In this document: in pieces, positions 1 to 64,000 of the stretch
How positions within the stretch are numbered: the first letter of the stretch is position 1
How the letters are laid out: each line of letters starts with the position of its first letter
Origin: Betaproteobacteria bacterium
Lineage (GTDB): Bacteria; Pseudomonadota; Gammaproteobacteria; Burkholderiales; Ga0077523
Reading direction: 5' to 3'
Length of the DNA stretch: 64,000 nt
Assembly (NCBI GenBank): GCA_016125475.1
Contig: WGLR01000036.1
Coordinates: forward strand, 186,001-250,000
Notes under the pieces: generated by a model
Told to the model about the DNA's origin: nothing
The model's input: only the letters and a program-made list of their open reading frames with translations
Databases searched by the model: none
Made by a program: the position numbers and the translations under genes

Positions 1-423
1 AGGTGTATCGGATTCCTCCAAGCGGCGATCGTGCCAGCGCGATGGTGCGCGTACGCGGGGCGGCGCGGGCATGCGCGTCGTGCCCCGGCGAGCGGAGGCT
101 GCGGACGGGTGAGCGGCGCAGGCTGGTGCCGTCGCGCGCGGCGCGCGCGCGTCATCGTCCCTTGCCCCTGCGGGCGGCAAAGTCGGACCGCCTTCGGCCG
201 ACGTCCGGCCTCCCGGAACCGGTCGGGGCCCGGACGCATTCGTGCCAGGGCGTGAAAGCGCGGCAGGCTCACGGGCTCGGGCGCCGACGGCACACCATGC
301 CCGGTGCCTGCGAGGCGGCACCCCCCGCCGGGCGCGTCAGGTTTTCCGTCACGCCGGTCGTGTCGCCGGTGTGTCTGCCTGCCCGGCGCCTGCGCCCGTG
401 CGGGCGCAGGCGCAGGCGGTCGA
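1..423. other. Gene-free GC-rich stretch at window start
   Basis: I see no supportable complete gene here. Open frames exist on both strands, but they are arginine- and proline-rich and resemble no family I know, as expected for open frames in GC-rich non-coding DNA. A minus-strand frame opens with ATG at 155 and runs off the window edge; it could be the start of a gene outside the window, but its ribosome-binding context is weak (an AAGGGA placed only about 2 bases before the ATG). The only structured element is the perfect hairpin at 386-413. Confidence 0.35.
386..413 (-). repeat. Perfect 13-bp inverted repeat downstream of tpx
   Basis: GCGCCTGCGCCCG (386-398) is followed by TG and its exact complement at 401-413. 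It lies 10 bases past the tpx stop codon on the minus strand. No T-run follows on either strand, so it is not a canonical intrinsic terminator; it may protect the tpx mRNA 3' end or assist Rho-dependent termination. Confidence 0.5.
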
Positions 424-924
424 TCAGCCGAGTGCGGCCAGAGCCGCGTCGTAGTTCGGCTCGCTGCCGATCTCGGGAACGAGTTCCGAGTGCAGCACCT
501 TGTTCGATTCGTCCAGTACGACGACGGCCCGGGCAGTCAGGCCGCGCAGGGGGCCTTCGGCTATGTCCACGCCGTAGCTTGCGTGAAAGCCCTTGTCGCG
601 GAACGTCGAGAGAGTGACGACGTTCGCGAGCCCCTCGGCACCGCAGAACCGGTTCATCGCGAACGGCAGGTCGGCGGCGATCACCAGAACCACGGCGTTC
701 TTCATGGACGATGCCTTTTCGTTGAAGACGCGGGTCGATTGCTGGCAGGTGGGCGTATCCAGGCTCGGCACGATGTTGAGCACCTTTCGCTTGCCTGCCC
801 AGGCCGACAGGCTCACGTCGGCAAGCTCCTTGTTCGTCAGCGTGAAGTCGGGGGCGGTGTCGCCGGGCCCCGGCAGCTTGCCGGCGACGTTGACGGGGTT
901 TCCTCTCAGGGTGACGGTGGCCAT
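424..924 (-). CDS. tpx: Thiol peroxidase Tpx (peroxiredoxin)
   Basis: This is a 166-residue atypical 2-Cys peroxiredoxin that reduces hydrogen peroxide and alkyl hydroperoxides with electrons from thioredoxin; Tpx enzymes are usually periplasmic or cytoplasmic depending on species, and no signal peptide is seen here. The peroxidatic cysteine is Cys60 in SLDTPTC and the resolving cysteine is Cys94 in NRFCGAEGL, both at the family positions. Length and the closing AALAALG match E. coli Tpx. An ATG 12 bases upstream (936) is in frame, but GGAG sits 6 bases before the 924 ATG and the N-terminus [11 protein letters not shown] aligns with known Tpx starts, so 924 is preferred. It is followed by a gene-free stretch and is probably transcribed alone. 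Confidence 0.96.
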
Positions 925-1149
925 GGGTTGCTCCATTAGGTCGTGGGGTGGTCGGTATCAGGGGCGAGAGCGCCGGCGCCCGGCATGGCCAGCCCGGTTC
1001 CGCACGCGGAACCCGGAGGGCGTTCGCCGACAGTCGCCTGGGTGTGAGGTTGTTCGATCCGTGGCCGGACGTTCCGGCCACTCGGCGCCGTCGCGCGGGA
1101 AGTATGCCGGCCGCCCCGGGACGGTTCAAGGTTGCGGGTGGCGCCGGGC

Positions 1150-2196
1150 TCAGCGATGGAAGAGGAAGATGCGGTAGCCGGCTGCGACCACGGTACCGGT
1201 GTCGAGCTGAAGCCTGAGATCGGCTTCTCCGCCGGGTTTCATGCCGGCCGTCGTGACGTCCGGCCGGTCGAGGTAGTCTGCCGGCGAGAACACGCGTCGG
1301 GCCACCACGCGATCCTGCGGGTCCGTGAGCGTGAGTTCGATCTCCGGAAAGGCCTGGGGATACCGTGCGGTGTTCCTGATTGCCGCGACGAGCACGACAC
1401 GATTCGGACGGGCGGGGTCCAGGGCCTGAAGGTCCGACGACTCGATCACGAGTCGGTCGGTGAGCCGGGGAAGGGCGACCCGGCATCCGAAGACGCCGCA
1501 GATCCCGACCATGGCGGGCCGGACCGACGGCAGGCGGGTCGCGATCTGGTCCCGGAAGAACACGAAAGTCTGCACCGGAATGCCGAGTGCGAGGGCCGCG
1601 ATCGCCGCGCGCAGTGCGGTCGGTGCCCACGAACGCCGGGGTTCCCGCTCGTCGGCGTCCGGGGCGGCGCCGAGGCGAACGGACTCCGGCACCAGTTCGG
1701 CCGTCGCCGTCTCAGGCATTGCCCGGGCCAGTTCGGCTTCGACGATCTCCACGGGTGGTGCCGGTGGTTCCGGGGTCTGCGGATAGGTGAAGGGCGCGTC
1801 CTCGAAAACCGGTTCGACGGGCGTGTTCTCGTCGGGCGCGTCCGCCGGGACGGGCTGTGCATCGCCTGGCGCTGGAGGCGCCGATTCGTCCCCGGCGCCG
1901 CCCGATGGGCCGGGCGGCGCCGCTTCCGGAGGCGTCGTCCCGCCGGCCCGGTCGTGGAGCACCGGCGCCTCGCGCTCCAGGGCCACGGCGACCTCGATGG
2001 TCGCGGAAGGCGGAGGATCCGTCTGCCCCGAGGTATCCGCCTGGGCATTCGGGTCGGGGGGAGGCGTGGCGGTCAGGTGCAGGAACGCGTCGAACACACC
2101 GTCGCAGACACCGCACCGGACCTGTCCGCTCGAGGCCTGCAACTGCTGCAGCGTGACGCGGAAGATCGCGTCGCAGTGCGTGCAGCGGGTGAACAT
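1150..2196 (-). CDS. DUF3426 zinc-ribbon membrane protein
   Basis: This 348-residue protein starts with a MJ0042-type zinc ribbon: CTHC at residues 5-8 and CGVC near 28-31. A long proline/alanine-rich acidic linker follows (about 45-190), then one membrane segment near 200-220 (ALRAAIAALALGIPVQTFVFF) and a C-terminal DUF3426 domain of about 120 residues expected outside the membrane. The family is common in betaproteobacteria directly after prmA; its function is not established. Its ATG overlaps the prmA stop as TGATG, which implies translational coupling to prmA. The two Cys pairs suggest a metal- or redox-sensing head in the cytoplasm, but that is inference. Confidence 0.85.
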   Translation of the reverse strand: MFTRCTHCDAIFRVTLQQLQASSGQVRCGVCDGVFDAFLHLTATPPPDPNAQADTSGQTDPPPSATIEVAVALEREAPVLHDRAGGTTPPEAAPPGPSGGAGDESAPPAPGDAQPVPADAPDENTPVEPVFEDAPFTYPQTPEPPAPPVEIVEAELARAMPETATAELVPESVRLGAAPDADEREPRRSWAPTALRAAIAALALGIPVQTFVFFRDQIATRLPSVRPAMVGICGVFGCRVALPRLTDRLVIESSDLQALDPARPNRVVLVAAIRNTARYPQAFPEIELTLTDPQDRVVARRVFSPADYLDRPDVTTAGMKPGGEADLRLQLDTGTVVAAGYRIFLFHR

Positions 2197-3095
2197 CAGG
2201 CGCGTTCGCCCGGGCGCTTGCGCCCGGCGAGGCAGGCCCACCCCTCCTCGACCCGAGGCGGTCGTTCGAATTCGAGCCAGCTCTCGTAGTAGCTCATCAC
2301 GTCGTCCGACTGCTCCTCGAGCAGCCCGGAGAGCACGACCATGCCGCCCGGCTTGCAATGACCGCAGATCAGTGGCGCCAGGACCCGGAGCGGATTGGCG
2401 AGAATGTTGGCGACGACGATGTCGTACTGCGGTACGGCGTCGGCACGGGGAATGGAGAATTCCGCGCTCACGCCGTTCACGTTCGCATTCTGGCGGGCAG
2501 CGACCAGGGCGTTCTCGTCGACGTCGACGCCGGCGACGGTGCCCGCCCCGGCGAGGCTTGCGGCGATCGCCAGGATTCCCGAGCCGCAACCGTAATCCAG
2601 CACCGACTGGCCGGGCGTCACGTGCTCGAGCAGCCACCGAAGGCAGAGGCGTGTCGTGGGGTGGCTGCCGGTCCCGAAGGCGAGGCCGGGGTCGAGCCGT
2701 ATGACCATCGCCGCACTGTCAGGAGGTTCGTGCCACGACGGGACGATCCAGAGACCGTTCGCAACCTCGATGGGGTCGAACTGCGATTGTGTCAGGCGGA
2801 CCCAGTCCTGGTCCGCGACGTCGTCGAGCACGCATTCGGGCGTGTCGATGCCGACCTCCGCGCAGGCTTCCGCGACTGCGCGCGCCGGATCGCCTGCCTC
2901 GAACAGCGCCGTGAGTTCGGTGCGGGGCCACACGGCGGGGTCCGAGCCCGGTTCGCCGAAGATGGGGTGCTCGTCAGGCGTGCCAGACTGTGCGTCGGCC
3001 GCATCCACGCTCACGGCACCGCGCTCCAGCAGCGTGTCGCCGAGACGTTCCGCCAGTTCGGCGTCGACCACGAAACGGATCCGTTGCCACTTCAT
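2196..3095 (-). CDS. prmA: Ribosomal protein L11 methyltransferase
   Basis: PrmA trimethylates ribosomal protein L11 using S-adenosylmethionine in the cytoplasm. The 299-residue length equals the family norm. The N-terminal L11-binding domain (MKWQRIRFVVDAEL) is followed by the SAM-binding motif I VLDYGCGSGILAIAA near residues 160-175 and the catalytic-loop motif VVANILANPL near 225-235. The reading frame stays open far upstream, but the ATG at 3095 gives the standard PrmA N-terminus. It lies 38 bases after accC and overlaps the next gene by one base, so it is the third gene of an aroQ/accB-accC-prmA-DUF3426 transcription unit, an arrangement usual in beta- and gammaproteobacteria. Confidence 0.95.
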   Translation of the reverse strand: MKWQRIRFVVDAELAERLGDTLLERGAVSVDAADAQSGTPDEHPIFGEPGSDPAVWPRTELTALFEAGDPARAVAEACAEVGIDTPECVLDDVADQDWVRLTQSQFDPIEVANGLWIVPSWHEPPDSAAMVIRLDPGLAFGTGSHPTTRLCLRWLLEHVTPGQSVLDYGCGSGILAIAASLAGAGTVAGVDVDENALVAARQNANVNGVSAEFSIPRADAVPQYDIVVANILANPLRVLAPLICGHCKPGGMVVLSGLLEEQSDDVMSYYESWLEFERPPRVEEGWACLAGRKRPGERA

Positions 3096-3133
3096 GTTCG
3101 CTGTGCGAGGTCGCTCCTGGTGCCGGCGGGGCC

Positions 3134-4489
3134 CTACTCGGACCGGTTTGCCTGAGCGAGCTTTTCCTCGAGATAGTGGATGCTGGTCCCGCTGCGCAGG
3201 AAGGCGCTGTCGAGCATGATTTCCTGGTGCAGCGGAAGGTTTGTCTGGATGCCTTCCACGACCATCTCCGACAGCGCGACCCGCATGCGTGCGATCGCCT
3301 GCTCGCGCGTGGCGCCGAACGCGATGAGCTTGCCGATCAGCGAATCGTAATAGGGCGGCACCATGTAGTTCGCGAACACGTGGGAGTCGACGCGGATCCC
3401 GGGCCCGCCGGGGACGTGCCACGACGTGATCCTGCCCGGCGATGGGGTGAACTTGAAGGGATGCTCCGCATTGATGCGGCACTCGATCGCGTGGCCGCGG
3501 AATTCCACGTCCTTCTGTCGGAAGGGCAGCTTCTCGCCGGCCGCGATGCGCAGCTGCGTCTGGACGATGTCGATCCCGGTGACCATCTCCGTGACGGGGT
3601 GTTCCACCTGGACGCGCGTGTTCATCTCGATGAAATAGAACTCGCCGTTCTCGTAGAGGAACTCGAACGTCCCGGCACCGCGGTATGCGATCTTGCGGCA
3701 GGCGTCCGCGCACCGCTCGCCGATGCGGCCTACCTCGCGTGCCGTGAGTCCCGGGGCGGGAGCCTCCTCGATGATCTTCTGGTGGCGTCGCTGCATCGAG
3801 CAGTCCCGGGTCCCCAGCGAAACGGCATTGCGGTGCTCGTCGGCGAGCACCTGGACTTCGATGTGACGCGGGTTCTCGAGAAACTTCTCCATGTAGACCA
3901 TGGGGTTGCCGAAGGCGGCCTGGGCCTCCGCGCGCGTCGTGTTCACGGCGTTCAGCAGGGCCGCCTCCGTGTAGACGACGCGCATGCCGCGTCCGCCCCC
4001 TCCCCCCGATGCCTTGATGATCACGGGGTATCCGATCGAGCGGGCGATCCGGATCACTTCCTGCGGACTCTCGGGAAGTGCACCTTCGACACCGGGGACG
4101 ACGGGAACGCCCGCCTTCTGCATGGCCTGTTTGGCGCTGACCTTGTCACCCATCAGCCGGATCGTCTCCGGCCGCGGTCCGATGAAGACGAAGCCGCTCT
4201 TCTCGACCCGCTCGGCGAAATCCGCGTTCTCGGACAGGAATCCGTAGCCGGGATGGATGGCCTCGGCGTCCGTCACCTCGGCGGCGCTGATGATCGCGGG
4301 AATGTTGAGATAGCTCTGCCCGGAGGGAGGAGGTCCGATGCAGACGGATTCGTCCGCGAGGCGCACGTACTTGGCGTCCGCGTCGGCTTCGGAATGGACG
4401 GCCACCGTCTTCACGCCGAGTTCCCGGCAGGCGCGCTGGATGCGGAGTGCGATCTCTCCGCGATTCGCGATCAGGATCTTCTCGAACAT
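3134..4489 (-). CDS. accC: Biotin carboxylase subunit of acetyl-CoA carboxylase
   Basis: AccC carboxylates the biotin on AccB with bicarbonate and ATP, the first half of malonyl-CoA formation for fatty-acid synthesis. The 451 residues begin with the invariant [34 protein letters not shown] lies in the N-terminal domain, the ATP-grasp glycine loop [11 protein letters not shown] is near residues 160-170, and the catalytic region [15 protein letters not shown] is near 290-305. It lies 73 bases downstream of accB on the same strand. Nothing is unusual about length or motifs. Confidence 0.98.
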
Positions 4490-4562
4490 GGTTTCAAGGG
4501 TTCACCGTGAGAATGAGGGTGCGTGGCTGCCGCGGTCGGCGTGCCCCACGGATGACCGGGGC

Positions 4563-5060
4563 TCAGCCCAGGACGAACAGCGGCTCGCCGTATTCGACCG
4601 GCTGCCCGTTCTCCACGAGGATCGCCTTGATCACGCCTGTGGCGTCGGCTTCGATCTCGTTGAGGAGCTTCATCGCCTCGATGATGCAGAGCGTGTCCCC
4701 TTCGGCGATGTTCTGCCCGACTTCGACGAACGGCTTGCCGCCGGGCGAAGACGAGCGGTAGAAGGTTCCGACCATGGGCGACTTGATCACGTGGCCCCCG
4801 GCTTCCTCCGTCGGGGTGTCCCCCGCCTTCGCGTCCGCAGACCGGGTGTCCGCCGCGTGTGCGGGTCCCGCCGCAGCGGCAGGTGGCATCGCCATCGCGG
4901 CTGCTGGCATCGCCATCGGCTGGTAGTGGGCGGGCTGCGAGAACATGGGGTTGATGGCCCGGGAGATGCGTACCTTCTCCTCGCCTTCCGTGATCTCGAG
5001 TTCGGAAATGCCCGATTTCTCGACGAGGTCGATCAAGGCCTTTACCTTGCGCAGGTCCAT
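4563..5060 (-). CDS. accB: Biotin carboxyl carrier protein (AccB)
   Basis: AccB carries the biotin that moves carboxyl groups from AccC to the carboxyltransferase AccAD. The 165-residue protein has a short N-terminal helix region, an Ala/Pro/Met-rich flexible linker (about 38-80) and a C-terminal biotinyl domain. The biotinylated lysine is Lys131 in the hallmark EAMKL. The usual start [17 protein letters not shown] is present, with the ATG at 5060. It is 14 bases from aroQ, so aroQ, accB and accC are almost certainly co-transcribed. Confidence 0.98.
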
Positions 5061-5074
5061 GGGATTTCTCCGGG

Positions 5075-5512
5075 TCAGGCGTGGGCGAGCGCGTATTCGA
5101 GCGCCAGTTCGTAACCGCGTGGTCCGAGGCCGCAGATCATTCCCACGGCAAGGTCGGTGAAGTACGAGTGGTGTCGAAAGGCTTCTCTCGCAAACACGTT
5201 GCTGAGATGAACTTCGATGAACGGCACGCGAACAGCCGCGATCGCGTCGCGCAGCGCAACGCTCGTGTGGGTGAAGGCTGCCGGATTGATGATCAGGAAG
5301 TCGACCGGCGCGTCGAACAGTTGCTGGACTCGGCCGACCAGATCCGCTTCGGAATTGCTTTGCATCGTGTCGAGAGATGCGCCGGCGGCAGCGGCAAGCG
5401 ACTGCAGGCGGTCATTGATCTCCGTCAGCGTCGTCGTGCCATACGTTCCAGGTTCCCTTCGACCCAGCAGATTCAGATTCGGGCCGTGCAGAACAAGGAT
5501 CCGGCGCGCCAT
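5075..5512 (-). CDS. aroQ: Type II 3-dehydroquinate dehydratase
   Basis: AroQ dehydrates 3-dehydroquinate to 3-dehydroshikimate in the shikimate pathway and forms a cytoplasmic dodecamer. The 145 residues match the type II family. [17 protein letters not shown] at residues 9-25 holds the catalytic Tyr and the flexible-loop Arg, [16 protein letters not shown] is near 78-93 and [18 protein letters not shown] near 98-115 carries the catalytic His region. It is the first gene of the minus-strand unit leading into accB. The 264-base upstream stretch carries an inverted repeat at 5600-5620. Confidence 0.97.
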
Positions 5513-5599
5513 CGGTCAAACCTCCAGAGCGGGCGCCCGACTGAGTCGGCGCGGGGCGAGGAGTTTGCCGCAGTTAGGGCCGGATTGTCCAGCGATCGG

Positions 5600-5620
5600 C
5601 GCAATTTCTGGCAAATTGCG
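5600..5620. repeat. 8-bp dyad upstream of aroQ-accBC
   Basis: CGCAATTT (5600-5607) and its exact complement AAATTGCG (5613-5620) are separated by five bases, about 88 bases upstream of the aroQ start. It is relatively AT-rich within GC-rich surroundings and could be an operator or a small RNA hairpin. No T-run follows. Which protein might bind it is unknown. Confidence 0.4.
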
Positions 5621-5776
5621 AGGTTGGGCGGCTCGTTGGTCGGCGTGTCTGGAGTCGTGCCAGCATCCGGCCTCGGGGCGGTCGACCCGAACGCCTCCCG
5701 GGGGCGCTTTCGGGCGCTTTTTGATGCAGATCGACGACGATGAGGCGATTCCGTGCCCGGGACGGGCGTCGTGGAT

Positions 5777-6304
5777 TCAGAGAAGGCGGGTGAGCACCGG
5801 CCTCAGCTTGGCCTCGTTCGTCGCACCCAGTTCGGTCTGGATGACCTGGCCGTTGCGATCGAAGACGACGGTGAATGGCAGGGCCCCGAGGTCGTTTCCG
5901 AGCGACTTCGCGAGGTCCACGGCATTCAGCTCGCCGATCAGGATCGGATAGTTGATGCCTGCCTCCCGGACGAAGGTCCGCACCTTGTCGCGATCGTCGA
6001 TCGCGATGCCGACGAACTGCAGCCCCTGGGCACCGAGCGCCTGCTGCATGCGGACGAATTCCGGTATCTCCTTCCTGCAGGGCGCGCACCACGTTGCCCA
6101 GAAGTTCACGACGAGCACCTTTCCGTGCCACTTGTCGAGCGACGTGGGCGCACCATCGAGCGTCGCGAGCGGTGTCGTCAGCGCCGATGCCACCCTGGCC
6201 TCCGGTATCGATGGCTGGTCGTCGGCGGACCAGTAGTAGAGACCCGTCACGAGGCCGAGCAGACCGACGGCGACGACGATGAGGAGGTACCTGGCCTTTG
6301 TCAT
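5777..6304 (-). CDS. TlpA-family membrane-anchored thioredoxin
   Basis: This is a 175-residue thiol-disulfide oxidoreductase with an N-terminal membrane anchor (ARYLLIVVAVGLLGLVTGLYYW, residues 4-25) and a periplasmic TlpA/ResA-like thioredoxin fold. The active site is WATWCAPCRKEIPEF, with Cys73 and Cys76, and the cis-proline region is near LPFTVVFDRNG. The family reduces periplasmic disulfides, often for cytochrome c maturation or copper-site assembly. A good AAGGA ribosome-binding site precedes the ATG. It lies 12 bases after the stand-alone DsbD N-terminal domain gene, so the two may form a reductant relay, although no transmembrane electron donor of the DsbD/CcdA type is encoded beside them. 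Confidence 0.92.
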   Translation of the reverse strand: MTKARYLLIVVAVGLLGLVTGLYYWSADDQPSIPEARVASALTTPLATLDGAPTSLDKWHGKVLVVNFWATWCAPCRKEIPEFVRMQQALGAQGLQFVGIAIDDRDKVRTFVREAGINYPILIGELNAVDLAKSLGNDLGALPFTVVFDRNGQVIQTELGATNEAKLRPVLTRLL

Positions 6305-6316
6305 GGAATCCTTTTC

Positions 6317-6907
6317 TCAGTGCTTGGAATCGCCGGCATCCGGACTGCCCCGGAGTTCGTCGAGCAGGGATTCGTGCGGCGTGTCGCGAGCAGCCGCCGG
6401 CCGTGTGGCGCCGGCCCCCTGCAGCAGCCGGAGGTCGTCTTCCTGCGGCGTATAGCAGACGCCGGCGTCCGCGCAGCCCTGGGAGACCACCTTGAGACGG
6501 ACTTCCCTCGTGCCGGCCGGCAGGGCGACCGGGATGCGTATCACCACGCGGTTGCGCAGGATTTCGACGCGTCCGAAGAATTCGTCCTCCTTCACCTTCC
6601 CCCTGGGCAGCAATGGGGACGACGCACGGACCTGTGGCGGCAGCACGTCGAACCGGAAACGGTCACGGTACAGATAGTATCCCGGTGCCACGTCGTACCG
6701 GACCGTGATCTCGTCGCGGGACAGTTCCGCGCTGAGGCGGAAGGCTGCCGCCGCGGGCAGCAGATCTGGCCTGGCGGCGACTGCCTGGCCGGCAGTCAGG
6801 GCAATCAGCAGGGCTCCGGCCAGACCGGTGACCCAGCGGGTCAGGCGTCGAAGCGGGCGGTCCGTCCCGATGTCGGGGTGCGGAATGGGCGGCGTGTTCG
6901 TTCTCAT
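6317..6907 (-). CDS. Stand-alone DsbD N-terminal (alpha) domain protein
   Basis: The 196-residue product has a signal/anchor segment at about 25-45 (WVTGLAGALLIALTAGQAVAA) and then a domain that matches the periplasmic N-terminal domain of DsbD. The redox pair is Cys145 and Cys151 in QGCADAGVCYTPQ, which is almost the DsbD consensus. A full DsbD has a further eight-helix membrane domain and a C-terminal thioredoxin domain; here the frame ends with TGA at 6317-6319, and a separate TlpA gene with its own ribosome-binding site starts 12 bases later. There is no room or remnant for the membrane domain. It is therefore a natural short form or a reduced DsbD, working with an electron donor encoded elsewhere. 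Confidence 0.85.
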   Translation of the reverse strand: MRTNTPPIPHPDIGTDRPLRRLTRWVTGLAGALLIALTAGQAVAARPDLLPAAAAFRLSAELSRDEITVRYDVAPGYYLYRDRFRFDVLPPQVRASSPLLPRGKVKEDEFFGRVEILRNRVVIRIPVALPAGTREVRLKVVSQGCADAGVCYTPQEDDLRLLQGAGATRPAAARDTPHESLLDELRGSPDAGDSKH

Positions 6908-6964
6908 GGCGTGTTGCAGGTACCTTCGTCTGTTGGGGGCAGGGGGTGCTTTCCGGTCTCGCCC

Positions 6965-7312
6965 TTACGCGCCTCCCGTCTCCGCTGCGACCCAGGCGAG
7001 GTAGTCCTTCAGGCCGGAGACCGCCGGCAGGGCGATGATCTCCGGAACGTCGTAGGGATGTAACGCCCGCAGAACGTCCTCGAGGCCCGGGTAGCTGGCC
7101 GCGGTGGTCTTCACGATCATCGGCACTTCGGGCGTTTCCTCGACGCCGCCTTCCCAGCGGTAGACGGAATGGCAGGGGGACAGCACGTTCACGCACGCGG
7201 CAAGCCGCCGCTCGATCAGGGTGCGCGCGAGCGACCGGGCCGTATCGACGTCCGGGGCGTTCGTGAGCACCACCAGTACGTCGCCGTCTCGATTTTCGGT
7301 CCGTTCGGTCAT
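6965..7312 (-). CDS. cutA: Divalent-cation tolerance protein CutA
   Basis: CutA is a small trimeric cytoplasmic protein named for copper tolerance, with a fold related to PII proteins; its precise role is still debated. The 115 residues show the family landmarks: TNAPDVDTARSLARTLIERRLAACVNV at about 17-43, the YRWEGGVEETPEVPMIVKT strand region, and the C-terminal HPYDVPEIIALPA. It ends 57 bases before the DsbD-domain gene and starts 3 bases after the epimerase stop codon. The cutA-dsbD neighbourhood is common in proteobacteria, supporting the reading of the next gene as a dsbD derivative. Confidence 0.95.
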   Translation of the reverse strand: MTERTENRDGDVLVVLTNAPDVDTARSLARTLIERRLAACVNVLSPCHSVYRWEGGVEETPEVPMIVKTTAASYPGLEDVLRALHPYDVPEIIALPAVSGLKDYLAWVAAETGGA

Positions 7313-7315
7313 GTG

Positions 7316-8269
7316 TCAGGTTCCTGAAGGCGGGATCGGCTGGCGCGGTGGCGATTCTCCGGACAGATACGGAGTGCCCTGGCGATCCGGATGCACGCCG
7401 GCCCCGAATGCTGCCGCAACGCCGGCCTCCACTGTCGGATACAGGAACCGGTAGCCCAGTTCCCGGCAGAGCCGCCGGTTTCGGATTCTGCGCGATTCGC
7501 TCATGAAGGACAGCAGTGTGGGAGGCAGGGATGTCCGTGCTTCGGTCCGGGTGATTCGCGGCACGGGAGGCAGTCCCGCCGCCCGTGCGACGAGATCGAA
7601 ATAGTCTCCCATTCGCACGACGGAATGATCGGCGGCGTTGTAGGCGCGCCCCGACCGGCCGTGCGTGAGGGCGGTCGAGACGATGCGCGCGAGGTCGTCG
7701 GCGTGCACATGGTTGGTGAAGGGATCCTCGTCCGTCACGAGCGCGGGAGTGCCCGTCCGGATCCTGCCGAGCGGCAGCCGGTCCGTCGCGTAGATGCCGG
7801 GGACCCGCAGGATCGAGACCCGGGTGCCGGTCCGTCGTCCCCAGATCCGCAGCTGTCGCTCCGCGTCGACCCGGCGCGCGGCACGGTCGGTCTGCGGGTC
7901 GACCGGCCGGCTCTCGTCGACCCACTCGCCGTGGCAGTCGCCGTAAACGCCCGTCGTGCTTAGGTACACGAGGCGCTGTGGTAGACTCCGCCCGCTGGCG
8001 AGGGCGCGCAGCAGATGGGCCGTGCGGGGGTCCCGTCGACCCGTTCCGGGGGGCGGAGCCATGTGAACGATGTCCTCTGCGAGGCCTCCCAGTCTGCGCA
8101 GGGACTGCACCCGGTCCAGGTCACCGCGAACCGGTACCGCCCCGCTGGCGCGCAAGAGATCCATGCGGGACTCCGAGTGCGTGAGTGCGTAGATGCGGTA
8201 ATGGCCGTGCAGAAGGGGTAGCAGTCGCATGCCGACATCGCCACAGCCGACGATCAGGAGTCTTCTCAT
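7316..8269 (-). CDS. YeeZ-like NAD-dependent epimerase/dehydratase
   Basis: This 317-residue protein belongs to the extended short-chain dehydrogenase group. The N-terminal nucleotide-binding loop is VGCGDVG (residues 7-13), a shortened GxGxxG as in the YeeZ/SDR-a relatives. A mid-protein YLSTTGVYGDCHGEWVDE (about 105-122) resembles the strand and substrate loop of these proteins, and LRVPGIYA and NHVHADDLARI are the usual late motifs. The canonical YxxxK catalytic pair is not obvious, so catalysis is uncertain. The substrate is unknown. It may be co-transcribed with cutA (3-base gap) and is divergent from the reductase gene at 8342. Confidence 0.85.
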   Translation of the reverse strand: MRRLLIVGCGDVGMRLLPLLHGHYRIYALTHSESRMDLLRASGAVPVRGDLDRVQSLRRLGGLAEDIVHMAPPPGTGRRDPRTAHLLRALASGRSLPQRLVYLSTTGVYGDCHGEWVDESRPVDPQTDRAARRVDAERQLRIWGRRTGTRVSILRVPGIYATDRLPLGRIRTGTPALVTDEDPFTNHVHADDLARIVSTALTHGRSGRAYNAADHSVVRMGDYFDLVARAAGLPPVPRITRTEARTSLPPTLLSFMSESRRIRNRRLCRELGYRFLYPTVEAGVAAAFGAGVHPDRQGTPYLSGESPPRQPIPPSGT

Positions 8270-8341
8270 AGCGCCGGGATTCTAAATTACTCGCCGGGAC
8301 ATCCGCCCCGGCGCGAGCGGCGCCTCCACACCACACGAGAC

Positions 8342-9373
8342 ATGTTCCGAGTCACGATCAAGAAATCCGGTCACACGTTCGAAGTCGCCGAGGGCGACAC
8401 CGTTCTCGCGGCTGCGCTCGCCGCCGGCTACACACTGCCCTACGGCTGTCGCAACGGCGCCTGCGGTTCCTGCAAGGGTACCGTCGTCGAGGGGCACGTC
8501 GACTTCGGAAACCATCAGCCCTACACCCTGACGGACAGCGAGAAGGCGGCAGGGCTCGCGCTGTTCTGCTGCGCCCGGCCGCAGTCCGACCTCGTCATCG
8601 ACGCCCGCGAGGTCGCCGGTGTCGGCGAGATCCAGGTCAAGAAGCTGCCGTGTCGCGTCCAGGCCATCGAGCGGCCGGCCGCCGACGTCGTGGTCCTCCG
8701 GCTCAAGCTGCCTGCCAACGAACGGCTGCAGTTTCTCGCGGGTCAGTATCTCGAGATCATCATGCGCGACGGCAAGCGCCGCGCCTACTCGATGGCGAAC
8801 CCTCCCCACGACGACGAATTCATCGAGCTTCACGTGCGCAACATGAAGGGGGGGGCGTTCACGGAGTACGTCTTCAACACGATGAAGGAGAAGGACATCC
8901 TGCGCTTCGAGGGCCCGCTCGGGACCTTCTTCCTGCGCGAGGACTCGGACAAGCCGATGCTGCTCGTCGCGAGCGGCACCGGGTTTGCGCCGATCAAGGC
9001 GATCATCGAGCACGCCTTTCACGCCGGCATCGAACGCCCCATGGTCTTCTACTGGGGCGGGCGACGCCCGCAGGACCTGTACATGCGCGACCTCGCGGAA
9101 TCCTGGGCGCGTGAACACCCGAACTTCTCGTTCATTCCCGTCATCTCCGACGCCGAACCCGAGGACGCGTGGACCGGTCGGACCGGCTTCGTGCATCACG
9201 CGGTGCTCGAGGATTTTCCGGACATGTCCGGCCATCAGGCCTACGTCTGCGGAGCGCCCGTCGTCGTGGAAGCCGCGCATCGGGACTTCACGACACGTGC
9301 AGGCCTGCCGGACGACGAGTTCAACTCGGACGCCTTCACGCCTTCGGTGGATCCGCTCAAGGCCGCGACCTGA
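8342..9373 (+). CDS. 2Fe-2S flavin reductase (CDP-6-deoxy-glucoseen reductase-like)
   Basis: This 343-residue electron-transfer flavoprotein has an N-terminal plant-type ferredoxin domain with cluster ligands in YGCRNGACGSC (Cys36, Cys41, Cys44) and a fourth cysteine at 76 or 77. An FAD-binding domain follows with RAYSMANPP near 140-150, then an NAD(P)H-binding domain with SGTGFAPIKAIIEHA near 213-228 and the terminal YVCGAPVVVEAA. Betaproteobacterial genomes usually annotate this as CDP-6-deoxy-delta-3,4-glucoseen reductase (AscD-like), but no deoxysugar genes are nearby, so a general NAD(P)H:acceptor reductase role is more likely. It stands alone on the plus strand. Confidence 0.88.
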   Translation: MFRVTIKKSGHTFEVAEGDTVLAAALAAGYTLPYGCRNGACGSCKGTVVEGHVDFGNHQPYTLTDSEKAAGLALFCCARPQSDLVIDAREVAGVGEIQVKKLPCRVQAIERPAADVVVLRLKLPANERLQFLAGQYLEIIMRDGKRRAYSMANPPHDDEFIELHVRNMKGGAFTEYVFNTMKEKDILRFEGPLGTFFLREDSDKPMLLVASGTGFAPIKAIIEHAFHAGIERPMVFYWGGRRPQDLYMRDLAESWAREHPNFSFIPVISDAEPEDAWTGRTGFVHHAVLEDFPDMSGHQAYVCGAPVVVEAAHRDFTTRAGLPDDEFNSDAFTPSVDPLKAAT

Positions 9374-9449
9374 CGCCCGTCGTCTCCGGCGCGCCGGGTC
9401 AGTCCCGGCGCACGTGAGGCGGCGGCCGCCCCGTCCGTCGACCGTTGCG

Positions 9450-10658
9450 TCACAGAAGCCGACGGCGACGACCTCCCGAGACTTCGTCGAGCTGTGCGAG
9501 CGCGTGCGTGAGTGCGGCGCCCAGATGCGTGCGCGCATCGTCCTCGTGACCGGAGGCCTCCGCGAGACGCGCGAGTTCGAGATGTGCGGAATGGGACGAT
9601 TCGACCGCCAGACTGGCCTCGAAATAGCTCCGGGCCTTGCCCCAGAGTTCCGCGTGGGCGCAGAGCCGCCCGAGCGTGAGCAGCAGCGCGGCATCCCGCG
9701 GATGCTTCGGTAGCCAGCCCTCCGCCTTCTGGATCTGCTTCAGCGCCTGTTCGCCGAGCCCTTCGGCATAGAGCAGCACGAGCTGTGAATCCCAGTGCTT
9801 CTCCAGTGCGTCCTCGATCACGCGATGGGCGAGTTCCCCCGCATCGAGCTGCAGGAAGCACTCCGCCGCGACGCGCGCCACGAGTTCGTCGACCGCGAGT
9901 TCGGACGGCACCTTGTGCCACGCGTCGCGCAGGCGATCGAGATCGATCGCCCGCCGCTTGAGCATTTCCACGGTGGCCGTGCGCCGCAGCTGCGCGAGCG
10001 CGGCCGGATCGTAGATGTTGCGCTTGTCGAGCTGGGGCAGCAGTGCCTCGACGCGGTCCCAGTTCCGGGCGAGCTGGTGCGCCTTCAGTTCGAGGCGCAG
10101 GGACGCGGTGTGCTTGACCTTGATCTTCTCGAGCACGGCGAGCGCGTCGAGGTAGCGTCGCTCGTCCAGCAGCAGTTCCGCCTGGGTGATCCGCCGGAGA
10201 TAGTCCTGGGGCTCTCCCAGTTCCTCCATGGTCGTGAGGTAGCGGTCACGCGCGTCGAACGCGCGCTTCTGGTGGGCGGCCCGCGCTGCGATGGCGGCTG
10301 AGAGCCCTGGCTCGTAATGGCGCTTCAGGGCGGATGCCGCCGCTTCCTCGGCGCGGCCGGAGCGGCCTTCCAGGTAGGCCTGGACGCCCTTGATGAACGC
10401 GTCGCGTCCGCGCTCGAGGTGCTGTTTCTCGTGGTAGAGCCTCACCCGGGCCGGCAGCGAGAGCATGGCCGCGAGTGCGCGCACGAGCACGTACAGCGCG
10501 AGGAACAGGGCGGCGAGAAGCGCGATGGCGAAGTTGATGGAAAGCTCGATGCGATGCGTCGGGAACACGAGCATCACGTAGCCGGCGTTGTAGCGGCCTG
10601 CAACGACGAGGCCGACGGCAAGTGCGAACAGACCGAGTATCCAGAAGAACGTCTTCAC
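9450..10658 (-). CDS. hemY: HemY: inner-membrane heme-biosynthesis-associated TPR protein
   Basis: This is the proteobacterial HemY (not the protoporphyrinogen oxidase of the same name), a 402-residue inner-membrane protein with two N-terminal membrane segments (about 3-22 and 38-60) followed by tetratricopeptide-like helices to the C-terminus. Its molecular task is not settled; it is thought to help organise late heme synthesis. I take a GTG at 10658 as start because it gives the family N-terminus VKTFFWILGLFALAVGL and lies 11 bases after hemX; the frame stays open further upstream only through hemX-antisense-like sequence. Last gene of the hemC-D-X-Y unit. Confidence 0.92.
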   Translation of the reverse strand: MKTFFWILGLFALAVGLVVAGRYNAGYVMLVFPTHRIELSINFAIALLAALFLALYVLVRALAAMLSLPARVRLYHEKQHLERGRDAFIKGVQAYLEGRSGRAEEAAASALKRHYEPGLSAAIAARAAHQKRAFDARDRYLTTMEELGEPQDYLRRITQAELLLDERRYLDALAVLEKIKVKHTASLRLELKAHQLARNWDRVEALLPQLDKRNIYDPAALAQLRRTATVEMLKRRAIDLDRLRDAWHKVPSELAVDELVARVAAECFLQLDAGELAHRVIEDALEKHWDSQLVLLYAEGLGEQALKQIQKAEGWLPKHPRDAALLLTLGRLCAHAELWGKARSYFEASLAVESSHSAHLELARLAEASGHEDDARTHLGAALTHALAQLDEVSGGRRRRLL

Positions 10659-10669
10659 CGTCGGCTCCG

Positions 10670-11767
10670 CTAGCGCACCGATCCGCGCGGACTGGAAAGC
10701 TGCCGGCGCACGGCCTGCAGGCTGTCGTCGATGTTCGGGAGCTGCACGGCGAGGTCGGTGTCCGCGAGCTGAAGCAACTGCTTGCGCGCGCTGGAAACGG
10801 CTGCGTTGGCGGTGTCGAAATGCTGGGACAGCCACTGATCCGCCGTCCGGATGTCCATGCGGAACTCGGACTCGTTGCGCGACAGCAGGGCGAGGCGTGC
10901 CGAAAGCAGTTTGAGCTTGAGATTCTCACGCGCGAAATAGGCCTGCTCGGGTGCGAGCAGCGGGGCCTGGCGCGAGTCGACGAACCGGATTCGCAGCATG
11001 TCCTTCAGGTCGTACCAGAGTTCACCCAGGAGGTTGTTCCATGTCGGTGTGTGGCCGCCGTGGTCGGCGGGTGATGTCGCGGTCGGTCGCAGGTCCGACA
11101 GCAGCGGCAGATCGTCGACCGAAGCGATCAGCGCATCGATCTTCAGCGTGAGTCCGGGGACGTCGACCGCGGGAGCGGCCTTCAGCTTGTCGATGTCCTG
11201 GTTGATCACCTTCCTCAGGGACAGAAGCCCCGGTCGATCCGCCTGCGCGAGGCGCTTGTCGGCGGCCTCCAGCGCGATGAGCGCGGAACGCACGTTGCCG
11301 GCGAGTTCGAGCTGCTCGTCCGCGGTCACGAGAATCTGTTCGATCTCGGCGAGCACCCACTCGTCGCGATTGCGCGCGAGTTCCTGGTACAGGCTCTCCA
11401 GCGCGATGCGCTGGTTCTCGCTCGCGGTGAGCTTCGCTTCCATGAGGCTCATGCGGCTGTCGAGGTCGCGGACGGTGTTGCGCACCTCGTCGGCGATGTG
11501 ACGGGTTTCCTTGTTGGAGGACTCGATTTCGGCCACCTTGCGCGCGAGGTCCGTCTCGAGCCGCGTCGATTCGTGCTGTGCGTCGGTCCACTGCCACACC
11601 GAGAATCCCAGTGCCGCGATCGCGATGATGAGCGCCGGTGCGAGGCCGTGCGAGATCCTCGCGGGGCCGGATGCATGCGGCGCTGCCGGCTCGCGTTCGC
11701 GGGCGGAAGGCGTCTGCGCCTCGGTGGGTTCTGCCTTGCCGTTCGACGTCGGGGTCTCTTCGCTCAT
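10670..11767 (-). CDS. hemX: HemX-like membrane protein (uroporphyrinogen-III C-methyltransferase family label)
   Basis: This 365-residue protein has a charged, low-complexity cytoplasmic N-terminus (1-40), one membrane segment at about 43-63 (GLAPALIIAIAALGFSVWQW) and a long helical region with coiled-coil character (about 65-160), then a globular C-terminus. This is the HemX layout. The family is often labelled uroporphyrinogen-III methyltransferase, but no SAM-binding motif is visible, so that name should not be read as an enzyme activity. It starts five bases after the hemD stop and is followed after 11 bases by hemY, consistent with one operon. Confidence 0.92.
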   Translation of the reverse strand: MSEETPTSNGKAEPTEAQTPSAREREPAAPHASGPARISHGLAPALIIAIAALGFSVWQWTDAQHESTRLETDLARKVAEIESSNKETRHIADEVRNTVRDLDSRMSLMEAKLTASENQRIALESLYQELARNRDEWVLAEIEQILVTADEQLELAGNVRSALIALEAADKRLAQADRPGLLSLRKVINQDIDKLKAAPAVDVPGLTLKIDALIASVDDLPLLSDLRPTATSPADHGGHTPTWNNLLGELWYDLKDMLRIRFVDSRQAPLLAPEQAYFARENLKLKLLSARLALLSRNESEFRMDIRTADQWLSQHFDTANAAVSSARKQLLQLADTDLAVQLPNIDDSLQAVRRQLSSPRGSVR

Positions 11768-11772
11768 GATGC

Positions 11773-12573
11773 TCAGTGTGACAGATGACGGGGCGCGCCG
11801 TCGGCGACATGGTGCAGCAGGGCCTCGACGATCGCGGCATCCCCGCTGCCGGACAGGATGACGCTGTCGACGCCGCAGCCCCGGACGGCCGCTGCGATGC
11901 GTTCGTGGGACACCACGTGTGGCACGGTCCTGAGCGACGCCGCGAGCGCCGGGTCCAGCATCCGGTACAGGTTGCGCACGCCCTCGCCGCTGGTGCAGGT
12001 CACCACGTCGATGTGGTGCTTCGCGATGAGCTCGAGTGCGTCGGCGGGCGTCTCTCGTGGCGCGACGCGTCGATAGGCGGCAATCTGCTCGACCTTCGCC
12101 CCGCGCCGTTCCAGTTCTCCACGCAGGAGGTCCCTGCCATCCGCTCCCGAGACGATCAGCACGCGCCGTCCGGACACGTTGCCGAGCGCGGGCATGCGCA
12201 GGACCGCCTCGCTGTCGGAACCGTCGGCGGGCCGCATCGCATCGGCGATGCCCTGACGAGCGAGTTCACGCACGGTGCCTTCGCCCACGGCCAGAACGAT
12301 CACGCGCCCGGGCCAGCCGTGCTGCGCGAGTGTGGGCATGGCGTGGCGAACTGCGTTGGCGCTCGCGAATATCGCGAAATCGAACGAGTCCAGCCGGCTC
12401 GACACGTCGACGAGTGCCGAGGGATCGGCGACCGGTGCGATCACGATCGTGGGCAGGCGTACCGGCTCGCCACCGTGCAACCGGATCAGCCTGGCAAGTT
12501 CGTCGGCCTGATGTTCGGGCCTCGTCACGAGCACGTGCAGACCCGCAAGGCTGGCGTGCGCTTCGTTCATCAT
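11773..12573 (-). CDS. hemD: Uroporphyrinogen-III synthase
   Basis: HemD closes and inverts ring D of hydroxymethylbilane to give uroporphyrinogen III, the branch point to heme, siroheme and cobalamin. The 266-residue product begins with HVLVTRPEHQADELARLIRLHG and includes the FASANAVRHAM region (about 90-100) and the conserved TCTSGEGVRNLYRML near 190-205. HemD sequences are poorly conserved, so position after hemC strengthens the call. The ATG at 12573 overlaps the hemC stop by four bases (ATGA), a coupling signal; a second ATG directly follows. Confidence 0.94.
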   Translation of the reverse strand: MMNEAHASLAGLHVLVTRPEHQADELARLIRLHGGEPVRLPTIVIAPVADPSALVDVSSRLDSFDFAIFASANAVRHAMPTLAQHGWPGRVIVLAVGEGTVRELARQGIADAMRPADGSDSEAVLRMPALGNVSGRRVLIVSGADGRDLLRGELERRGAKVEQIAAYRRVAPRETPADALELIAKHHIDVVTCTSGEGVRNLYRMLDPALAASLRTVPHVVSHERIAAAVRGCGVDSVILSGSGDAAIVEALLHHVADGAPRHLSH

Positions 12574-13514
12574 CGCGCCGATTCGGCGTCCGCGAGGATC
12601 TCGCGGGCCCCCGCCGAGATCAGCCTGGACGCGACCGATTCCCCGAGTGCCTCGGGCGACGTCTCGAGCCACGACGCTTCCGCACAGGCCCGTTCGAGTC
12701 GCGTCCCGTCGGGCAATGCGACGAAACCGGTGAGTCTCGCCAGAGAGCCCGAGAGTTCGGCGAAGCCGCCGAGCGGAGCCGTGCAGTTTCCGGCGAGTGC
12801 ACGACTCATCGCACGCTCGGCCGAGACGCACCAGCTCGTCTCCGCGTGTACGAGCGGTGCGAGCAGCGTGCGGAGTTCGTCCCGTTCCTCCAGGAATTCC
12901 ACGCCGAGTGCGCCCTGTCCGACCGCGGGAATGCTTTCCTCGGGCGGGATCCACGCACGGATCCGGTCGGTCAGGGCGAGCCGGCGCAGGCCTGCGCCGG
13001 CGAGCAGGATCGCGTCGAACTGTCCTTCGTCGAGTTTTCGCAGCCGTGTCTGGACGTTGCCCCGCACCGGCGCCACCACGAGATCGGGGCGATGCGCGCG
13101 GAGCTGGGATTCCCGTCGCAGGCTCGACGTGCCCACGCGGGCGCCGGCCGGGAGCGCGTCGACCGAATCGTGACGATTCGACACGAACGCGTCACGCGGG
13201 TCGTCGCGTTCGTCGATCACCTGGATCCGGAATCCGTGCGGGGGATTGACGGGGACGTCCTTCATCGAATGCACCGCGATGTCGGCTCGGCCGTCGAGCA
13301 GGGCGTCCTCGAGTTCCTTCACGAAAAGTCCCTTGCCGCCGATCTTCGCGAGCGTGCTGCCGAGGTTCCGGTCCCCCTCCGTGGTCATGCCGAGAAGCTC
13401 CACGGCGAGCCCGGGATGGGCGGCAACGAGTCGGGCGCGCACGTGTTCGGCCTGCCAGAGGGCGAGGGCGCTCTCGCGGGTGGCGATGACGATGCGATTC
13501 GGCAGGGCAGTCAC
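12570..13514 (-). CDS. hemC: Porphobilinogen deaminase (hydroxymethylbilane synthase)
   Basis: HemC polymerises four porphobilinogens into hydroxymethylbilane. The 314-residue length equals E. coli HemC when the GTG at 13514 is taken as start (VTALPNRIVIATRESALALWQ). Substrate-binding arginine regions are at VGTSSLRRESQL (about 127-138) and VRGNVQTRL (150-158), and the dipyrromethane cofactor is attached to Cys244 in AGNCTAPLGG. The frame is open upstream, but that extension has no family resemblance. The ribosome-binding site of the GTG is poor by eye, so the exact start is less certain than the identity. First of four heme genes. Confidence 0.96.
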   Translation of the reverse strand: MTALPNRIVIATRESALALWQAEHVRARLVAAHPGLAVELLGMTTEGDRNLGSTLAKIGGKGLFVKELEDALLDGRADIAVHSMKDVPVNPPHGFRIQVIDERDDPRDAFVSNRHDSVDALPAGARVGTSSLRRESQLRAHRPDLVVAPVRGNVQTRLRKLDEGQFDAILLAGAGLRRLALTDRIRAWIPPEESIPAVGQGALGVEFLEERDELRTLLAPLVHAETSWCVSAERAMSRALAGNCTAPLGGFAELSGSLARLTGFVALPDGTRLERACAEASWLETSPEALGESVASRLISAGAREILADAESAR

Positions 13515-13623
13515 GGGGAGGATCTTCGCTGAAATGACACCGGATTCTACCAGCCGGCCCTGCCGGCTCACGCGCGGGCGGATGCCGGTGACGGGACGCT
13601 TCGCCAGCGTCCGCCCGGGAATC

Positions 13624-14151
13624 TCAGAGGTCCCTGACGCCCCGTGTCGTTTCCGACGCACGCTGCGCCAGCAGGGCATCGAGGGCGGCCGGCGTCATCC
13701 AGCGGACGCACGAGGTGTCGATGCGCCCGCAGAACTGCTCGAGGACCCAGGCGCGACCTTCGTGGCGCCAGACGCGCATCACGTTCCGGAACTCGCCGCT
13801 CATTCCCGCACGCAGCGTCTCCGTCCTGTCCTCGCCCGTCCCGAACCGGTGCCGGAAGGAGGCGAGCGCGGCCGTGAACGAAGTCTCGGGTACCCGCGCT
13901 TCGTCGGCGACGACACGGCCGTCCTGAACCCGGATCACCACGCTGAGCACCGGTACGCCGTGCAGGGTCGTCCCCGGGGCCTCGCGGCGCGTGCAGATGC
14001 GGCCCCGCGGGGAATCCGTGCAGGTGTAGCGTGGTGCGGAGACGCTGCCGTCGTCGGGCGAACCGGGAGGCGGCAGTGCGGGCTCGCCGGCCAGCGCCCG
14101 CGCACAGCCGAGCGCGGCGAGCACCGGCGCGACGTTCGCCCGGATACCCAT
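13624..14151 (-). CDS. Small secreted protein coupled to algR, function unknown
   Basis: The 175-residue product starts MGIRANVAPVLAALGCARALAGEP, which reads as a signal peptide. The mature part has four further cysteines (in RYTCTDSPRGRICT and QFCGRIDTSCVRWM), two closely spaced pairs that could form disulfides in the periplasm. I do not recognise the family. The start codon overlaps the response-regulator stop as TGATG, so translation is coupled to the AlgR-like gene; hemC begins about 110 bases further on. The tie to a two-component system suggests a periplasmic accessory or output of that system, but this is inference only. Confidence 0.75.
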   Translation of the reverse strand: MGIRANVAPVLAALGCARALAGEPALPPPGSPDDGSVSAPRYTCTDSPRGRICTRREAPGTTLHGVPVLSVVIRVQDGRVVADEARVPETSFTAALASFRHRFGTGEDRTETLRAGMSGEFRNVMRVWRHEGRAWVLEQFCGRIDTSCVRWMTPAALDALLAQRASETTRGVRDL

Positions 14152-14921
14152 CAGGAGCCCCTCCCGAAGTCCCGGATCACGTGCGCCTGCCTTCTGGACA
14201 CGGGTAGCGGCTCGTCGATGCCTTCGAGCACGGCGAGCCAGGTGCTGTCGCTCGAGGTCGTGTCCTGGCGTTCGAAGCCCCGGAGGTACGCGCGCGCCAC
14301 GAGGCAGCTGCGGTGGATGCGCACGAACGTGCCCGCGAACTCCTGCTCGAGCCGGGTGAGGGAGTCCTCGACGAGAAACTCCCGATCCTCGGTCCGGATG
14401 GTCACGTACTTGAGTTCGGAGCGCAGGAAACGGATGTCCTTCACGGGGACGAGCACGACGCGTCCCCGTTCCTGCACGGCGATGTGGGTACGCGGGGCGC
14501 GCGCGATGTCGTCGAGCCCCCCCTGTCTGGGTGACAGGGCACCGGACGCACGTTCGAGCGAGTCGAGCAGCCGTCGCCCCCGGATGGGCTTCAGCAGGTA
14601 GTCGATCGCGTGGAGTTCGAAGGCCTTCACCGCGTACGTGTCGTACGCGGTGGTGAAGACGATTCGCGGCGGTGTCGCGAGGGCCTGGAGGTGTCGGGCG
14701 GTTTCGATGCCGTCCATGTCGGGCATCCGGATGTCGAGGAACACCACGTCGGCAGGCGATTGCTGCAGGGCGTCGAGCAGTTCCTGTCCGCTGCCGGCCT
14801 CCCCGACGACTTCGACGGGCAGCGTCTCGCTGCAGTCCGCGAGGAGTTCGCGCATGCGGTTGCGCGCCGGCACCTCGTCGTCCGCGATCATCACGCGAAG
14901 CGGCGTCGCCGGGTCCTTCAC
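14151..14921 (-). CDS. algR: LytTR-type response regulator (AlgR family)
   Basis: The 256-residue protein has an N-terminal receiver domain with the acidic pocket IADDE (12-16), phospho-acceptor Asp63 in VFLDIRMPDMDG, and the conserved Lys in IDYLLKPI (about 117). A C-terminal LytTR DNA-binding domain spans about 150-250 (IAVQERGRVVLVPVKDIRFLRSELKYV; RIHRSCLVARAYL). AlgR-type regulators control exopolysaccharide, motility or virulence genes; here the target is unknown. The gene overlaps the sensor kinase by four bases (ATGA) and sits upstream of the heme genes, the same placement as algZ-algR-hemC in pseudomonads. Confidence 0.94.
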   Translation of the reverse strand: MKDPATPLRVMIADDEVPARNRMRELLADCSETLPVEVVGEAGSGQELLDALQQSPADVVFLDIRMPDMDGIETARHLQALATPPRIVFTTAYDTYAVKAFELHAIDYLLKPIRGRRLLDSLERASGALSPRQGGLDDIARAPRTHIAVQERGRVVLVPVKDIRFLRSELKYVTIRTEDREFLVEDSLTRLEQEFAGTFVRIHRSCLVARAYLRGFERQDTTSSDSTWLAVLEGIDEPLPVSRRQAHVIRDFGRGS

Positions 14922-15937
14922 GAATCGCCCTCCCGCCTGTACGGAATCCGTATGCGGACCTGGTATTCCCCTTCCTGCATTCTCGCCTCGAGTCTGCCTT
15001 CCTCGTCGAAATGAAGCGCCAGGCGTTCACGGATGTTCTCCAGCGCCATCCGGTTTCCGCTCTGGTGCCCGCCTTTCACGGTAACGGGGTTCTTCAGCAC
15101 CACGTGGACGTCGCCACGGGACTGGAAGATGTTGATCGTGATCGTCGCGGGCGCGGTCGACGGTTCCACCCCGTGGTAGACGGCATTCTCGAGCAGCGGT
15201 TGCAGGATGAGTGGCGGGACCAGGGCGTCCCGCGGCATTCTGTCCACGTGCCACTCCACCTGCAGGCGTTCCCCGAGGCGCAGCTGCTCGATGTCCAGGT
15301 ATTGCCGGCACAGGGACACTTCCTGCTCGAGGGGCGTGAGGTCCCGGTTGTCGGCCATCAGCACGCGGAACAGATCGGCCATGTCCTCCAGTGCGGCCTC
15401 CGCGCGCCTCGGCTGCGTCCGTATCAGGGACAGCACGGCGTTCAGGCTGTTGAAGAGGAAATGGGGACGGATGCGCGCCTGGAGTGCCTGCAGTCGCGCC
15501 TCCGTGAGGGCGGGTGACAGCGCGCGTCCCCGAAGGTGGAAATAGAAGAGCACCGCGCTTCCCGTGGCGAGCGCGAAGAAGATCTGCCGGTCCGCGGTTC
15601 CCGCGTCCACGGAGAATGCACGCTCCATGAAGTCGCCGAAGGCCAGCGCGGCGAGCTGCGTCACGACCAGCACGGCGAGCAGCCCCGCCCGGTAGGGCAG
15701 CCTGCCCAGGGGGCGTGCGAACAGCGCGAGCACCGCGAGCGTGAGAACGGCGACGGGCTGGACGTGGAGCGACACGATGGAGAATTCCTCGGGGATCTCG
15801 GTCCAGTTGCGGGTGACGAGCACCGTCGCCGCGAGGGACATGGCGGTCACGAGCAGCACGGTTCGCAGCCAGACACCGATGTTCAGGAAGTCCGGGAGGC
15901 GGTCCGGCGTCCGTTGCGGCTGATTTATACTCGCCAT
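14918..15937 (-). CDS. algZ: Sensor histidine kinase, LytS/AlgZ (HPK7) type
   Basis: This 339-residue membrane sensor has four hydrophobic segments in the first 135 residues (about 24-42, 62-75, 82-100, 118-134) with no large periplasmic domain. The phospho-acceptor is His159 in [12 protein letters not shown], the signature of the His_kinase (PF06580) group. The C-terminal ATPase region has [12 protein letters not shown] and [13 protein letters not shown]. It pairs with the AlgR-like regulator it overlaps. An upstream in-frame ATG at 15997 exists, but [10 protein letters not shown] at 15937, with an AAGAAA ahead of it, is the more natural start. It is divergent from argH, about 190 bases apart. 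Confidence 0.92.
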
Positions 15938-16124
15938 GCAAGTTTTCTTCGGGATCGAGATCGTCCGCGGCTGTCCGGGCCGGCCCGCGACCTGCACATC
16001 CGGAACTCGGCCGGAGACCGGGGTGTGCGGTTGCCGGATCGCATCGACGGCGCTGCGACCACCCGACTCGCGAGCCGGGTGCCGATCCTTCCGGACCTAC
16101 AACCCTTCCCAGCATCCACGACGC

Positions 16125-17558
16125 ATGAATTCTGATCAAGCCCCCTCCGGCGCGCAAGCGGCCGGTGTCCCCGTTTCCCAGAAGGCCTGGTCGGGCCGCT
16201 TCAGTGAACCCGTCGACGAGCGCGTGAAGCGCTTCACGGCGTCCGTGTTCTTCGACAAGCGCCTGGCCGTGTTCGACATCGAGGGTTCCCTCGCGCATGC
16301 CGCGATGCTGGCAGCCGTGGGCGTTCTCGGCGAAAGCGACCTCGCCGACATACGGCGCGGCATGGAACAGATCCGTGCCGAGGTGGAGAACGGCACGTTC
16401 GAGTGGTCGGTCGACCTCGAAGACGTCCACCTGAACATCGAGCGGCGCCTCACGGAGCTCGTCGGCGACGCCGGCAAGAGGCTCCACACCGGACGCTCGC
16501 GCAACGACCAGGTCGCCACGGACATCCGCCTCTTCCTTCGGGACGCGATCGACCGCATCGTCGCGCTGCTCGGGGACCTGCGGCGGGCGCTCGTCGACCT
16601 GGCGGACGCCCACGCCGATGTGATCATGCCGGGTTTCACGCACCTTCAGGTCGCACAGCCCGTCACGTTCGGACACCACATGATGGCCTACTACGAAATG
16701 GCCACGCGCGACACCGAACGCCTGCTCGACTGCCGCAAGAGGGTGAACCGGCTCCCGCTCGGGGCTGCGGCGCTGGCCGGGACGAGCTATCCGATCGATC
16801 GCGCGCACGTCGCGCGTGCCCTCGGATTCGACGGCGTGTGCGAGAACTCGCTCGATGCCGTGTCGGATCGTGACTTCGCGATCGAGTTCACGAGCGGTGC
16901 CGCGCTCGTCATGACGCACCTGTCGAGACTGTCCGAGGAACTCATTCTCTGGATGAGTCCCCGGTTCGGATTCATCGAACTCCCTGACCGCTTCTGCACC
17001 GGCTCGTCGATCATGCCCCAGAAGAAGAATCCGGACGTGCCGGAACTCGTCCGCGGCAAGACCGGACGCGTGAACGGGCACCTCGTTGCCCTGCTCACCC
17101 TCATGAAAGCCCAGCCGCTCGCGTACAACAAGGACAATCAGGAAGACAAGGAGCCGCTGTTCGACACCGTCGACACGCTGGTCGACACGCTCGCGATCTA
17201 CGCCGAGATGCTGCGGGGCGTGCGTGTGGATGCTGCGCGCATGCGTGAGGCGGCTGCTGAGGGGTTCGCGACTGCGACGGATCTCGCGGACTACCTCGTG
17301 AAGCGCGGGATGCCGTTTCGCGAGGCTCACGAAGCGGTCGCGCGCGCCGTGCGCGAGGCCGCGGCGCGCGGCGTGGATCTCTCTGGCCTGAGTCTCGAGA
17401 CCATCCGGACGTTCGTGCCGGATGCGGGGCCGGAGGTGTTCGAGGTGCTCACGCTGGACGGCTCGACGGCCAGCCGCGCGCACCGGGGAGGCACGGCACC
17501 GTCGCAGGTGCGGCAGGCCGTCGAGCGGGCGCGACGCGAACTCGCCGGCAACGCGTGA
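16125..17558 (+). CDS. argH: Argininosuccinate lyase
   Basis: ArgH splits argininosuccinate into arginine and fumarate, the last step of arginine synthesis. The 477 residues carry all hallmarks: [13 protein letters not shown] near 22-34, [17 protein letters not shown] near 123-139, and the fumarase-superfamily signature [12 protein letters not shown] near 293-304 that holds the catalytic serine loop. The frame is open upstream into the algZ leader, but the ATG at 16125 gives the expected short N-terminus. The stop codon overlaps the following kinase-like gene (GTGA). Confidence 0.97.
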
Positions 17559-18451
17559 CGATTCCGTCGGAACTGGTGGGCGCGGTGCTCCGGTCGCTGG
17601 GCACCGGGCCTGCGGTTGCGACGTCGCGTGTGGTCGAGGAAGTCTCCGGCGGCTGCATTCACCGCGCATTCCGGATCCGGGGCGCGGAGCGTGATCTCTT
17701 CGTCAAATGGAGTGACCGTTCCAGTCGGGGCATGTTCGAAGCCGAGGCGCGCGGTCTCGAGGCGCTTCGTGCCGCCGGCTCGCTGCGTGTGCCGGCGGTC
17801 GTGGCCGTTGCGGAAGGGGAGACCTGCGCGTGGCTCGCGCTCGAGTGGCTCGACCTTCGTCCGCTGGGCGAATCCGGCTGCCGGGAACTCGGCGAACGGC
17901 TCGCGGTGATGCATGCGAGCACGGCGTCTGCGTTCGGGTGGATACAGGACAACTGGCTCGGGACGACCGTCCAGGAGAATGCGCGCGCGGCCGACTGGGC
18001 CGACTTCTGGCGGGAGCGCCGGCTGCTGCCGCAGTTGCGTCTCGCCGGAGCAAAGGGCGCGGCAGGGCGTCTCCTCGACGCCGGTTTCCGGGTCGCGGAC
18101 GCGTTGCCCGCGATTCTCGCCGGCCACGAACCCGCTGCCTCGCTGCTCCACGGGGACCTCTGGAGCGGCAATGCGGCCGGGACGGCCGACGGCTCGCCCG
18201 CCGTGTTCGATCCAGCCTGCTATCACGGCGATCGGGAGACCGACATCGCGATGACCGAACTCTTCGGCGGCTTCGGGCGCGGGTTCCACGAGGCGTACCG
18301 GTCCGCGTGGCCGATGGACCACGGCTACGCGATGCGACGGGATCTCTACAACCTGTACCACGTCCTGAACCACTTCAATCTCTTCGGGGGCGGCTACGGC
18401 TCCCGAGCCGAAGCGATGGCGAATCGGGTACTGGCCGCGGCCGGGCGCTGA
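17555..18451 (+). CDS. Fructosamine-3-kinase-like protein
   Basis: The 298-residue product belongs to the fructosamine kinase family (YniA-like), which phosphorylates ketosamines such as fructoselysine or ribulosamines and so starts repair of glycated proteins and amines. Visible motifs are the kinase catalytic loop [10 protein letters not shown] (about 197-206), the metal-binding [16 protein letters not shown] that follows, and the [16 protein letters not shown] segment (about 125-140), all family typical. Start is GTG at 17555, overlapping the argH stop by four bases, so it is translationally coupled to argH. A functional link to arginine synthesis is not obvious. Confidence 0.9.
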
Positions 18452-18576
18452 CGAACGCGATCCGCCGTCGGGTCGGGCGTCACGCGCGGCCCGGCGAACC
18501 GGTCCGGCGGCCTGGCGACCGATCGCGCGCCGCTGCTTCACATTCCGTCCGGCGCAGACTCGCGCGCCGCGCAATG

Positions 18577-18604
18577 TTGACAAACAAGGTCAAGCTGCTA
18601 GATT
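18577..18604 (+). promoter_or_regulatory. Sigma-70-type promoter of the ABC importer operon
   Basis: TTGACA at 18577-18582 is a perfect -35 element and TAGATT at 18599-18604 a good -10, separated by 16 bases. It lies about 65 bases before the substrate-binding protein start and points at it. The AT content around it is higher than the neighbourhood. Transcription would start near 18611. Confidence 0.65.
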
Positions 18605-18670
18605 CCGACGGCTTCGCGAAAACCCGGTGTTTCGCGACCATCACGATAACCATTCTGGGAGGCGATGCTC

Positions 18671-20020
18671 ATGCTGCGGTCGATTCTGCGTAGTGCGGTG
18701 GTCTGCTGTTCGCTCCTCGCCTCGCTGTCCACGGGAGCTCTCGCGGCGCAGAAGACCAGCGTCAAGGTCGGATTCGTGACGTTCCTGTCCGGGCCGGCAG
18801 CCGGTCCCTTCGGCGTGCCCGCGAAGCTGGCGGCCGAGGCGATCGTCGATTCCCTCAACCGTGGTGAAGCGCCTGCGCCCTATCAGATCAAGGGGTTCGG
18901 TGGTCTCCCGATCGAACTGGTGATCGTCGACGAGGCGGGCGGCGCATCGAAACAGGTCGCGGAGTTCCGCACGCTCGTGCAGCGACAGGACGTCGACCTT
19001 GTCATCGGCTACATCGGCAGCGGCGACTGCCTGGCCGTCGCGCCCATCGCGGAAGAAGTCAAACGCCTCACCGTCCTCTTCGACTGCGGCACGCCCCGCA
19101 TATTCGAGGAAGGCAGCTACAAGTACGTGTTCCGCACGCGCCCGCACGCGACCATGGACGCCGTGGCGGCGGCGCTCTATCTGCGTGACACCCATCCGAC
19201 GGCCAGGCGCATCGCAGGCATCAACCAGAACTACGCCTACGGACAGGACTCCTGGAACGACTTCGAGGCATCGATCAAGGCACTGAACCCCGACGTCGAC
19301 ATCGTCACGTCGCAGATGCCCAAGTTCGGCGCCGGTCAGTACGGTTCGGAGATCTCCGCCCTGTTCGCCGCGCGTCCGGACGTGATCCATTCCAGCCTCT
19401 GGGGCGGCGACCTCGAGGCATTCATGCTTCAGGCACAACCGAGGAACCTCTTCCGCAAGAGCACGCTCGTGCTCGTCGCAGGCGAACCGTATCTGCACCG
19501 GCTCCCCGGGAAGATTCCCGACGGCACGATCGTCGGCGCCAGAGGAACGAACGGTGTCTACGCCCCGGACTCCCCCCTGAAGAAGTGGCTCGTCGACATC
19601 TACAAGACCAGGGCGGACGGACTCGCGCCCAACTATCCGGCCTACAGCGTGGCCGAGGCCTTCCTGGGCGTGAAGGCCGCCTGGGAGAAGGCGATCGGCA
19701 AGAAGATCGGTTCCGCCATCCCGATGGGGGCCGCCAAGAACGTCAAGGAGGAGATGGACAAGGCGTACGCTCCCCCGACGCAGGACGAAGTGATCGCTGC
19801 CTTCGAGCACAGCACTTTCGAAAGCCCGTCCGGCAAGGTCCAGATGTCGCTCGGGAACGGACATCAGGCCGTCACGGGTACCGCCTACGGTGCAACGCAC
19901 TTCGTGGACGGTGTCGTGAAGGTCGAGAAGATCCGCTACTACAAGGCGGACGAGGTCACGCCTCCGGCAGGCGTGAAGTCGCTCGACTGGATACGGTCCG
20001 GTTTCAAGCGAGGCAACTGA
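18671..20020 (+). CDS. ABC transporter periplasmic substrate-binding protein (LivJ/HAAT type)
   Basis: This is a 449-residue periplasmic binding protein with a signal peptide (LRSILRSAVVCCSLLASLSTGALAA). The mature start KTSVKVGFVTFLSGPAAGPFG is the type-I periplasmic-binding fold used by branched-chain amino acid, amide and urea importers. A first ATG at 18665 is only two bases from GGGAGG, whereas the in-frame ATG at 18671 lies eight bases from it, so 18671 is preferred. It is the first gene of a five-gene import operon. The ligand cannot be told from the sequence: this family also binds short-chain amides, urea and aromatic acids. Confidence 0.9.
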   Translation: MLRSILRSAVVCCSLLASLSTGALAAQKTSVKVGFVTFLSGPAAGPFGVPAKLAAEAIVDSLNRGEAPAPYQIKGFGGLPIELVIVDEAGGASKQVAEFRTLVQRQDVDLVIGYIGSGDCLAVAPIAEEVKRLTVLFDCGTPRIFEEGSYKYVFRTRPHATMDAVAAALYLRDTHPTARRIAGINQNYAYGQDSWNDFEASIKALNPDVDIVTSQMPKFGAGQYGSEISALFAARPDVIHSSLWGGDLEAFMLQAQPRNLFRKSTLVLVAGEPYLHRLPGKIPDGTIVGARGTNGVYAPDSPLKKWLVDIYKTRADGLAPNYPAYSVAEAFLGVKAAWEKAIGKKIGSAIPMGAAKNVKEEMDKAYAPPTQDEVIAAFEHSTFESPSGKVQMSLGNGHQAVTGTAYGATHFVDGVVKVEKIRYYKADEVTPPAGVKSLDWIRSGFKRGN

Positions 20021-20058
20021 GGCCATCGATCACATCCCGGGACGGGTGGTAGCGTGTC

Positions 20059-20970
20059 ATGACCGAATTCGTAGCAGTACTCGTCGACGGGATCGTCTAC
20101 GCATCCTGGCTCTTCATCATCGCCGTCGGGCTCACGCTCATCTACGGCGTGATGAAGATCCTGAACATCGCGCACGGGAGCCTGTACGCGCTCGGCGCGT
20201 TCGCGGCCGTGTCCTGTGCGAACGCGTGGTTCGCGCAAGGCTATGCCGCGATGGGCAGTTTCGCGATGCTGGCCGTCGCGGCGATCGCCGTCGCGCTCGT
20301 GTTCGCACCCATCATCGAGCGCGGCCTGCTCCGGCACATGTACGGCAAGGACGAGGTCGTGCTGGTCCTCGTCACGTACGCGCTGTTCCTGATCCTCGAG
20401 GACTTCATCAAGCTCGTGTGGGGCGTCGACCCGCTCTTCGTGCAGGGTCCGAACTACGAGACGCCCTACAGCCTGCTCGGCAACTTCGATGTGGCCGGCC
20501 TGACCTACCCGAACTACAACCTCCTCCTCGTGGGCGTCGCGATCGTCGCGGGTCTGGCGCTCGCCTGGGCGCTCAACAGGACCCGGTCGGGAAAGCTGCT
20601 GCTCGCGGTCATTCATGATCGCGAGGTGAGCGCCGCGCTGGGCATCAACGTCGGACGCATGTACTTCGTCACGTTCACGATCGGCGCATTCCTCGCAGCC
20701 CTGGGCGGAGCCCTGACCGCGCCGACCGTCTCGGTCGTGACGGGGATGGGGGCCGAGGTGATCGTCATGGCGTTCGCGGTCGTCGTGATCGGCGGGCTGG
20801 GCAGTCTGCCCGGTGCGGCACTGGGTGCCCTGATCGTCGGCATGGTGCGTGCCGCGGCCGTGCACTACGCCCCGGAAGTCGAACTGTTCAGTGTCTATTT
20901 CGTGATGGCAGCCGTCCTGATCGCCCGGCCGAAGGGGCTGTTCAGCGGCGCGGAGGTGCGCAAGATATGA
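20059..20970 (+). CDS. livH: Branched-chain-type ABC transporter permease (LivH)
   Basis: The 303-residue inner-membrane permease shows about eight hydrophobic helices and family landmarks: GLTLIYGVMKILNIAHGSLYALGAF (about 24-48) and the cytoplasmic coupling region GINVGRMYFVTFTIGAFLAALGGAL (about 195-220) with VVIGGLGSLPGAALGAL near 240-257. It would pair with the LivM permease that it overlaps by four bases. Together they form the channel of the importer encoded at 18671-23389. Confidence 0.94.
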   Translation: MTEFVAVLVDGIVYASWLFIIAVGLTLIYGVMKILNIAHGSLYALGAFAAVSCANAWFAQGYAAMGSFAMLAVAAIAVALVFAPIIERGLLRHMYGKDEVVLVLVTYALFLILEDFIKLVWGVDPLFVQGPNYETPYSLLGNFDVAGLTYPNYNLLLVGVAIVAGLALAWALNRTRSGKLLLAVIHDREVSAALGINVGRMYFVTFTIGAFLAALGGALTAPTVSVVTGMGAEVIVMAFAVVVIGGLGSLPGAALGALIVGMVRAAAVHYAPEVELFSVYFVMAAVLIARPKGLFSGAEVRKI

Positions 20971-21905
20971 CCCGCGATCGGACCGTTCTCGCGCTGCTCG
21001 TCGTCGTGGCGGTGTTGCTCGCCGCCGGGCCGTTCCTGCCGCGGTGGATGATTTCCCTGTTCAACGTTTCCATGGGTTACGGCATCGTCGTTCTCGGGAT
21101 GATGCTGCTCATGCGCACCGGCCTCGTGTCCTTCGGGCACGGTCTCTACTACTGTCTGGGCGCCTACGCCGCGGGCATGATCGACCAGATCTGGAACGTG
21201 TCGGACATGCTGGCCATGATCGGCGGCGGGATCGTCGTCACGGCGGTCGTGTCGACGATCCTCGGTTTCCTGCTCTCCAAGTATCGCGAGATCTTCTTCG
21301 CGATGCTGTCCCTCGCGTTCTCCATGATCCTCTACGGACTGCTCGTGAAGAGCGCGTCGCTCGGCTCGACCGACGGTTTCAACGTCGCGGCGAAGACGCT
21401 GGCCGGCATGGACATCACCGGGAAGGGGCTCAGGCTGACCGTCTACAGCGTCACGGTGGTCGTGATGGGCATTGCAGCGCTGCTGCTGCACCGGTATCTG
21501 GCCTCCCATCGCGGACGACTCGCCGGCGCCATCCGCGACAACGAACTCAGGGTCGAGTACATGGGCGCGTCCGTCCGCGCGACGGTCCATGTCAACTACG
21601 TGATCTCGGCCGTCCTCGCCGGTATCGGTGGCGCCCTCATGGCCATCAACATCGGCCACATCGACCCGGAGATGACCTACTGGCCGCAATCGGGCGAGTT
21701 CGTCTTCATCGCGATCCTGTCGGGAACCGCCAGCGTCTTCGCGCCGCTCGGCGGTGCCCTCGTCTTCGAAACCGTTCGCAGCTTCGCGTACGAGTACTCG
21801 CCCAACACCTGGCAGATGGTGCTCGGGATCACGATGCTGGTCGTGATGATCTTCCTGCCGGGCGGGCTGTGGTCGCTGTTCACACGAAAGAAGGTTGCGG
21901 CATGA
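20967..21905 (+). CDS. livM: Branched-chain-type ABC transporter permease (LivM)
   Basis: This second permease has 312 residues and eight to nine membrane helices. MRTGLVSFGHGLYYCLGAYAAG (about 45-67) matches the LivM signature (the equivalent of the GQLSLGHAAFFGIGAY motif), and the coupling segment is DNELRVEYMGASVRATVHVNYVISAVLAGIGGAL, near 190-225. It starts with ATG within the livH stop (ATGA). A 61-base gap then leads to livG. Confidence 0.93.
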   Translation: MTRDRTVLALLVVVAVLLAAGPFLPRWMISLFNVSMGYGIVVLGMMLLMRTGLVSFGHGLYYCLGAYAAGMIDQIWNVSDMLAMIGGGIVVTAVVSTILGFLLSKYREIFFAMLSLAFSMILYGLLVKSASLGSTDGFNVAAKTLAGMDITGKGLRLTVYSVTVVVMGIAALLLHRYLASHRGRLAGAIRDNELRVEYMGASVRATVHVNYVISAVLAGIGGALMAINIGHIDPEMTYWPQSGEFVFIAILSGTASVFAPLGGALVFETVRSFAYEYSPNTWQMVLGITMLVVMIFLPGGLWSLFTRKKVAA

Positions 21906-21966
21906 GCACGCCGGTCTGGCAAAGTGCGTCGCACCGGGGTTTCCGTTCACCCGGAGGTGCCCGGTC

Positions 21967-22752
21967 ATGGCGGTGATTCTCGACGCGAAGGGACTGAACA
22001 AGACGTTCGGAGCCGTCACCGCGGCATCGGACATCAATGTCGCCGTGGAGCAGGACAGCGTGGTGGGGCTCATCGGCTCCAACGGCGCGGGCAAGACGAC
22101 GTTCATCAACATGGTGACCGGCTATCTCAAGCCGTCGTCCGGGTCGATCCACTTCGACGGACGCAACATCACGGCGCTCAGCCCGAGGCAGATCACGCGT
22201 CTCGGCATCTGCCGTTCGTTCCAGATACCCCAGCTGTACAACACGATGACCGTGCACGAGAACCTGCTCGTCGGCGTGGGCATCGTGGCGGCCGCGGGGA
22301 ACGCGTGGGGCGGTGCCCACTCGGCCGCCTACAGCGATCCGGAAAAGGCGGTCGACGCGATGCTCGAGGAATTCGGGATCGGTGCCTACCGGAACCGAGA
22401 CGCCGGCCTGCTGCCCGAGGGCACGCGGAAGCTGCTCGACATCGCGATGGCGATGGTGGTGCGGCCGAAGATCCTCCTGCTCGACGAACCCACGAGCGGC
22501 GTTTCGGCGGACGAGAAGTTCTCGCTCATGGACTGCGTGATGGCGGCCGTGCGCGAGCACAAGGTCACCGTGCTTTTCGTCGAGCACGACATGGAGGTCG
22601 TCGAGCGCTACACGCATCGTGTCCTGGCCTTCTACGAAGGGCGGATCATCGCCGACGGCGAGCCCGCCGTCGTGCTCGACGACGTCGAGGTCCGGAAGTT
22701 CGTGATCGGAGACCATGCGCCGGCGGCAGCATCCGGAGGCGGCCATGCTTGA
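21967..22752 (+). CDS. livG: ABC transporter ATPase (LivG)
   Basis: This 261-residue nucleotide-binding subunit has Walker A GSNGAGKT (about 38-45), Walker B ILLLDEP (about 172-178), and the C-terminal VLFVEHDMEVVERYTHRVLAF with the switch His. The ABC signature is replaced by LPEGTRK in place of the usual LSxGxxR, a noticeable deviation. The ATG at 21967 has GGAGG nine bases upstream; the frame is open for 24 codons before it but without family resemblance. It overlaps livF by eight bases. Confidence 0.93.
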   Translation: MAVILDAKGLNKTFGAVTAASDINVAVEQDSVVGLIGSNGAGKTTFINMVTGYLKPSSGSIHFDGRNITALSPRQITRLGICRSFQIPQLYNTMTVHENLLVGVGIVAAAGNAWGGAHSAAYSDPEKAVDAMLEEFGIGAYRNRDAGLLPEGTRKLLDIAMAMVVRPKILLLDEPTSGVSADEKFSLMDCVMAAVREHKVTVLFVEHDMEVVERYTHRVLAFYEGRIIADGEPAVVLDDVEVRKFVIGDHAPAAASGGGHA

Positions 22753-23389
22753 GATCAAACAGCTCGACGTGTCGATCGGGCCCGTCGCGATCCTTCGCGG
22801 TGTCGACATGCTCGTCGGCGAGAAGCAGTTCGTCGGCCTGATAGGGCGCAACGGCGCCGGCAAGACCACGCTGATGCGGGCCATCATGGGGATCCTTCCG
22901 GCAAAGGGGGGATCGATCAGCTACCACGGCAAGTCCGTCGACAGGCTGCCGACCCACGAACGCGCCCGTGCCGGCATCGGCTACATGCCCGAGGATCGGC
23001 GCCTCATCCCGTCGCTCACCGTCGAGGAGAACGTCCTCGTGCCCGCGTGGGCCGGCGGGCGCGCGGATGCCGATGCCCGGCTGAAGCGCATCTACGAACT
23101 CATCCCCGAGGTCGAGACGTTCCGCGCACGGAAGGGACTGCAGTTGTCGGGTGGTCAGCAGAAGCTCGTTGCGCTCGCGCGCGCGCTCATGTCGGGCACG
23201 CGGCTGCTGCTGCTCGACGAGCCGTTCGAAGGCGTGGCCCCGGTCCTCGCGCGCCGTCTAGCCGAGGTGATCGCGGACCTCAAGTCCGAGGGGGTTTCGA
23301 TCATACTGACCGAATCGGACCTCTCACACTCGGAAGAGATGCTGGATCGTGTCTATGTCATCGACCGGGGGGCTGTCTCCGCGGCCTGA
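22745..23389 (+). CDS. livF: ABC transporter ATPase (LivF)
   Basis: This 214-residue second nucleotide-binding subunit has Walker A GRNGAGKT (about 34-41), the signature LSGGQQK (about 136-142) and Walker B LLLLDEPFEGVAP (about 158-170). The canonical signature here complements the altered one in LivG. The protein is about 20 residues shorter than usual LivF at the C-terminus, ending right after YVIDRGAVSAA where relatives continue with a short helix; I see no frameshift remnant. It overlaps livG by eight bases and is the last gene of the importer. Confidence 0.92.
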   Translation: MLEIKQLDVSIGPVAILRGVDMLVGEKQFVGLIGRNGAGKTTLMRAIMGILPAKGGSISYHGKSVDRLPTHERARAGIGYMPEDRRLIPSLTVEENVLVPAWAGGRADADARLKRIYELIPEVETFRARKGLQLSGGQQKLVALARALMSGTRLLLLDEPFEGVAPVLARRLAEVIADLKSEGVSIILTESDLSHSEEMLDRVYVIDRGAVSAA

Positions 23390-23460
23390 GTTTGCGGAGT
23401 TCCTCCGGTGCGGGCCGTGAACTTCGTTCCGACCCCGTCGACGCGAATTACGGCGTGATC

Positions 23461-26400
23461 ATGGGACGCATGCGTCAGCCCCGCGCACCGGGAAGCCTCG
23501 GGTCGGTTCTCGCGGCCATCGCGATCGTGACCGGCCTCGCCGTGAGCATCTTCGGCTACCACGCGTGGCACGCGGTGACGGACGAACTCACCGGGCGTGC
23601 CACGGATCTCGCGCGACTCGGGGCGCGCGCCACCACACAGTTCTACGAACGCTTCGATGGGGCCCTCGCCAACCTGGTGGACGAACTCCAGGAGGAGGGA
23701 GGTCTCGACTCTTCTTCCCGGGCAGAACGCATGCTGGCCCGGACCGCGGCCGCAACGGTGGGCCTCGGGCGCATCGTGCTTCTGGACGAGAGCGGGCGCA
23801 CGGTCGCGGACTCCCGGGGCGCGGATGCCGAGCCGCTCGCGCCGGATCTCCTGCAGGGCATTGGCGGAGGAGGCCCCTCCAGACTGGAGATCGGTCGTCC
23901 GCTGCGGGAATCGGCCGGCGGAGACTGGATCGTCCCGATCTGTCTGGGCGTCACGCGCGGGCAGGGCGTGCGCCCGTTCACGCTCGTCGCGACGACGAGG
24001 ATCCTGAGCCAGTGGCAACTCGTCGGTGAGCTCGGCACGCTGCCGGGATGGGTGATTGCCGTCCAGCGCGACGACGGCTTCCTGCAGGGGCGGTGGCCCC
24101 CTCCGGATGACTCCTCGCAGATCTTCTCGCGCCGCGTCGACAGTCCGCCGGGCGCCACGCCGAGGGATCGTCCGGGACAGGATCCGGGGCACGTGTTCGG
24201 GCCAAGCCCGGCTGAGGGTGATGCGCGGCTCTACGCGTCCCACCGCGTGTCGGAGTTCCCGTTCACCGTGTTCGTGACCCTGCCGGAGGGAGCGGTATTC
24301 GCCGCGTGGCTGGAACGCGTCCGGCTGCCGCTGCTGCTCTTCGTGCTCGTCGCGCTCGGCAGCGTCTGGGGCTACCGGCGATTCGCGACCCAGCAGGCAC
24401 TCTACGCGGAGGAGGTCGCCAGGCGTCGCTTCCGGCTGGAACTGCTGCACGCGCTTACCGCGGATGCGTACGAGGCGGTGCCGCAGGATACGATCGTCCA
24501 GCGTACGGTGAGCCGGCTCCAGGCCCGTTTTCCCCACCTGCGTGTCTCGTACGTCGAGGTGACGGACGACGGCCGCTTCGTCGTCGTCGTCTCGAATGCA
24601 GCGTCGGCATTGCCGACGTTGCGGAGCCGCACATTCAGTGCTGCCCGAAGCGAGGCCTATCTGCGGGAACTGCGTGCCGGTCGAGCGGTAGTGTCGGCGT
24701 CCCGAGGCCGGGAAACAGGGCACGCCTTCCCGGCCGCTCGCGAAGCGCCTGCGTTCCTCGACGTAGCCGTGGGTACGCCCGACAACGGACTCGGCATCCT
24801 CTGTCTCGACGCCGGTCAGCCGCGACACTGGGAAGATTTCGAGGTCGAGACGCTGCGGGAAGTCGCCACGCAGCTGGGCCTCATGCTGCGCAATGCCCAC
24901 GCCGAGCGTCTGCGCGTCGCGGCGGAGGAGCGCCTGCGCACGCGCGAGGCACGGTTTCGCGGGCTGGCCGAACTCTCGTCGGACTGGTTCTGGGAATCCG
25001 ACGCCGAGCATCGCCTCGTGTTTCAGCCCGAGCACCAATGGCATCCGGTGCTCACGGAGCGCGGGCTGTCGGGCTACGAGGGTCTCCGGCGCTGGGAACT
25101 GCCGGGCTTTCGCACGGAACCGGGCGTGCTCGACGACCACTGGCGTGCTCTCGCGGCCAGGCTCCCGTTCCGGGATTTCGAGTATGCCCGGACCGTTCCG
25201 GACGGTTCCGTGCACTACGTTTCGGTGAGTGGTACGCCGCATTTCGGGGAAGGCGGGGAGTTTCTGGGCTATCAGGGCGTCGGTCGGGACATCACGGAAC
25301 GCAGGCTCGCGGAACACGCCGTTCGGGAGAGTGAGGCGCTGTTCAGCGCGGTCTTCAACAGCAGCCGGGACGCCCTGTTCCTCGGCGACATCGCCGACGG
25401 CAGGATCTTCGACTGCAACCCCAGAGCCGTCGCGCTCTTCCATGCGCCGTCCCGCGAATACATTCTCGGGAGGCCCGGGCACGCCCTGCTGAGACGCCCG
25501 CTTTCGCGGAGCGAACTCGCGAGCCGCCTCGCGCGACTCGACCGTGGCGAGACGATCCAGGAAGACCTCAAGTTCCGCACGCACCACGGGGAGGACTTCT
25601 GGGGCGAGATGCTCGCCTCACGCCTCGACCTTCCCGGGAAGCGCGCTTACGTCGTGCGCGTCGCGGACATCACGGAGCGCAAGGCGGCGGAGGATCGCAT
25701 TCGCTACCTCGCGCAGCACGATGCGCTGACGGGGCTTCCCAACCGGGCATTCCTGCACCAGGCGCTCGCGCACGCCATCGAACGCGCGCGACGGGGCGAG
25801 CGAAGGCTCGCGCTCATCTTCATGGACCTCGACCGGTTCAAGCTGATCAACGATTCCCTCGGGCACGGCGCAGGGGATCTCGTGCTCCAGCAGATGGCGA
25901 TGCGTCTGCGTGCCGCTTTGCGTGCGTCCGACACGGTGGCCCGGCAGGGCGGCGACGAGTTCGTCGTGCTCGTGGAGGAGTTCCGGACCGAGAAGGATCT
26001 CGCCGGGGTGGTGGCGAAGCTTCTGGAGGTCTGCTCGCAGCCGTTCACGATCGAGGAACGGGAATTCGCGCTGACGGTGAGCGCGGGCATCAGCACGTTC
26101 CCCGAGGACGGCATGGACATCGACACGCTGTTCAAGGCCGCGGACAGCGCGATGTACCGGGCCAAGGACACCGGGCGCAACACCTACCGCTTCTACTCCC
26201 CGCAGCTCACCGCTCCCTCGCTCGAGAGACTTTCGCTCGAAACCGCGCTCAAGCGGGCCATCGAGCGCGGAGAGCTCTGTCTCTACTACCAGCCGAAGCT
26301 GGAGATCTCCACCGGGACGGTCACGGGCGCGGAGGCCCTCGTGCGCTGGCGACATCCCGAACACGGCCTGCTCCTGCCCGCGCAGTTCGTGCCGCTCGCC

Positions 26401-27015
26401 GAGGACAATGGCCTGATCGTCGAACTCGGTGCGTGGGTGCTGTCCGAAGCCTGCCGGCAGGCGGCGGTGTGGGTGCGGGCGGGCTTCCGGGATTTCGTGA
26501 TGGCCGTGAACCTGTCCGGGCGGCAGTTCCTGCAGGGTGACGTGCTGGCCCGCGTGACGCGCGCGCTGCGAGACGTGCAGCTGGACCCCGCCAGCCTCGA
26601 ACTGGAACTGACCGAGAGCACCGTCATGTCGAACCCCGAGATCGCCACCGACACGCTGAGTGCGCTCACGCGCCTGGGTGTGAGCATCGCGATCGACGAC
26701 TTCGGGACGGGGTACTCCTCGCTCGCGTACCTCAAGCGCTTTCCGGTCTCCACGCTCAAGATCGACCAGTCGTTCGTGCAGCAGCTGCCGGAAGACGCCG
26801 AGAACGCCGCGATCACTCAGGCCGTTCTCGTGCTCGCGCGGAGCCTGCGGCTGCGGGTCGTCGCGGAAGGGGTCGAGTCGCCGGGGCAGCTCGTCTTCCT
26901 CGCTTCTCACGGGTGCGACTTCGCGCAGGGCTTCTGCATCGCCCATCCCCTGCCCCCGGAGGCATTCGAGGATTTCCTTCGACAGCACGGGGGACCTGTC
27001 GCGGAGACGAAATGA
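23461..27015 (+). CDS. Membrane GGDEF-EAL c-di-GMP protein with GAF and two PAS domains
   Basis: This 1184-residue signalling protein has one membrane helix near 13-33 and a large periplasmic sensor (Cache-like) up to a second helix near 285-305 (PLLLFVLVALGSVWGY). A GAF-like domain (about 320-480), two PAS domains (about 505-625 and 630-745), a GGDEF domain and an EAL domain follow. GGDEF is intact near residue 830 with an upstream RASD inhibitory site. The EAL half keeps EALVRW, ELTES, DDFGTGYSSLAYL and VAEGVES, so both synthesis and hydrolysis of c-di-GMP look possible. Start ATG 23461; GTG 23455 and ATG 23470 are alternatives. It lies 71 bases after livF and could be read through from that operon. 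Confidence 0.92.
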   Translation: MGRMRQPRAPGSLGSVLAAIAIVTGLAVSIFGYHAWHAVTDELTGRATDLARLGARATTQFYERFDGALANLVDELQEEGGLDSSSRAERMLARTAAATVGLGRIVLLDESGRTVADSRGADAEPLAPDLLQGIGGGGPSRLEIGRPLRESAGGDWIVPICLGVTRGQGVRPFTLVATTRILSQWQLVGELGTLPGWVIAVQRDDGFLQGRWPPPDDSSQIFSRRVDSPPGATPRDRPGQDPGHVFGPSPAEGDARLYASHRVSEFPFTVFVTLPEGAVFAAWLERVRLPLLLFVLVALGSVWGYRRFATQQALYAEEVARRRFRLELLHALTADAYEAVPQDTIVQRTVSRLQARFPHLRVSYVEVTDDGRFVVVVSNAASALPTLRSRTFSAARSEAYLRELRAGRAVVSASRGRETGHAFPAAREAPAFLDVAVGTPDNGLGILCLDAGQPRHWEDFEVETLREVATQLGLMLRNAHAERLRVAAEERLRTREARFRGLAELSSDWFWESDAEHRLVFQPEHQWHPVLTERGLSGYEGLRRWELPGFRTEPGVLDDHWRALAARLPFRDFEYARTVPDGSVHYVSVSGTPHFGEGGEFLGYQGVGRDITERRLAEHAVRESEALFSAVFNSSRDALFLGDIADGRIFDCNPRAVALFHAPSREYILGRPGHALLRRPLSRSELASRLARLDRGETIQEDLKFRTHHGEDFWGEMLASRLDLPGKRAYVVRVADITERKAAEDRIRYLAQHDALTGLPNRAFLHQALAHAIERARRGERRLALIFMDLDRFKLINDSLGHGAGDLVLQQMAMRLRAALRASDTVARQGGDEFVVLVEEFRTEKDLAGVVAKLLEVCSQPFTIEEREFALTVSAGISTFPEDGMDIDTLFKAADSAMYRAKDTGRNTYRFYSPQLTAPSLERLSLETALKRAIERGELCLYYQPKLEISTGTVTGAEALVRWRHPEHGLLLPAQFVPLAEDNGLIVELGAWVLSEACRQAAVWVRAGFRDFVMAVNLSGRQFLQGDVLARVTRALRDVQLDPASLELELTESTVMSNPEIATDTLSALTRLGVSIAIDDFGTGYSSLAYLKRFPVSTLKIDQSFVQQLPEDAENAAITQAVLVLARSLRLRVVAEGVESPGQLVFLASHGCDFAQGFCIAHPLPPEAFEDFLRQHGGPVAETK

Positions 27016-27134
27016 TCACGGGCAGGACGGCGCCCGACGCGTGTGACATGCCCATGTGACAATATGCGGGAGAGTCGACCGGCGCCGGGCGTTGCCGGCC
27101 GGCCGCGAACAAGCACACGATCACGGAATCCGAC

Positions 27135-28304
27135 ATGAGCGACTCAACGAAGACCGACGGCTTTGCGACACGCGCGATCCACGCAGGCCAGTTCCCCGAT
27201 CCGACGACGGGCGCGGTGATGCCCCCCATCTACGCCACGTCGACCTACAAGCAGCGGTCGCCCGGGGAGCACACGGGATTCGAGTACTCGCGCTCGCAGA
27301 ATCCCACGCGCATGGCGTTCGAGCGCTGTGTCGCCGACCTGGAGTCCGGCGCGGCGGGCTGGGCATTCGCCTCCGGCCTGTCCGCGATGGGAACGGTGCT
27401 CGAACTGCTGCCGGCGGGCAGCCACGTCGTGGCCGTGGACGACATGTACGGGGGCAGCTGGCGCCTGTTCGAGCGGGTCCGCGCGCACTCCTCGGGGCTG
27501 CAGGTCAGCTATTGCGACCCCAACCGTCCCGGCGACATCGAACGGGCGCTGCGGCCCGAGACGAGGATGATCTGGGTCGAGACGCCGTCGAACCCGCTGC
27601 TCAAGGTGACCGATCTCGCGGCAGTGGCGAAACTCGCGAGAGCACGCGGGATACTCACGGTGTGCGACAACACGTTCGCATCACCTTACGTCCAGCGACC
27701 GCTCGAGAAAGGATTCGACATCGTGCTGCACTCGGTCACCAAGTACATCAACGGGCACTCCGACGTCGTGGGCGGCGTGGTGGTCGTCGGTGACAACGCC
27801 GAGCTGCAGGAGCGTCTCGCCTTCATGCAGAACGCGATCGGGTCGATCATGGATCCGTTCTCGAGCTTCCTCGCGCTGCGGGGGCTCAAGACGCTGCCGC
27901 TGCGGATGCAGGCGCACTGTGCGAACGCGCTGGAGATCGCGCACTGGCTCGATGCCGACCCGCGGACCGAGCAGGTGCTGTACCCGGGCCTTCCCAAGCA
28001 TCCGCAACACGAACTTGCCGCGTCACAGATGCAGGGCTTCGGCGGCATGGTTTCCGTCTTTCTCCGGGCCGACCTGGACGGGACAAGGCGCTGTCTCGAA
28101 CGGTGCGAACTGTTCACGCTCGCCGAATCGCTCGGAGGCGTGGAGAGCCTCGCCGGACATCCGGCCCTCATGAGTCACGCGTCGCTCCCGGCGGAACGTC
28201 GATCCCGGCTGGGCATCCGCGACAACCTCGTGCGGCTGTCGGTCGGGATCGAGGACGTCGACGACCTGAAGCGCGATCTCGACAACGCGCTCGCCGCGAT
28301 CTGA
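27135..28304 (+). CDS. Cystathionine gamma-synthase/lyase family PLP enzyme
   Basis: The 389-residue protein is a Cys/Met-metabolism PLP enzyme. The PLP lysine is Lys203 in HSVTKYINGHSD, the phosphate-binding ASGLSAMG region is near 79-86, and TPSNPLLKVTDL near 150-161 and CDNTFASPYVQRPLEKG near 177-193 are typical. The N-terminus TRAIHAGQFPDPTTGAVMPPIYATSTY is that of the MetB/MetC/Mgl group. Whether it makes cystathionine (gamma-synthase) or splits it (gamma-lyase) cannot be decided from the sequence by eye. It is followed after ten bases by dsbB on the same strand. Confidence 0.92.
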   Translation: MSDSTKTDGFATRAIHAGQFPDPTTGAVMPPIYATSTYKQRSPGEHTGFEYSRSQNPTRMAFERCVADLESGAAGWAFASGLSAMGTVLELLPAGSHVVAVDDMYGGSWRLFERVRAHSSGLQVSYCDPNRPGDIERALRPETRMIWVETPSNPLLKVTDLAAVAKLARARGILTVCDNTFASPYVQRPLEKGFDIVLHSVTKYINGHSDVVGGVVVVGDNAELQERLAFMQNAIGSIMDPFSSFLALRGLKTLPLRMQAHCANALEIAHWLDADPRTEQVLYPGLPKHPQHELAASQMQGFGGMVSVFLRADLDGTRRCLERCELFTLAESLGGVESLAGHPALMSHASLPAERRSRLGIRDNLVRLSVGIEDVDDLKRDLDNALAAI

Positions 28305-28314
28305 GGGGGCGAAG

Positions 28315-28827
28315 ATGAGCACCCGTTCGCTGTTCACGCCGAGGCTCGTGTTCGGTGCCGTGTTCATCGCCTGTCTGGGGCTCGTCCTCGGTGCGCTGTT
28401 CCTCCAGCACGAGGAGGGGCTGGAACCCTGTCCGCTCTGCATCCTCCAGCGGTACGCGTTCGTCGCGGTCGGGATCGTGGCGTTCCTGGGGGCCCTGCAC
28501 AATCCGAAGGGGAAGGGGGCACGGTTCTACGCGACACTGGTCGCAGTCGCGGCCCTTGCGGGCGGCGGTGTGGCCGTCCGCCAGTCCTGGTTGCAGCACA
28601 ACCCGCCGGTCTTCGCCGAATGCGGACCCGGGCTCGAGACGATCGTCGATTCGTTCCCGCTGGCCGAGGCGCTGCCGATGATCTTCCGCGGGTCGGGCGA
28701 CTGCTCGAAGGTGGACTGGACCTTTCTCGGGCTTTCGATCGCGGAATGGGCGCTGATCGCGTTTGCGGCCACGCTGGTCGCCGTGGTGCTGGTATGGGTC
28801 AACGCCGGGCGCGCGCGCCGGAACTGA
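28315..28827 (+). CDS. dsbB: Disulfide bond formation protein B
   Basis: DsbB re-oxidises the periplasmic dithiol oxidase DsbA and passes the electrons to quinone in the inner membrane. The 170-residue protein has four membrane helices (about 11-30, 44-62, 70-88, 140-163). The quinone-side pair is Cys39 and Cys42 in EPCPLCILQRYAF, and the DsbA-facing loop pair is Cys103 and Cys130. All four are in place. It starts 10 bases after the PLP enzyme gene; a thiol-chemistry theme links the two, with gshA-gshB also close by, but this may be chance. Confidence 0.96.
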   Translation: MSTRSLFTPRLVFGAVFIACLGLVLGALFLQHEEGLEPCPLCILQRYAFVAVGIVAFLGALHNPKGKGARFYATLVAVAALAGGGVAVRQSWLQHNPPVFAECGPGLETIVDSFPLAEALPMIFRGSGDCSKVDWTFLGLSIAEWALIAFAATLVAVVLVWVNAGRARRN

Positions 28828-28868
28828 GTCTCCTCAACCGGGAGCGAGCGACGCCGTTATAGACCCCG

Positions 28869-31589
28869 ATGAGCATCTCCGCCCGCCCCCATCCGCCCGA
28901 CCGGGAGTCCTTGCGACCGATTTCGCAGATATTCGGCCTGCTGGCGGCCGCGTTGTTCGCGCTGGCGATGCTCTACGGCCTCTACGCATGGAAGGCCGTC
29001 CACCAGGAACGCATGGACGAACTCGCCAATCTGGCGGGTCTTGCGGCCAGGAGCACGGAGATGGTGCTCGACAGCTACGAGTCGCTGCTGCCCCTCGTCG
29101 GCAGGCAGGCTCTCGCGGCAGCCGAATCGGGGCCGGAGGGCGGTGCACAGGCCGTGCTGGATCGGTATCACGCGGCGCTTCCGGGGCTGGTGGCTCTCGC
29201 GATCGTCTCGTCGTCGGGTGACGTGCTCGCCGCTTCCACGGGGGCGGACTCGTCCGTCCGTGTCACGCCACTCGCGGCTCGTGCCCGTTCGGACCGGCAG
29301 CTCACGGTCGGGGACCCGGTCTTCCTGCAGTCGGGCCGTTCCTGGGTGCTCCCCTTGGCAATCGGACTGGCTTCCGACGGGCCGGGTGCCCGCACGGGCT
29401 CGATCGTCGGTCTGCTGGAGGTTGGGCGCCACGAAGCCCTCTGGACGGGGCTCACGCTCCCCCCGAGTGCGTCCGCGGGCCTCATCGCGAACGACAGCCA
29501 CGTTCTCCTGTTGTCCCGACTCTCGGGGCCAGGGGTGAGTGCGGTCACGCACACTCATGGGCCGCTGCCCGGCCGCGTGGCGTGGTCGCACGGTGCGCAG
29601 ACGGGCCTCGGGGCCATTCCGGGGTCGCTGGGGCTCGATGAGAGGGTGTACGCATTCCGACGCCTCGAGCGCTATCCCGTCACCGCCTTCTTCGGGCTCC
29701 CGCAACGCGCGCTCTGGGCGAGCTGGCTCGGGCGCGTCGAGGTGCCGATGCTGCTCTTCGCGCTCGCACTGTCGGGGCTGGTCTTCGCAGCGGCCTGGAC
29801 GCACCGGCAGCAGCGAACGCGCGAGAACGAACGCGACACGGTGGAAGGCGTGCTGCGCGATCAGGAAGCCCAGTTGCGCCGCCAGGCAGTGCTGCTCGAA
29901 CAGACGCAGCGCGCCGCACACGTCGGGGGGTGGGAGCTCGACATCGCGTCCGGTGCACTGTTCTGGACCGAGGAGACCTACCGCATCCACGAGACCACGC
30001 CCCACGACTGCAAGCCGTCGCTGGACGCCCAGTACGCATTCCTGTCGCCCGACAGTCGCGAACTGTTCCGCTCGGCGATCGAGAAGTCGCTGACCGCGCC
30101 GCAGAGCTGGGACCTCGAACTCGAACTCACCACGGCGCGCGGGCGCTCCATCTGGATTCGCGCGACCGGGGTGTCCGAGGCCGGACCCACCGGGACGCCG
30201 GTGAAACTGTGGGGGTCGTTCCAGGACGTGAGCGAGCGGCACCGGGCCGACGAGCGCATCCGGCGGCTCGCGCATTTCGACGAACTGACCTCGCTCGCGA
30301 ACCGGAACCTGTTCACGCACCACCTCACGCACGCCCTCGCGCGCGCGGAGCGCTACGACAAGAAGCTCGCGGTGCTGTTCATCGATCTCGACCGGTTCAA
30401 GATCATCAACGACACGCTGGGCCACGACACCGGTGACATGATGCTCCGCACGATCGCCCGGCGCCTCGCGGAGACCATGCGCGCCGCGGACCTCGTCGCC
30501 CGTCTCGGCGGGGACGAATTCGTCGTGGTCGCCGAGGAGATCGAGACGAGGGAGACGGCCGCCGAGATCGCCCGGAAGCTGCTGACGCTCATCGAGCAGC
30601 CCGTGCTGTATCACGGACAGGAACTCGCTCTCACGGCCAGCATGGGCATAGCGATCTTTCCCGACGACGGCCACGATCTGCAGACGCTGCTCAAGCACGC
30701 CGACATCGCGATGTACCGGTCGAAGGATCAGGGCAAGAACCGGTACTCCTTCTACTCCTCGGGGATGGTGACCGCGGGGCTCGACAGGCTCTCGCTCGAG
30801 GCGCGGCTCAAGAAGGCAGTGCTCGAACAGAGCCAGTTCACGCTGCACTACCAGCCCAAGGTGTCGATCGATGATGGCCGCATCACGGGGGCGGAAGCGC
30901 TCGTCCGCTGGATGAGCCCGGATCGCGGCCTGGTCCCGCCCGCGGAGTTCATTCCGCTGGCCGAGGAGACGGGGCTCATCACCGCGATCGGGGAGTGGGT
31001 GCTGGAGGCCGCGTGCGAACAGGCGGCAGCGTGGGCGCGCAAGGGACTGCGTCCGATCCGTGTCGCGGTCAATCTTTCGGCCCGGCAGTTCTACGGCCCG
31101 GGTTTCGTGGATTCGGTGCGCCGGATCCTGTCGGAGACCGGGGTGCATCCGGGGTCGATCGAACTCGAACTCACGGAGAGCGTGATGATGCAGAACGTCG
31201 AGCATGTCGCCGGCCTGCTCATGGACCTCAAGCTGATGGGGCTCCACATCTCGATCGACGACTTCGGCACGGGGTATTCATCCCTCAGTTACCTGAAGCG
31301 CCTGCCGATCGACGCGCTCAAGGTGGACCGGTCGTTCGTGCGCGACATCCCGGAAGATGCCGACGACGTCGCGATCACGCGCGCAGTCGTCGCGCTCGCG
31401 CACAGCCTCCGGCTCATGGTCGTCGCCGAGGGCGTCGAAACCGATGCGCAACTGGGGTTTCTGCGGGAGCTGCACTGCGACGAGATCCAGGGGTTCGTGT
31501 TCAGCAAGCCTGTGTCGGCCGCCGAGTTCGAGGACATGCTCCGGCGGGACGCGAGACTCGTTTCGCGCTCGGCCCGCAGCGCCGCGTGA
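28869..31589 (+). CDS. Membrane GGDEF-EAL c-di-GMP protein with PAS domain
   Basis: This 906-residue protein has a membrane helix near 24-45 and a periplasmic sensor of about 240 residues to a second helix near 288-312 (PMLLFALALSGLVFAAAW). A coiled linker, a PAS domain (about 345-460), GGDEF (intact near residue 546, preceded by a RAAD inhibitory site) and EAL follow. EALVRW, ELTES, DDFGTGYSSLSYL and VAEGVET are all present, so it may be bifunctional. Overall layout and motif wording resemble the larger protein at 23461-27015, suggesting related sensors. It is convergent with gshB, 15 bases apart. Confidence 0.92.
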   Translation: MSISARPHPPDRESLRPISQIFGLLAAALFALAMLYGLYAWKAVHQERMDELANLAGLAARSTEMVLDSYESLLPLVGRQALAAAESGPEGGAQAVLDRYHAALPGLVALAIVSSSGDVLAASTGADSSVRVTPLAARARSDRQLTVGDPVFLQSGRSWVLPLAIGLASDGPGARTGSIVGLLEVGRHEALWTGLTLPPSASAGLIANDSHVLLLSRLSGPGVSAVTHTHGPLPGRVAWSHGAQTGLGAIPGSLGLDERVYAFRRLERYPVTAFFGLPQRALWASWLGRVEVPMLLFALALSGLVFAAAWTHRQQRTRENERDTVEGVLRDQEAQLRRQAVLLEQTQRAAHVGGWELDIASGALFWTEETYRIHETTPHDCKPSLDAQYAFLSPDSRELFRSAIEKSLTAPQSWDLELELTTARGRSIWIRATGVSEAGPTGTPVKLWGSFQDVSERHRADERIRRLAHFDELTSLANRNLFTHHLTHALARAERYDKKLAVLFIDLDRFKIINDTLGHDTGDMMLRTIARRLAETMRAADLVARLGGDEFVVVAEEIETRETAAEIARKLLTLIEQPVLYHGQELALTASMGIAIFPDDGHDLQTLLKHADIAMYRSKDQGKNRYSFYSSGMVTAGLDRLSLEARLKKAVLEQSQFTLHYQPKVSIDDGRITGAEALVRWMSPDRGLVPPAEFIPLAEETGLITAIGEWVLEAACEQAAAWARKGLRPIRVAVNLSARQFYGPGFVDSVRRILSETGVHPGSIELELTESVMMQNVEHVAGLLMDLKLMGLHISIDDFGTGYSSLSYLKRLPIDALKVDRSFVRDIPEDADDVAITRAVVALAHSLRLMVVAEGVETDAQLGFLRELHCDEIQGFVFSKPVSAAEFEDMLRRDARLVSRSARSAA

Positions 31590-31604
31590 ACCGCGGCCGC
31601 GTCG

Positions 31605-32540
31605 TCAGTCTCGCTCGAGAGCGTCGAGCACCATGCCCGGCACGCTGAAGCCTGTCTGATCCAGGATTTCGCGCATGCACGTCGGGCTCGTGACGTTCAC
31701 CTCGGTCAGGCAATCGCCGATGACGTCGAGTCCGACGATCAGGAGCCCTTCGCCGCGCAGGCGTGCGCCGACCGATTCCGCGATCTCGCGGTCGCGATCG
31801 GAGAGGGGCTGGGCGACACCGCGGCCGCCTGCCGCGAGGTTGCCGCGCGTCTCGCCGGCCTTGGGTATGCGGGCGAGTGCGTAGGGCGCCGGACGGCCGT
31901 CGATCAGCAGCACGCGCTTGTCCCCCTGCCGGATGGCGGGGAGGTAGCGCTGCGCCATCACCGTCCGGGTGCCGTGCTCGGTGAGCGTCTCGATGATCAC
32001 GCCCACGTTGGGATCGCCTTCGCCCACCCGGAAGACCGACGCGCCGCCCATGCCGTCGAGCGGCTTCAGGACGATCTCGCGCTGGTCAGCCAGAAATGCC
32101 CGGATGTCGTCCTCCTGGCGCGTGACGAGCGTCGGCGCCGTGAATTCCGGGAAACGCGCGATGGAGAGCTTCTCGTTGAAGTCGCGCAGCGCGCCCGGCC
32201 GGTTGTACACGCGGGTGCCGGCCCGTCCGGCGAGTTCGAGAAGGTACGTCGCGTAGACGTATTCCATGTCGAACGGCGGGTCCTTCCGCATCATCACGAC
32301 GTCGAAGCGCGACAGGGGCTGCTCGGAGCTATCCGTCACGCGGTACCAGTCGTCGTCCCTGTCGTGGAGTTCGAGATGTGTCGCGCGCGCACTGACCTCC
32401 CCGCCGGCCCACCGCAGATCGTCCTGCAGGAACGCGAAGACCCGGTGCCCGCGCGCCTGCGCCTCGCGCATCATGGCGACGGAGGAATCCTTGTAGCCCT
32501 TGAGCGACTCCAGCGGGTCGACCAGGAACGCGATGTCCAT
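31605..32540 (-). CDS. gshB: Glutathione synthetase
   Basis: GshB joins gamma-glutamylcysteine and glycine with ATP. The 311-residue protein has the N-terminal MDIAFLVDPLESLKGYKDSSVAMMREA, MMRKDPPFDMEYVYATYLLE (about 83-102), and ATP-grasp regions VLKPLDGMGGASVFRV (about 160-175) and NVTSPTCMREI (about 284-294). These match proteobacterial GshB throughout. The ATG at 32540 lies 11 bases after gshA, so the two form an operon for glutathione synthesis. Confidence 0.97.
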   Translation of the reverse strand: MDIAFLVDPLESLKGYKDSSVAMMREAQARGHRVFAFLQDDLRWAGGEVSARATHLELHDRDDDWYRVTDSSEQPLSRFDVVMMRKDPPFDMEYVYATYLLELAGRAGTRVYNRPGALRDFNEKLSIARFPEFTAPTLVTRQEDDIRAFLADQREIVLKPLDGMGGASVFRVGEGDPNVGVIIETLTEHGTRTVMAQRYLPAIRQGDKRVLLIDGRPAPYALARIPKAGETRGNLAAGGRGVAQPLSDRDREIAESVGARLRGEGLLIVGLDVIGDCLTEVNVTSPTCMREILDQTGFSVPGMVLDALERD

Positions 32541-32551
32541 GGGGTGGGGCC

Positions 32552-33841
32552 TCAGGCGGCGAGCCGCGCCGGTTCCGTGCGCTCGATCTCGAGCGACGCC
32601 GCGAGCAGCGCGAGACGCGCGACGACGCCGTAGGCATAGAAGCGGTTCGGCGCGTCGTCGGGACCGCAGTCGAAATCGGGGGCCTGACAGTTCGATTCGA
32701 AAGCGAGCGGCACGAACTGCATGCCCGGAGCATTCAGGTTCTCGTCGCGGCCGCGGGACGTGTGGATCCGGTAGAAACCGCCCACGACGAAGTGGTCGAT
32801 CATGTAGACGACCGGCTCGGCCACCGCGTCGTTCACGTTCTCGACGGTCGGGACGCCTTCCTGCACGATCACGTGGCTCACGCTCATGCCTTCCTTCACG
32901 ACGGCCATCTTGTTGCGCTGCTTCCGGTTGAGGTTGACGACTTCCTCCGCGCTCTTCACGGACATGATGCCCATGCCGTAGGTGCCCGCGTCCGCCTTCA
33001 CGATCACGAACGGATCCTGGCTGATGCCGTATTCCCGGTATTTCTCGCGGGTCTGTTCGAGGATACCGTCGACCCAGCGCGCGAGGCACTCCTCGCCCTG
33101 GCGCTCGTGGAAGTTGATCTCGCCGCAGACGCCGAAATAGGGGTTGATGAGCCAGGGGTCGATCCCCACGAGCCGCCCGAACTCGGCCGTGACCTCGTCA
33201 TAGGCAGTGAAGTGGTTGGATTTCAGTCGTGACGCCCAGCCGGCGTGGAGCGGAGGAAGTATCGGCTGATCGATGTCCCGGAGGATGGCGGGTATGCCGC
33301 TCGAGAGGTCGTTGTTCAGGACCACCGCGCAGGGGTCGAAGTCGGGCAGCCCCACGCGGCGCCCGCTGCGCACGACGGGCTCGAGCGTGAGCTGGTCGCC
33401 GCTCGGCAGATCGAGTGTCGTCGTCTGCGTGATCTCCGGGTTCAGGGTGCCGATGCGTACGCGCATGCCCGCATTCCGCAGGATGCCGCGCAACGCGACG
33501 ACATTCTGGAGATAGAAGGTGTTGCGCGTGTGGTTCTCGGGAATCAGCAGGACGCCGCGCGCCTCCGGACACACCTTTTCCACGGCGACCATCGCCGCCT
33601 GCACGCAGAGCTGGGTGAACTCCGGGGCGAGATTGTTGAAGCCGCCCGGAAACAGGTTCGTGTCGACCGGCGCGAGCTTGAATCCCGCGTTGCGCAGATC
33701 GACGGACGCATAGAACGGTGCCGCGTGCTCCTGCCACTTGTTCCGGAACCAGTGCTCGATGCTGGGCTGAGCCTCCAGGATCTGGCGTTCCAGGTAGAGC
33801 ATCGGCCCCGAGAGTGCAGTGGTGAGGTTTGGAACGGTCAT
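32552..33841 (-). CDS. gshA: Glutamate-cysteine ligase (betaproteobacterial type)
   Basis: GshA makes gamma-glutamylcysteine, the first step of glutathione synthesis. The 429-residue protein is of the glutamate-cysteine ligase family found in betaproteobacteria (TIGR02049-like) and not of the E. coli GshA type. Characteristic stretches are VDLRNAGFKLAPVDTNLFPGG (about 45-65), VKADAGTYGMGIMSV near 280-294 and the late SNCQAPDFD. The ATG at 33841 gives MTVPNLTTALSGP. The frame runs further upstream but that part does not look like coding sequence. It is divergent from the methylamine gene cluster, with 244 bases between. Confidence 0.94.
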   Translation of the reverse strand: MTVPNLTTALSGPMLYLERQILEAQPSIEHWFRNKWQEHAAPFYASVDLRNAGFKLAPVDTNLFPGGFNNLAPEFTQLCVQAAMVAVEKVCPEARGVLLIPENHTRNTFYLQNVVALRGILRNAGMRVRIGTLNPEITQTTTLDLPSGDQLTLEPVVRSGRRVGLPDFDPCAVVLNNDLSSGIPAILRDIDQPILPPLHAGWASRLKSNHFTAYDEVTAEFGRLVGIDPWLINPYFGVCGEINFHERQGEECLARWVDGILEQTREKYREYGISQDPFVIVKADAGTYGMGIMSVKSAEEVVNLNRKQRNKMAVVKEGMSVSHVIVQEGVPTVENVNDAVAEPVVYMIDHFVVGGFYRIHTSRGRDENLNAPGMQFVPLAFESNCQAPDFDCGPDDAPNRFYAYGVVARLALLAASLEIERTEPARLAA

Positions 33842-34005
33842 GGCGATTTTCGGGCGCAGGCCCGACGGCCGCGCGGGATGGATGGTCTGCGGATTATAGC
33901 GACCGCGGGGGGGCGTCTGCGCGCACCGCCTGCGATGACGCCTCGCCCGCCACCTATCGCACGCGGCGCGCCGCTCCGACATGCGTCACGGCGCTTCGCG
34001 GTGTC

Positions 34006-34034
34006 TTGACACCACGCGCCATGAGATTCACCAT
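34006..34034 (+). promoter_or_regulatory. Possible promoter of the methylamine gene cluster
   Basis: TTGACA at 34006-34011 is a perfect -35 hexamer; 17 bases later CACCAT (34029-34034) is a weak -10. It lies about 50 bases before the mgdA start. A perfect TGTGCACA palindrome follows immediately and could bind the cluster's regulator. No sigma-54 motif was seen between gshA and mgdA. Confidence 0.3.
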
Positions 34035-34085
34035 GTGCACAAAGTTTTCCCCTGATTAACTCTCTCGATCGACCCGGAAGCCGTC

Positions 34086-35327
34086 ATGGCGTACCAGCTT
34101 CTCCGATTCGCGCTTGCCTCGCGGCATCCGGAAACCCGGATGTTCCGCACGCCGGACCGGCTCGGGGAGACCTACGACGTGGTCGTGATCGGCGCGGGCG
34201 GGCACGGGCTCGCCGCGGCCTATTACCTCGCAAGGGACCACGGCGTCCGCAAGGTCGCGGTGCTGGACCGCGGGTACATCGGTGGCGGCAACACGGGCCG
34301 GAATACCACGATCATCCGTTCGAACTACCTCACGCCCGAAGGGGTGGCGTTCTACGACCAGTCCGTGAGTCTCTGGCAGGACCTTGCACAGGACTTCGAC
34401 CTGAACCTGTTCTACTCGACGAGAGGCCACTACACGCTCGCCCACACGGACTCCGCGGTACGCACGATGAGATGGCGCGCCGAGGTCAACAAGCACCTCG
34501 GGGTCCGCAGCGAACTCGTGGGTCCCGAGGAAGTGAAGCGCGCCTGTCCCCGGATCGATCTCGACTGCGGCGGTCATGCACCCATACTGGGCGCCCTGTT
34601 CCACGCGCCGGGCGCGATAGCACGGCACGATGCCGTCGCGTGGGGCTACGGGCGGGGTGCGTCGCAGCGCGGTGTCGAGATCCATCAGCAGACAGAGGTC
34701 ACCGGCATCGACGTCGAGGCCGGCAGGGTGAAGGGCGTGCACACCACGCGGGGCTACGTCTCCACGCGCAAGGTGCTCTGCGCGGTGGCGGGCTTCACGC
34801 CTCGCGTCACGCACATGGTCGGCATCCGCACGCCGATATACGTCCATCCGTTGCAGGCGATGGTGAGCGAGCCCATGAAGCCCTGGCTCGATCCGATCCT
34901 CGTGTCCGGGAGCCTGCACGTCTACGTGAGCCAGTCCGCGCGCGGCGAACTTGTGATGGGCGCGTCGCTCGATCCCTACGAGGTGCAGTCGACCCGCTCC
35001 ACGCTCGATTTCACGGAAGGGCTCGCGGCGCACATGCTCGACATGTTTCCGTTCCTCTCCCATGTCAGGGTCAACCGCCAGTGGGCCGGCATGGCGGACA
35101 TGACGCCGGACTTCGCGCCGGTGATGGGCAAGACGCCCGTGGAAGGTTTCTATCTGGATGCCGGCTGGGGCACGTGGGGGTTCAAGGCAACGCCGGTCTG
35201 CGGGAAGACGATGTCGTACACCGTCGCCACCGACCGGACGCACGAACTGATCCGGGCATTTTCGCTGTCGCGCTTCGAGCGATACGAACTCACGGGCGAA
35301 AAGGGGGCTGCCAGTGTCGGGCACTGA
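34086..35327 (+). CDS. mgdA: N-methylglutamate dehydrogenase subunit A (sarcosine-oxidase beta-like)
   Basis: This 413-residue flavoprotein is homologous to sarcosine oxidase beta (SoxB). The N-terminal dinucleotide-binding fold is DVVVIGAGGHGLAAAYYLARDHG (about 30-52), followed by GGNTGRNTTIIRSNYL near 69-84; the C-terminal part has DAGWGTWGFKATPVCGKTM near 357-375. In the N-methylglutamate pathway this subunit oxidises N-methylglutamate to glutamate, releasing the methyl carbon as a C1 unit. The choice over true sarcosine oxidase rests on the adjacent gmaS and mgsABC genes. First gene of the cluster. Confidence 0.85.
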   Translation: MAYQLLRFALASRHPETRMFRTPDRLGETYDVVVIGAGGHGLAAAYYLARDHGVRKVAVLDRGYIGGGNTGRNTTIIRSNYLTPEGVAFYDQSVSLWQDLAQDFDLNLFYSTRGHYTLAHTDSAVRTMRWRAEVNKHLGVRSELVGPEEVKRACPRIDLDCGGHAPILGALFHAPGAIARHDAVAWGYGRGASQRGVEIHQQTEVTGIDVEAGRVKGVHTTRGYVSTRKVLCAVAGFTPRVTHMVGIRTPIYVHPLQAMVSEPMKPWLDPILVSGSLHVYVSQSARGELVMGASLDPYEVQSTRSTLDFTEGLAAHMLDMFPFLSHVRVNRQWAGMADMTPDFAPVMGKTPVEGFYLDAGWGTWGFKATPVCGKTMSYTVATDRTHELIRAFSLSRFERYELTGEKGAASVGH

Positions 35328-35366
35328 GCACGGCGCGCGCGAACGCGCGGCCGGGGGAGCGCGGTC

Positions 35367-35627
35367 ATGAAGCTGCTTCGCTGTCCCGTCAACGGTGCGC
35401 GTCCCGTGTCCGAGTTCGTGTACGGGGGCGAGGTCCGGGAGATGCCCGGCGACGCCTGCACCGACGCCGAGTGGGCGGACTACGTGTTCAACCGCAGCGG
35501 GATACCGGGCGTGAAGATCGAATGGTGGTATCACGTCGCGAGCGGGACCTGGTTTCTCGCGAAGCGCGACGTCGCCGCGGACCATGTCCTGCAGACCTGG
35601 CTGCCCGGTGAGGAGGTGCCGGAATGA
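35367..35627 (+). CDS. mgdB: N-methylglutamate dehydrogenase subunit B (sarcosine-oxidase delta-like)
   Basis: This 86-residue subunit is homologous to sarcosine oxidase delta, a small zinc protein. Here the first zinc motif reads CPVNG where sarcosine oxidases have CPxCG, and the later segment WYHVASGTWF lacks the cysteine found after the histidine in zinc-binding members. Only Cys6 and the histidine remain, so zinc binding as in sarcosine oxidase is unlikely. I recall the same CPxNG wording in the delta-like subunits of N-methylglutamate clusters, which supports the assignment. It overlaps mgdC by four bases. Confidence 0.82.
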   Translation: MKLLRCPVNGARPVSEFVYGGEVREMPGDACTDAEWADYVFNRSGIPGVKIEWWYHVASGTWFLAKRDVAADHVLQTWLPGEEVPE

Positions 35628-38527
35628 CGGCGCGACTCCCGGTCGTGGAAGGCGAGTGGATCGACCGGTCACGCGGCGTCCCGTTCACCTTCGACGGCCA
35701 GCGGTTCGAGGGTTACGCCGGCGACGTGCCCGCGAGCGCGCTCTGGGCGGCAGGCGTGCGCGTGCTCGGTCGCAGCTTCAAGTACCACCGCCCGCGCGGG
35801 GTCCTGTCGTTCGCGAACCACGACGTGAACACCCTCATGCAGGCTGGCGCGCGGCTCAACTTCCGCGCGGACGTGGAGGGCCTCGAGCCGGGCATGGCGC
35901 TCACCGCCGTGAACACCGCCGGGACCGCCGCGCGCGACGGCCTGCGCATTCTCGACCGCCTCTCGGCCTTCCTGCCGGTCGGCTTCTACTACAAGGCCTT
36001 CCATCGGCCCAAGGGGCTCGCACCTTTCTGGGAAAACGTGTTCCGGCGGGTGACGGGGCTCGGTCGCGTGGACTTCTCGACACCGCGCCTCGCGACCCCG
36101 AAGCGCTACGACTTCGCCGACGTGCTCGTGGTCGGAGCCGGTCCCTCGGGCCTGCGGGCGGCGCTCCGCGCGGGACAGGCCGGTGCACGGGTCGTGCTGG
36201 TGGACGAGAACGCGAGGATCGGCGGCAGTCTCGGCTATCAGCGGGGTGGGGAGCGGCGGTCGCGCGACACGCTGGTCGAACTCGAGGCCGCGATCGCCGC
36301 GCTGCCCAACGTGTCCGTGCGTCCGGGCACGCTCGCGGCAGGCTGGTACGCGGATCACTGGGTGCCGCTCGTGGACGCTTCGCGCATGACCAAGCTGCGT
36401 GCGAAGGCAGTGGTCGTGGCCCAGGGGGTCTTCGAGCAGCCGGCCGTGTTCCGCAACAACGACATTCCCGGCGTGATGCTCGCATCCGCCGCGCAGCGCC
36501 TCATGTACCGGTACGCCGTGAAGCCCATGCACGTCGCACTCGTGCTCACGGCGAACGCGGAAGGCTACCGGGCGGCCCTCGATCTGCTCGCGAACGGCGT
36601 CGAAGTCGCGGCCGTCGTCGACCTGCGTCAGCGTGCGGACGATGAAGCGGCCGAAGCAGCCGTGATCGCGCGCGGCGTGCGCGTGCTGCACGGGCACTGC
36701 GTGTTCGAGGCAGAGGCTCGAGCCGACCGGCTCGTCGCCGCGCGCGTGTGTCCGCTCGACGATTCCGGGGAGCCCCGGACGTCACACGCCATCCATGTCG
36801 CATGCGACGGCATCCTGATGAGCGTGGGCTGGGCCCCCGCAGCCGCGCTGCTGTACCAGTCGGGCTGCGTGATGCGGTACGACACGGCCGTCGAGCAGTT
36901 CGTGCCTGCGAAGCTCGCGCCGGGGGTCTTCGCGGCGGGCCGCGTGAATGGCGTCCACGATCTCGAAGCGCGGCTGCTGGACGGCGAGCGCGCCGGAGCG
37001 GAGGCCGCGGCCTGGGCGGGTTTCCACACCGATCCGGTACCCGCCGTCCCGGGGCTGACGTCGACGCCCTCGCATCCGTGGCCGATCGTCGGACACCCCG
37101 GAGGAAAGAATTTCGTCGACTTCGACGAAGACCTGCAGGTCCGGGACTTCCTGGATGCGGCGCAGGAAGGATTCGACAACATCGAACTGCTCAAGCGATT
37201 CACGACCGTCGGGATGGGGCCGTCGCAGGGCAAGCATTCGAACATGAATGCGATCCGCATCCTCGCGCGCATCCGCGGCCAGTCACCGGGCGAGGTGGGT
37301 ACGACGACCGCGCGACCCTTCTTTCATCCCGTGCCGCTTTCCCACCTCGCCGGGCGCGGCTTCACCGCCCGTCGCGAGACCCCCGTGCACGAACGTCACG
37401 AGCGGCTCGGTGCCGCGTGGATGCAGGCGGGCATCTGGCTGCGACCGGAGTACTACCGCGAGGCGGACAGGCCGAAGGCGGAATGCGTGCGCGCCGAGAT
37501 TCGTGCGGTACGCAGCGGCGTCGGGCTCATCGACGTCGGCACGCTCGGCAAGATGGAACTCCACGGCCCCGACGCGGCCGCGTTTCTCGAGCGGCTCTAC
37601 ACGGGCAGGTTCGCCGGCCTGAAGGTCGGCATGAGCCGTTACGGCCTCATGACCGACGAGACGGGGGTGGTGATCGACGACGGCGTGATCGCACGCCTCG
37701 CGGACGAGCACTTCTATTTCACGACGACCACCACGGGCGCGGCTGCCGTGTACTGCGAGGCGCAGCGCTGGAACGCGATCTGGAAGCTGCGTGTCGGCCT
37801 CGTCAACGTCACGGGTGCATTCGCAGCCGTGAATCTTGCGGGTCCCCGGTCACGGACGGTGCTCGCGCGCCTCGGCACCCAGGATCTCTCGCGCGATGCG
37901 TTCCCGTACCTCGGCGTGCGCGAGACCGAGGTCGGCGGGATTCCGGCCCGCGTGATGCGGGTCGGGTTCGTGGGCGAACTCGGCTACGAGATTCACGTGC
38001 CGGCGCAGTACGGCGCTTGCCTGTGGGACCGGCTCATGGAAGCGGGGCGGGAATTCGACATCCGGCCCTTCGGCGTGGAAGCCCAGCGTGCGCTGCGCCT
38101 CGAAAAGGGACACGTGATCATCGGGCAGGACACCGACGGCCTCACGACCGCGGACGAGGCAGGCCTCGGCTGGGCGGTCCGGATGGAGAAGCCGTTCTTC
38201 GTCGGCAAGCGCAGCCTGGAGATCATCCGGAAGCGTGGCGCGCGTCAGACTCTGGTGGGGTTCGAACTGGACCCGGGCAGTTCCGCGGTTCCCCTCGAAT
38301 GCCACCTCGTGATTCGCGACGGCGAGATCGCGGGGCGCGTGACGAGCGTGCTGGAGAGCGAGACGCTCGGGCGGACGGTCGGGCTCGTGTTCGTGCGACC
38401 CGAACTCGCGAAGGAAGGCACGCGGCTGGAGATCCGGGTCGACGGCGGTGCGATCGTCGCGGCAACAGTCGTACGCACGCCGTTCTATGACCCGGACGGT
38501 GCGCGTCAGGAGCCGGAGCATGAGTGA
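35624..38527 (+). CDS. mgdC: N-methylglutamate dehydrogenase subunit C (sarcosine-oxidase alpha-like)
   Basis: This 967-residue large subunit is homologous to sarcosine oxidase alpha. Domains in order are an N-terminal ferredoxin-like fold (about 12-100) without cluster cysteines, an NAD-binding domain with VLVVGAGPSGLRAALRAG (about 167-184) and VEVAAVVDLR later, and a C-terminal aminomethyltransferase (GcvT-like) half from about 600, with the typical GLIDVGTLGKMELHGPDAAAFLERL. In this family the C-terminal half binds tetrahydrofolate and takes the methyl carbon as 5,10-methylene-THF. It overlaps both neighbours (4 and 8 bases), so stoichiometric synthesis of the complex is likely. Confidence 0.87.
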   Translation: MTARLPVVEGEWIDRSRGVPFTFDGQRFEGYAGDVPASALWAAGVRVLGRSFKYHRPRGVLSFANHDVNTLMQAGARLNFRADVEGLEPGMALTAVNTAGTAARDGLRILDRLSAFLPVGFYYKAFHRPKGLAPFWENVFRRVTGLGRVDFSTPRLATPKRYDFADVLVVGAGPSGLRAALRAGQAGARVVLVDENARIGGSLGYQRGGERRSRDTLVELEAAIAALPNVSVRPGTLAAGWYADHWVPLVDASRMTKLRAKAVVVAQGVFEQPAVFRNNDIPGVMLASAAQRLMYRYAVKPMHVALVLTANAEGYRAALDLLANGVEVAAVVDLRQRADDEAAEAAVIARGVRVLHGHCVFEAEARADRLVAARVCPLDDSGEPRTSHAIHVACDGILMSVGWAPAAALLYQSGCVMRYDTAVEQFVPAKLAPGVFAAGRVNGVHDLEARLLDGERAGAEAAAWAGFHTDPVPAVPGLTSTPSHPWPIVGHPGGKNFVDFDEDLQVRDFLDAAQEGFDNIELLKRFTTVGMGPSQGKHSNMNAIRILARIRGQSPGEVGTTTARPFFHPVPLSHLAGRGFTARRETPVHERHERLGAAWMQAGIWLRPEYYREADRPKAECVRAEIRAVRSGVGLIDVGTLGKMELHGPDAAAFLERLYTGRFAGLKVGMSRYGLMTDETGVVIDDGVIARLADEHFYFTTTTTGAAAVYCEAQRWNAIWKLRVGLVNVTGAFAAVNLAGPRSRTVLARLGTQDLSRDAFPYLGVRETEVGGIPARVMRVGFVGELGYEIHVPAQYGACLWDRLMEAGREFDIRPFGVEAQRALRLEKGHVIIGQDTDGLTTADEAGLGWAVRMEKPFFVGKRSLEIIRKRGARQTLVGFELDPGSSAVPLECHLVIRDGEIAGRVTSVLESETLGRTVGLVFVRPELAKEGTRLEIRVDGGAIVAATVVRTPFYDPDGARQEPEHE

Positions 38528-39200
38528 CGAGACCCCGTCACGCACGAGCCCGGTCGCACGGTTCTTCCGTGCCGGCGAGATCGAGACGACCGATGTCCGG
38601 GGCATGCCGGTGGTCGTGCGACTCGGACCGGACGACGCCAGCCGTGCAGCGGTCGCTGGCATCTGCGATCTCTCGGCCTTCGCTCGCGCCGGCCTCAAGG
38701 GCCCGGGGGCGGCAGACTGGCTGCGTGCGCAGGCGCTGCCGGTGCCGGACACCCCGAATTCGTGGGAGCCGCTCGAGGGCGGAGGCCGCGTGCTTCGTCT
38801 CGCCCTGAGCGAGTTCCTGATCGAGGATGGTCCCCGGGGCGATGCCGCCGCGCGACTGTCTGCCCGGCTTTGCGCGGGCATTCCGCAGGTCTATCCGGTA
38901 CCACGCCAGGATGCTGCGTTCGCGCTGACCGGGACGAGGATCGGTGAACTGCTCGCGCAGACGTGCAACGTGGATCTTCCCGGCGCGCTCGCCGGCACGC
39001 GGTCGGTCGTCCTGACGCAGATGGTGTCGGTCTCCGTGAGCGTGCTGCGCGACGACAACGGAGGGCTGCCCTGCTACCGGCTGTGGTGCGACTACACCAT
39101 GGGTGCGTACCTCTGGGAAACGCTCGCGGAGATCGCCGCGGAGACAGGTGGCGGGCCCGTCGGGACGGCGAGCGTGCTTCGTGAAGGTGGTCTCGGATGA
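38520..39200 (+). CDS. mgdD: N-methylglutamate dehydrogenase subunit D (sarcosine-oxidase gamma-like)
   Basis: This 226-residue protein is homologous to the sarcosine oxidase gamma subunit, which has a GcvT-like fold and stabilises the complex. Visible landmarks are [24 protein letters not shown] (about 46-69) and the C-terminal [22 protein letters not shown]. The ATG at 38520 overlaps the mgdC stop by eight bases. It ends 37 bases before the glutamine-synthetase-like gene. This is the least conserved of the four subunits, so identity relies partly on order. Confidence 0.82.
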
Positions 39201-39237
39201 GGCGACCGATCCATCCTCAATCAAGGGAGAACCGGAA

Positions 39238-40572
39238 ATGACACCGTCACAGGCGAGAAAGCTGTTCAAGGACCAGGGGATCAAGTACATCCTGGCGCAG
39301 TTCGTGGACATTCATGGCTCGGCCAAGGCGAAGGCCGTCCCCGTGGAGCACCTCGACATGGTTCTCTCCGACGGGGCGGGTTTCGCCGGCTTCGCGCTCT
39401 GGGGATTCGGGATGGGGCCACACGGACCGGACTACATGGCCGTGGGCGACCTCGACACGCTGCAGCCGATACCGTGGATGCCGGGTTTCGCCCGGATGTG
39501 CACCTGGGGGCACGTGAACGGGAAGCCGTACGCGTACGACTCCCGCACCGCACTCCGGATGCAGCTCGACAAGCTCGCGCGGAAGGGTCTCACGCTCTAC
39601 ACGGGCATCGAACCCGAGTTCATGCTGTTGCGGCGCACGCCCGACGGCGGTGTGGAGCCCGCAGACAGCAGCGATGCCCTCGAGAAGCCCTGTTACGACT
39701 ACAAGGGCCTCGCGCGTCAGGCCGGATTCCTCGAACGCCTCGTGGACTCGGTGCGCGCCGTGGGCATCGACGTCTACCAGATCGATCACGAGGACGCGAA
39801 CGGTCAGTTCGAGGTGAACTTCACCTACGGCGACGCGATGGCGTCCGCGGACCGGCTCGTCTTCCTGAAGATGGCCGCCTCCGAGATCGCGAACCAGATG
39901 GGGCTCGTGGCGAGCTTCATGCCGAAGCCGTTCTCGAACCGCACGGGCACCGGCGCACATTTTCACGTCTCGATCGGTGACGACAAGCACCCGAACCTGT
40001 TCCGCGACGACAAGGACAAGCGGGGTCTGGGTCTCTCGCGCATGGGTTACCACTTTCTCGGCGGTCTCCTCGCGCATGCGCGCGGCCTCACGGCGCTCTG
40101 CGCACCGACCGTGAACTCCTACAAGCGTCTCGTGGTGGGTCGTGCCCTGTCGGGCGCCACGTGGGCACCGGCGTACATCACGTACGGCGACAACAACCGG
40201 ACGTGCATGGTGCGCGTGCCGTACGGACGGCTGGAGCTGAGGCTGCCGGACGGCTCCACCAATCCGTATCTCGCGACGATAGGCATTCTCGCCGCGGGCA
40301 TGGACGGCGTGGAACGCAAGCTGGACCCGGGCGAGCCGAACAACACGAACCTCTACGAGTGGTCGCACGACGAGCTCCGGAACGCGGGCATCGGCGTTCT
40401 TCCGCAGAACCTCAACGAGTCCCTGGACGCCCTGGAAGCGGACACGGTCCTCATGGAGGCGCTCGGCCAGGATCTGGGTGCGGAGTTCCTGAAGCTGAAG
40501 CGGATGGAATGGGTGGAGTACCAGCGTCACGTCTCGACCTGGGAAGTGGAGCGCTATCTGGAATTCTTCTGA
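39238..40572 (+). CDS. gmaS: Gamma-glutamylmethylamide synthetase (type III glutamine synthetase family)
   Basis: This 444-residue ATP-dependent ligase of the glutamine synthetase superfamily keeps the metal- and substrate-binding motifs IEPEFMLL (about 123-130), [13 protein letters not shown] (about 183-195), [10 protein letters not shown] near 237-246 and [14 protein letters not shown] near 333-346. The family (GlnT/GlnA-III) includes GmaS, which joins glutamate and methylamine. Position between mgdABCD and mgsABC makes GmaS more likely than an ammonium-using synthetase, but substrate choice cannot be read from sequence by eye. GGGAGA lies 11 bases before the ATG at 39238; an upstream ATG (39103) would overlap mgdD and lacks support. 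Confidence 0.85.
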
Positions 40573-40625
40573 CGGCGGGTACCGGTGTCCCGGCACCGGG
40601 CCCCCCGATTGCGAGGTATCGAATC

Positions 40626-41522
40626 ATGTGCGGAATCGTCGGATTGTTGGTCAAGAAGCCGGAGTTGCGTCCCCGGCTGGGCGAATGGATGGTGCCGATG
40701 CTCAAGGAGATGGCCGCGCGCGGCCCCGAGTCGGCCGGGCTCGCCGTGTTCACGGCACCGCTCGCGGACGCGGAGCGCAAGTACAGCCTCCACGCGCCCG
40801 ACTGGGGTTACGACTGGGGTGCCTTCGAGGGCGAATTCATCAAGCGCTTCGGTCCGGAGGCGCAGCTGGGCGTGCTCGGCAATCACGCCATCCTGACGTG
40901 CGATGAATCGGCATCCGTGGTGAAGCCCTGGGTTCGCCACGCCTTTCCGGAGCTACACGTGCTCGCGGCGGGCCGCGCGATGGACATCTACAAGGACACC
41001 GGAAACCCGGTGGACGTGGCGGACCGGTACCGGTTCGCGGGACTCGAGGGCTCCCATCTCGTCGGTCACACACGCATGGCCACGGAGTCGGCCGTGACGC
41101 CCGACCGGGCACATCCTTTCACCGCCGGCGAGGATTTCTGCCTCGTGCACAACGGCACGATCTCGAATCCGTTCATGATCCGCCGGAAGCTCGAGCACCG
41201 CGGGATCGAGTTCGACACGGACAACGACACGGAGGCGGCCTGCCGCTACCTCGCGTGGCGCATGGGCGAAGGCGACACGCTCGAGGCCGCGCTCGCGCAC
41301 GGGTTCGAGGAGCTCGACGGGTTCTACACCTTCCTGATCGGCACCGGCAACAAGCTCGCGCTCGTGCGCGACGCATTCGCGTGCAAGCCCGCCGTCGTGG
41401 CGGAGACCGACGAGTACGTGGCCATCGCCTCGGAATTCCGGTCACTCGCTCACCTGCCCGGTGTGGACGACGCGAAGCTGTTCGAACCCATGCCCGAGGA
41501 GGTCTACTCATGGAGCGTGTAG
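40626..41522 (+). CDS. mgsA: N-methylglutamate synthase subunit A (class II glutamine amidotransferase)
   Basis: The 298-residue protein is a glutaminase-type amidotransferase (GltB N-terminal domain-like). The nucleophilic cysteine is Cys2 (MCGIVGLLVK), exposed after methionine removal. HTRMATESAVTPDRAHPF near 142-159 and LVHNGTISNPFMIRRKL near 166-182 are the substrate-binding motifs. In N-methylglutamate synthase the amidotransferase, GXGXG and FMN parts of glutamate synthase are encoded as three separate genes, as seen here. The complex makes N-methylglutamate from methylamine (or gamma-glutamylmethylamide). It overlaps mgsB by 13 bases. Confidence 0.87.
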   Translation: MCGIVGLLVKKPELRPRLGEWMVPMLKEMAARGPESAGLAVFTAPLADAERKYSLHAPDWGYDWGAFEGEFIKRFGPEAQLGVLGNHAILTCDESASVVKPWVRHAFPELHVLAAGRAMDIYKDTGNPVDVADRYRFAGLEGSHLVGHTRMATESAVTPDRAHPFTAGEDFCLVHNGTISNPFMIRRKLEHRGIEFDTDNDTEAACRYLAWRMGEGDTLEAALAHGFEELDGFYTFLIGTGNKLALVRDAFACKPAVVAETDEYVAIASEFRSLAHLPGVDDAKLFEPMPEEVYSWSV

Positions 41523-42229
41523 CGGCACGTGCAGCGGCGAACGGCGAGCTGACCTTCGATCTCGGCCAGCGGACCGTGCGCGATCTGAACCAGTTCCTCC
41601 ACCACGATCTTCCCGACAGCGGGGTCCGGCACGTCGAGGTGCTGCACCCCGGCGGACGCCACGCGATTGCGGCCGGCGTGAACCACCCGGTGGACATCGA
41701 CGTGCGGGGGCACGGCGGCTACTACCTGGCCGGGATGAACAAGTTCGCGACCGTCACGGTGCACGGCAACGTGGGCTGGGGCGTCGCGGAGAACATGATG
41801 TCGGGCGTCGTGCGCGTGAAGGGGTTTGCGTCGGAATCCGCGGGTGCGAGCGGCCACGGCGGCACGCTGATCATCGAGGGAGACGCGAGCCTTCGCTGCG
41901 GGATCTCGATGAAGGGCATCGACATCGTGGTCGGCGGCAGCATCGGCAACTACTCCGCATTCATGGCCCAGGCGGGTCACCTCCTCGTGTGCGGTGACGC
42001 CGGTCACGCACTCGGTGACTCCCTCTACGAGGCCGTGATCTATGTGCGGGGCCGCATCCGGTCGCTGGGTGCGGATGCGCGGATCGAGGAGATGACGGAC
42101 GTGGACCACGCCAAGGTTCGCGAGCTGCTCGACCGCGCAGGGTTCGCCGGCGAACCCGAAGAGTTCAAGCGCGTCGCGTCTGCGCGACAGCTCTATCACT
42201 GGAACGCCGACGCGAACCAGGAGTACTGA
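41510..42229 (+). CDS. mgsB: N-methylglutamate synthase subunit B (GXGXG glutamate-synthase domain)
   Basis: This 239-residue single-domain protein corresponds to the C-terminal GXGXG beta-helix of glutamate synthase large subunit. Repeating glycine turns are visible in VRGHGGYYLAGM, HGNVGWGVAENMMSG, SGHGGTLIIEGDAS and GGSIGNYSAFMAQAGHLLVCGDAG. The domain is structural and bridges the amidotransferase and FMN parts. GGAGG lies seven bases before the ATG at 41510, inside the end of mgsA. It is followed after 49 bases by mgsC. Confidence 0.86.
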   Translation: MERVAARAAANGELTFDLGQRTVRDLNQFLHHDLPDSGVRHVEVLHPGGRHAIAAGVNHPVDIDVRGHGGYYLAGMNKFATVTVHGNVGWGVAENMMSGVVRVKGFASESAGASGHGGTLIIEGDASLRCGISMKGIDIVVGGSIGNYSAFMAQAGHLLVCGDAGHALGDSLYEAVIYVRGRIRSLGADARIEEMTDVDHAKVRELLDRAGFAGEPEEFKRVASARQLYHWNADANQEY

Positions 42230-42278
42230 GATTTTCCGGAACAATGTGCCCGGCACGCGCCGGGCAAGCGAGGTCAGC

Positions 42279-43661
42279 ATGAACAAGCCCGTCGACGATC
42301 GTCCAGCCACGGAACACCCGGCGCACTTCTCGCTGGAGGAGAGCTGGGGCTACGACCGCAAGGTGCTGGACTACATCCGCAGCGCCGCGGCCCACGGTCT
42401 CTACGAGATAAGGGGTCTCGGCGCCAAACGGCACGTTCCGCACTTCGACGATCTCGTGTTCCTCGCGGGGTCCGCGTCGCGGTACCCGCTCGAGGGCTAC
42501 CGGGAGAAGTGCCACACACGGACCGTGCTCGGCACCCGGTACGCGAGGAAGCCCATCGAGCTCGACATCCCGATCACGTTCGCCGGCATGAGCTTCGGGT
42601 CGCTGTCTGCGCGGGTCAAGGAGGCCCTGGGGCGTGCCGCTACCGAACTCGGTACGTCCACGACGACCGGCGACGGCGGCATGACACGCGAGGAGCGAGA
42701 GTCGTCCCGCACACTCGTGTACCAGTGCCTGCCGTCGCGGTACGGCTTCAATCCGGACGACCTCCGCAAGGCCGACGCGATCGAGGTCGTGATCGGGCAG
42801 GGTGCCAAGCCCGGTGGCGGTGGCATGCTGCTCGGTCAGAAGATCAATCCGCGGGTCGCCGGGATGCGCACCCTGCCCGAAGGCATCGACCAGCGATCCG
42901 CGTGTCGGCATCCCGACTGGACGGGGCCCGACGACCTCGCGATCAAGATCGAGGAACTGCGCGAGATCACGGACTGGGAAAAACCGATCTACGTGAAGAT
43001 CGGCGCGACGCGAACCTACAACGACGTGAAGCTCGCCGTGCACTCCGGCGCCGACGTCGTCGTCGTCGACGGGATGCAGGGCGGCACGGCCGCCACCCAG
43101 ACGGTGTTCATCGAGCACGTGGGCATTCCCACGCTGGCGGCGCTGCGGCAGGCGGTCGAAGCGCTCGAGGAGATGGACATGCGCGGCAAGGTTCAGCTCG
43201 TCGTCTCCGGCGGCATCCGTACCGGTGCCGACGTGGCCAAGGCGCTCGCGCTCGGTGCGGACGCGGTATCGATCGGGCAGGGTGCCCTCATGGCGCTCGG
43301 CTGCAACAACGACACGTTCTTCCAGGACGGCGAGCACCGGGATGCCACGGGCGACTACGCGCGCATCCAGACCGCTCCGGGTTTCTGTCATCATTGCCAC
43401 ACGGGGCGATGTCCCGTCGGCATCACCACGCAGGACGAGGTGCTCGAGACCCGGCTCGATCCGCTGGTCGGTGCGCGCCACCTCAGGAACTACTTCAAGA
43501 CGATGAACATGGAACTCACGACGGTGGCCCGCGCGTGCGGCAAGTCGAACGTGCACCACCTCGAGCGCGAGGACCTCGTCGCGCTCACGATCGAGGCCGC
43601 CGCGATGGCCAAGGTCCCGCTCGCCGGGACGCACTGGATCCCGGGGGTCAATGGACTCTGA
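42279..43661 (+). CDS. mgsC: N-methylglutamate synthase subunit C (FMN-binding glutamate synthase domain)
   Basis: The 460-residue flavoprotein corresponds to the FMN/iron-sulfur central domain of glutamate synthase. Visible are ITFAGMSFGSLSARVKEAL (about 98-116), QGAKPGGGGMLLGQKI near 176-191, VDGMQGGTAATQ near 258-269, and a cysteine group CHHCHTGRCPVGI (about 371-383) that resembles the 3Fe-4S ligands of glutamate synthase. The ATG at 42279, with GAGG seven bases upstream, is preferred over an in-frame ATG at 42246. It overlaps the regulator gene by 11 bases. Confidence 0.88.
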   Translation: MNKPVDDRPATEHPAHFSLEESWGYDRKVLDYIRSAAAHGLYEIRGLGAKRHVPHFDDLVFLAGSASRYPLEGYREKCHTRTVLGTRYARKPIELDIPITFAGMSFGSLSARVKEALGRAATELGTSTTTGDGGMTREERESSRTLVYQCLPSRYGFNPDDLRKADAIEVVIGQGAKPGGGGMLLGQKINPRVAGMRTLPEGIDQRSACRHPDWTGPDDLAIKIEELREITDWEKPIYVKIGATRTYNDVKLAVHSGADVVVVDGMQGGTAATQTVFIEHVGIPTLAALRQAVEALEEMDMRGKVQLVVSGGIRTGADVAKALALGADAVSIGQGALMALGCNNDTFFQDGEHRDATGDYARIQTAPGFCHHCHTGRCPVGITTQDEVLETRLDPLVGARHLRNYFKTMNMELTTVARACGKSNVHHLEREDLVALTIEAAAMAKVPLAGTHWIPGVNGL

Positions 43662-44253
43662 GGACGCCGGTGACCGCAGTCTCCACCGTCATCTCGGCAA
43701 CGTCATTCGCGAACTGCGTCAGCGCGATCACCTGACGATCGCGGACGTTGCCGGGCAGGCCGGCATCAGTCGCGGGATGCTCTCGAAGATCGAGACCGCC
43801 CAGGCGACCGCGAGCCTCGACACGCTCGCCCGCATCGCGGACGCACTCGGTGTGTCGATGGCGCATCTTTTCCGTCACTACAACTCGCCCGCGGGCGAGG
43901 CCAGGCTCGTGCGTGACGGGGAGGGCATGGAGGTCGTCCGTCGCGGCACGCGGCGCGGACACACCTATCATCTCCTCGCGTACGACCAGGGCCCGAAGAA
44001 GACCTTCGAACCCTTTCTCGTGACGATGGACGACGCCTCGGAAGTGTTCCCCACGTTCGAGCATCCGGGCACGGAGTTCATCCACATTCTGCAGGGACGC
44101 ATCGAGTACCGTCACGGCAAGCAGACGTACGAACTCGGACCGGGCGACTCCCTGACGTTCCGCGGGGACGTGCCGCACGGGCCGGAGCGTCTCATCGAGA
44201 CACCGATCCGCATGCTCTCGATCATCGTCTACGGCGACTCCGCGCAAGGTTGA
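43651..44253 (+). CDS. XRE-family regulator with cupin domain
   Basis: This 200-residue transcription factor has an N-terminal helix-turn-helix (about 15-75: LTIADVAGQAGISRGMLSKIE) and a C-terminal cupin sensor (about 115-195: HPGTEFIHILQGRIEYRHG; LGPGDSLTFRGDVPHGPE). Its ATG lies inside the end of mgsC, so it is translated with the pathway and is the likely local regulator of the cluster. The cupin pocket probably binds a small ligand such as an amine-derived metabolite; whether it represses or activates is unknown. The operator site is not identified, though a TGTGCACA palindrome before mgdA is a candidate. Confidence 0.88.
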   Translation: MDSEDAGDRSLHRHLGNVIRELRQRDHLTIADVAGQAGISRGMLSKIETAQATASLDTLARIADALGVSMAHLFRHYNSPAGEARLVRDGEGMEVVRRGTRRGHTYHLLAYDQGPKKTFEPFLVTMDDASEVFPTFEHPGTEFIHILQGRIEYRHGKQTYELGPGDSLTFRGDVPHGPERLIETPIRMLSIIVYGDSAQG

Positions 44254-44474
44254 CGGCTTTCCCCTGACGCGCGGTCGCGCGTGTCGGCGCGTTCGGACCT
44301 GAATCACCGGACGTCCCCGCCGGCACCACTGAGACGCACCCTTCCTCGTACGTGTGCCGGTGCGCGGTCTGCGCCATCGCGCATGCTTTCCGGTTACCTT
44401 CGGATCTCCCGGCGGGCAGGAGCGTCGCGCGTCACACGCGATCACGGTTCGCGCGCTCGCGACGCCATCACCAT

Positions 44475-44505
44475 GAAAAACGGGCACCCGGTTTCGGGTG
44501 CCCGT
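44475..44505 (-). terminator. Intrinsic terminator of the torF-glnK-amtB operon
   Basis: On the minus strand, ACGGGCACCCG, a four-base AAAC loop and CGGGTGCCCGT are followed by TTTT. The perfect 10-bp GC-rich stem (44481-44490 with 44495-44504) begins about 50 bases after the amtB stop codon. It separates amtB from the convergent methylamine cluster; there is no matching T-run on the plus strand. Confidence 0.85.
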
Positions 44506-44553
44506 AAAGTCCGACGAGGGGAGGACTCTGTCGGAGATGAGCTCGTTCTGAGA

Positions 44554-45975
44554 TTACGTGTGGTAGGCCGTCTCGCCGTGCTCGGTGATGTCGAGGCCTT
44601 CGCGTTCGCGGTCTTCCGAGACCCGCAGACCCATCATGAGGTCGATCACCTTGAACAGGATCAGGCTGACGATGCCGCTCCAGATCAGGGTGACGAACAC
44701 CGCGACGATCTGAATCCACACCTGGCCCCCCATCGTCACGCCCTCTGCGTAACCGACGCCGCCGAGGCCGGGGGCCATGAAGACGCCCGTGCCGATCGCA
44801 CCGATGATGCCGCCGATGCCGTGCACGCCGAACACGTCGAGCGAGTCGTCGTACCCGAACATGGCCTTCAGGCTCGTCACGGCCCAGAAGCAGATCACGG
44901 CCGCGATGACGCCGAGGAGGATCGCCCCCATGGGACCGACGAACCCGCAGGCCGGCGTGATTGCCACAAGGCCCGCGACGGCACCGGAGGCGGCACCCAG
45001 CATGCTCGGCTTGCCCTTGAAGATCCACTCCGCGAACATCCAGCCCATCACCGCGGCGGCGGTGGCCACCTGCGTGTTGATGAGCACGAGCCCGGCCGTG
45101 CCGTCGGCAGCGAGTTCACTGCCGACGTTGAAACCGAACCAGCCTACCCACAGGAGCGACGCGCCGACCATCGTGAAGGCCAGGCTGTGGGGCGGCATGG
45201 CCTCCTTGCCGTAGCCGATGCGCTTGCCGACGACCAGACACCCGACCAGCGCCGCGATACCCGCGTTGATGTGCACGACTGTTCCGCCCGCGAAGTCCTT
45301 CGCGCCGAGCGTCCCGAGGTAACCGCCCCCCCAGACCATGTGTGCGATCGGCACGTAGACGAGGAGCAGCCACAGCCCGAGGAACACGAGGATCGAGGAG
45401 AACTTGATGCGCTCCGCGAAGCTGCCGATGATCAGCGCCGGGGTGATGGCCGCGAACGTGAGCTGGAACGTGAGGAACACGAACTCCGGAATGACGCCGC
45501 TCAGCGTGTCCGGCGTGATGCCCGACAGGAATGCCTTGCCGAGGCCGCCGAAGAACGCGTTACCTTCGGAGAACGCCATGCTGTAGCCGAGGATCACCCA
45601 GAGCACCGAGAGCATGGAGAACGCGACGAACACCTGCATCAGGATGGACAGGAAGTTCTTCGCCCTCACCAGACCCCCGTAGAACAGGGCGAGTCCGGGT
45701 ATCGTCATGAGGATGACGAGCACGGTCGCGGTGATCATCCACGCCGTGCTGCCGGAGTCCATCTTCGGGGCTTCCGCCGCGGGGGCTGCAGGTTGCTCCG
45801 CGGCGGGCATGGTTGCGGGTTCCGTGACGGCAGCAGGCGCCGCGGGTGCTTCGGCCGCGGGCTGTGCTGGGGCCTCGGTCGCGGGTGCGGCAGCCGGCGT
45901 CTCCTCGTCGGCGAATCCGGCGGAGGAGAGGCCGACCAGGCATGCGCAGGCCAGCAGGCTCAACAGTTTTTTCAT
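44554..45975 (-). CDS. amtB: Ammonium transporter AmtB
   Basis: AmtB conducts ammonium, and also methylammonium, across the inner membrane and is gated by GlnK. The 473-residue protein has a signal peptide (MKKLLSLLACACLVGLSSAGFA), then an Ala/Pro-rich stretch (about 23-75) before the 11-helix Amt domain that starts at DSGSTAWMITATVLVILM. Conserved pore regions include FAGGTVVHINAGIAALVGCLVVG with a pore His, and DVFGVHGIGGIIGAIGTGVF with the second. The ATG at 45975 has GGGAG about 8 bases upstream and gives a normal signal peptide. The long periplasmic low-complexity insert is unusual compared with E. coli AmtB. Confidence 0.96.
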   Translation of the reverse strand: MKKLLSLLACACLVGLSSAGFADEETPAAAPATEAPAQPAAEAPAAPAAVTEPATMPAAEQPAAPAAEAPKMDSGSTAWMITATVLVILMTIPGLALFYGGLVRAKNFLSILMQVFVAFSMLSVLWVILGYSMAFSEGNAFFGGLGKAFLSGITPDTLSGVIPEFVFLTFQLTFAAITPALIIGSFAERIKFSSILVFLGLWLLLVYVPIAHMVWGGGYLGTLGAKDFAGGTVVHINAGIAALVGCLVVGKRIGYGKEAMPPHSLAFTMVGASLLWVGWFGFNVGSELAADGTAGLVLINTQVATAAAVMGWMFAEWIFKGKPSMLGAASGAVAGLVAITPACGFVGPMGAILLGVIAAVICFWAVTSLKAMFGYDDSLDVFGVHGIGGIIGAIGTGVFMAPGLGGVGYAEGVTMGGQVWIQIVAVFVTLIWSGIVSLILFKVIDLMMGLRVSEDREREGLDITEHGETAYHT

Positions 45976-45997
45976 TGTCCGATCTCCCTTGCGTGTC

Positions 45998-47313
<1,316 letters not shown>

Positions 47314-47382
47314 GATGCGTATTCCTCTATGTTGATGATGAAAACGGGAACACTTCAGTGAAGTCTTCGCTCAACCGCTAGG

Positions 47383-47397
47383 GCAATGGTCGTGCCA
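47383..47397 (-). promoter_or_regulatory. Sigma-54 promoter of torF-glnK-amtB
   Basis: On the minus strand TGGCACGACCATTGC matches the sigma-54 (-24/-12) consensus TGGCACG-N4-TTGC at every defined position. It lies 70 bases upstream of the torF ATG, so the leader would be about 55-60 bases. The torF-glnK-amtB genes are classic nitrogen-limitation targets, and an NtrC-type site lies further upstream. Confidence 0.88.
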
Positions 47398-47459
47398 TCA
47401 ATAAAGATGCTAAAAAACATATGGTTGCGAGGATTGGTGCGGCGCGGCACAACTCCCTT

Positions 47460-47475
47460 TGCACCATGTTGGTGC
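47460..47475. promoter_or_regulatory. NtrC-binding site (enhancer)
   Basis: TGCACCATGTTGGTGC is an inverted repeat with GCACC and GGTGC half-sites five bases apart, matching the NtrC consensus. It is centred about 95-100 bases upstream of the predicted start of the sigma-54 promoter at 47383-47397, the usual enhancer distance. It also lies upstream of ubiK on the other strand. Confidence 0.8.
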
Positions 47476-47585
47476 TTGCGGGCGGGGGTGCGCCCGAGGT
47501 TGGTGCGTGTCGTGTCCGGTTGCAGTGCAGAGGGCTTTGTGGAACGCTCATCGCTCATCGAATCGTCCGGAAACACCGCGAAATC

Positions 47586-47828
47586 ATGACTTCTCCGCTG
47601 GAATCCCTGTCCGAGGGCTTGCGCGCGCTGGCTGCGCGTTCCCCGCTTGCCGACGTCGAGCACAACGTCCGCGCGATGGTCGCGCAGGCGCTCAGTCGCC
47701 TCGATCTCGTGTCGAGAGCCGAGTTCGACGCCCAGGCGCGCGTGCTTGCCCGCACGAGGGAGAAGCTCGCGGCGCTCGAAGCGCGTGTGGCGTCGCTCGA
47801 GTCGGCAGGGGGACGGGAATCGGACTGA
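47586..47828 (+). CDS. ubiK: Ubiquinone biosynthesis accessory factor UbiK
   Basis: This 80-residue protein of the BMFP/YqiC family assists aerobic ubiquinone synthesis (with UbiJ) in E. coli and is a small coiled-coil protein. The pattern LSRLDLVSRAEFDAQARVLARTREKLAALEARVASLE (about residues 37-73) is the family core, predicted helical and coiled. The ATG at 47586 gives MTSPLESLSEGLRALA. The frame runs further upstream into the torF promoter region, which argues against a longer start. comM follows on the same strand. Confidence 0.9.
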   Translation: MTSPLESLSEGLRALAARSPLADVEHNVRAMVAQALSRLDLVSRAEFDAQARVLARTREKLAALEARVASLESAGGRESD

Positions 47829-47896
47829 GGCGATAGCGCACCGCGTCCTCGTCGGCGACCGTACGACCGGCTTCTCCCGCGATCACCGATCAGGCG

Positions 47897-49393
47897 ATGG
47901 GCGTTTCCGTTCTCCACAGCCGGGCACTCTCGGGCATGGACGCGCCCGAGGTCACGGTGGAGGTACACCTCGCGAACGGCCTGCCCGCGTTCACGATCGT
48001 CGGCCTCCCGGAGGCGGAGGTCAGGGAGGCCAAGGACCGGGTGCGTGCCGCGATCCAGAACGCGCGCTTCGAGTTTCCCGCGCGCAGGATCACGGTGAAT
48101 CTCGCGCCTGCCGATCTGCCCAAGGAGAGCGGGCGCTTTGATCTTCCTATCGCTCTCGGGATTCTCGCGGCGTCGGGGCAGATTCCCGGTGACGGCATGG
48201 CGCACTACGAGTTCGCGGGCGAGCTCGCGCTGACCGGGGCGCTGCGTCCCATCCGCGGCGCACTCGCGATGACGTACGGCGCGCACGCGAGCGGCCGCGC
48301 GTTCATGCTGCCGGTGGGGAGTGCCGCGGAAGCGGCGCTCGTTCCCGGCGCCCGGATCTTCGCCGCAGACTCGCTGCTCCAGGTGTGCGCGCACCTCATG
48401 GGGCGGCAGACCATCGAACGCTGGACCCGACCGCCGGATTCCGTGGTCGCGAGTCACGGAGATTTTGCGGACGTGAAGGGCCAGTCCCAGGTGAAGCGTG
48501 CGCTCGAAGTGGCGGCGGCAGGCTCGCACAGCGTGCTGCTCGTCGGTCCTCCGGGAACGGGCAAGACCATGCTCGCCGAAAGGATGCCGGGCATCCTTCC
48601 ACCCATGACGGTCGAGGAGGCCCTCGAGTCCGCTGCCATACAGTCGGTGGCAACCGGCGGATTCGATCCGGCCCGCTGGATGAGGCGCCCGTTCCGGTCA
48701 CCCCACCACACGGCTTCCGCGGTGGCGCTCGTCGGAGGCGGGAGCCACCCGCGGCCGGGCGAGGTCTCGCTCGCGATGCACGGCGTCCTGTTCCTGGACG
48801 AACTGCCGGAGTTCGACCGGGCCGTCCTCGAGGTGCTGCGCGAACCGCTCGAATCCGGCCGCATCAGCGTCGCGCGTGCGGCACGGCAAGTAGAGTTTCC
48901 GGCGCGGTTCCAGCTCGTGGCGGCCATGAATCCGTGTCCGTGCGGATTTCTCGGCCACCAGAACGGGCGATGTCGTTGCACGCCCGAGCAGGTTCGACGT
49001 TACCGCGGACGCCTCTCGGGCCCGCTGCTGGATCGCATCGACATCCAGATCGAGGTTCCGGCGATCGCGCACTCGGAGCTCACCGCACGAGTCGATGCGG
49101 AGACGAGCGAGGTCATCCGGCGTCGCGTGGTTGCCGCGCGCGACGTCGCGCTCACGCGCCAGGGCTGTCCGAACGCGCGTCTTCAGGCGGCGGGTGTCGA
49201 ACGGCATTGCACCGGTGACGACGGCGCGGAAAGGATCCTGCGAACGGCCGTCGAAAGGCTCGGTCTGTCTGCTCGCGCGTTCCATCGCGTTCGCAAGCTC
49301 GCGCGCACGATTGCCGATCTCGACGGCGATGCCGCGGTCCGGACGCCTCACATGGCCGAGGCAATCCACTACCGCCGCGCGGGTCTGGAATAG
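47897..49393 (+). CDS. comM: YifB/ComM Mg-chelatase-like AAA+ ATPase
   Basis: ComM (YifB) is a hexameric helicase that extends branch migration during natural transformation in several gammaproteobacteria. The 498-residue protein has an N-terminal ChlI-like domain (ALSGMDAPEVTVEVHLANGLPAFTIVGLPE), Walker A GPPGTGKTMLAERMPG (about 216-231), Walker B VLFLDELPEF (about 296-305) and a C-terminal Mg_chelatase_C domain. A CPCGFLGHQNGRCRC cysteine cluster near 350-364 is typical of the family. It ends 294 bases before metH; that gap carries the metH regulatory leader. Confidence 0.95.
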   Translation: MGVSVLHSRALSGMDAPEVTVEVHLANGLPAFTIVGLPEAEVREAKDRVRAAIQNARFEFPARRITVNLAPADLPKESGRFDLPIALGILAASGQIPGDGMAHYEFAGELALTGALRPIRGALAMTYGAHASGRAFMLPVGSAAEAALVPGARIFAADSLLQVCAHLMGRQTIERWTRPPDSVVASHGDFADVKGQSQVKRALEVAAAGSHSVLLVGPPGTGKTMLAERMPGILPPMTVEEALESAAIQSVATGGFDPARWMRRPFRSPHHTASAVALVGGGSHPRPGEVSLAMHGVLFLDELPEFDRAVLEVLREPLESGRISVARAARQVEFPARFQLVAAMNPCPCGFLGHQNGRCRCTPEQVRRYRGRLSGPLLDRIDIQIEVPAIAHSELTARVDAETSEVIRRRVVAARDVALTRQGCPNARLQAAGVERHCTGDDGAERILRTAVERLGLSARAFHRVRKLARTIADLDGDAAVRTPHMAEAIHYRRAGLE

Positions 49394-49518
49394 CCGATCG
49401 CAGTGGTCGGCGCCGCGGGCTTTCGACAACGCCGTCCGCGAACACGGCAGACGTTTTCCGCTCGCCGCAGCAGAGGGGATGCGCGCACGCCGGTGCGTCG
49501 TCCAGGCTTTTCGCTCGG

Positions 49519-49547
49519 TTGACAACACCACTATCGGGCGGTAGGTT
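49519..49547 (+). promoter_or_regulatory. Sigma-70-type promoter of metH
   Basis: TTGACA (49519-49524), a 17-base spacer and TAGGTT (49542-49547) form a good promoter with a perfect -35. Transcription would begin near 49554, directly at the 5' edge of the SAM-II-like aptamer. Such an exact fit supports both calls. Confidence 0.68.
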
Positions 49548-49555
49548 CGGGGACC

Positions 49556-49610
49556 TTGCGCCGATTTGAGCATCAGCTTGCGGGCGCGTAACAAATACGG
49601 CTAAAGCGAC
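49556..49610 (+). ncRNA. SAM-II-like riboswitch (metA motif) in the metH leader
   Basis: The segment matches, as I recall it, the conserved core of the SAM-II riboswitch. A first stem pairs GCGCC (49558-49562) with GGCGC (49583-49587). The apical part holds GATTT (49563-49567) and TTGC (49578-49581). After the stem come CGTAACAAAT (49587-49596) and GGCTAAAG (49599-49606), counterparts of the pseudoknot strand ending in GCUAAA. SAM-II binds S-adenosylmethionine and turns off methionine genes. An intrinsic terminator follows within six bases and metH 80 bases on, so control by transcription termination is likely. SAM-II is best known from alphaproteobacteria. Not verified by covariance search. 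Confidence 0.75.
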
Positions 49611-49615
49611 GTGAC

Positions 49616-49653
49616 AAACCCGGTCGCGAGTCGCGGTCCGGGTTTTGTTTTTT
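49616..49653 (+). terminator. Intrinsic terminator (attenuator) before metH
   Basis: AAACCCGG (49616-49623) pairs with CCGGGTTT (49638-49645), with an inner CGCGA/TCGCG stem, and a run TTTTGTTTTTT closes it. The position just after the aptamer and before metH fits a riboswitch-controlled attenuator. It could also act as the terminator of comM, whose stop is 222 bases upstream, but the interposed promoter makes that less likely. Confidence 0.85.
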
Positions 49654-49687
49654 AGCCTTTTCAACCGAATACTCAAAACGGAACGAC

Positions 49688-52600
49688 GTGCAATCAGATC
49701 GAACCCTACTCCTGCGTGAACTCCTGAAAGAGCGGATTCTCATCCTCGACGGTGCCATGGGTACCATGATCCAGGGCCATGGCCTGGAGAAGCATGACTA
49801 CCACGGTGACCGGTTTCACGATCATCACTGCGAGCAGACGGGAAACAACGATCTGTTGACACTGACGCGTCCGAAGGTGATTGCGTCGATACATGCCGAG
49901 TATCTCGACGCGGGCGCCGACATCGTCGAGACGAATACCTTCAATTCGAATCGCATCTCGATGGTCGACTACGGGATGCAGTCGCACGTGAAGGAACTGA
50001 ACCGCGAAGCCGCGCGCCTCGCGCGCACCGTTGCCGACGACTACACGGCGAAGAACCCCGACAAGCCCCGCTTCGTCGCGGGCGTGGTCGGTCCCACCAA
50101 CCGGACGGCGTCGATTTCACCGGACGTCGCGGACCCCGGCGCCCGCAACACGAGTTTCGACGAACTCGCCGAGGCCTACTCCGAATCCGTGGCGGCTCTC
50201 GTGGAGGGCGGCGCGGACATGCTTCTCGTCGAGACGGTCTTCGACACGCTGAACTGCAAGGCAGCGCTGTTCGCGATCGACGAATACTTCGAACGCAGCG
50301 GCAACCGTCTCCCGGTCTGGGTTTCCGGCACCATCACGGATCTCTCCGGGCGGACGCTGTCCGGTCAGACGACCGAGGCATTCTGGAACTCCATCCGTCA
50401 CGGTCATCTGTTCGCGGTCGGCCTCAACTGTGCGCTCGGTGCGAAGGATCTCCGTCAGTACATCGCGGAACTGTCACGCATCGCGGGCGCGTTCGTGAGC
50501 GTTCATCCCAACGCCGGCCTGCCGAACGCGTTCGGGCAGTACGACGAAACACCCGAATACACGGCGGGGCAGTTGCGCGAGTTCGCGGATTCCGGCTTCA
50601 TCAACATCGCGGGCGGATGCTGCGGCACGACGCCGGCGCACATCCGCGCGATCAGCAAGGCGCTCTCGGGCGTGAAGCCGCGGCAGGTTCCGGTGATCGA
50701 GAAGAAGCTGAGACTCGCCGGTCTCGAGCCGCTGAACATCGACGATGACTCCCTGTTCGTGAACATCGGTGAACGCACGAACGTGACCGGCTCACGCGCG
50801 TTCGCGCGCATGATCCTGAACGGGCAGTACGCGGAAGGTCTCGACGTCGGCCGGCAGCAGGTCGAGAGCGGCGCGCAGATGATCGACGTCAACATGGACG
50901 AGGCGATGCTCGATTCGAAGGCCGCGATGACGACCTTCCTGAACCTCGTCGCGTCGGAGCCCGACATCTCCCGTGTCCCGGTCGTGATCGATTCGTCGAA
51001 GTGGGAAGTCATCGAGGCAGGCCTGAAGTGCGTGCAGGGCAAGGGCGTCGTGAATTCCATCAGCATGAAGGAAGGAGAGGAGGAATTCCTGCGGCAGGCG
51101 AAGCTGCTTCGTCGTTACGGCGCCGCCGCGATCGTGATGGCGTTCGACGAGCACGGACAGGCCGACACGCTCGAGCGCCGGAAGGAGATCTGTGACCGCG
51201 CCTATCACCTGCTCGTGAAGGAGGCCGGATTCCCGCCCGAGGACATCGTCTTCGATCCGAACATCTTTGCCATCGCGACCGGCATCGACGAGCACGCCAA
51301 CTACGGCGTCGACTTCATCGATGCCACGCGGCACATCCGCAAGGCGCTTCCGCACGCGAAGGTGAGCGGCGGCGTTTCGAACGTGTCCTTCTCGTTCCGG
51401 GGCAACGATCCCGTGCGCGAGGCGATCCACACGGTGTTTCTGTATCACGCGGTGCGTGCGGGCATGACGATGGGCATCGTGAACGCCGGACAGCTCGGCG
51501 TCTACGAGGAGATACCGAAGGAACTGCGAGAGCGCGTCGAGGACGTCGTGCTGAACCGCAGGCCCGACGCGACCGAACGCCTCGTCACGTTCGCGGAATC
51601 CTACAAGGGGGAGGGCAAGACGCAGATCGAAGATCTCGCGTGGCGCGACGCTCCCGTCGAGGAGCGTCTGAAGCACGCGCTCGTGAAGGGCGTGACGCAG
51701 TACGTCGTCGCCGACACGGAAGAGGCGAGACTCAAGTACGCCCGCCCCATCCAGGTCATCGAGGGGCCGCTCATGGACGGCATGAACGTCGTCGGGGACC
51801 TCTTCGGTGCGGGCAAGATGTTCCTGCCGCAGGTCGTCAAGTCCGCTCGCGTCATGAAGGAGGCGGTCGCCCACCTGATTCCGTACATCGAGGCCGAGAA
51901 GGCCAGGTCCGGGGAGGCGTCACGCGCCAAGGGAAAGATCGTGCTCGCGACCGTGAAGGGGGACGTGCACGACATCGGCAAGAACATCGTGGCGGTCGTG
52001 CTCCAGTGCAACAACTTCGAGGTCGTCAATCTCGGCGTGATGGTGCCCGCACAGAAGATCCTCGACGTGGCCCGCGAGGAGGGCGCCGAAATCATCGGAC
52101 TGTCGGGACTCATCACGCCGTCACTCGAGGAAATGGCGAACGTCGCGAAGGAGATGGAACGGCAGGGCTTCGACGTTCCTCTTCTGATCGGTGGTGCCAC
52201 GACCTCGCGCGTCCACACCGCGGTCAAGATCGAGCCGAACTATCACGGTCCCACGATCTGGGTGCCGGACGCCTCCCGCAGTGTCGGTGTCTGCACCAAT
52301 CTCGTGTCCGAGGAACGCAGGGCCGCCTATGTCGCGGAGGTCAGGGCCGAGGCCGAGAAGACGCGCGAGCGCCACAAGGGCAAGAAAGGGCAGGGGCCCC
52401 ATCACCCGATCGCGCAGGCGCGTGACCACGGCCTCGCCACGGACTGGTCCCGGTACGAGCCGCCCGCCCCGAAGGTGCCTGGCGTTCAGGTGTTCCGCGA
52501 CTATCCGCTGGCCGAGATCGCCGCTCTCATCGACTGGACGCCGTTCTTCCAGACCTGGGAACTGTCGGGGCGTTATCCGAAGATCCTGTCCGACGAGGTG

Positions 52601-53386
52601 GTCGGGGAAGCGGCACGGAACCTGTTCGCCGACGCGCAGGCCATGCTGGAGCGCATCGTCGGTGAGCGCTGGCTCACGGCCAATGCGGTCGTCGGTCTGT
52701 TCCCTGCGAATCGCGTCGAGGGTGACGACGTGGAGATCTACGCGGACGACTCCCGCAGCGCGACGCTCGCGCGCCTGCATTTCCTCCGGCAGCAGATGGT
52801 CAAGCCCGAGGACCGTGCGAACCAGTCGCTGGCGGACCTCGTCGCGCCCAGGGAGTCCGGGCGCAAGGACTGGATCGGGGCTTTCGCGGTCACCGCGGGT
52901 GTCGGCATCGATTCGCGGGTCGCGGAGTACGAAGCGCGCCACGACGACTACAACGCAATCATGCTGAAGGCGCTCGCGGACCGTCTCGCCGAGGCCTTCG
53001 CTGAGCTCATGCACATGCGTGTGCGCCGCGAGTTCTGGGCGTATGCGGCAGACGAGGAGCTGTCCGTCGAAGACCTCATCGCGGAGCGCTATCGCGGCAT
53101 CCGGCCGGCGCCGGGCTATCCCGCCTGTCCCGATCACACGATGAAGCGGACGCTCTTCGATCTGCTCGATGCGACGTCGAACACGGGCATCGAACTCACG
53201 GAATCCTTCGCGATGCTTCCTGCGTCCGCCGTGAGCGGCCTGTACTTCTCGCACCCCGACTCGCATTACTTCGCGACGGGCCGCATCGACCGGGATCAGG
53301 TCGAGGAATACGCGAAGCGCCGCGGCATTTCCGTGCAGGAAGCCGAACGCTGGCTCGCACCCGTGCTCTCCTACGAACCGGCCTGA
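49688..53386 (+). CDS. metH: Cobalamin-dependent methionine synthase
   Basis: MetH transfers the methyl group of 5-methyl-THF to homocysteine through methylcobalamin. The 1232-residue protein has all four modules in order: homocysteine-binding (about 1-325, with zinc cysteines in LNCALG and GGCCGTT), folate-binding (about 345-620), cobalamin cap and binding (about 640-890, with the lower-ligand motif DVHDIGKN near 758-765) and the SAM-dependent activation domain (about 900-1232, with [13 protein letters not shown]). The start is a GTG at 49688 that gives the family N-terminus before [14 protein letters not shown]. The leader holds a promoter, a SAM-II-like aptamer and a terminator, so SAM levels probably control expression. 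Confidence 0.97.
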
Positions 53387-53416
53387 GCCGGGAAATCTCC
53401 TTCCGCGGGCGTTCCG

Positions 53417-53434
53417 GCCCGCCGGACGGCGGGC
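53417..53434 (+). repeat. Perfect 8-bp hairpin after metH
   Basis: GCCCGCCG and its complement CGGCGGGC are separated by GA, 30 bases after the metH stop. There is no T-run, so if it ends transcription it is not by the canonical intrinsic mechanism. Confidence 0.4.
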
Positions 53435-53547
53435 GGTCACACGCGCCGCCGGCCGACGGGCGGATTTGTCCAGGCTTGCGGAAGGCGGTCGAGTGTTCCA
53501 GACTGACCGGGTAGTGGACAGATCGCTGTCACGCCCCGGAAACGCCG

Positions 53548-54213
53548 ATGAACATCTCCGCGCAGCTGCTGCCGAGCGACTGGTATGTGCTCGCACATGC
53601 TGCGCTGTTCTTCACCTGGCTCTGGATCGTGAGGTCGGCGCCCTGGTCGCGCCTCGCCGACAACGCCCAGAGTCACATCTTCCTCGGTTCGGTCGTCGTG
53701 CTGCTCGTCGTCTGGAGCATCCGGCCGCCCGCGCTCGGCGGGCTCGACTTCCATCTGCTCGGCGTGACGGCGTTCACGCTGATGTTCGGCCCCCAGCTCG
53801 CAATGGCAGGGCTGTCCGTCGTGATGGGCGGGCTCGTGGCGATGGGGCGCGTCGCTCCGAATGCGTACTCGATCAACGTCCTGTTCCTGGCCGTTCTCCC
53901 GGCGGCCCTGAGCTGGGGCGTGCTGCGCGTCGCCGACCGCGCGCTCCCCCGCAACATCTTCGTTTACATCTTCGTGCCCGCGTTCTTCGGGGCGGCTCTG
54001 GCCATGCTCGTCACCGGGGTGACCACGGTGGGCCTCGTCGCCCTCTTCGGCGTGGGCGGGCAGGGGTTTCTCGCCGAGCAGTTCCTGCCGTATTGTCTCT
54101 TCCTCGGCTTCGCCGAGGCGACGGTGACCGGCATGGTCGTCACCCTCATGGTGGTCTATCGGCCCCACTGGGTGGGAACGTTCGACGATGCACGGTATCT
54201 CAGCCGGCGGTGA
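53548..54213 (+). CDS. Energy-coupling-factor permease-like membrane protein (CbiM family)
   Basis: This 221-residue integral membrane protein has about six helices (18-30, 45-60, 66-85, 87-110, 115-132, 135-165 and a last near 180-200). The GVTAFTLMFGPQLAMAGLSVVMGGLV region and late PYCLFLGFAEATVTGMVVTLMV resemble the CbiM/NikM substrate-binding component of cobalt/nickel ECF importers, and such solitary genes are annotated that way in betaproteobacteria. The CbiM N-terminal HxxMH-type metal site is not present, so cobalt binding is doubtful. No ATPase or second permease gene is adjacent. Its place after the B12 enzyme gene metH is suggestive only. Confidence 0.7.
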   Translation: MNISAQLLPSDWYVLAHAALFFTWLWIVRSAPWSRLADNAQSHIFLGSVVVLLVVWSIRPPALGGLDFHLLGVTAFTLMFGPQLAMAGLSVVMGGLVAMGRVAPNAYSINVLFLAVLPAALSWGVLRVADRALPRNIFVYIFVPAFFGAALAMLVTGVTTVGLVALFGVGGQGFLAEQFLPYCLFLGFAEATVTGMVVTLMVVYRPHWVGTFDDARYLSRR

Positions 54214-54238
54214 GCACCATGGCGAGGAGGATCATCAG

Positions 54239-55708
54239 TTGGGTCGTGGCGTCATACTTCTGATCGGCATGCTGCTCGCGTCTGCGCCTGCCGCGGCCGC
54301 CCTGCATCTTCATCACTACACCGTGAGCGTCGACGACGAACTCGCGATGATGAATGTCCACGCCTGTTTCGCGGGTCCGCCGCCCCAGGTGCTGGTGGTC
54401 GAGTCCCTGGACGCGCCAGGGGCTTTCGTGGAGGGCAAGGTCGCGAAGGGCGGGCATCGCGATCTGGCGCCCAACGGCACCGAGATGCGACTGAAGGACG
54501 TGCCCGTGGACGGGTGCATCGATTACTCGGTCAATCTGCACGGCGGACCGACCCGGCAGGACTTTTCGGGCAACAGCACCCGACGCGTCGGCAGGGATCT
54601 CTTCACCGAGATCGGGCTCTGGTTCTGGCGACCCGCGACGCTAGCGCCGGACGAGGACATCGTCGTCGACTTCGATCTCCCGAAAGGTCTTTCCGTATCG
54701 GCGCCCTGGGAGCCTGTCGCGCCCATCGACGGTCGTCCGGCATACCGGGTCGGTCACGGGCCGTACGATCGTCCAGCCGCGGTGGCCATCGGTCACTTCC
54801 ACGAAGTGCTGCTGGACGTGCCCGGTGCGCAGCTCAGACTGTCCGTTCTCGATGGCAGCCCGCCCGCCGACCTGCACGCGATGAGCGAGTGGATCCAGGA
54901 TGCCGCCCGCTCGGTGGCCGAGGTCTATGGCCGTTTCCCGGTGCCGAACCCGCAGATCCTCGTGATGCCGGGCGCACGGGCTTCCGAGCCGACGCCGTGG
55001 GCGTACGTGCTGCGCGGAGGCCAGGGGGCCGCACACTTCTTCGTGAACCAGCGTCGCAAGCTCGGCGATTTCGTCGAGGACTGGACCGCGGCCCACGAGC
55101 TCTCGCACCTGCTCCTGCCGTACGTCAAGTCCCAGGATGCCTGGCTGTCGGAGGGGCTGGCGACCTACTACCAGAACGTCGTGCGGGCGCGAAGCGGTGC
55201 CATCTCGCCCGCGGATGCCTGGCAGCGCATGCACTCGGGCTTCCTGCGCGCGATGCGTCTCGCGCGACCGGGGCGTACGCTCGCGCAGGCCACCGACAGG
55301 ATGTTCGGGAGCGGCGGCTACATGCGCGTGTACTGGCAGGGCGCCGCGATCCTGCTGCTCGCCGACGTGCAGCTGCGCGAACGCAGCGGCGGGACGCAGT
55401 CGCTGGACACCGTGCTCGACCGGTTCGGTGCCTGCTGCCTCGATCCGGACGCGGAGTGGACTGCGCGGCGTGTCTTCGAGAAGTTCGACGAGCTGTCGGG
55501 CACCGACATCTTCAGTACGCTCTACGACAGGGAAGTCTCGTCGCCGGCCTTCACCGATCTCTCCCCCCTCTATCGGGACCTGGGGCTCGTCGCCCTGGGC
55601 GGCAAGGTCGAGCTTGCCCCGGATGCACCGGGCGGGGCGGTGCGGGACGCGATCATGGCGCCCGGACCGTATCAAACCCCGCGCGCGCTGATAGGCGATG
55701 CACGCTGA
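54239..55708 (+). CDS. Secreted zinc metallopeptidase-like protein (gluzincin, HELSH)
   Basis: The 489-residue product has a signal peptide (ILLIGMLLASAPAAAALHLHHY) and a C-terminal peptidase domain with HELSH at 286-290 and a third-ligand candidate Glu305 in LSEGLATYY, the arrangement of M1/M61-type gluzincins. The spacing of 14 residues from the second His to this Glu is shorter than the 18 of M1 aminopeptidases. Further cysteines are at MNVHACFAG, DGCIDY and FGACCLD. I take the TTG at 54239 as start because GAGGAGG lies eight bases before it; an ATG at 54188 would overlap the upstream gene by 26 bases and add a charged non-signal leader. Substrate unknown. Confidence 0.8.
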   Translation: MGRGVILLIGMLLASAPAAAALHLHHYTVSVDDELAMMNVHACFAGPPPQVLVVESLDAPGAFVEGKVAKGGHRDLAPNGTEMRLKDVPVDGCIDYSVNLHGGPTRQDFSGNSTRRVGRDLFTEIGLWFWRPATLAPDEDIVVDFDLPKGLSVSAPWEPVAPIDGRPAYRVGHGPYDRPAAVAIGHFHEVLLDVPGAQLRLSVLDGSPPADLHAMSEWIQDAARSVAEVYGRFPVPNPQILVMPGARASEPTPWAYVLRGGQGAAHFFVNQRRKLGDFVEDWTAAHELSHLLLPYVKSQDAWLSEGLATYYQNVVRARSGAISPADAWQRMHSGFLRAMRLARPGRTLAQATDRMFGSGGYMRVYWQGAAILLLADVQLRERSGGTQSLDTVLDRFGACCLDPDAEWTARRVFEKFDELSGTDIFSTLYDREVSSPAFTDLSPLYRDLGLVALGGKVELAPDAPGGAVRDAIMAPGPYQTPRALIGDAR

Positions 55709-55777
55709 TCCCGTGCCGGACGCGTCCGGCACGATCCCCGCGCCTGCGGCGACCGTACGTCCGGACCGCTCGCGAAC

Positions 55778-56236
55778 GTGTCCGTGACCGCGTTCGTCGC
55801 GTATGTGCACGTGATGGCGATTCTCGCGTTCGCGATGCTGCTCTCGGCCGAGTTCTTCCTCTGCAACGAACATCTCCAGCCGGGTCATGTCCTGCTGCTC
55901 GGTCACGTCGACCTGGCATTCCTGTGCGCGGCTGCGACGGTGCTCGTATCGGGCGGCGCGAGTGTGCTCGTCGTGGGACGCAGCCCGTGGCACTACCTGT
56001 CCAGCCCGCTGTTCTGGGCGAAGTTCGCGACCTTCTTCGTGCTTCTCGTCGTCTCGATCTATCCCACGCTTCGCTTCGTCGCGTGGCGGCGCGGTCTCGT
56101 GGCGGGGCGAGACCGGATCACGAGCGGTCGCGAGATCCGCCGCGTGCGTCGGGTGATTGCAGTGGAACTCGCGCTGCTCGCGCTCATTCCGCTGTTCTCG
56201 TCGATGCTCGCCCGGGACGTGGTCCCGGGGTCCTGA
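55778..56236 (+). CDS. DUF2214 family membrane protein
   Basis: The 152-residue protein has four hydrophobic helices (about 4-26, 40-62, 78-98 and 125-143) and matches the DUF2214 group (AYVHVMAILAFAMLLSAEFFL; SSPLFWAKFATFFVLLVVSIYPTLRF). Function is unknown. Start is a GTG at 55778. It lies in a loosely spaced plus-strand run with other small membrane proteins. Confidence 0.82.
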   Translation: MSVTAFVAYVHVMAILAFAMLLSAEFFLCNEHLQPGHVLLLGHVDLAFLCAAATVLVSGGASVLVVGRSPWHYLSSPLFWAKFATFFVLLVVSIYPTLRFVAWRRGLVAGRDRITSGREIRRVRRVIAVELALLALIPLFSSMLARDVVPGS

Positions 56237-56270
56237 CAACCTGCCACCGTCGAAATCGCCGAGAGATCCC

Positions 56271-56615
56271 ATGCCGCCCGTAGTGCAGACCGTCCTGCTC
56301 CTGACCGGTTCGAACGTCTTCATGACATTCGCGTGGTACGCGCACCTCAGGAACCTTGCGGACAGGCCCTGGTACCTCGCGGCGATGCTTTCGTGGGGCA
56401 TCGCGTTCTTCGAGTATCTGCTGCAGGTGCCGGCGAATCGCGCGGGGTACCAGGTCCTGTCGCTGCCGCAGCTGAAGATCATCCAGGAAGTCGTCTCGCT
56501 CTCCGTCTTCGTTCCGTTCGTGCTGCTGTACATGCGTCAGCCGCTGAAGTGGGACTACCTGTGGGCAGGACTGTGTATCCTCGGGGCGGTCTACTTCATA
56601 TTCAGGAACCAGTGA
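56271..56615 (+). CDS. DMT-family protein (DUF486)
   Basis: The 114-residue protein has four predicted membrane helices covering almost its full length. TGSNVFMTFAWYAHLRN, SWGIAFFEYLLQVPANRAG and FVLLYMRQPLKWDYLWAGLCILGAVYF are typical of the DUF486 half-size relatives of drug/metabolite transporters. Half-size members would need to dimerise. Transport substrate is unknown. It stops one base before the amidase start. Confidence 0.88.
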   Translation: MPPVVQTVLLLTGSNVFMTFAWYAHLRNLADRPWYLAAMLSWGIAFFEYLLQVPANRAGYQVLSLPQLKIIQEVVSLSVFVPFVLLYMRQPLKWDYLWAGLCILGAVYFIFRNQ

Positions 56616-56616
56616 C

Positions 56617-58032
56617 GTGAGCGACGATCTCTGTCATCTGTCGGCCGTGTCCCTCGCGGCCCGCATACGCGGCCGCGAAGTGTCGTGTCTGGAGGTGCTG
56701 CGCGCGCACCTCGCGAGGATCGAGCGCGCGGACGTCGCGATCAACGCGGTCGTGACGCGCACCTTCGAGCAGGCGGAAGCGGACGCGAGAGCGCTCGACG
56801 CCCGGCTCGCGAAGGGAGAATCCATCGGCCCGCTGGGCGGGTTGCCGGTCGCGCACAAAGACCTCACGCTCACCCGGGGCGTGCGTACCACCTTCGGCTC
56901 GCCGATCTTCCAGGATTTCGTTCCCGACGTGGATGCGCTGCTGGTCGAGCGGCTCAAGGCAGCCGGTGCCGTGAGCGTCGTCAAGACGAACACGCCGGAA
57001 TTCGGCGCCGGCTCGCAGACCTTCAATCGGGTGTTCGGGGCGACGCGCAATCCGTGGGACACGTCCAGGACGTGTGGCGGATCCAGCGGCGGCGCGGCCG
57101 CGGCGCTGGCAGCCGGCATGGTGCCCATCGCGGACGGCACGGATCTCGGCGGCTCCCTGCGCAATCCGGCAAGTTTCTGCAACGTCGTGGGCTTTCGCGG
57201 TTCGCCCGGGCGGGTGCCCGTCTGGCCCACCCAGAACGGCTGGTTCCCGCTCGGGATCGCCGGGCCGATGGCGCGCACGGTCGCGGATGCGTCCCTGATG
57301 CTGTCCGTCATGGCAGGCTCTGACGCGCGGACGCCGATCGCGTTGGACGAGTCGGGAGACGTCTTCGCCCGCCCGCTGGAGCGCGACTTCGGTGGCGTGC
57401 GAGTCGCGTGGAGTCCGACGCTGGGCGGGCTGCCCGTCGAACGGGAGGTCCTGTCCGTGCTCGAGCGCGCGGTCGGCACCTTTTCCGACCTCGGCTGCGT
57501 GGTCGAAGCCGCGGATCCGGACCTGAGGGACGCCGCGGAGGTCTTCGAAGTCCTCCGGGCGTGGTACTTCGAGTCCGTCTACGGGAATCTTCTCGCCACG
57601 CGACGGCACGAACTCAAGCAGACGGTCATCTGGAACATCGAGGAAGGCGTTAAGCTTTCCGGCCACGATGTCGGACGCGCGGAAGTCATGCGTACGGAAC
57701 TGTTCCACCGGATGAGGAAGTTCTTCGACCGTTACGACTTTCTCGTCTGTCCGGTGGTCCAGGTGCTTCCTTTCCCTGTCGACATCGAGTATCCGATGGA
57801 GATCGAAGGAACCCGTCTCGGGTCGTATATCGAATGGATGAGGTCGTGCTGCCTGATCTCCGCGACGAGTCTGCCGGCGCTGTCCGTGCCGGCAGGCTTC
57901 AGCAGTGGCGGACTGCCGGTGGGCCTCCAGATCGTCGGCCGTTTTCGCGACGACCGCGGGGTGCTGCAACTCGGCCACGCATTCGAGCAGGCAACCGGCT
58001 GGACGCAGCGTCGGCCCCCTGTTCCGGTCTGA
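56617..58032 (+). CDS. Amidase (amidase signature family)
   Basis: The 471-residue hydrolase carries the Ser-cisSer-Lys triad region: the lysine in PVAHKDLTL (about 83-91), the glycine/serine-rich CGGSSGGAAAALAAG (about 153-167) and the nucleophile segment GTDLGGSLRNPASF (about 174-187). The family includes 6-aminohexanoate hydrolases, aryl amidases and GatA; the absence of gatB/gatC nearby and the overall wording favour a catabolic amidase. Substrate is unknown. The start is GTG at 56617, one base after the DUF486 gene stop, hinting at co-transcription. Confidence 0.9.
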   Translation: MSDDLCHLSAVSLAARIRGREVSCLEVLRAHLARIERADVAINAVVTRTFEQAEADARALDARLAKGESIGPLGGLPVAHKDLTLTRGVRTTFGSPIFQDFVPDVDALLVERLKAAGAVSVVKTNTPEFGAGSQTFNRVFGATRNPWDTSRTCGGSSGGAAAALAAGMVPIADGTDLGGSLRNPASFCNVVGFRGSPGRVPVWPTQNGWFPLGIAGPMARTVADASLMLSVMAGSDARTPIALDESGDVFARPLERDFGGVRVAWSPTLGGLPVEREVLSVLERAVGTFSDLGCVVEAADPDLRDAAEVFEVLRAWYFESVYGNLLATRRHELKQTVIWNIEEGVKLSGHDVGRAEVMRTELFHRMRKFFDRYDFLVCPVVQVLPFPVDIEYPMEIEGTRLGSYIEWMRSCCLISATSLPALSVPAGFSSGGLPVGLQIVGRFRDDRGVLQLGHAFEQATGWTQRRPPVPV

Positions 58033-58154
58033 GATCTCCACGCAGCGACGACGCGACGCATGGCAACGTTCGCGGTTATGATCCCGTGGTTGGGCCCGGT
58101 CGCACGTCCGACCTGCGACCCTGTCAAACTCCTGCAAAGCTTAACTGGTGTGTC

Positions 58155-59000
58155 ATGAACAGAAATGTCCGTAAGAACTTCTCGATCCTCCTCTGCACCC
58201 TGGCCGTGATGGTGCCGGCCACGCTCGCCCCGCTGGCGACGCCGGCGAACGCCGCGGATGCACCTGCCCGGCCCCACAGGCACCACGCGCGCAAGGATCG
58301 CGTCTACGCCAGGGATCTGGTCGGTGTGTGGCTCAACACCGCATACCTCGAAGCGCTCAGGAAGACGCGCATGCCCATGGCCGCGGAAAAGCTGGCCCAC
58401 CCGATCGCGATGACGATCGAACAGAAGGGGCGGAGCTACCCCTTCGTGCGGACGGACTTCGAACGCGCCGTCCTCCTCCGGATCATCGACATCCAGCCCG
58501 ACACGGAGAAGAACGGATTTCGCGTGATCCTCGCCGAGAACGACATGGAGGCTGTCCCTGAGGACGAGACGACCGTCATCCGCTTCCGGGGACAGAAGGA
58601 CGTCCAGGGCCGGTTTGCGGAGCTGGCCGTCGCCGAACCGGAATTCGGGAAAGGCAGGTTCCAGGCGTTCACGAGGATCGACGGGGGGCTCGGCCCGCTC
58701 GTGAACGACATCACGGTGGCGGGCAAGTACACGGACGAGCAGGGGCGGCACTACGAGTTCTCGTCGTCGGGAGACGCGACGCTCCCGGACGGAGGCTTCA
58801 AGTACGAAGTGCGCCTCCGGACCAGGGGTACGACCTGCGACATGATCCAGGCGTCCGACGAAGACAGTGGCAAGGATCCCAGACGAATCGGCTACCGCTG
58901 GACGGCGGGCAAGCTCGAACTCTTCGACGTGACGAAGGCGGCGGACGACACGCTGACGTGCGGGAAGACTCCCGTCGCCGTGCTGAAGCCCGAAGCCTGA
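58155..59000 (+). CDS. Secreted protein of unknown function
   Basis: The 281-residue product starts MNRNVRKNFSILLCTLAVMVPATLAP and ends its signal region near ANAADAPA. A histidine/arginine patch (RPHRHHARKDR) follows. The mature part is predicted mostly beta and has two cysteines late (TTCDMIQ and LTCGKTP) that may form a disulfide. I do not recognise the family. The frame is open upstream, but the ATG at 58155 gives a clear signal peptide. It stands between the amidase and mgtE with gaps of about 120 and 275 bases, so it may be its own unit. Confidence 0.75.
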   Translation: MNRNVRKNFSILLCTLAVMVPATLAPLATPANAADAPARPHRHHARKDRVYARDLVGVWLNTAYLEALRKTRMPMAAEKLAHPIAMTIEQKGRSYPFVRTDFERAVLLRIIDIQPDTEKNGFRVILAENDMEAVPEDETTVIRFRGQKDVQGRFAELAVAEPEFGKGRFQAFTRIDGGLGPLVNDITVAGKYTDEQGRHYEFSSSGDATLPDGGFKYEVRLRTRGTTCDMIQASDEDSGKDPRRIGYRWTAGKLELFDVTKAADDTLTCGKTPVAVLKPEA

Positions 59001-59275
59001 CGGCCTGACCGGGTACCACCCGGAACCGGGGTTTCCGCCACGTTGCCGGATCCTCGCGGAGTGCGCGCGGGCTGAGAGGACGAGCGGGCATCCCTCGGGC
59101 GACATTCGCCCGGACTCACATCACGGGCCACAGGCGCCGTCACGAGCGGTAGACGTGCACTGTCGGATCACGGTCTTCGCCCTCGCGCGACGCAAGGGGT
59201 GCTTTTCGGGCGGCGCCCCCTAAAATAGATCCCGTCACGTCGAGTCGATCAAGGTCAATTCAAGCCGGGAGGTCA

Positions 59276-60718
59276 ATGTCCGAAGTCGAGGAAGCGAAGT
59301 CGACCGGAAGCGTGCAGGAAAGCCTCCAGGAGGTTCTTGCACTTCTGTCGAAACATCGCATCGTGGAGCAGCTCGTGCACAAGCAGGACATGCGCAAGCA
59401 CGAGCTGGTGGAGTCGCTCGTCCACAAGCAGAACCTCGCCGAACTCCGGAAGAAGCTGGACACGCTGCATCCGGCGGACGTGGCCTACATCCTCGAAGCC
59501 CTTCCCCTCGAAGATCGCCTGATCGTCTGGAGTCTCGTGCGGGCCGAGCGGGACGGCGAGATCCTCCTGGAAGTTTCCGACGCCGTCCGCGAAACGCTCA
59601 TCGCGGACATGAATCCGGAAGAACTCGTCGCCGCGACGGGGCAGCTCGACACGGACGAGATCGCCGATCTGGCGCCGGATCTGCCGGAAGAAGTCATCGA
59701 GGATGTCTTCGAGGCGCTTTCCACGGAGGAGCGCGAGCAGCTTCGTGCCGCGATGTCCTACGTCGAGGACTCCGTCGGCGCGCTGATGGATTTCGAGATG
59801 GTCACGGTCCGCGAGGACGTGACGCTCGAGGTCGTGCTCAGGTACCTGCGCCGTCTCGACGAACTGCCCGATCACACGGACCAGCTGTTCGTGGTGGACC
59901 GGGCGGAATTCCTGAAGGGCATCCTGCCGCTGGGCAAGGTCCTCGTGAACGATCCCGACCGCCTCGTCTCCGAGGTGATGATTCCCGACCGCGTGCGGCT
60001 TGAGCCGGGACAGAAGGCCGAGACGGCCGCGCAGGCGTTCGAGCGCTACGACCTCGTGTCGGCACCCGTCGTGGACGAGCGCGGCAAACTGATCGGGCGC
60101 GTGACGGTCGCCGCGGTCGTCGACTACATACGCGAGGAGAGCGAGAGCGAAATGCTCAACCTGGGCGGCCTTCGCGAGGAGGAGGACATCTTCGCATCGG
60201 TCTGGAAATCCGCGAAGAACCGCTGGATGTGGCTCGCCGTGAATCTCGTGACGGCATTCATCGCCTCGCGCGTGATCGGCCTGTTCGAAGGGAGCATCCA
60301 GAAGCTGGTCGCGCTGGCCGCTCTCATGCCGATCGTCGCGGGCATCGGGGGCAATTCAGGCAATCAGACGATCACGATGATCGTTCGTGCGATGGCGCTG
60401 GGACAGATACACCGTGCCAACGCGAAGGCGCTCCTCACCAAGGAAATCGCGATCAGCCTGCTGAACGGCCTCGTGTGGGGCACGATATTCGGGTTCTTCG
60501 CGACGATGCTGTATCACAGTCTCTCGCTCGGGCTCGTGATGATGGCCGCGATGACGCTCAATCTCGTGGTCGCGGCGACGTTCGGCGTGTTCATCCCGAT
60601 GCTGATGCACCGGCTGGGGCGTGATCCGGCCGTGGGGTCGAGCGTCCTGATCACGGCCATCACCGACAGCGGCGGCTTCTTCATCTTCCTGGGACTTGCG
60701 ACGCTCTTCCTCGTGTAG
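59276..60718 (+). CDS. mgtE: Magnesium transporter MgtE
   Basis: MgtE is a gated magnesium channel in the inner membrane. The 480-residue protein has the N domain (about 45-170, including LHPADVAYILEALPLEDRLIVW), two CBS domains (about 175-300) and five membrane helices from about 315. The pore signature PIVAGIGGNSGNQT (about 354-367) is present. Magnesium closes the channel via the N and CBS domains. The 275-base upstream gap shows no clear M-box riboswitch. It is convergent with the acyltransferase gene; a CCGGCT/AGCCGG hairpin lies between without a T-run. Confidence 0.96.
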   Translation: MSEVEEAKSTGSVQESLQEVLALLSKHRIVEQLVHKQDMRKHELVESLVHKQNLAELRKKLDTLHPADVAYILEALPLEDRLIVWSLVRAERDGEILLEVSDAVRETLIADMNPEELVAATGQLDTDEIADLAPDLPEEVIEDVFEALSTEEREQLRAAMSYVEDSVGALMDFEMVTVREDVTLEVVLRYLRRLDELPDHTDQLFVVDRAEFLKGILPLGKVLVNDPDRLVSEVMIPDRVRLEPGQKAETAAQAFERYDLVSAPVVDERGKLIGRVTVAAVVDYIREESESEMLNLGGLREEEDIFASVWKSAKNRWMWLAVNLVTAFIASRVIGLFEGSIQKLVALAALMPIVAGIGGNSGNQTITMIVRAMALGQIHRANAKALLTKEIAISLLNGLVWGTIFGFFATMLYHSLSLGLVMMAAMTLNLVVAATFGVFIPMLMHRLGRDPAVGSSVLITAITDSGGFFIFLGLATLFLV

Positions 60719-60770
60719 CGCCGGGGCGCTTCCGGGGCAGGAAGCCGGCTCCGGCAGCCGGACGTTCGAT

Positions 60771-61649
60771 TCAGACGAGGTCCGCGTCCTGCAGGGCCTG
60801 AAGGCGGTTCAGCACACCGGCCTCTTCGTCCGGCGGGAAGCCGTACGGGAAGAGCGTGTTCGTCTTGCGGGTGAGTTCCAGGTGACCGGCGAACTTCGCC
60901 AACCCCTCGCTGATTGCCTCGAAGGTCACGCACAGAAGGACCGCCGGAGCATTGACGCGGCGATTCAGACGCTCCGCGCCGATCACCTCGAACCTGAGTG
61001 CGCGCCGGTAGAAGACCACGTGCCGGGGATTGACTTCGATGACCGCGCAGTCGTAGCCACGGACTCTGTACGCGAAGAGATACGCCGTGTGGAACAGTGC
61101 GGCAAGGATCGGTTTCGAGGAAGCCTCGGTGTCGACGGCGAGTCGCGTGAATTCGCAGATGCGCGCGCCCGCGGTACGCAGCTGCTTCAGTTCCTCGGCG
61201 TACAGCGTGTCCGCCGCGAGAGGCTCCGCGTCGGGCATGTCGAGGCGGATGCTGACGGTGCCGACCACCACGCCCTGACTGTAGGCCACGAAGGTGACCA
61301 TGCGGGGATCGGCCTCCGAACCGGGGGTGGAGGGGACGTCGTAACCGCGCGAGCTGTACCGCCGCTCGACGAGCGCGCCGGCATCGTAGAGCGCGCGGGA
61401 ACGGGCGAGGCGCACCTTGAACACGCTGCTTCCACCCGGTTCTCCGTCGGTTCCGCGGTCGAGCGGGTGCGTCGCGAGATCGCTCACGGGAAACGATTTC
61501 CCGTCGAACACGACGAGCCGCCCATCGTCCGACATGCCGGGCGGGGTGTCGGAGCGCTCGTCCTTCGGGGCGCGGGCCTTCCGCGCCGATTCCCCTTTCA
61601 GGCTGTCGAGAGTCTTGCGAATGGAGGTCTTCGGCGTCGGGTCTGTCAT
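60771..61649 (-). CDS. PEP-CTERM/exosortase-associated acyltransferase (N-acyl amino acid synthase FeeM-like)
   Basis: The 292-residue protein has a charged N-terminal extension (1-75) and a GNAT-like fold. Key regions are AYSQGVVVGTVSIRLDMPD (about 144-162), CEFTRLAVDTEASSKPILAALFHTAYLFAYRV (about 184-215), and DCAVIEVNPRHVVFYRRALRFEVIG (about 218-242). These are the hallmarks of the acyltransferases that accompany exosortase/PEP-CTERM loci and of the N-acyl amino acid synthases found in soil metagenomes. It is divergent from the exopolysaccharide operon, with an 800-base gap. The product, perhaps an N-acyl amino acid signal or a modified lipid, is unknown. Confidence 0.82.
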   Translation of the reverse strand: MTDPTPKTSIRKTLDSLKGESARKARAPKDERSDTPPGMSDDGRLVVFDGKSFPVSDLATHPLDRGTDGEPGGSSVFKVRLARSRALYDAGALVERRYSSRGYDVPSTPGSEADPRMVTFVAYSQGVVVGTVSIRLDMPDAEPLAADTLYAEELKQLRTAGARICEFTRLAVDTEASSKPILAALFHTAYLFAYRVRGYDCAVIEVNPRHVVFYRRALRFEVIGAERLNRRVNAPAVLLCVTFEAISEGLAKFAGHLELTRKTNTLFPYGFPPDEEAGVLNRLQALQDADLV

Positions 61650-62447
61650 GACGCGTCTTCTTTGAACCCATCACGACCAGCGCGACCTGGCACGGGCCCG
61701 CACGCTCCACGACTGTCGCAACGCACCCGGGACAGGCTGGCGGCTGCCCGGCCTGCGGGAAGACCATGTCCGCAGGAGGCCTCGACGGATGCCCGGAGCT
61801 TCCGTTCAACCCTGCGGCATGGGGCGCTGCTGTCGATGTGTGAAGGCTGCATGACGGGCGGGATATGTCATCTGGGCTCGTTGCGGTGTGGCCACGACCG
61901 GTTGTCGATCATGGACCGGAATGCACCGTGAAAAGCGAGCCCGAATCACGGTTTCCAGAGGAAAGGCGGCACGATCGACTCTCTTCCTTCCGGCATGGAA
62001 GCAAGATTCGCGCGTGACCACGGACACGTCCATCGGCACGTTACCGTCGGATCAGGGGGGCTGTCGAGAGGGGCGAGGTGCCGCGCGACGCAGAACCGTG
62101 CGCCGACGTTTCCCTGCGGCGTCGTTGCTGCCAAGGGTGCGCAATCTGGCTGGCGCCCGTGGCATCCGGCAAATCGCCGCTCGTGTCTGCATCGTTGCGC
62201 AAGTCCTTGTTTCAGCGTGGCGGTCGGTAGCGATGCCGCACGGCCAAATTCGTGGCATATGCGTTGCTTCACGCTGGGGGCGCATTTCGGTCACTTCGAT
62301 CGATCCGGAGAGCGTCCTGCGACAACGAGAATGCCGTCATCCTTCACGAACAGGATGATGCGGCCCGAAGCGGTTGCCCGGATTCAGACCTCTTCAGTGC
62401 CTGCAACCAAGACAGTGAACCACAGAACCATGCCGTGGAGGCGAACA
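61650..62447. other. Gene-free leader between acyltransferase and exopolysaccharide operon
   Basis: About 800 bases with no supportable gene. Base composition is less GC-rich than the coding neighbours and the short open frames have no family resemblance. It contains the sigma-54 promoter at 62253-62268 and leaves about 170 bases of untranslated leader before the first export gene. Upstream enhancer sites for a sigma-54 activator are expected here, but I cannot assign them. Confidence 0.6.
62253..62268 (+). promoter_or_regulatory. Sigma-54 promoter of the exopolysaccharide operon
   Basis: TGGCATATGCGTTGCT fits the sigma-54 consensus TGGCAY-R-N4-TTGCW, with GG at -24 and GC at -12. It points toward the export genes and lies 180 bases upstream of the first ATG. 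Exosortase/PEP-CTERM loci in this group are often controlled by the PrsR-type sigma-54 activator, which would explain it. Confidence 0.75.
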
Positions 62448-63089
62448 ATGTTGCCTGAATCAGGAATCGGTGCAATGAAGGGTGCGAAGGGTCTGATCCT
62501 TCTCGTCCTGGCTGCGATCTTCATGCTTGCCGGATGCGCGATGCATCGGGGTTATCCGCCTGCGCCGAAGGTCGCGGCCTCGCCGGACTACAACTACCTG
62601 ATCGGCCCTGGTGACACCGTCAACGTCATCGTGTGGCGGAACCCGGACCTCTCGACGTCGGTCCCCGTTAGGCCCGACGGGAAGATCACGGTCCCGCTCG
62701 TCGAGGACCTCCAGGCGATCGGCAAGAATCCCACGACACTCGCCCGGGACATGGAGAAGGCACTGTCGAAGTACATCCGCGAGCCCGTCGTCACGGTCGT
62801 GGTGACGAACTTCGTGGGGCCGTTCAGCCAGCAGGTCAGGGTGATCGGGGAGGCAGCGCGCCCGCAGGCGCTCCCGTACCGTCAGAACATGACGATGCTG
62901 GACGTGATGATCGCGGTGGGAGGCATCACGGATTTTGCCGATGGCAATCGGGCGACCCTGCTGCGAACGTCGGAGGGGGGCAAGCTCTATTCCGTACGTC
63001 TCAAGGATCTCATCCGGGACGGGGACATCAGCGCGAACGTCGACGTGAAGCCCGGGGATGTCCTGATCATTCCGCAGAGCTGGTTCTGA
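62448..63089 (+). CDS. Polysaccharide export outer-membrane lipoprotein (Wza-like, XrtA system)
   Basis: The 213-residue protein has a lipoprotein signal peptide (GLILLVLAAIFMLAGC, lipobox LAGC) and a Poly_export domain (YNYLIGPGDTVNVIVWRNPDLS, about 45-66) followed by a SLBB-type domain (VRVIGEAARPQALPYRQNMTMLDVMIAVGG, about 130-160). It is shorter than Wza, as is usual for exosortase-linked versions. It forms the outer-membrane export ring for an exopolysaccharide. The ATG at 62448 has GGAGG seven bases upstream; an alternative ATG at 62475 is closer to the signal core but has a weaker site. Confidence 0.92.
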   Translation: MLPESGIGAMKGAKGLILLVLAAIFMLAGCAMHRGYPPAPKVAASPDYNYLIGPGDTVNVIVWRNPDLSTSVPVRPDGKITVPLVEDLQAIGKNPTTLARDMEKALSKYIREPVVTVVVTNFVGPFSQQVRVIGEAARPQALPYRQNMTMLDVMIAVGGITDFADGNRATLLRTSEGGKLYSVRLKDLIRDGDISANVDVKPGDVLIIPQSWF

Positions 63090-63145
63090 TCCGGACCGGT
63101 TGCGGTGGTGTCCAGGCTTCGTGAACTCCAAGGGATGGTGAACGC

Positions 63146-64000
63146 ATGAATGTCGTGTTCCAGGACGCGATCGAGTACGTCCGCGGCATGTGGCGCAGGC
63201 GACTGATCGGGCTGGCGGCCGCGTGGGTGGTCGGCGTGGCGGGTCTGGTGGCGCTTGCAGTCGCGCCAGACAAGTACGAGGCGTCGGCGAGGGTGTTCGT
63301 CGACACGCAATCGGTGCTGAAACCGCTCATGAGCGGCCTGGCCGTGCAGCCCAACGTCGAGCAGCAGGTCGGCATGCTCAGCCGGACGCTTCTGAGTCGT
63401 CCGAACATCGAGAAGCTGATCCGGATGGCCGACCTCGATCTCGACGTGGAGACTCCGGAACAGAAGGATGCCCTGAGCGACAGGCTGATCAAGAACATCA
63501 CCGTGTCGGGTTCGCCCGGAGACAATCTCTACACGATCAGCTACCGGGATGCGAACACGGCCCGCGCGAAGCGCGTCGTGGATTCCCTGCTCACGATCTT
63601 CGTGGAGTCCGGTCTCGGGGGCAATCGTCGCGATACGCAGAAGGCACAGCAGTTCATCGATCAGCAGATCCAGGACTACGAGCGCCGACTCGAGGAAGCC
63701 GAGCGTCGCCTCAAGGACTTCCAGTTGCGCAATCTGAACCAGATGGGCAGCGCCGGCAACACGCTCCAGTCCGTCTCCGAGCTGGAGTCCCAGCTCAGCA
63801 GCGCGATGGTCGAGCTGCGGGCGGCCACGCAGTCGCGCGACGCGCTCAAGCGCGAACTCGCCGGCGAGGAACCGGTGTTCCTGCCGGACCCCAGCTACGA
63901 CGAGGGCGGCTCCTCGGACATCGCGGTGCCGGAACTGGACGGGCGAATCGATGCACTGAAGCAGAAGCTCGACGAACTGTTGCGGAGCTATACCGACGAG
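63146..64000 (+). CDS. Polysaccharide chain-length determinant (Wzz/GumC type, XrtA system), partial
   Basis: The frame opens at 63146 and is still open at the window end (285 codons seen). It begins MNVVFQDAIEYVRGMWRRRL, then a membrane helix (about 21-43), then a Wzz domain (PDKYEASARVFVDTQSVLKPLMSGL), then long coiled coil (IDQQIQDYERRLEEAERRLKDFQLRNL). This is the layout of the chain-length regulators of exosortase-type exopolysaccharide loci. The family is typically about 500 residues, so roughly half is missing. It lies 56 bases after the export lipoprotein gene and is surely in the same operon. Confidence 0.9.
   Translation, partial: MNVVFQDAIEYVRGMWRRRLIGLAAAWVVGVAGLVALAVAPDKYEASARVFVDTQSVLKPLMSGLAVQPNVEQQVGMLSRTLLSRPNIEKLIRMADLDLDVETPEQKDALSDRLIKNITVSGSPGDNLYTISYRDANTARAKRVVDSLLTIFVESGLGGNRRDTQKAQQFIDQQIQDYERRLEEAERRLKDFQLRNLNQMGSAGNTLQSVSELESQLSSAMVELRAATQSRDALKRELAGEEPVFLPDPSYDEGGSSDIAVPELDGRIDALKQKLDELLRSYTDE

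Follow-up and report, generated by a model that had tools for sequence, protein, structure and literature searches.

The window, that is, the whole 64-kb stretch of DNA that we analyzed, contains a metH gene preceded by a leader with a promoter, a SAM-II (RF00521) aptamer and an intrinsic terminator (Table 1). The gene 5' of this leader encodes a Mg-chelatase-like protein, presumably of the ComM/YifB type. The same succession of elements had been proposed in a sequence-only reading, and each part of it stood: both promoter boxes, TTGACA and TAGGTT, were present with a 17-base spacing, the SAM-II-like core placed at 49556-49610 fell inside a match covering the whole RF00521 model, the proposed terminator (49616-49653) combined a hairpin with a U-rich tail, and the downstream open reading frame (ORF) matched five Pfam families of MetH domains. 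The predicted +1 lies near 49554. A generic promoter scanner did not list this promoter because its -10 box is poor, and the terminator pattern taken alone was no rarer than chance in positions 49000-50000 (1 found versus 0.7 expected).

Table 1. Elements of the metH leader, in positions of the 64-kb window
Feature	Positions	Strand	Details
Sigma-70-type promoter	49519-49547	+	TTGACA 49519-49524, spacer 17, TAGGTT 49542-49547
SAM-II (RF00521) aptamer, full-length model match	49548-49624	+	31.0 bits, E 1.3e-5
P1 5' strand GCGCC	49558-49562	+	pairs with 49583-49587
L1 GATTTG, conserved SAM-II loop	49563-49568	+	
P2 pseudoknot 5' strand CAGCTTGC	49574-49581	+	
P1 3' strand GGCGC	49583-49587	+	pairs with 49558-49562
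P2 pseudoknot 3' strand GGCTAAAGCG	49599-49608	+	
Intrinsic terminator	49616-49653	+	hairpin 49616-49645, -18.9 kcal/mol; U-rich tail up to 49653
Candidate antiterminator	49555-49630	+	49555-49568 (P1 5' strand and L1) pairs with 49615-49630 (terminator 5' arm)
metH, cobalamin-dependent methionine synthase, GTG start	49688-53386	+	five Pfam families of MetH domains

Assignment of the metH leader to SAM-II and its conservation

An Rfam scan at curated cut-offs gave no match across the 64 kb. The leader escapes such a scan because its score of 31.0 bits is below the RF00521 gathering score of 36, which is a database cut-off and not a structural feature. At a low threshold, positions 1 to 79 of the 79 in the model were matched, with an E-value of 1.3e-5 in 201 bases, and this was the top of seven matches, the next best E-value being 0.083. 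The covariance-model check suggested along with the initial proposal was therefore significant, yet under the curated cut-off. When the whole genome was scanned, the metH leader (C11:235548-235624) had an E-value of 7.7e-5; a second match with a small E-value (C3:55697-55772, 32.2 bits) preceded a metZ-like gene, and the third (E 1.95) was taken as chance. Since RF00521 at E up to 10 matched all 14 control genomes, and none of them at E ≤ 0.01, only small E-values count. Features of SAM-II found in the metH leader are the full-length model match, the P1 stem, both P2 pseudoknot strands (loop CAGCUUGC and 3' GCUAAAG) and a location before a methionine/SAM gene.

A SAM-II-type leader precedes metH in all 12 genomes of the genus that were searched (the source genome and G001 to G011). 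Ten of these leaders were found by pattern, and two have altered core bases: GTTTTG replaces GATTTG in G010, and GCTAAG replaces GCTAAA in G003, whose leader retains TTGACA and a short terminator-like hairpin. P1 and the GCTAAA strand, whose loss in close relatives had been named as grounds for rejecting the proposal, are thus kept, with G003 as the exception for GCTAAA. Two metH leaders of the genus score above the 36-bit cut-off (L012, 38.5 bits; G010:C62, 36.7 bits), and metZ leaders of SAM-II type also occur in the genus. A DNA search with positions 49540-49690 gave matches in 34 of 60 relatives, mostly across the aptamer and, in the closer ones, also across the terminator. We conclude that the metH leader is a real, conserved SAM-II riboswitch, an RNA type that is already known.

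SAM-II had initially been described as best known from alphaproteobacteria. It is less exceptional here than that implied, being common in the source order: RF00521 at E ≤ 0.01 matched 142 of 300 genomes (51 above the cut-off) and none of the 14 named controls. Scanning named genomes for the exact pattern returned at least 119 stretches; among the 80 listed, most came from alpha-, beta- or gammaproteobacteria and few from Acidimicrobiia or Planctomycetota.

Genes, structure and copy number of related leaders

The labels downstream of the leaders, assigned by tblastn, are mostly methionine/SAM genes. For 263 unique pattern matches, pooled from several searches and including a few false ones (e.g., the metH row L122 at 5060, which lies inside a gene), they were metZ (87), metX (69), metH (29), a substrate-binding protein (7), a thrA-like gene (3), metA (1) and cysI (1), with 66 unassigned. 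Loci fetched without the exact pattern (144) gave metZ 55, metX 42, metH 17 and unassigned 30. Of those 17 metH leaders, 10 belong to the source genus and the other 7 to six further genera; metH is thus a recurrent target of SAM-II and not the unusual one that the initial reading had implied. In the unassigned rows, 5 (from 4 loci) have an ORF that reads as metK and 10 have one that reads as a MATE transporter; Pfam confirmed MatE for the single MATE ORF tested.

All five P1 pairs are possible in 257 of 260 leaders (best of six registers), including changed pairs such as GTGCC/GGCAC, CCGCC/GGCGG, TCGCC/GGCGA and ACGCC/GGCGT. As 117 of the 260 came from loci fetched by a scan that fixes P1 in one copy, the other 143, obtained by similarity or with the Rfam model, are more informative: 130 have GCGCC/GGCGC, 10 have other fully paired strands and 3 are incompletely paired. 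Covariation in P2 is uninformative because its strands are nearly invariant. In the 256 of 263 matches that fit the pattern, the base after GATTT is coupled to the base before CTTGC (G/G 242, A/A 14, mixed 0), the A/A form occurring mostly in the second copy of a tandem. Common ancestry could account for this coupling.

The promoter of the leader group is conserved. The best promoter within 60 bases upstream scored at least 9 of 12 positions in 142 of 197 gene-assigned leaders, compared to 2.4% of shuffles, and the score was 9 or 10 in 15 of the 17 metH leaders among those listed. By an in-house score of at least 18, 23 of the 29 metH-labeled leaders have a terminator downstream of the aptamer, one of the other six being the false match L122; a terminator by this score is absent in 72 of the 197 gene-assigned leaders.

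Several loci carry more than one copy. Doubled SAM-II-like leaders stand before a small ORF starting M[FY]DC in all six loci read (L252, L244, L261, L275, L191 and L189), and in five of them a MATE-like ORF follows; for two small proteins of this type, from L252 and L159, a Pfam search at E up to 0.1 gave no match. At L100 (position 740) and L155 (minus strand, position 1662), the GCTAAA strand of the second copy runs into a Shine-Dalgarno-like sequence and a start codon, an arrangement that suggests a putative translational second switch. Three genomes of the genus have a third SAM-II copy (L335 in G005:C7, L336 in G006:C22 and L337 in G008:C90), after which another aptamer-like stretch seems to lie; downstream, an HD-domain-like ORF was read by eye in L335 and L336, and a metK-like ORF in L335. 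In Halomonas sp. SSL-5 (L093), tandem SAM-II copies lie near an ORF of the AzlC family (Pfam AzlC), a family that includes amino-acid exporters.

Proposed transcription attenuation and antitermination

We propose that the SAM-II riboswitch controls metH by transcription attenuation, which we regard as highly probable, and that the leader is probably an OFF switch that stops transcription when SAM is plentiful. Transcription would begin just 5' of P1. At high SAM, the nascent RNA would fold the P1/P2 pseudoknot, including L1, and SAM binding would keep positions 49555-49568 inside the aptamer; the 5' arm of the terminator would then be free, the hairpin at 49616-49645 would form and transcription would stop before metH. 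At low SAM, the free P1/L1 and P2 strands would pair with the 5' arm and apical region of the terminator, and this antiterminator pairing would let RNA polymerase read through to metH. What the analysis documents is the sequence, the covariance-model match, conservation, gene context, the terminator and the excess of aptamer-terminator pairing seen at the level of the group; SAM binding, the direction of the response and the use of the candidate antiterminator in the metH leader are inferred.

An effect of SAM requires a competitor to the terminator. In truncated transcripts ending at 49624-49636, the best fold pairs 49555-49568 with 49615-49630. Taken individually, this pairing was not significant: when the arm was dinucleotide-shuffled 1000 times, 107 of the shuffles were equally stable, as were 3 of 29 control terminators of the source genome; with a slightly different cut of the leader, 3 of 40 shuffles were as stable.

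The fold tests on pooled leaders drew on 125 of the 263 matches, namely those with a gene assignment whose terminator scored 18 or more. In 87 non-redundant leaders from alpha-, beta- and gammaproteobacteria, truncated transcripts with the native 5' arm were more stable by 2.27 kcal/mol than those with shuffled arms (t -7.0) and by 3.05 kcal/mol than those with control terminators, a set of 42 taken from 400 kb of the source genome (t -7.9); for the 19 metH leaders the differences were -2.29 (t -3.7) and -2.10 (t -2.9), and these t values, like the permutations below, ignore descent. At least six aptamer-arm pairs were present in the test fold of 56 of the 87 leaders (10 of the 19 metH leaders) and fewer than six in 31 (9 of the 19); 3 of the 19 metH leaders were less stable than their own shuffles. 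The excess pairing of terminator 5' arms with the aptamer therefore supports antiterminators for the group. The claim of transcription attenuation made from the sequence thus gained statistical support for the pooled leaders, whereas this leader alone is suggestive only.

No single antiterminator common to all leaders was found, the aptamer segment used differing between leaders. Duplexes with the P1 5' strand and L1 showed no general enrichment (leader terminators -7.66, shuffled -7.12, control terminators -8.66), and with the loop plus 3' arm of the terminator this segment paired worse than shuffled. The P1 3' strand paired worse than shuffled with both terminator parts, and L3 showed no excess of pairing with terminators. 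The P2 strands, on the other hand, did show excess pairing. Other leaders frequently carry a complement of the P2 5' strand in the loop and 3' arm of their terminator, where the excess was -2.50 kcal/mol (t -6.8, 83 leaders). The complementary motif AAGCTG occurred there in 35 of 185 leaders versus 3.9 expected, and is absent from this metH leader; its G-U version, TTTGGC, was not enriched (25 of 185 versus 20.0 expected). The bases that follow AGCTG, in the 48 leaders that have it, agree with the variable loop bases preceding CAGC over a mean extension of 1.48 versus 1.11 when permuted, a value exceeding all 5000 permutations. Swapping terminators between leaders left the pairing of the P2 3' strand undiminished, a result that is expected since this strand is nearly invariant and that we did not use as evidence. 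The group of leaders is large enough that SAM-II antitermination becomes testable by covariation.

We also considered the perfect complement between GGCTAAA (49599-49605) and TTTAGCC (49651-49657) as an antiterminator. It was rejected because TTTAGCC, at the end of the U-tract, is transcribed too late to prevent termination there; no other metH leader among those listed has this complement in the 12 bases that follow its hairpin. The 7-base complement gives a longer hairpin in the full transcript.

A competing explanation is that the SAM-II aptamer precedes a mostly constitutive terminator that makes a short leader RNA, SAM control being weak or exerted on translation. Translation-level or weak SAM control has been argued for the metA leader of S. 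meliloti, whose terminator strongly limits expression in both media and yields sRNAs, and for which the excerpts of that study report that no SAM-II-driven antiterminator could be predicted (PMC9373788; this and the other papers are cited from excerpts). The terminator is likewise included in the most stable fold of the full-length metH leader. We nevertheless consider a mostly constitutive terminator unlikely, given that in the pooled leaders the pairing between terminator 5' arm and aptamer exceeds that of shuffles and controls, and that the metH start codon lies 42 bases beyond the hairpin.

Other RNA classes and known elements

Another SAM or SAH class (SAM-V, SAH or SAM-SAH) might come to mind, as metH is a target of SAH riboswitches in Comamonadaceae (PMC4239095) and the SAM-II and SAM-V aptamers have been described as vaguely alike (PMC9481103), and SAM-V had been put forward as a contrast to SAM-II in the initial reading. 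This assignment is very improbable, for none of these families was among the seven matches at E up to 10, and the source genome carries a strong SAH riboswitch of its own elsewhere (G000:C8:54467-54551, 65.2 bits). Least credible of all is that the feature is the antisense small RNA RF02424 (Bp2_287) on the other strand: its minus-strand match at 49525-49648 is weak (16.3 bits, E 0.083, below the gathering score of 70 bits) and far surpassed by that of RF00521 on the plus strand, where the promoter, the terminator and metH all lie, and the RF02424 loci described below mostly carry a SAM-II core on the opposite strand.

RF02424 is named after a candidate, Cand287, found upstream of methionine genes and suggested to be a cis-acting element (Khoo 2012, PMC3521395). 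Like the leaders described here it lies before methionine genes, but its annotation is that of an sRNA encoded by the other strand. At E ≤ 0.01, RF02424 matched 34 of 120 genomes of the order, one of them above the cut-off; among the 14 controls, E. coli alone gave a match. Read from the opposite strand, the best member (G127, 107.5 bits, L283) has the form of a SAM-II leader, with a hairpin inserted in L3. Among the 30 of the 40 listed matches for which loci were fetched (L283 to L312), a SAM-II core was on the opposite strand in 24 and on the same strand in none, and was undetected by pattern in the remaining 6. The RF02424 annotation seems to describe SAM-II leaders from the wrong strand.

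The beta-proteobacterial metXZ element was presented as new by Leyn 2014, with conserved regions, a pseudoknot, an alternative fold and a terminator, in a survey whose excerpts place SAM_alpha in Rhizobiales and Rhodobacterales only (PMC4239095). It resembles our leaders in its pseudoknot built from conserved regions, with a terminator after it, and in its position ahead of metX or metZ. Our set contains metZ leaders, as in that survey, in Nitrosospira (L043) and Methylophilales (L096, and also Novimethylophilus, L035), and metX leaders in Herminiimonas, Herbaspirillum and Thauera (L079, L091 and L089, respectively). Because the choice of genes agrees with our leaders, the metXZ element, compared here by gene choice and description, is probably SAM-II, missed by the cut-off.

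In the open-license literature searched, as the best-ranked part of longer listings, we found no report of SAM-II before metH, and the excerpts of PMC8386462 contain nothing on riboswitches. Tandem SAM-II aptamers are known, including mixed transcription/translation pairs (44 examples; PMC9481103). The S. meliloti metZ SAM-II is likewise predicted to terminate transcription (PMC9373788), but it differs in its target, in belonging to an alphaproteobacterium and in having been studied experimentally. A close likeness is to the SAM-II/SAM_alpha metA element (RF00521; Corbino 2005, PMC1273637), which shares the P1 and P2 pseudoknot, GATTTG and GCTAAA, a promoter a few bases before P1 and an intrinsic terminator past P2. 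That study described a promoter just before P1, frequent terminators and a few cases beyond alphaproteobacteria, and the legend of one of its figures includes Bordetella and Coxiella. Unlike the metA element, the leader described here controls metH, belongs to what we take to be a betaproteobacterial order and scores under the Rfam cut-off. With it, SAM-II control reaches the final step of methionine synthesis, and does so in a lineage for which the excerpts of the PMC4239095 survey list none.

On balance we favor the view that the metXZ element, RF02424 and the metH leaders are all SAM-II, many of them just below the Rfam cut-off, and that antiterminators arise locus by locus as terminators acquire the complement of P1/L1 or P2; in AGCTG leaders the terminator would even track the variable loop bases beside P2. 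Such a view offers one way to explain both an orphan RNA element and an Rfam family seemingly on the wrong strand.
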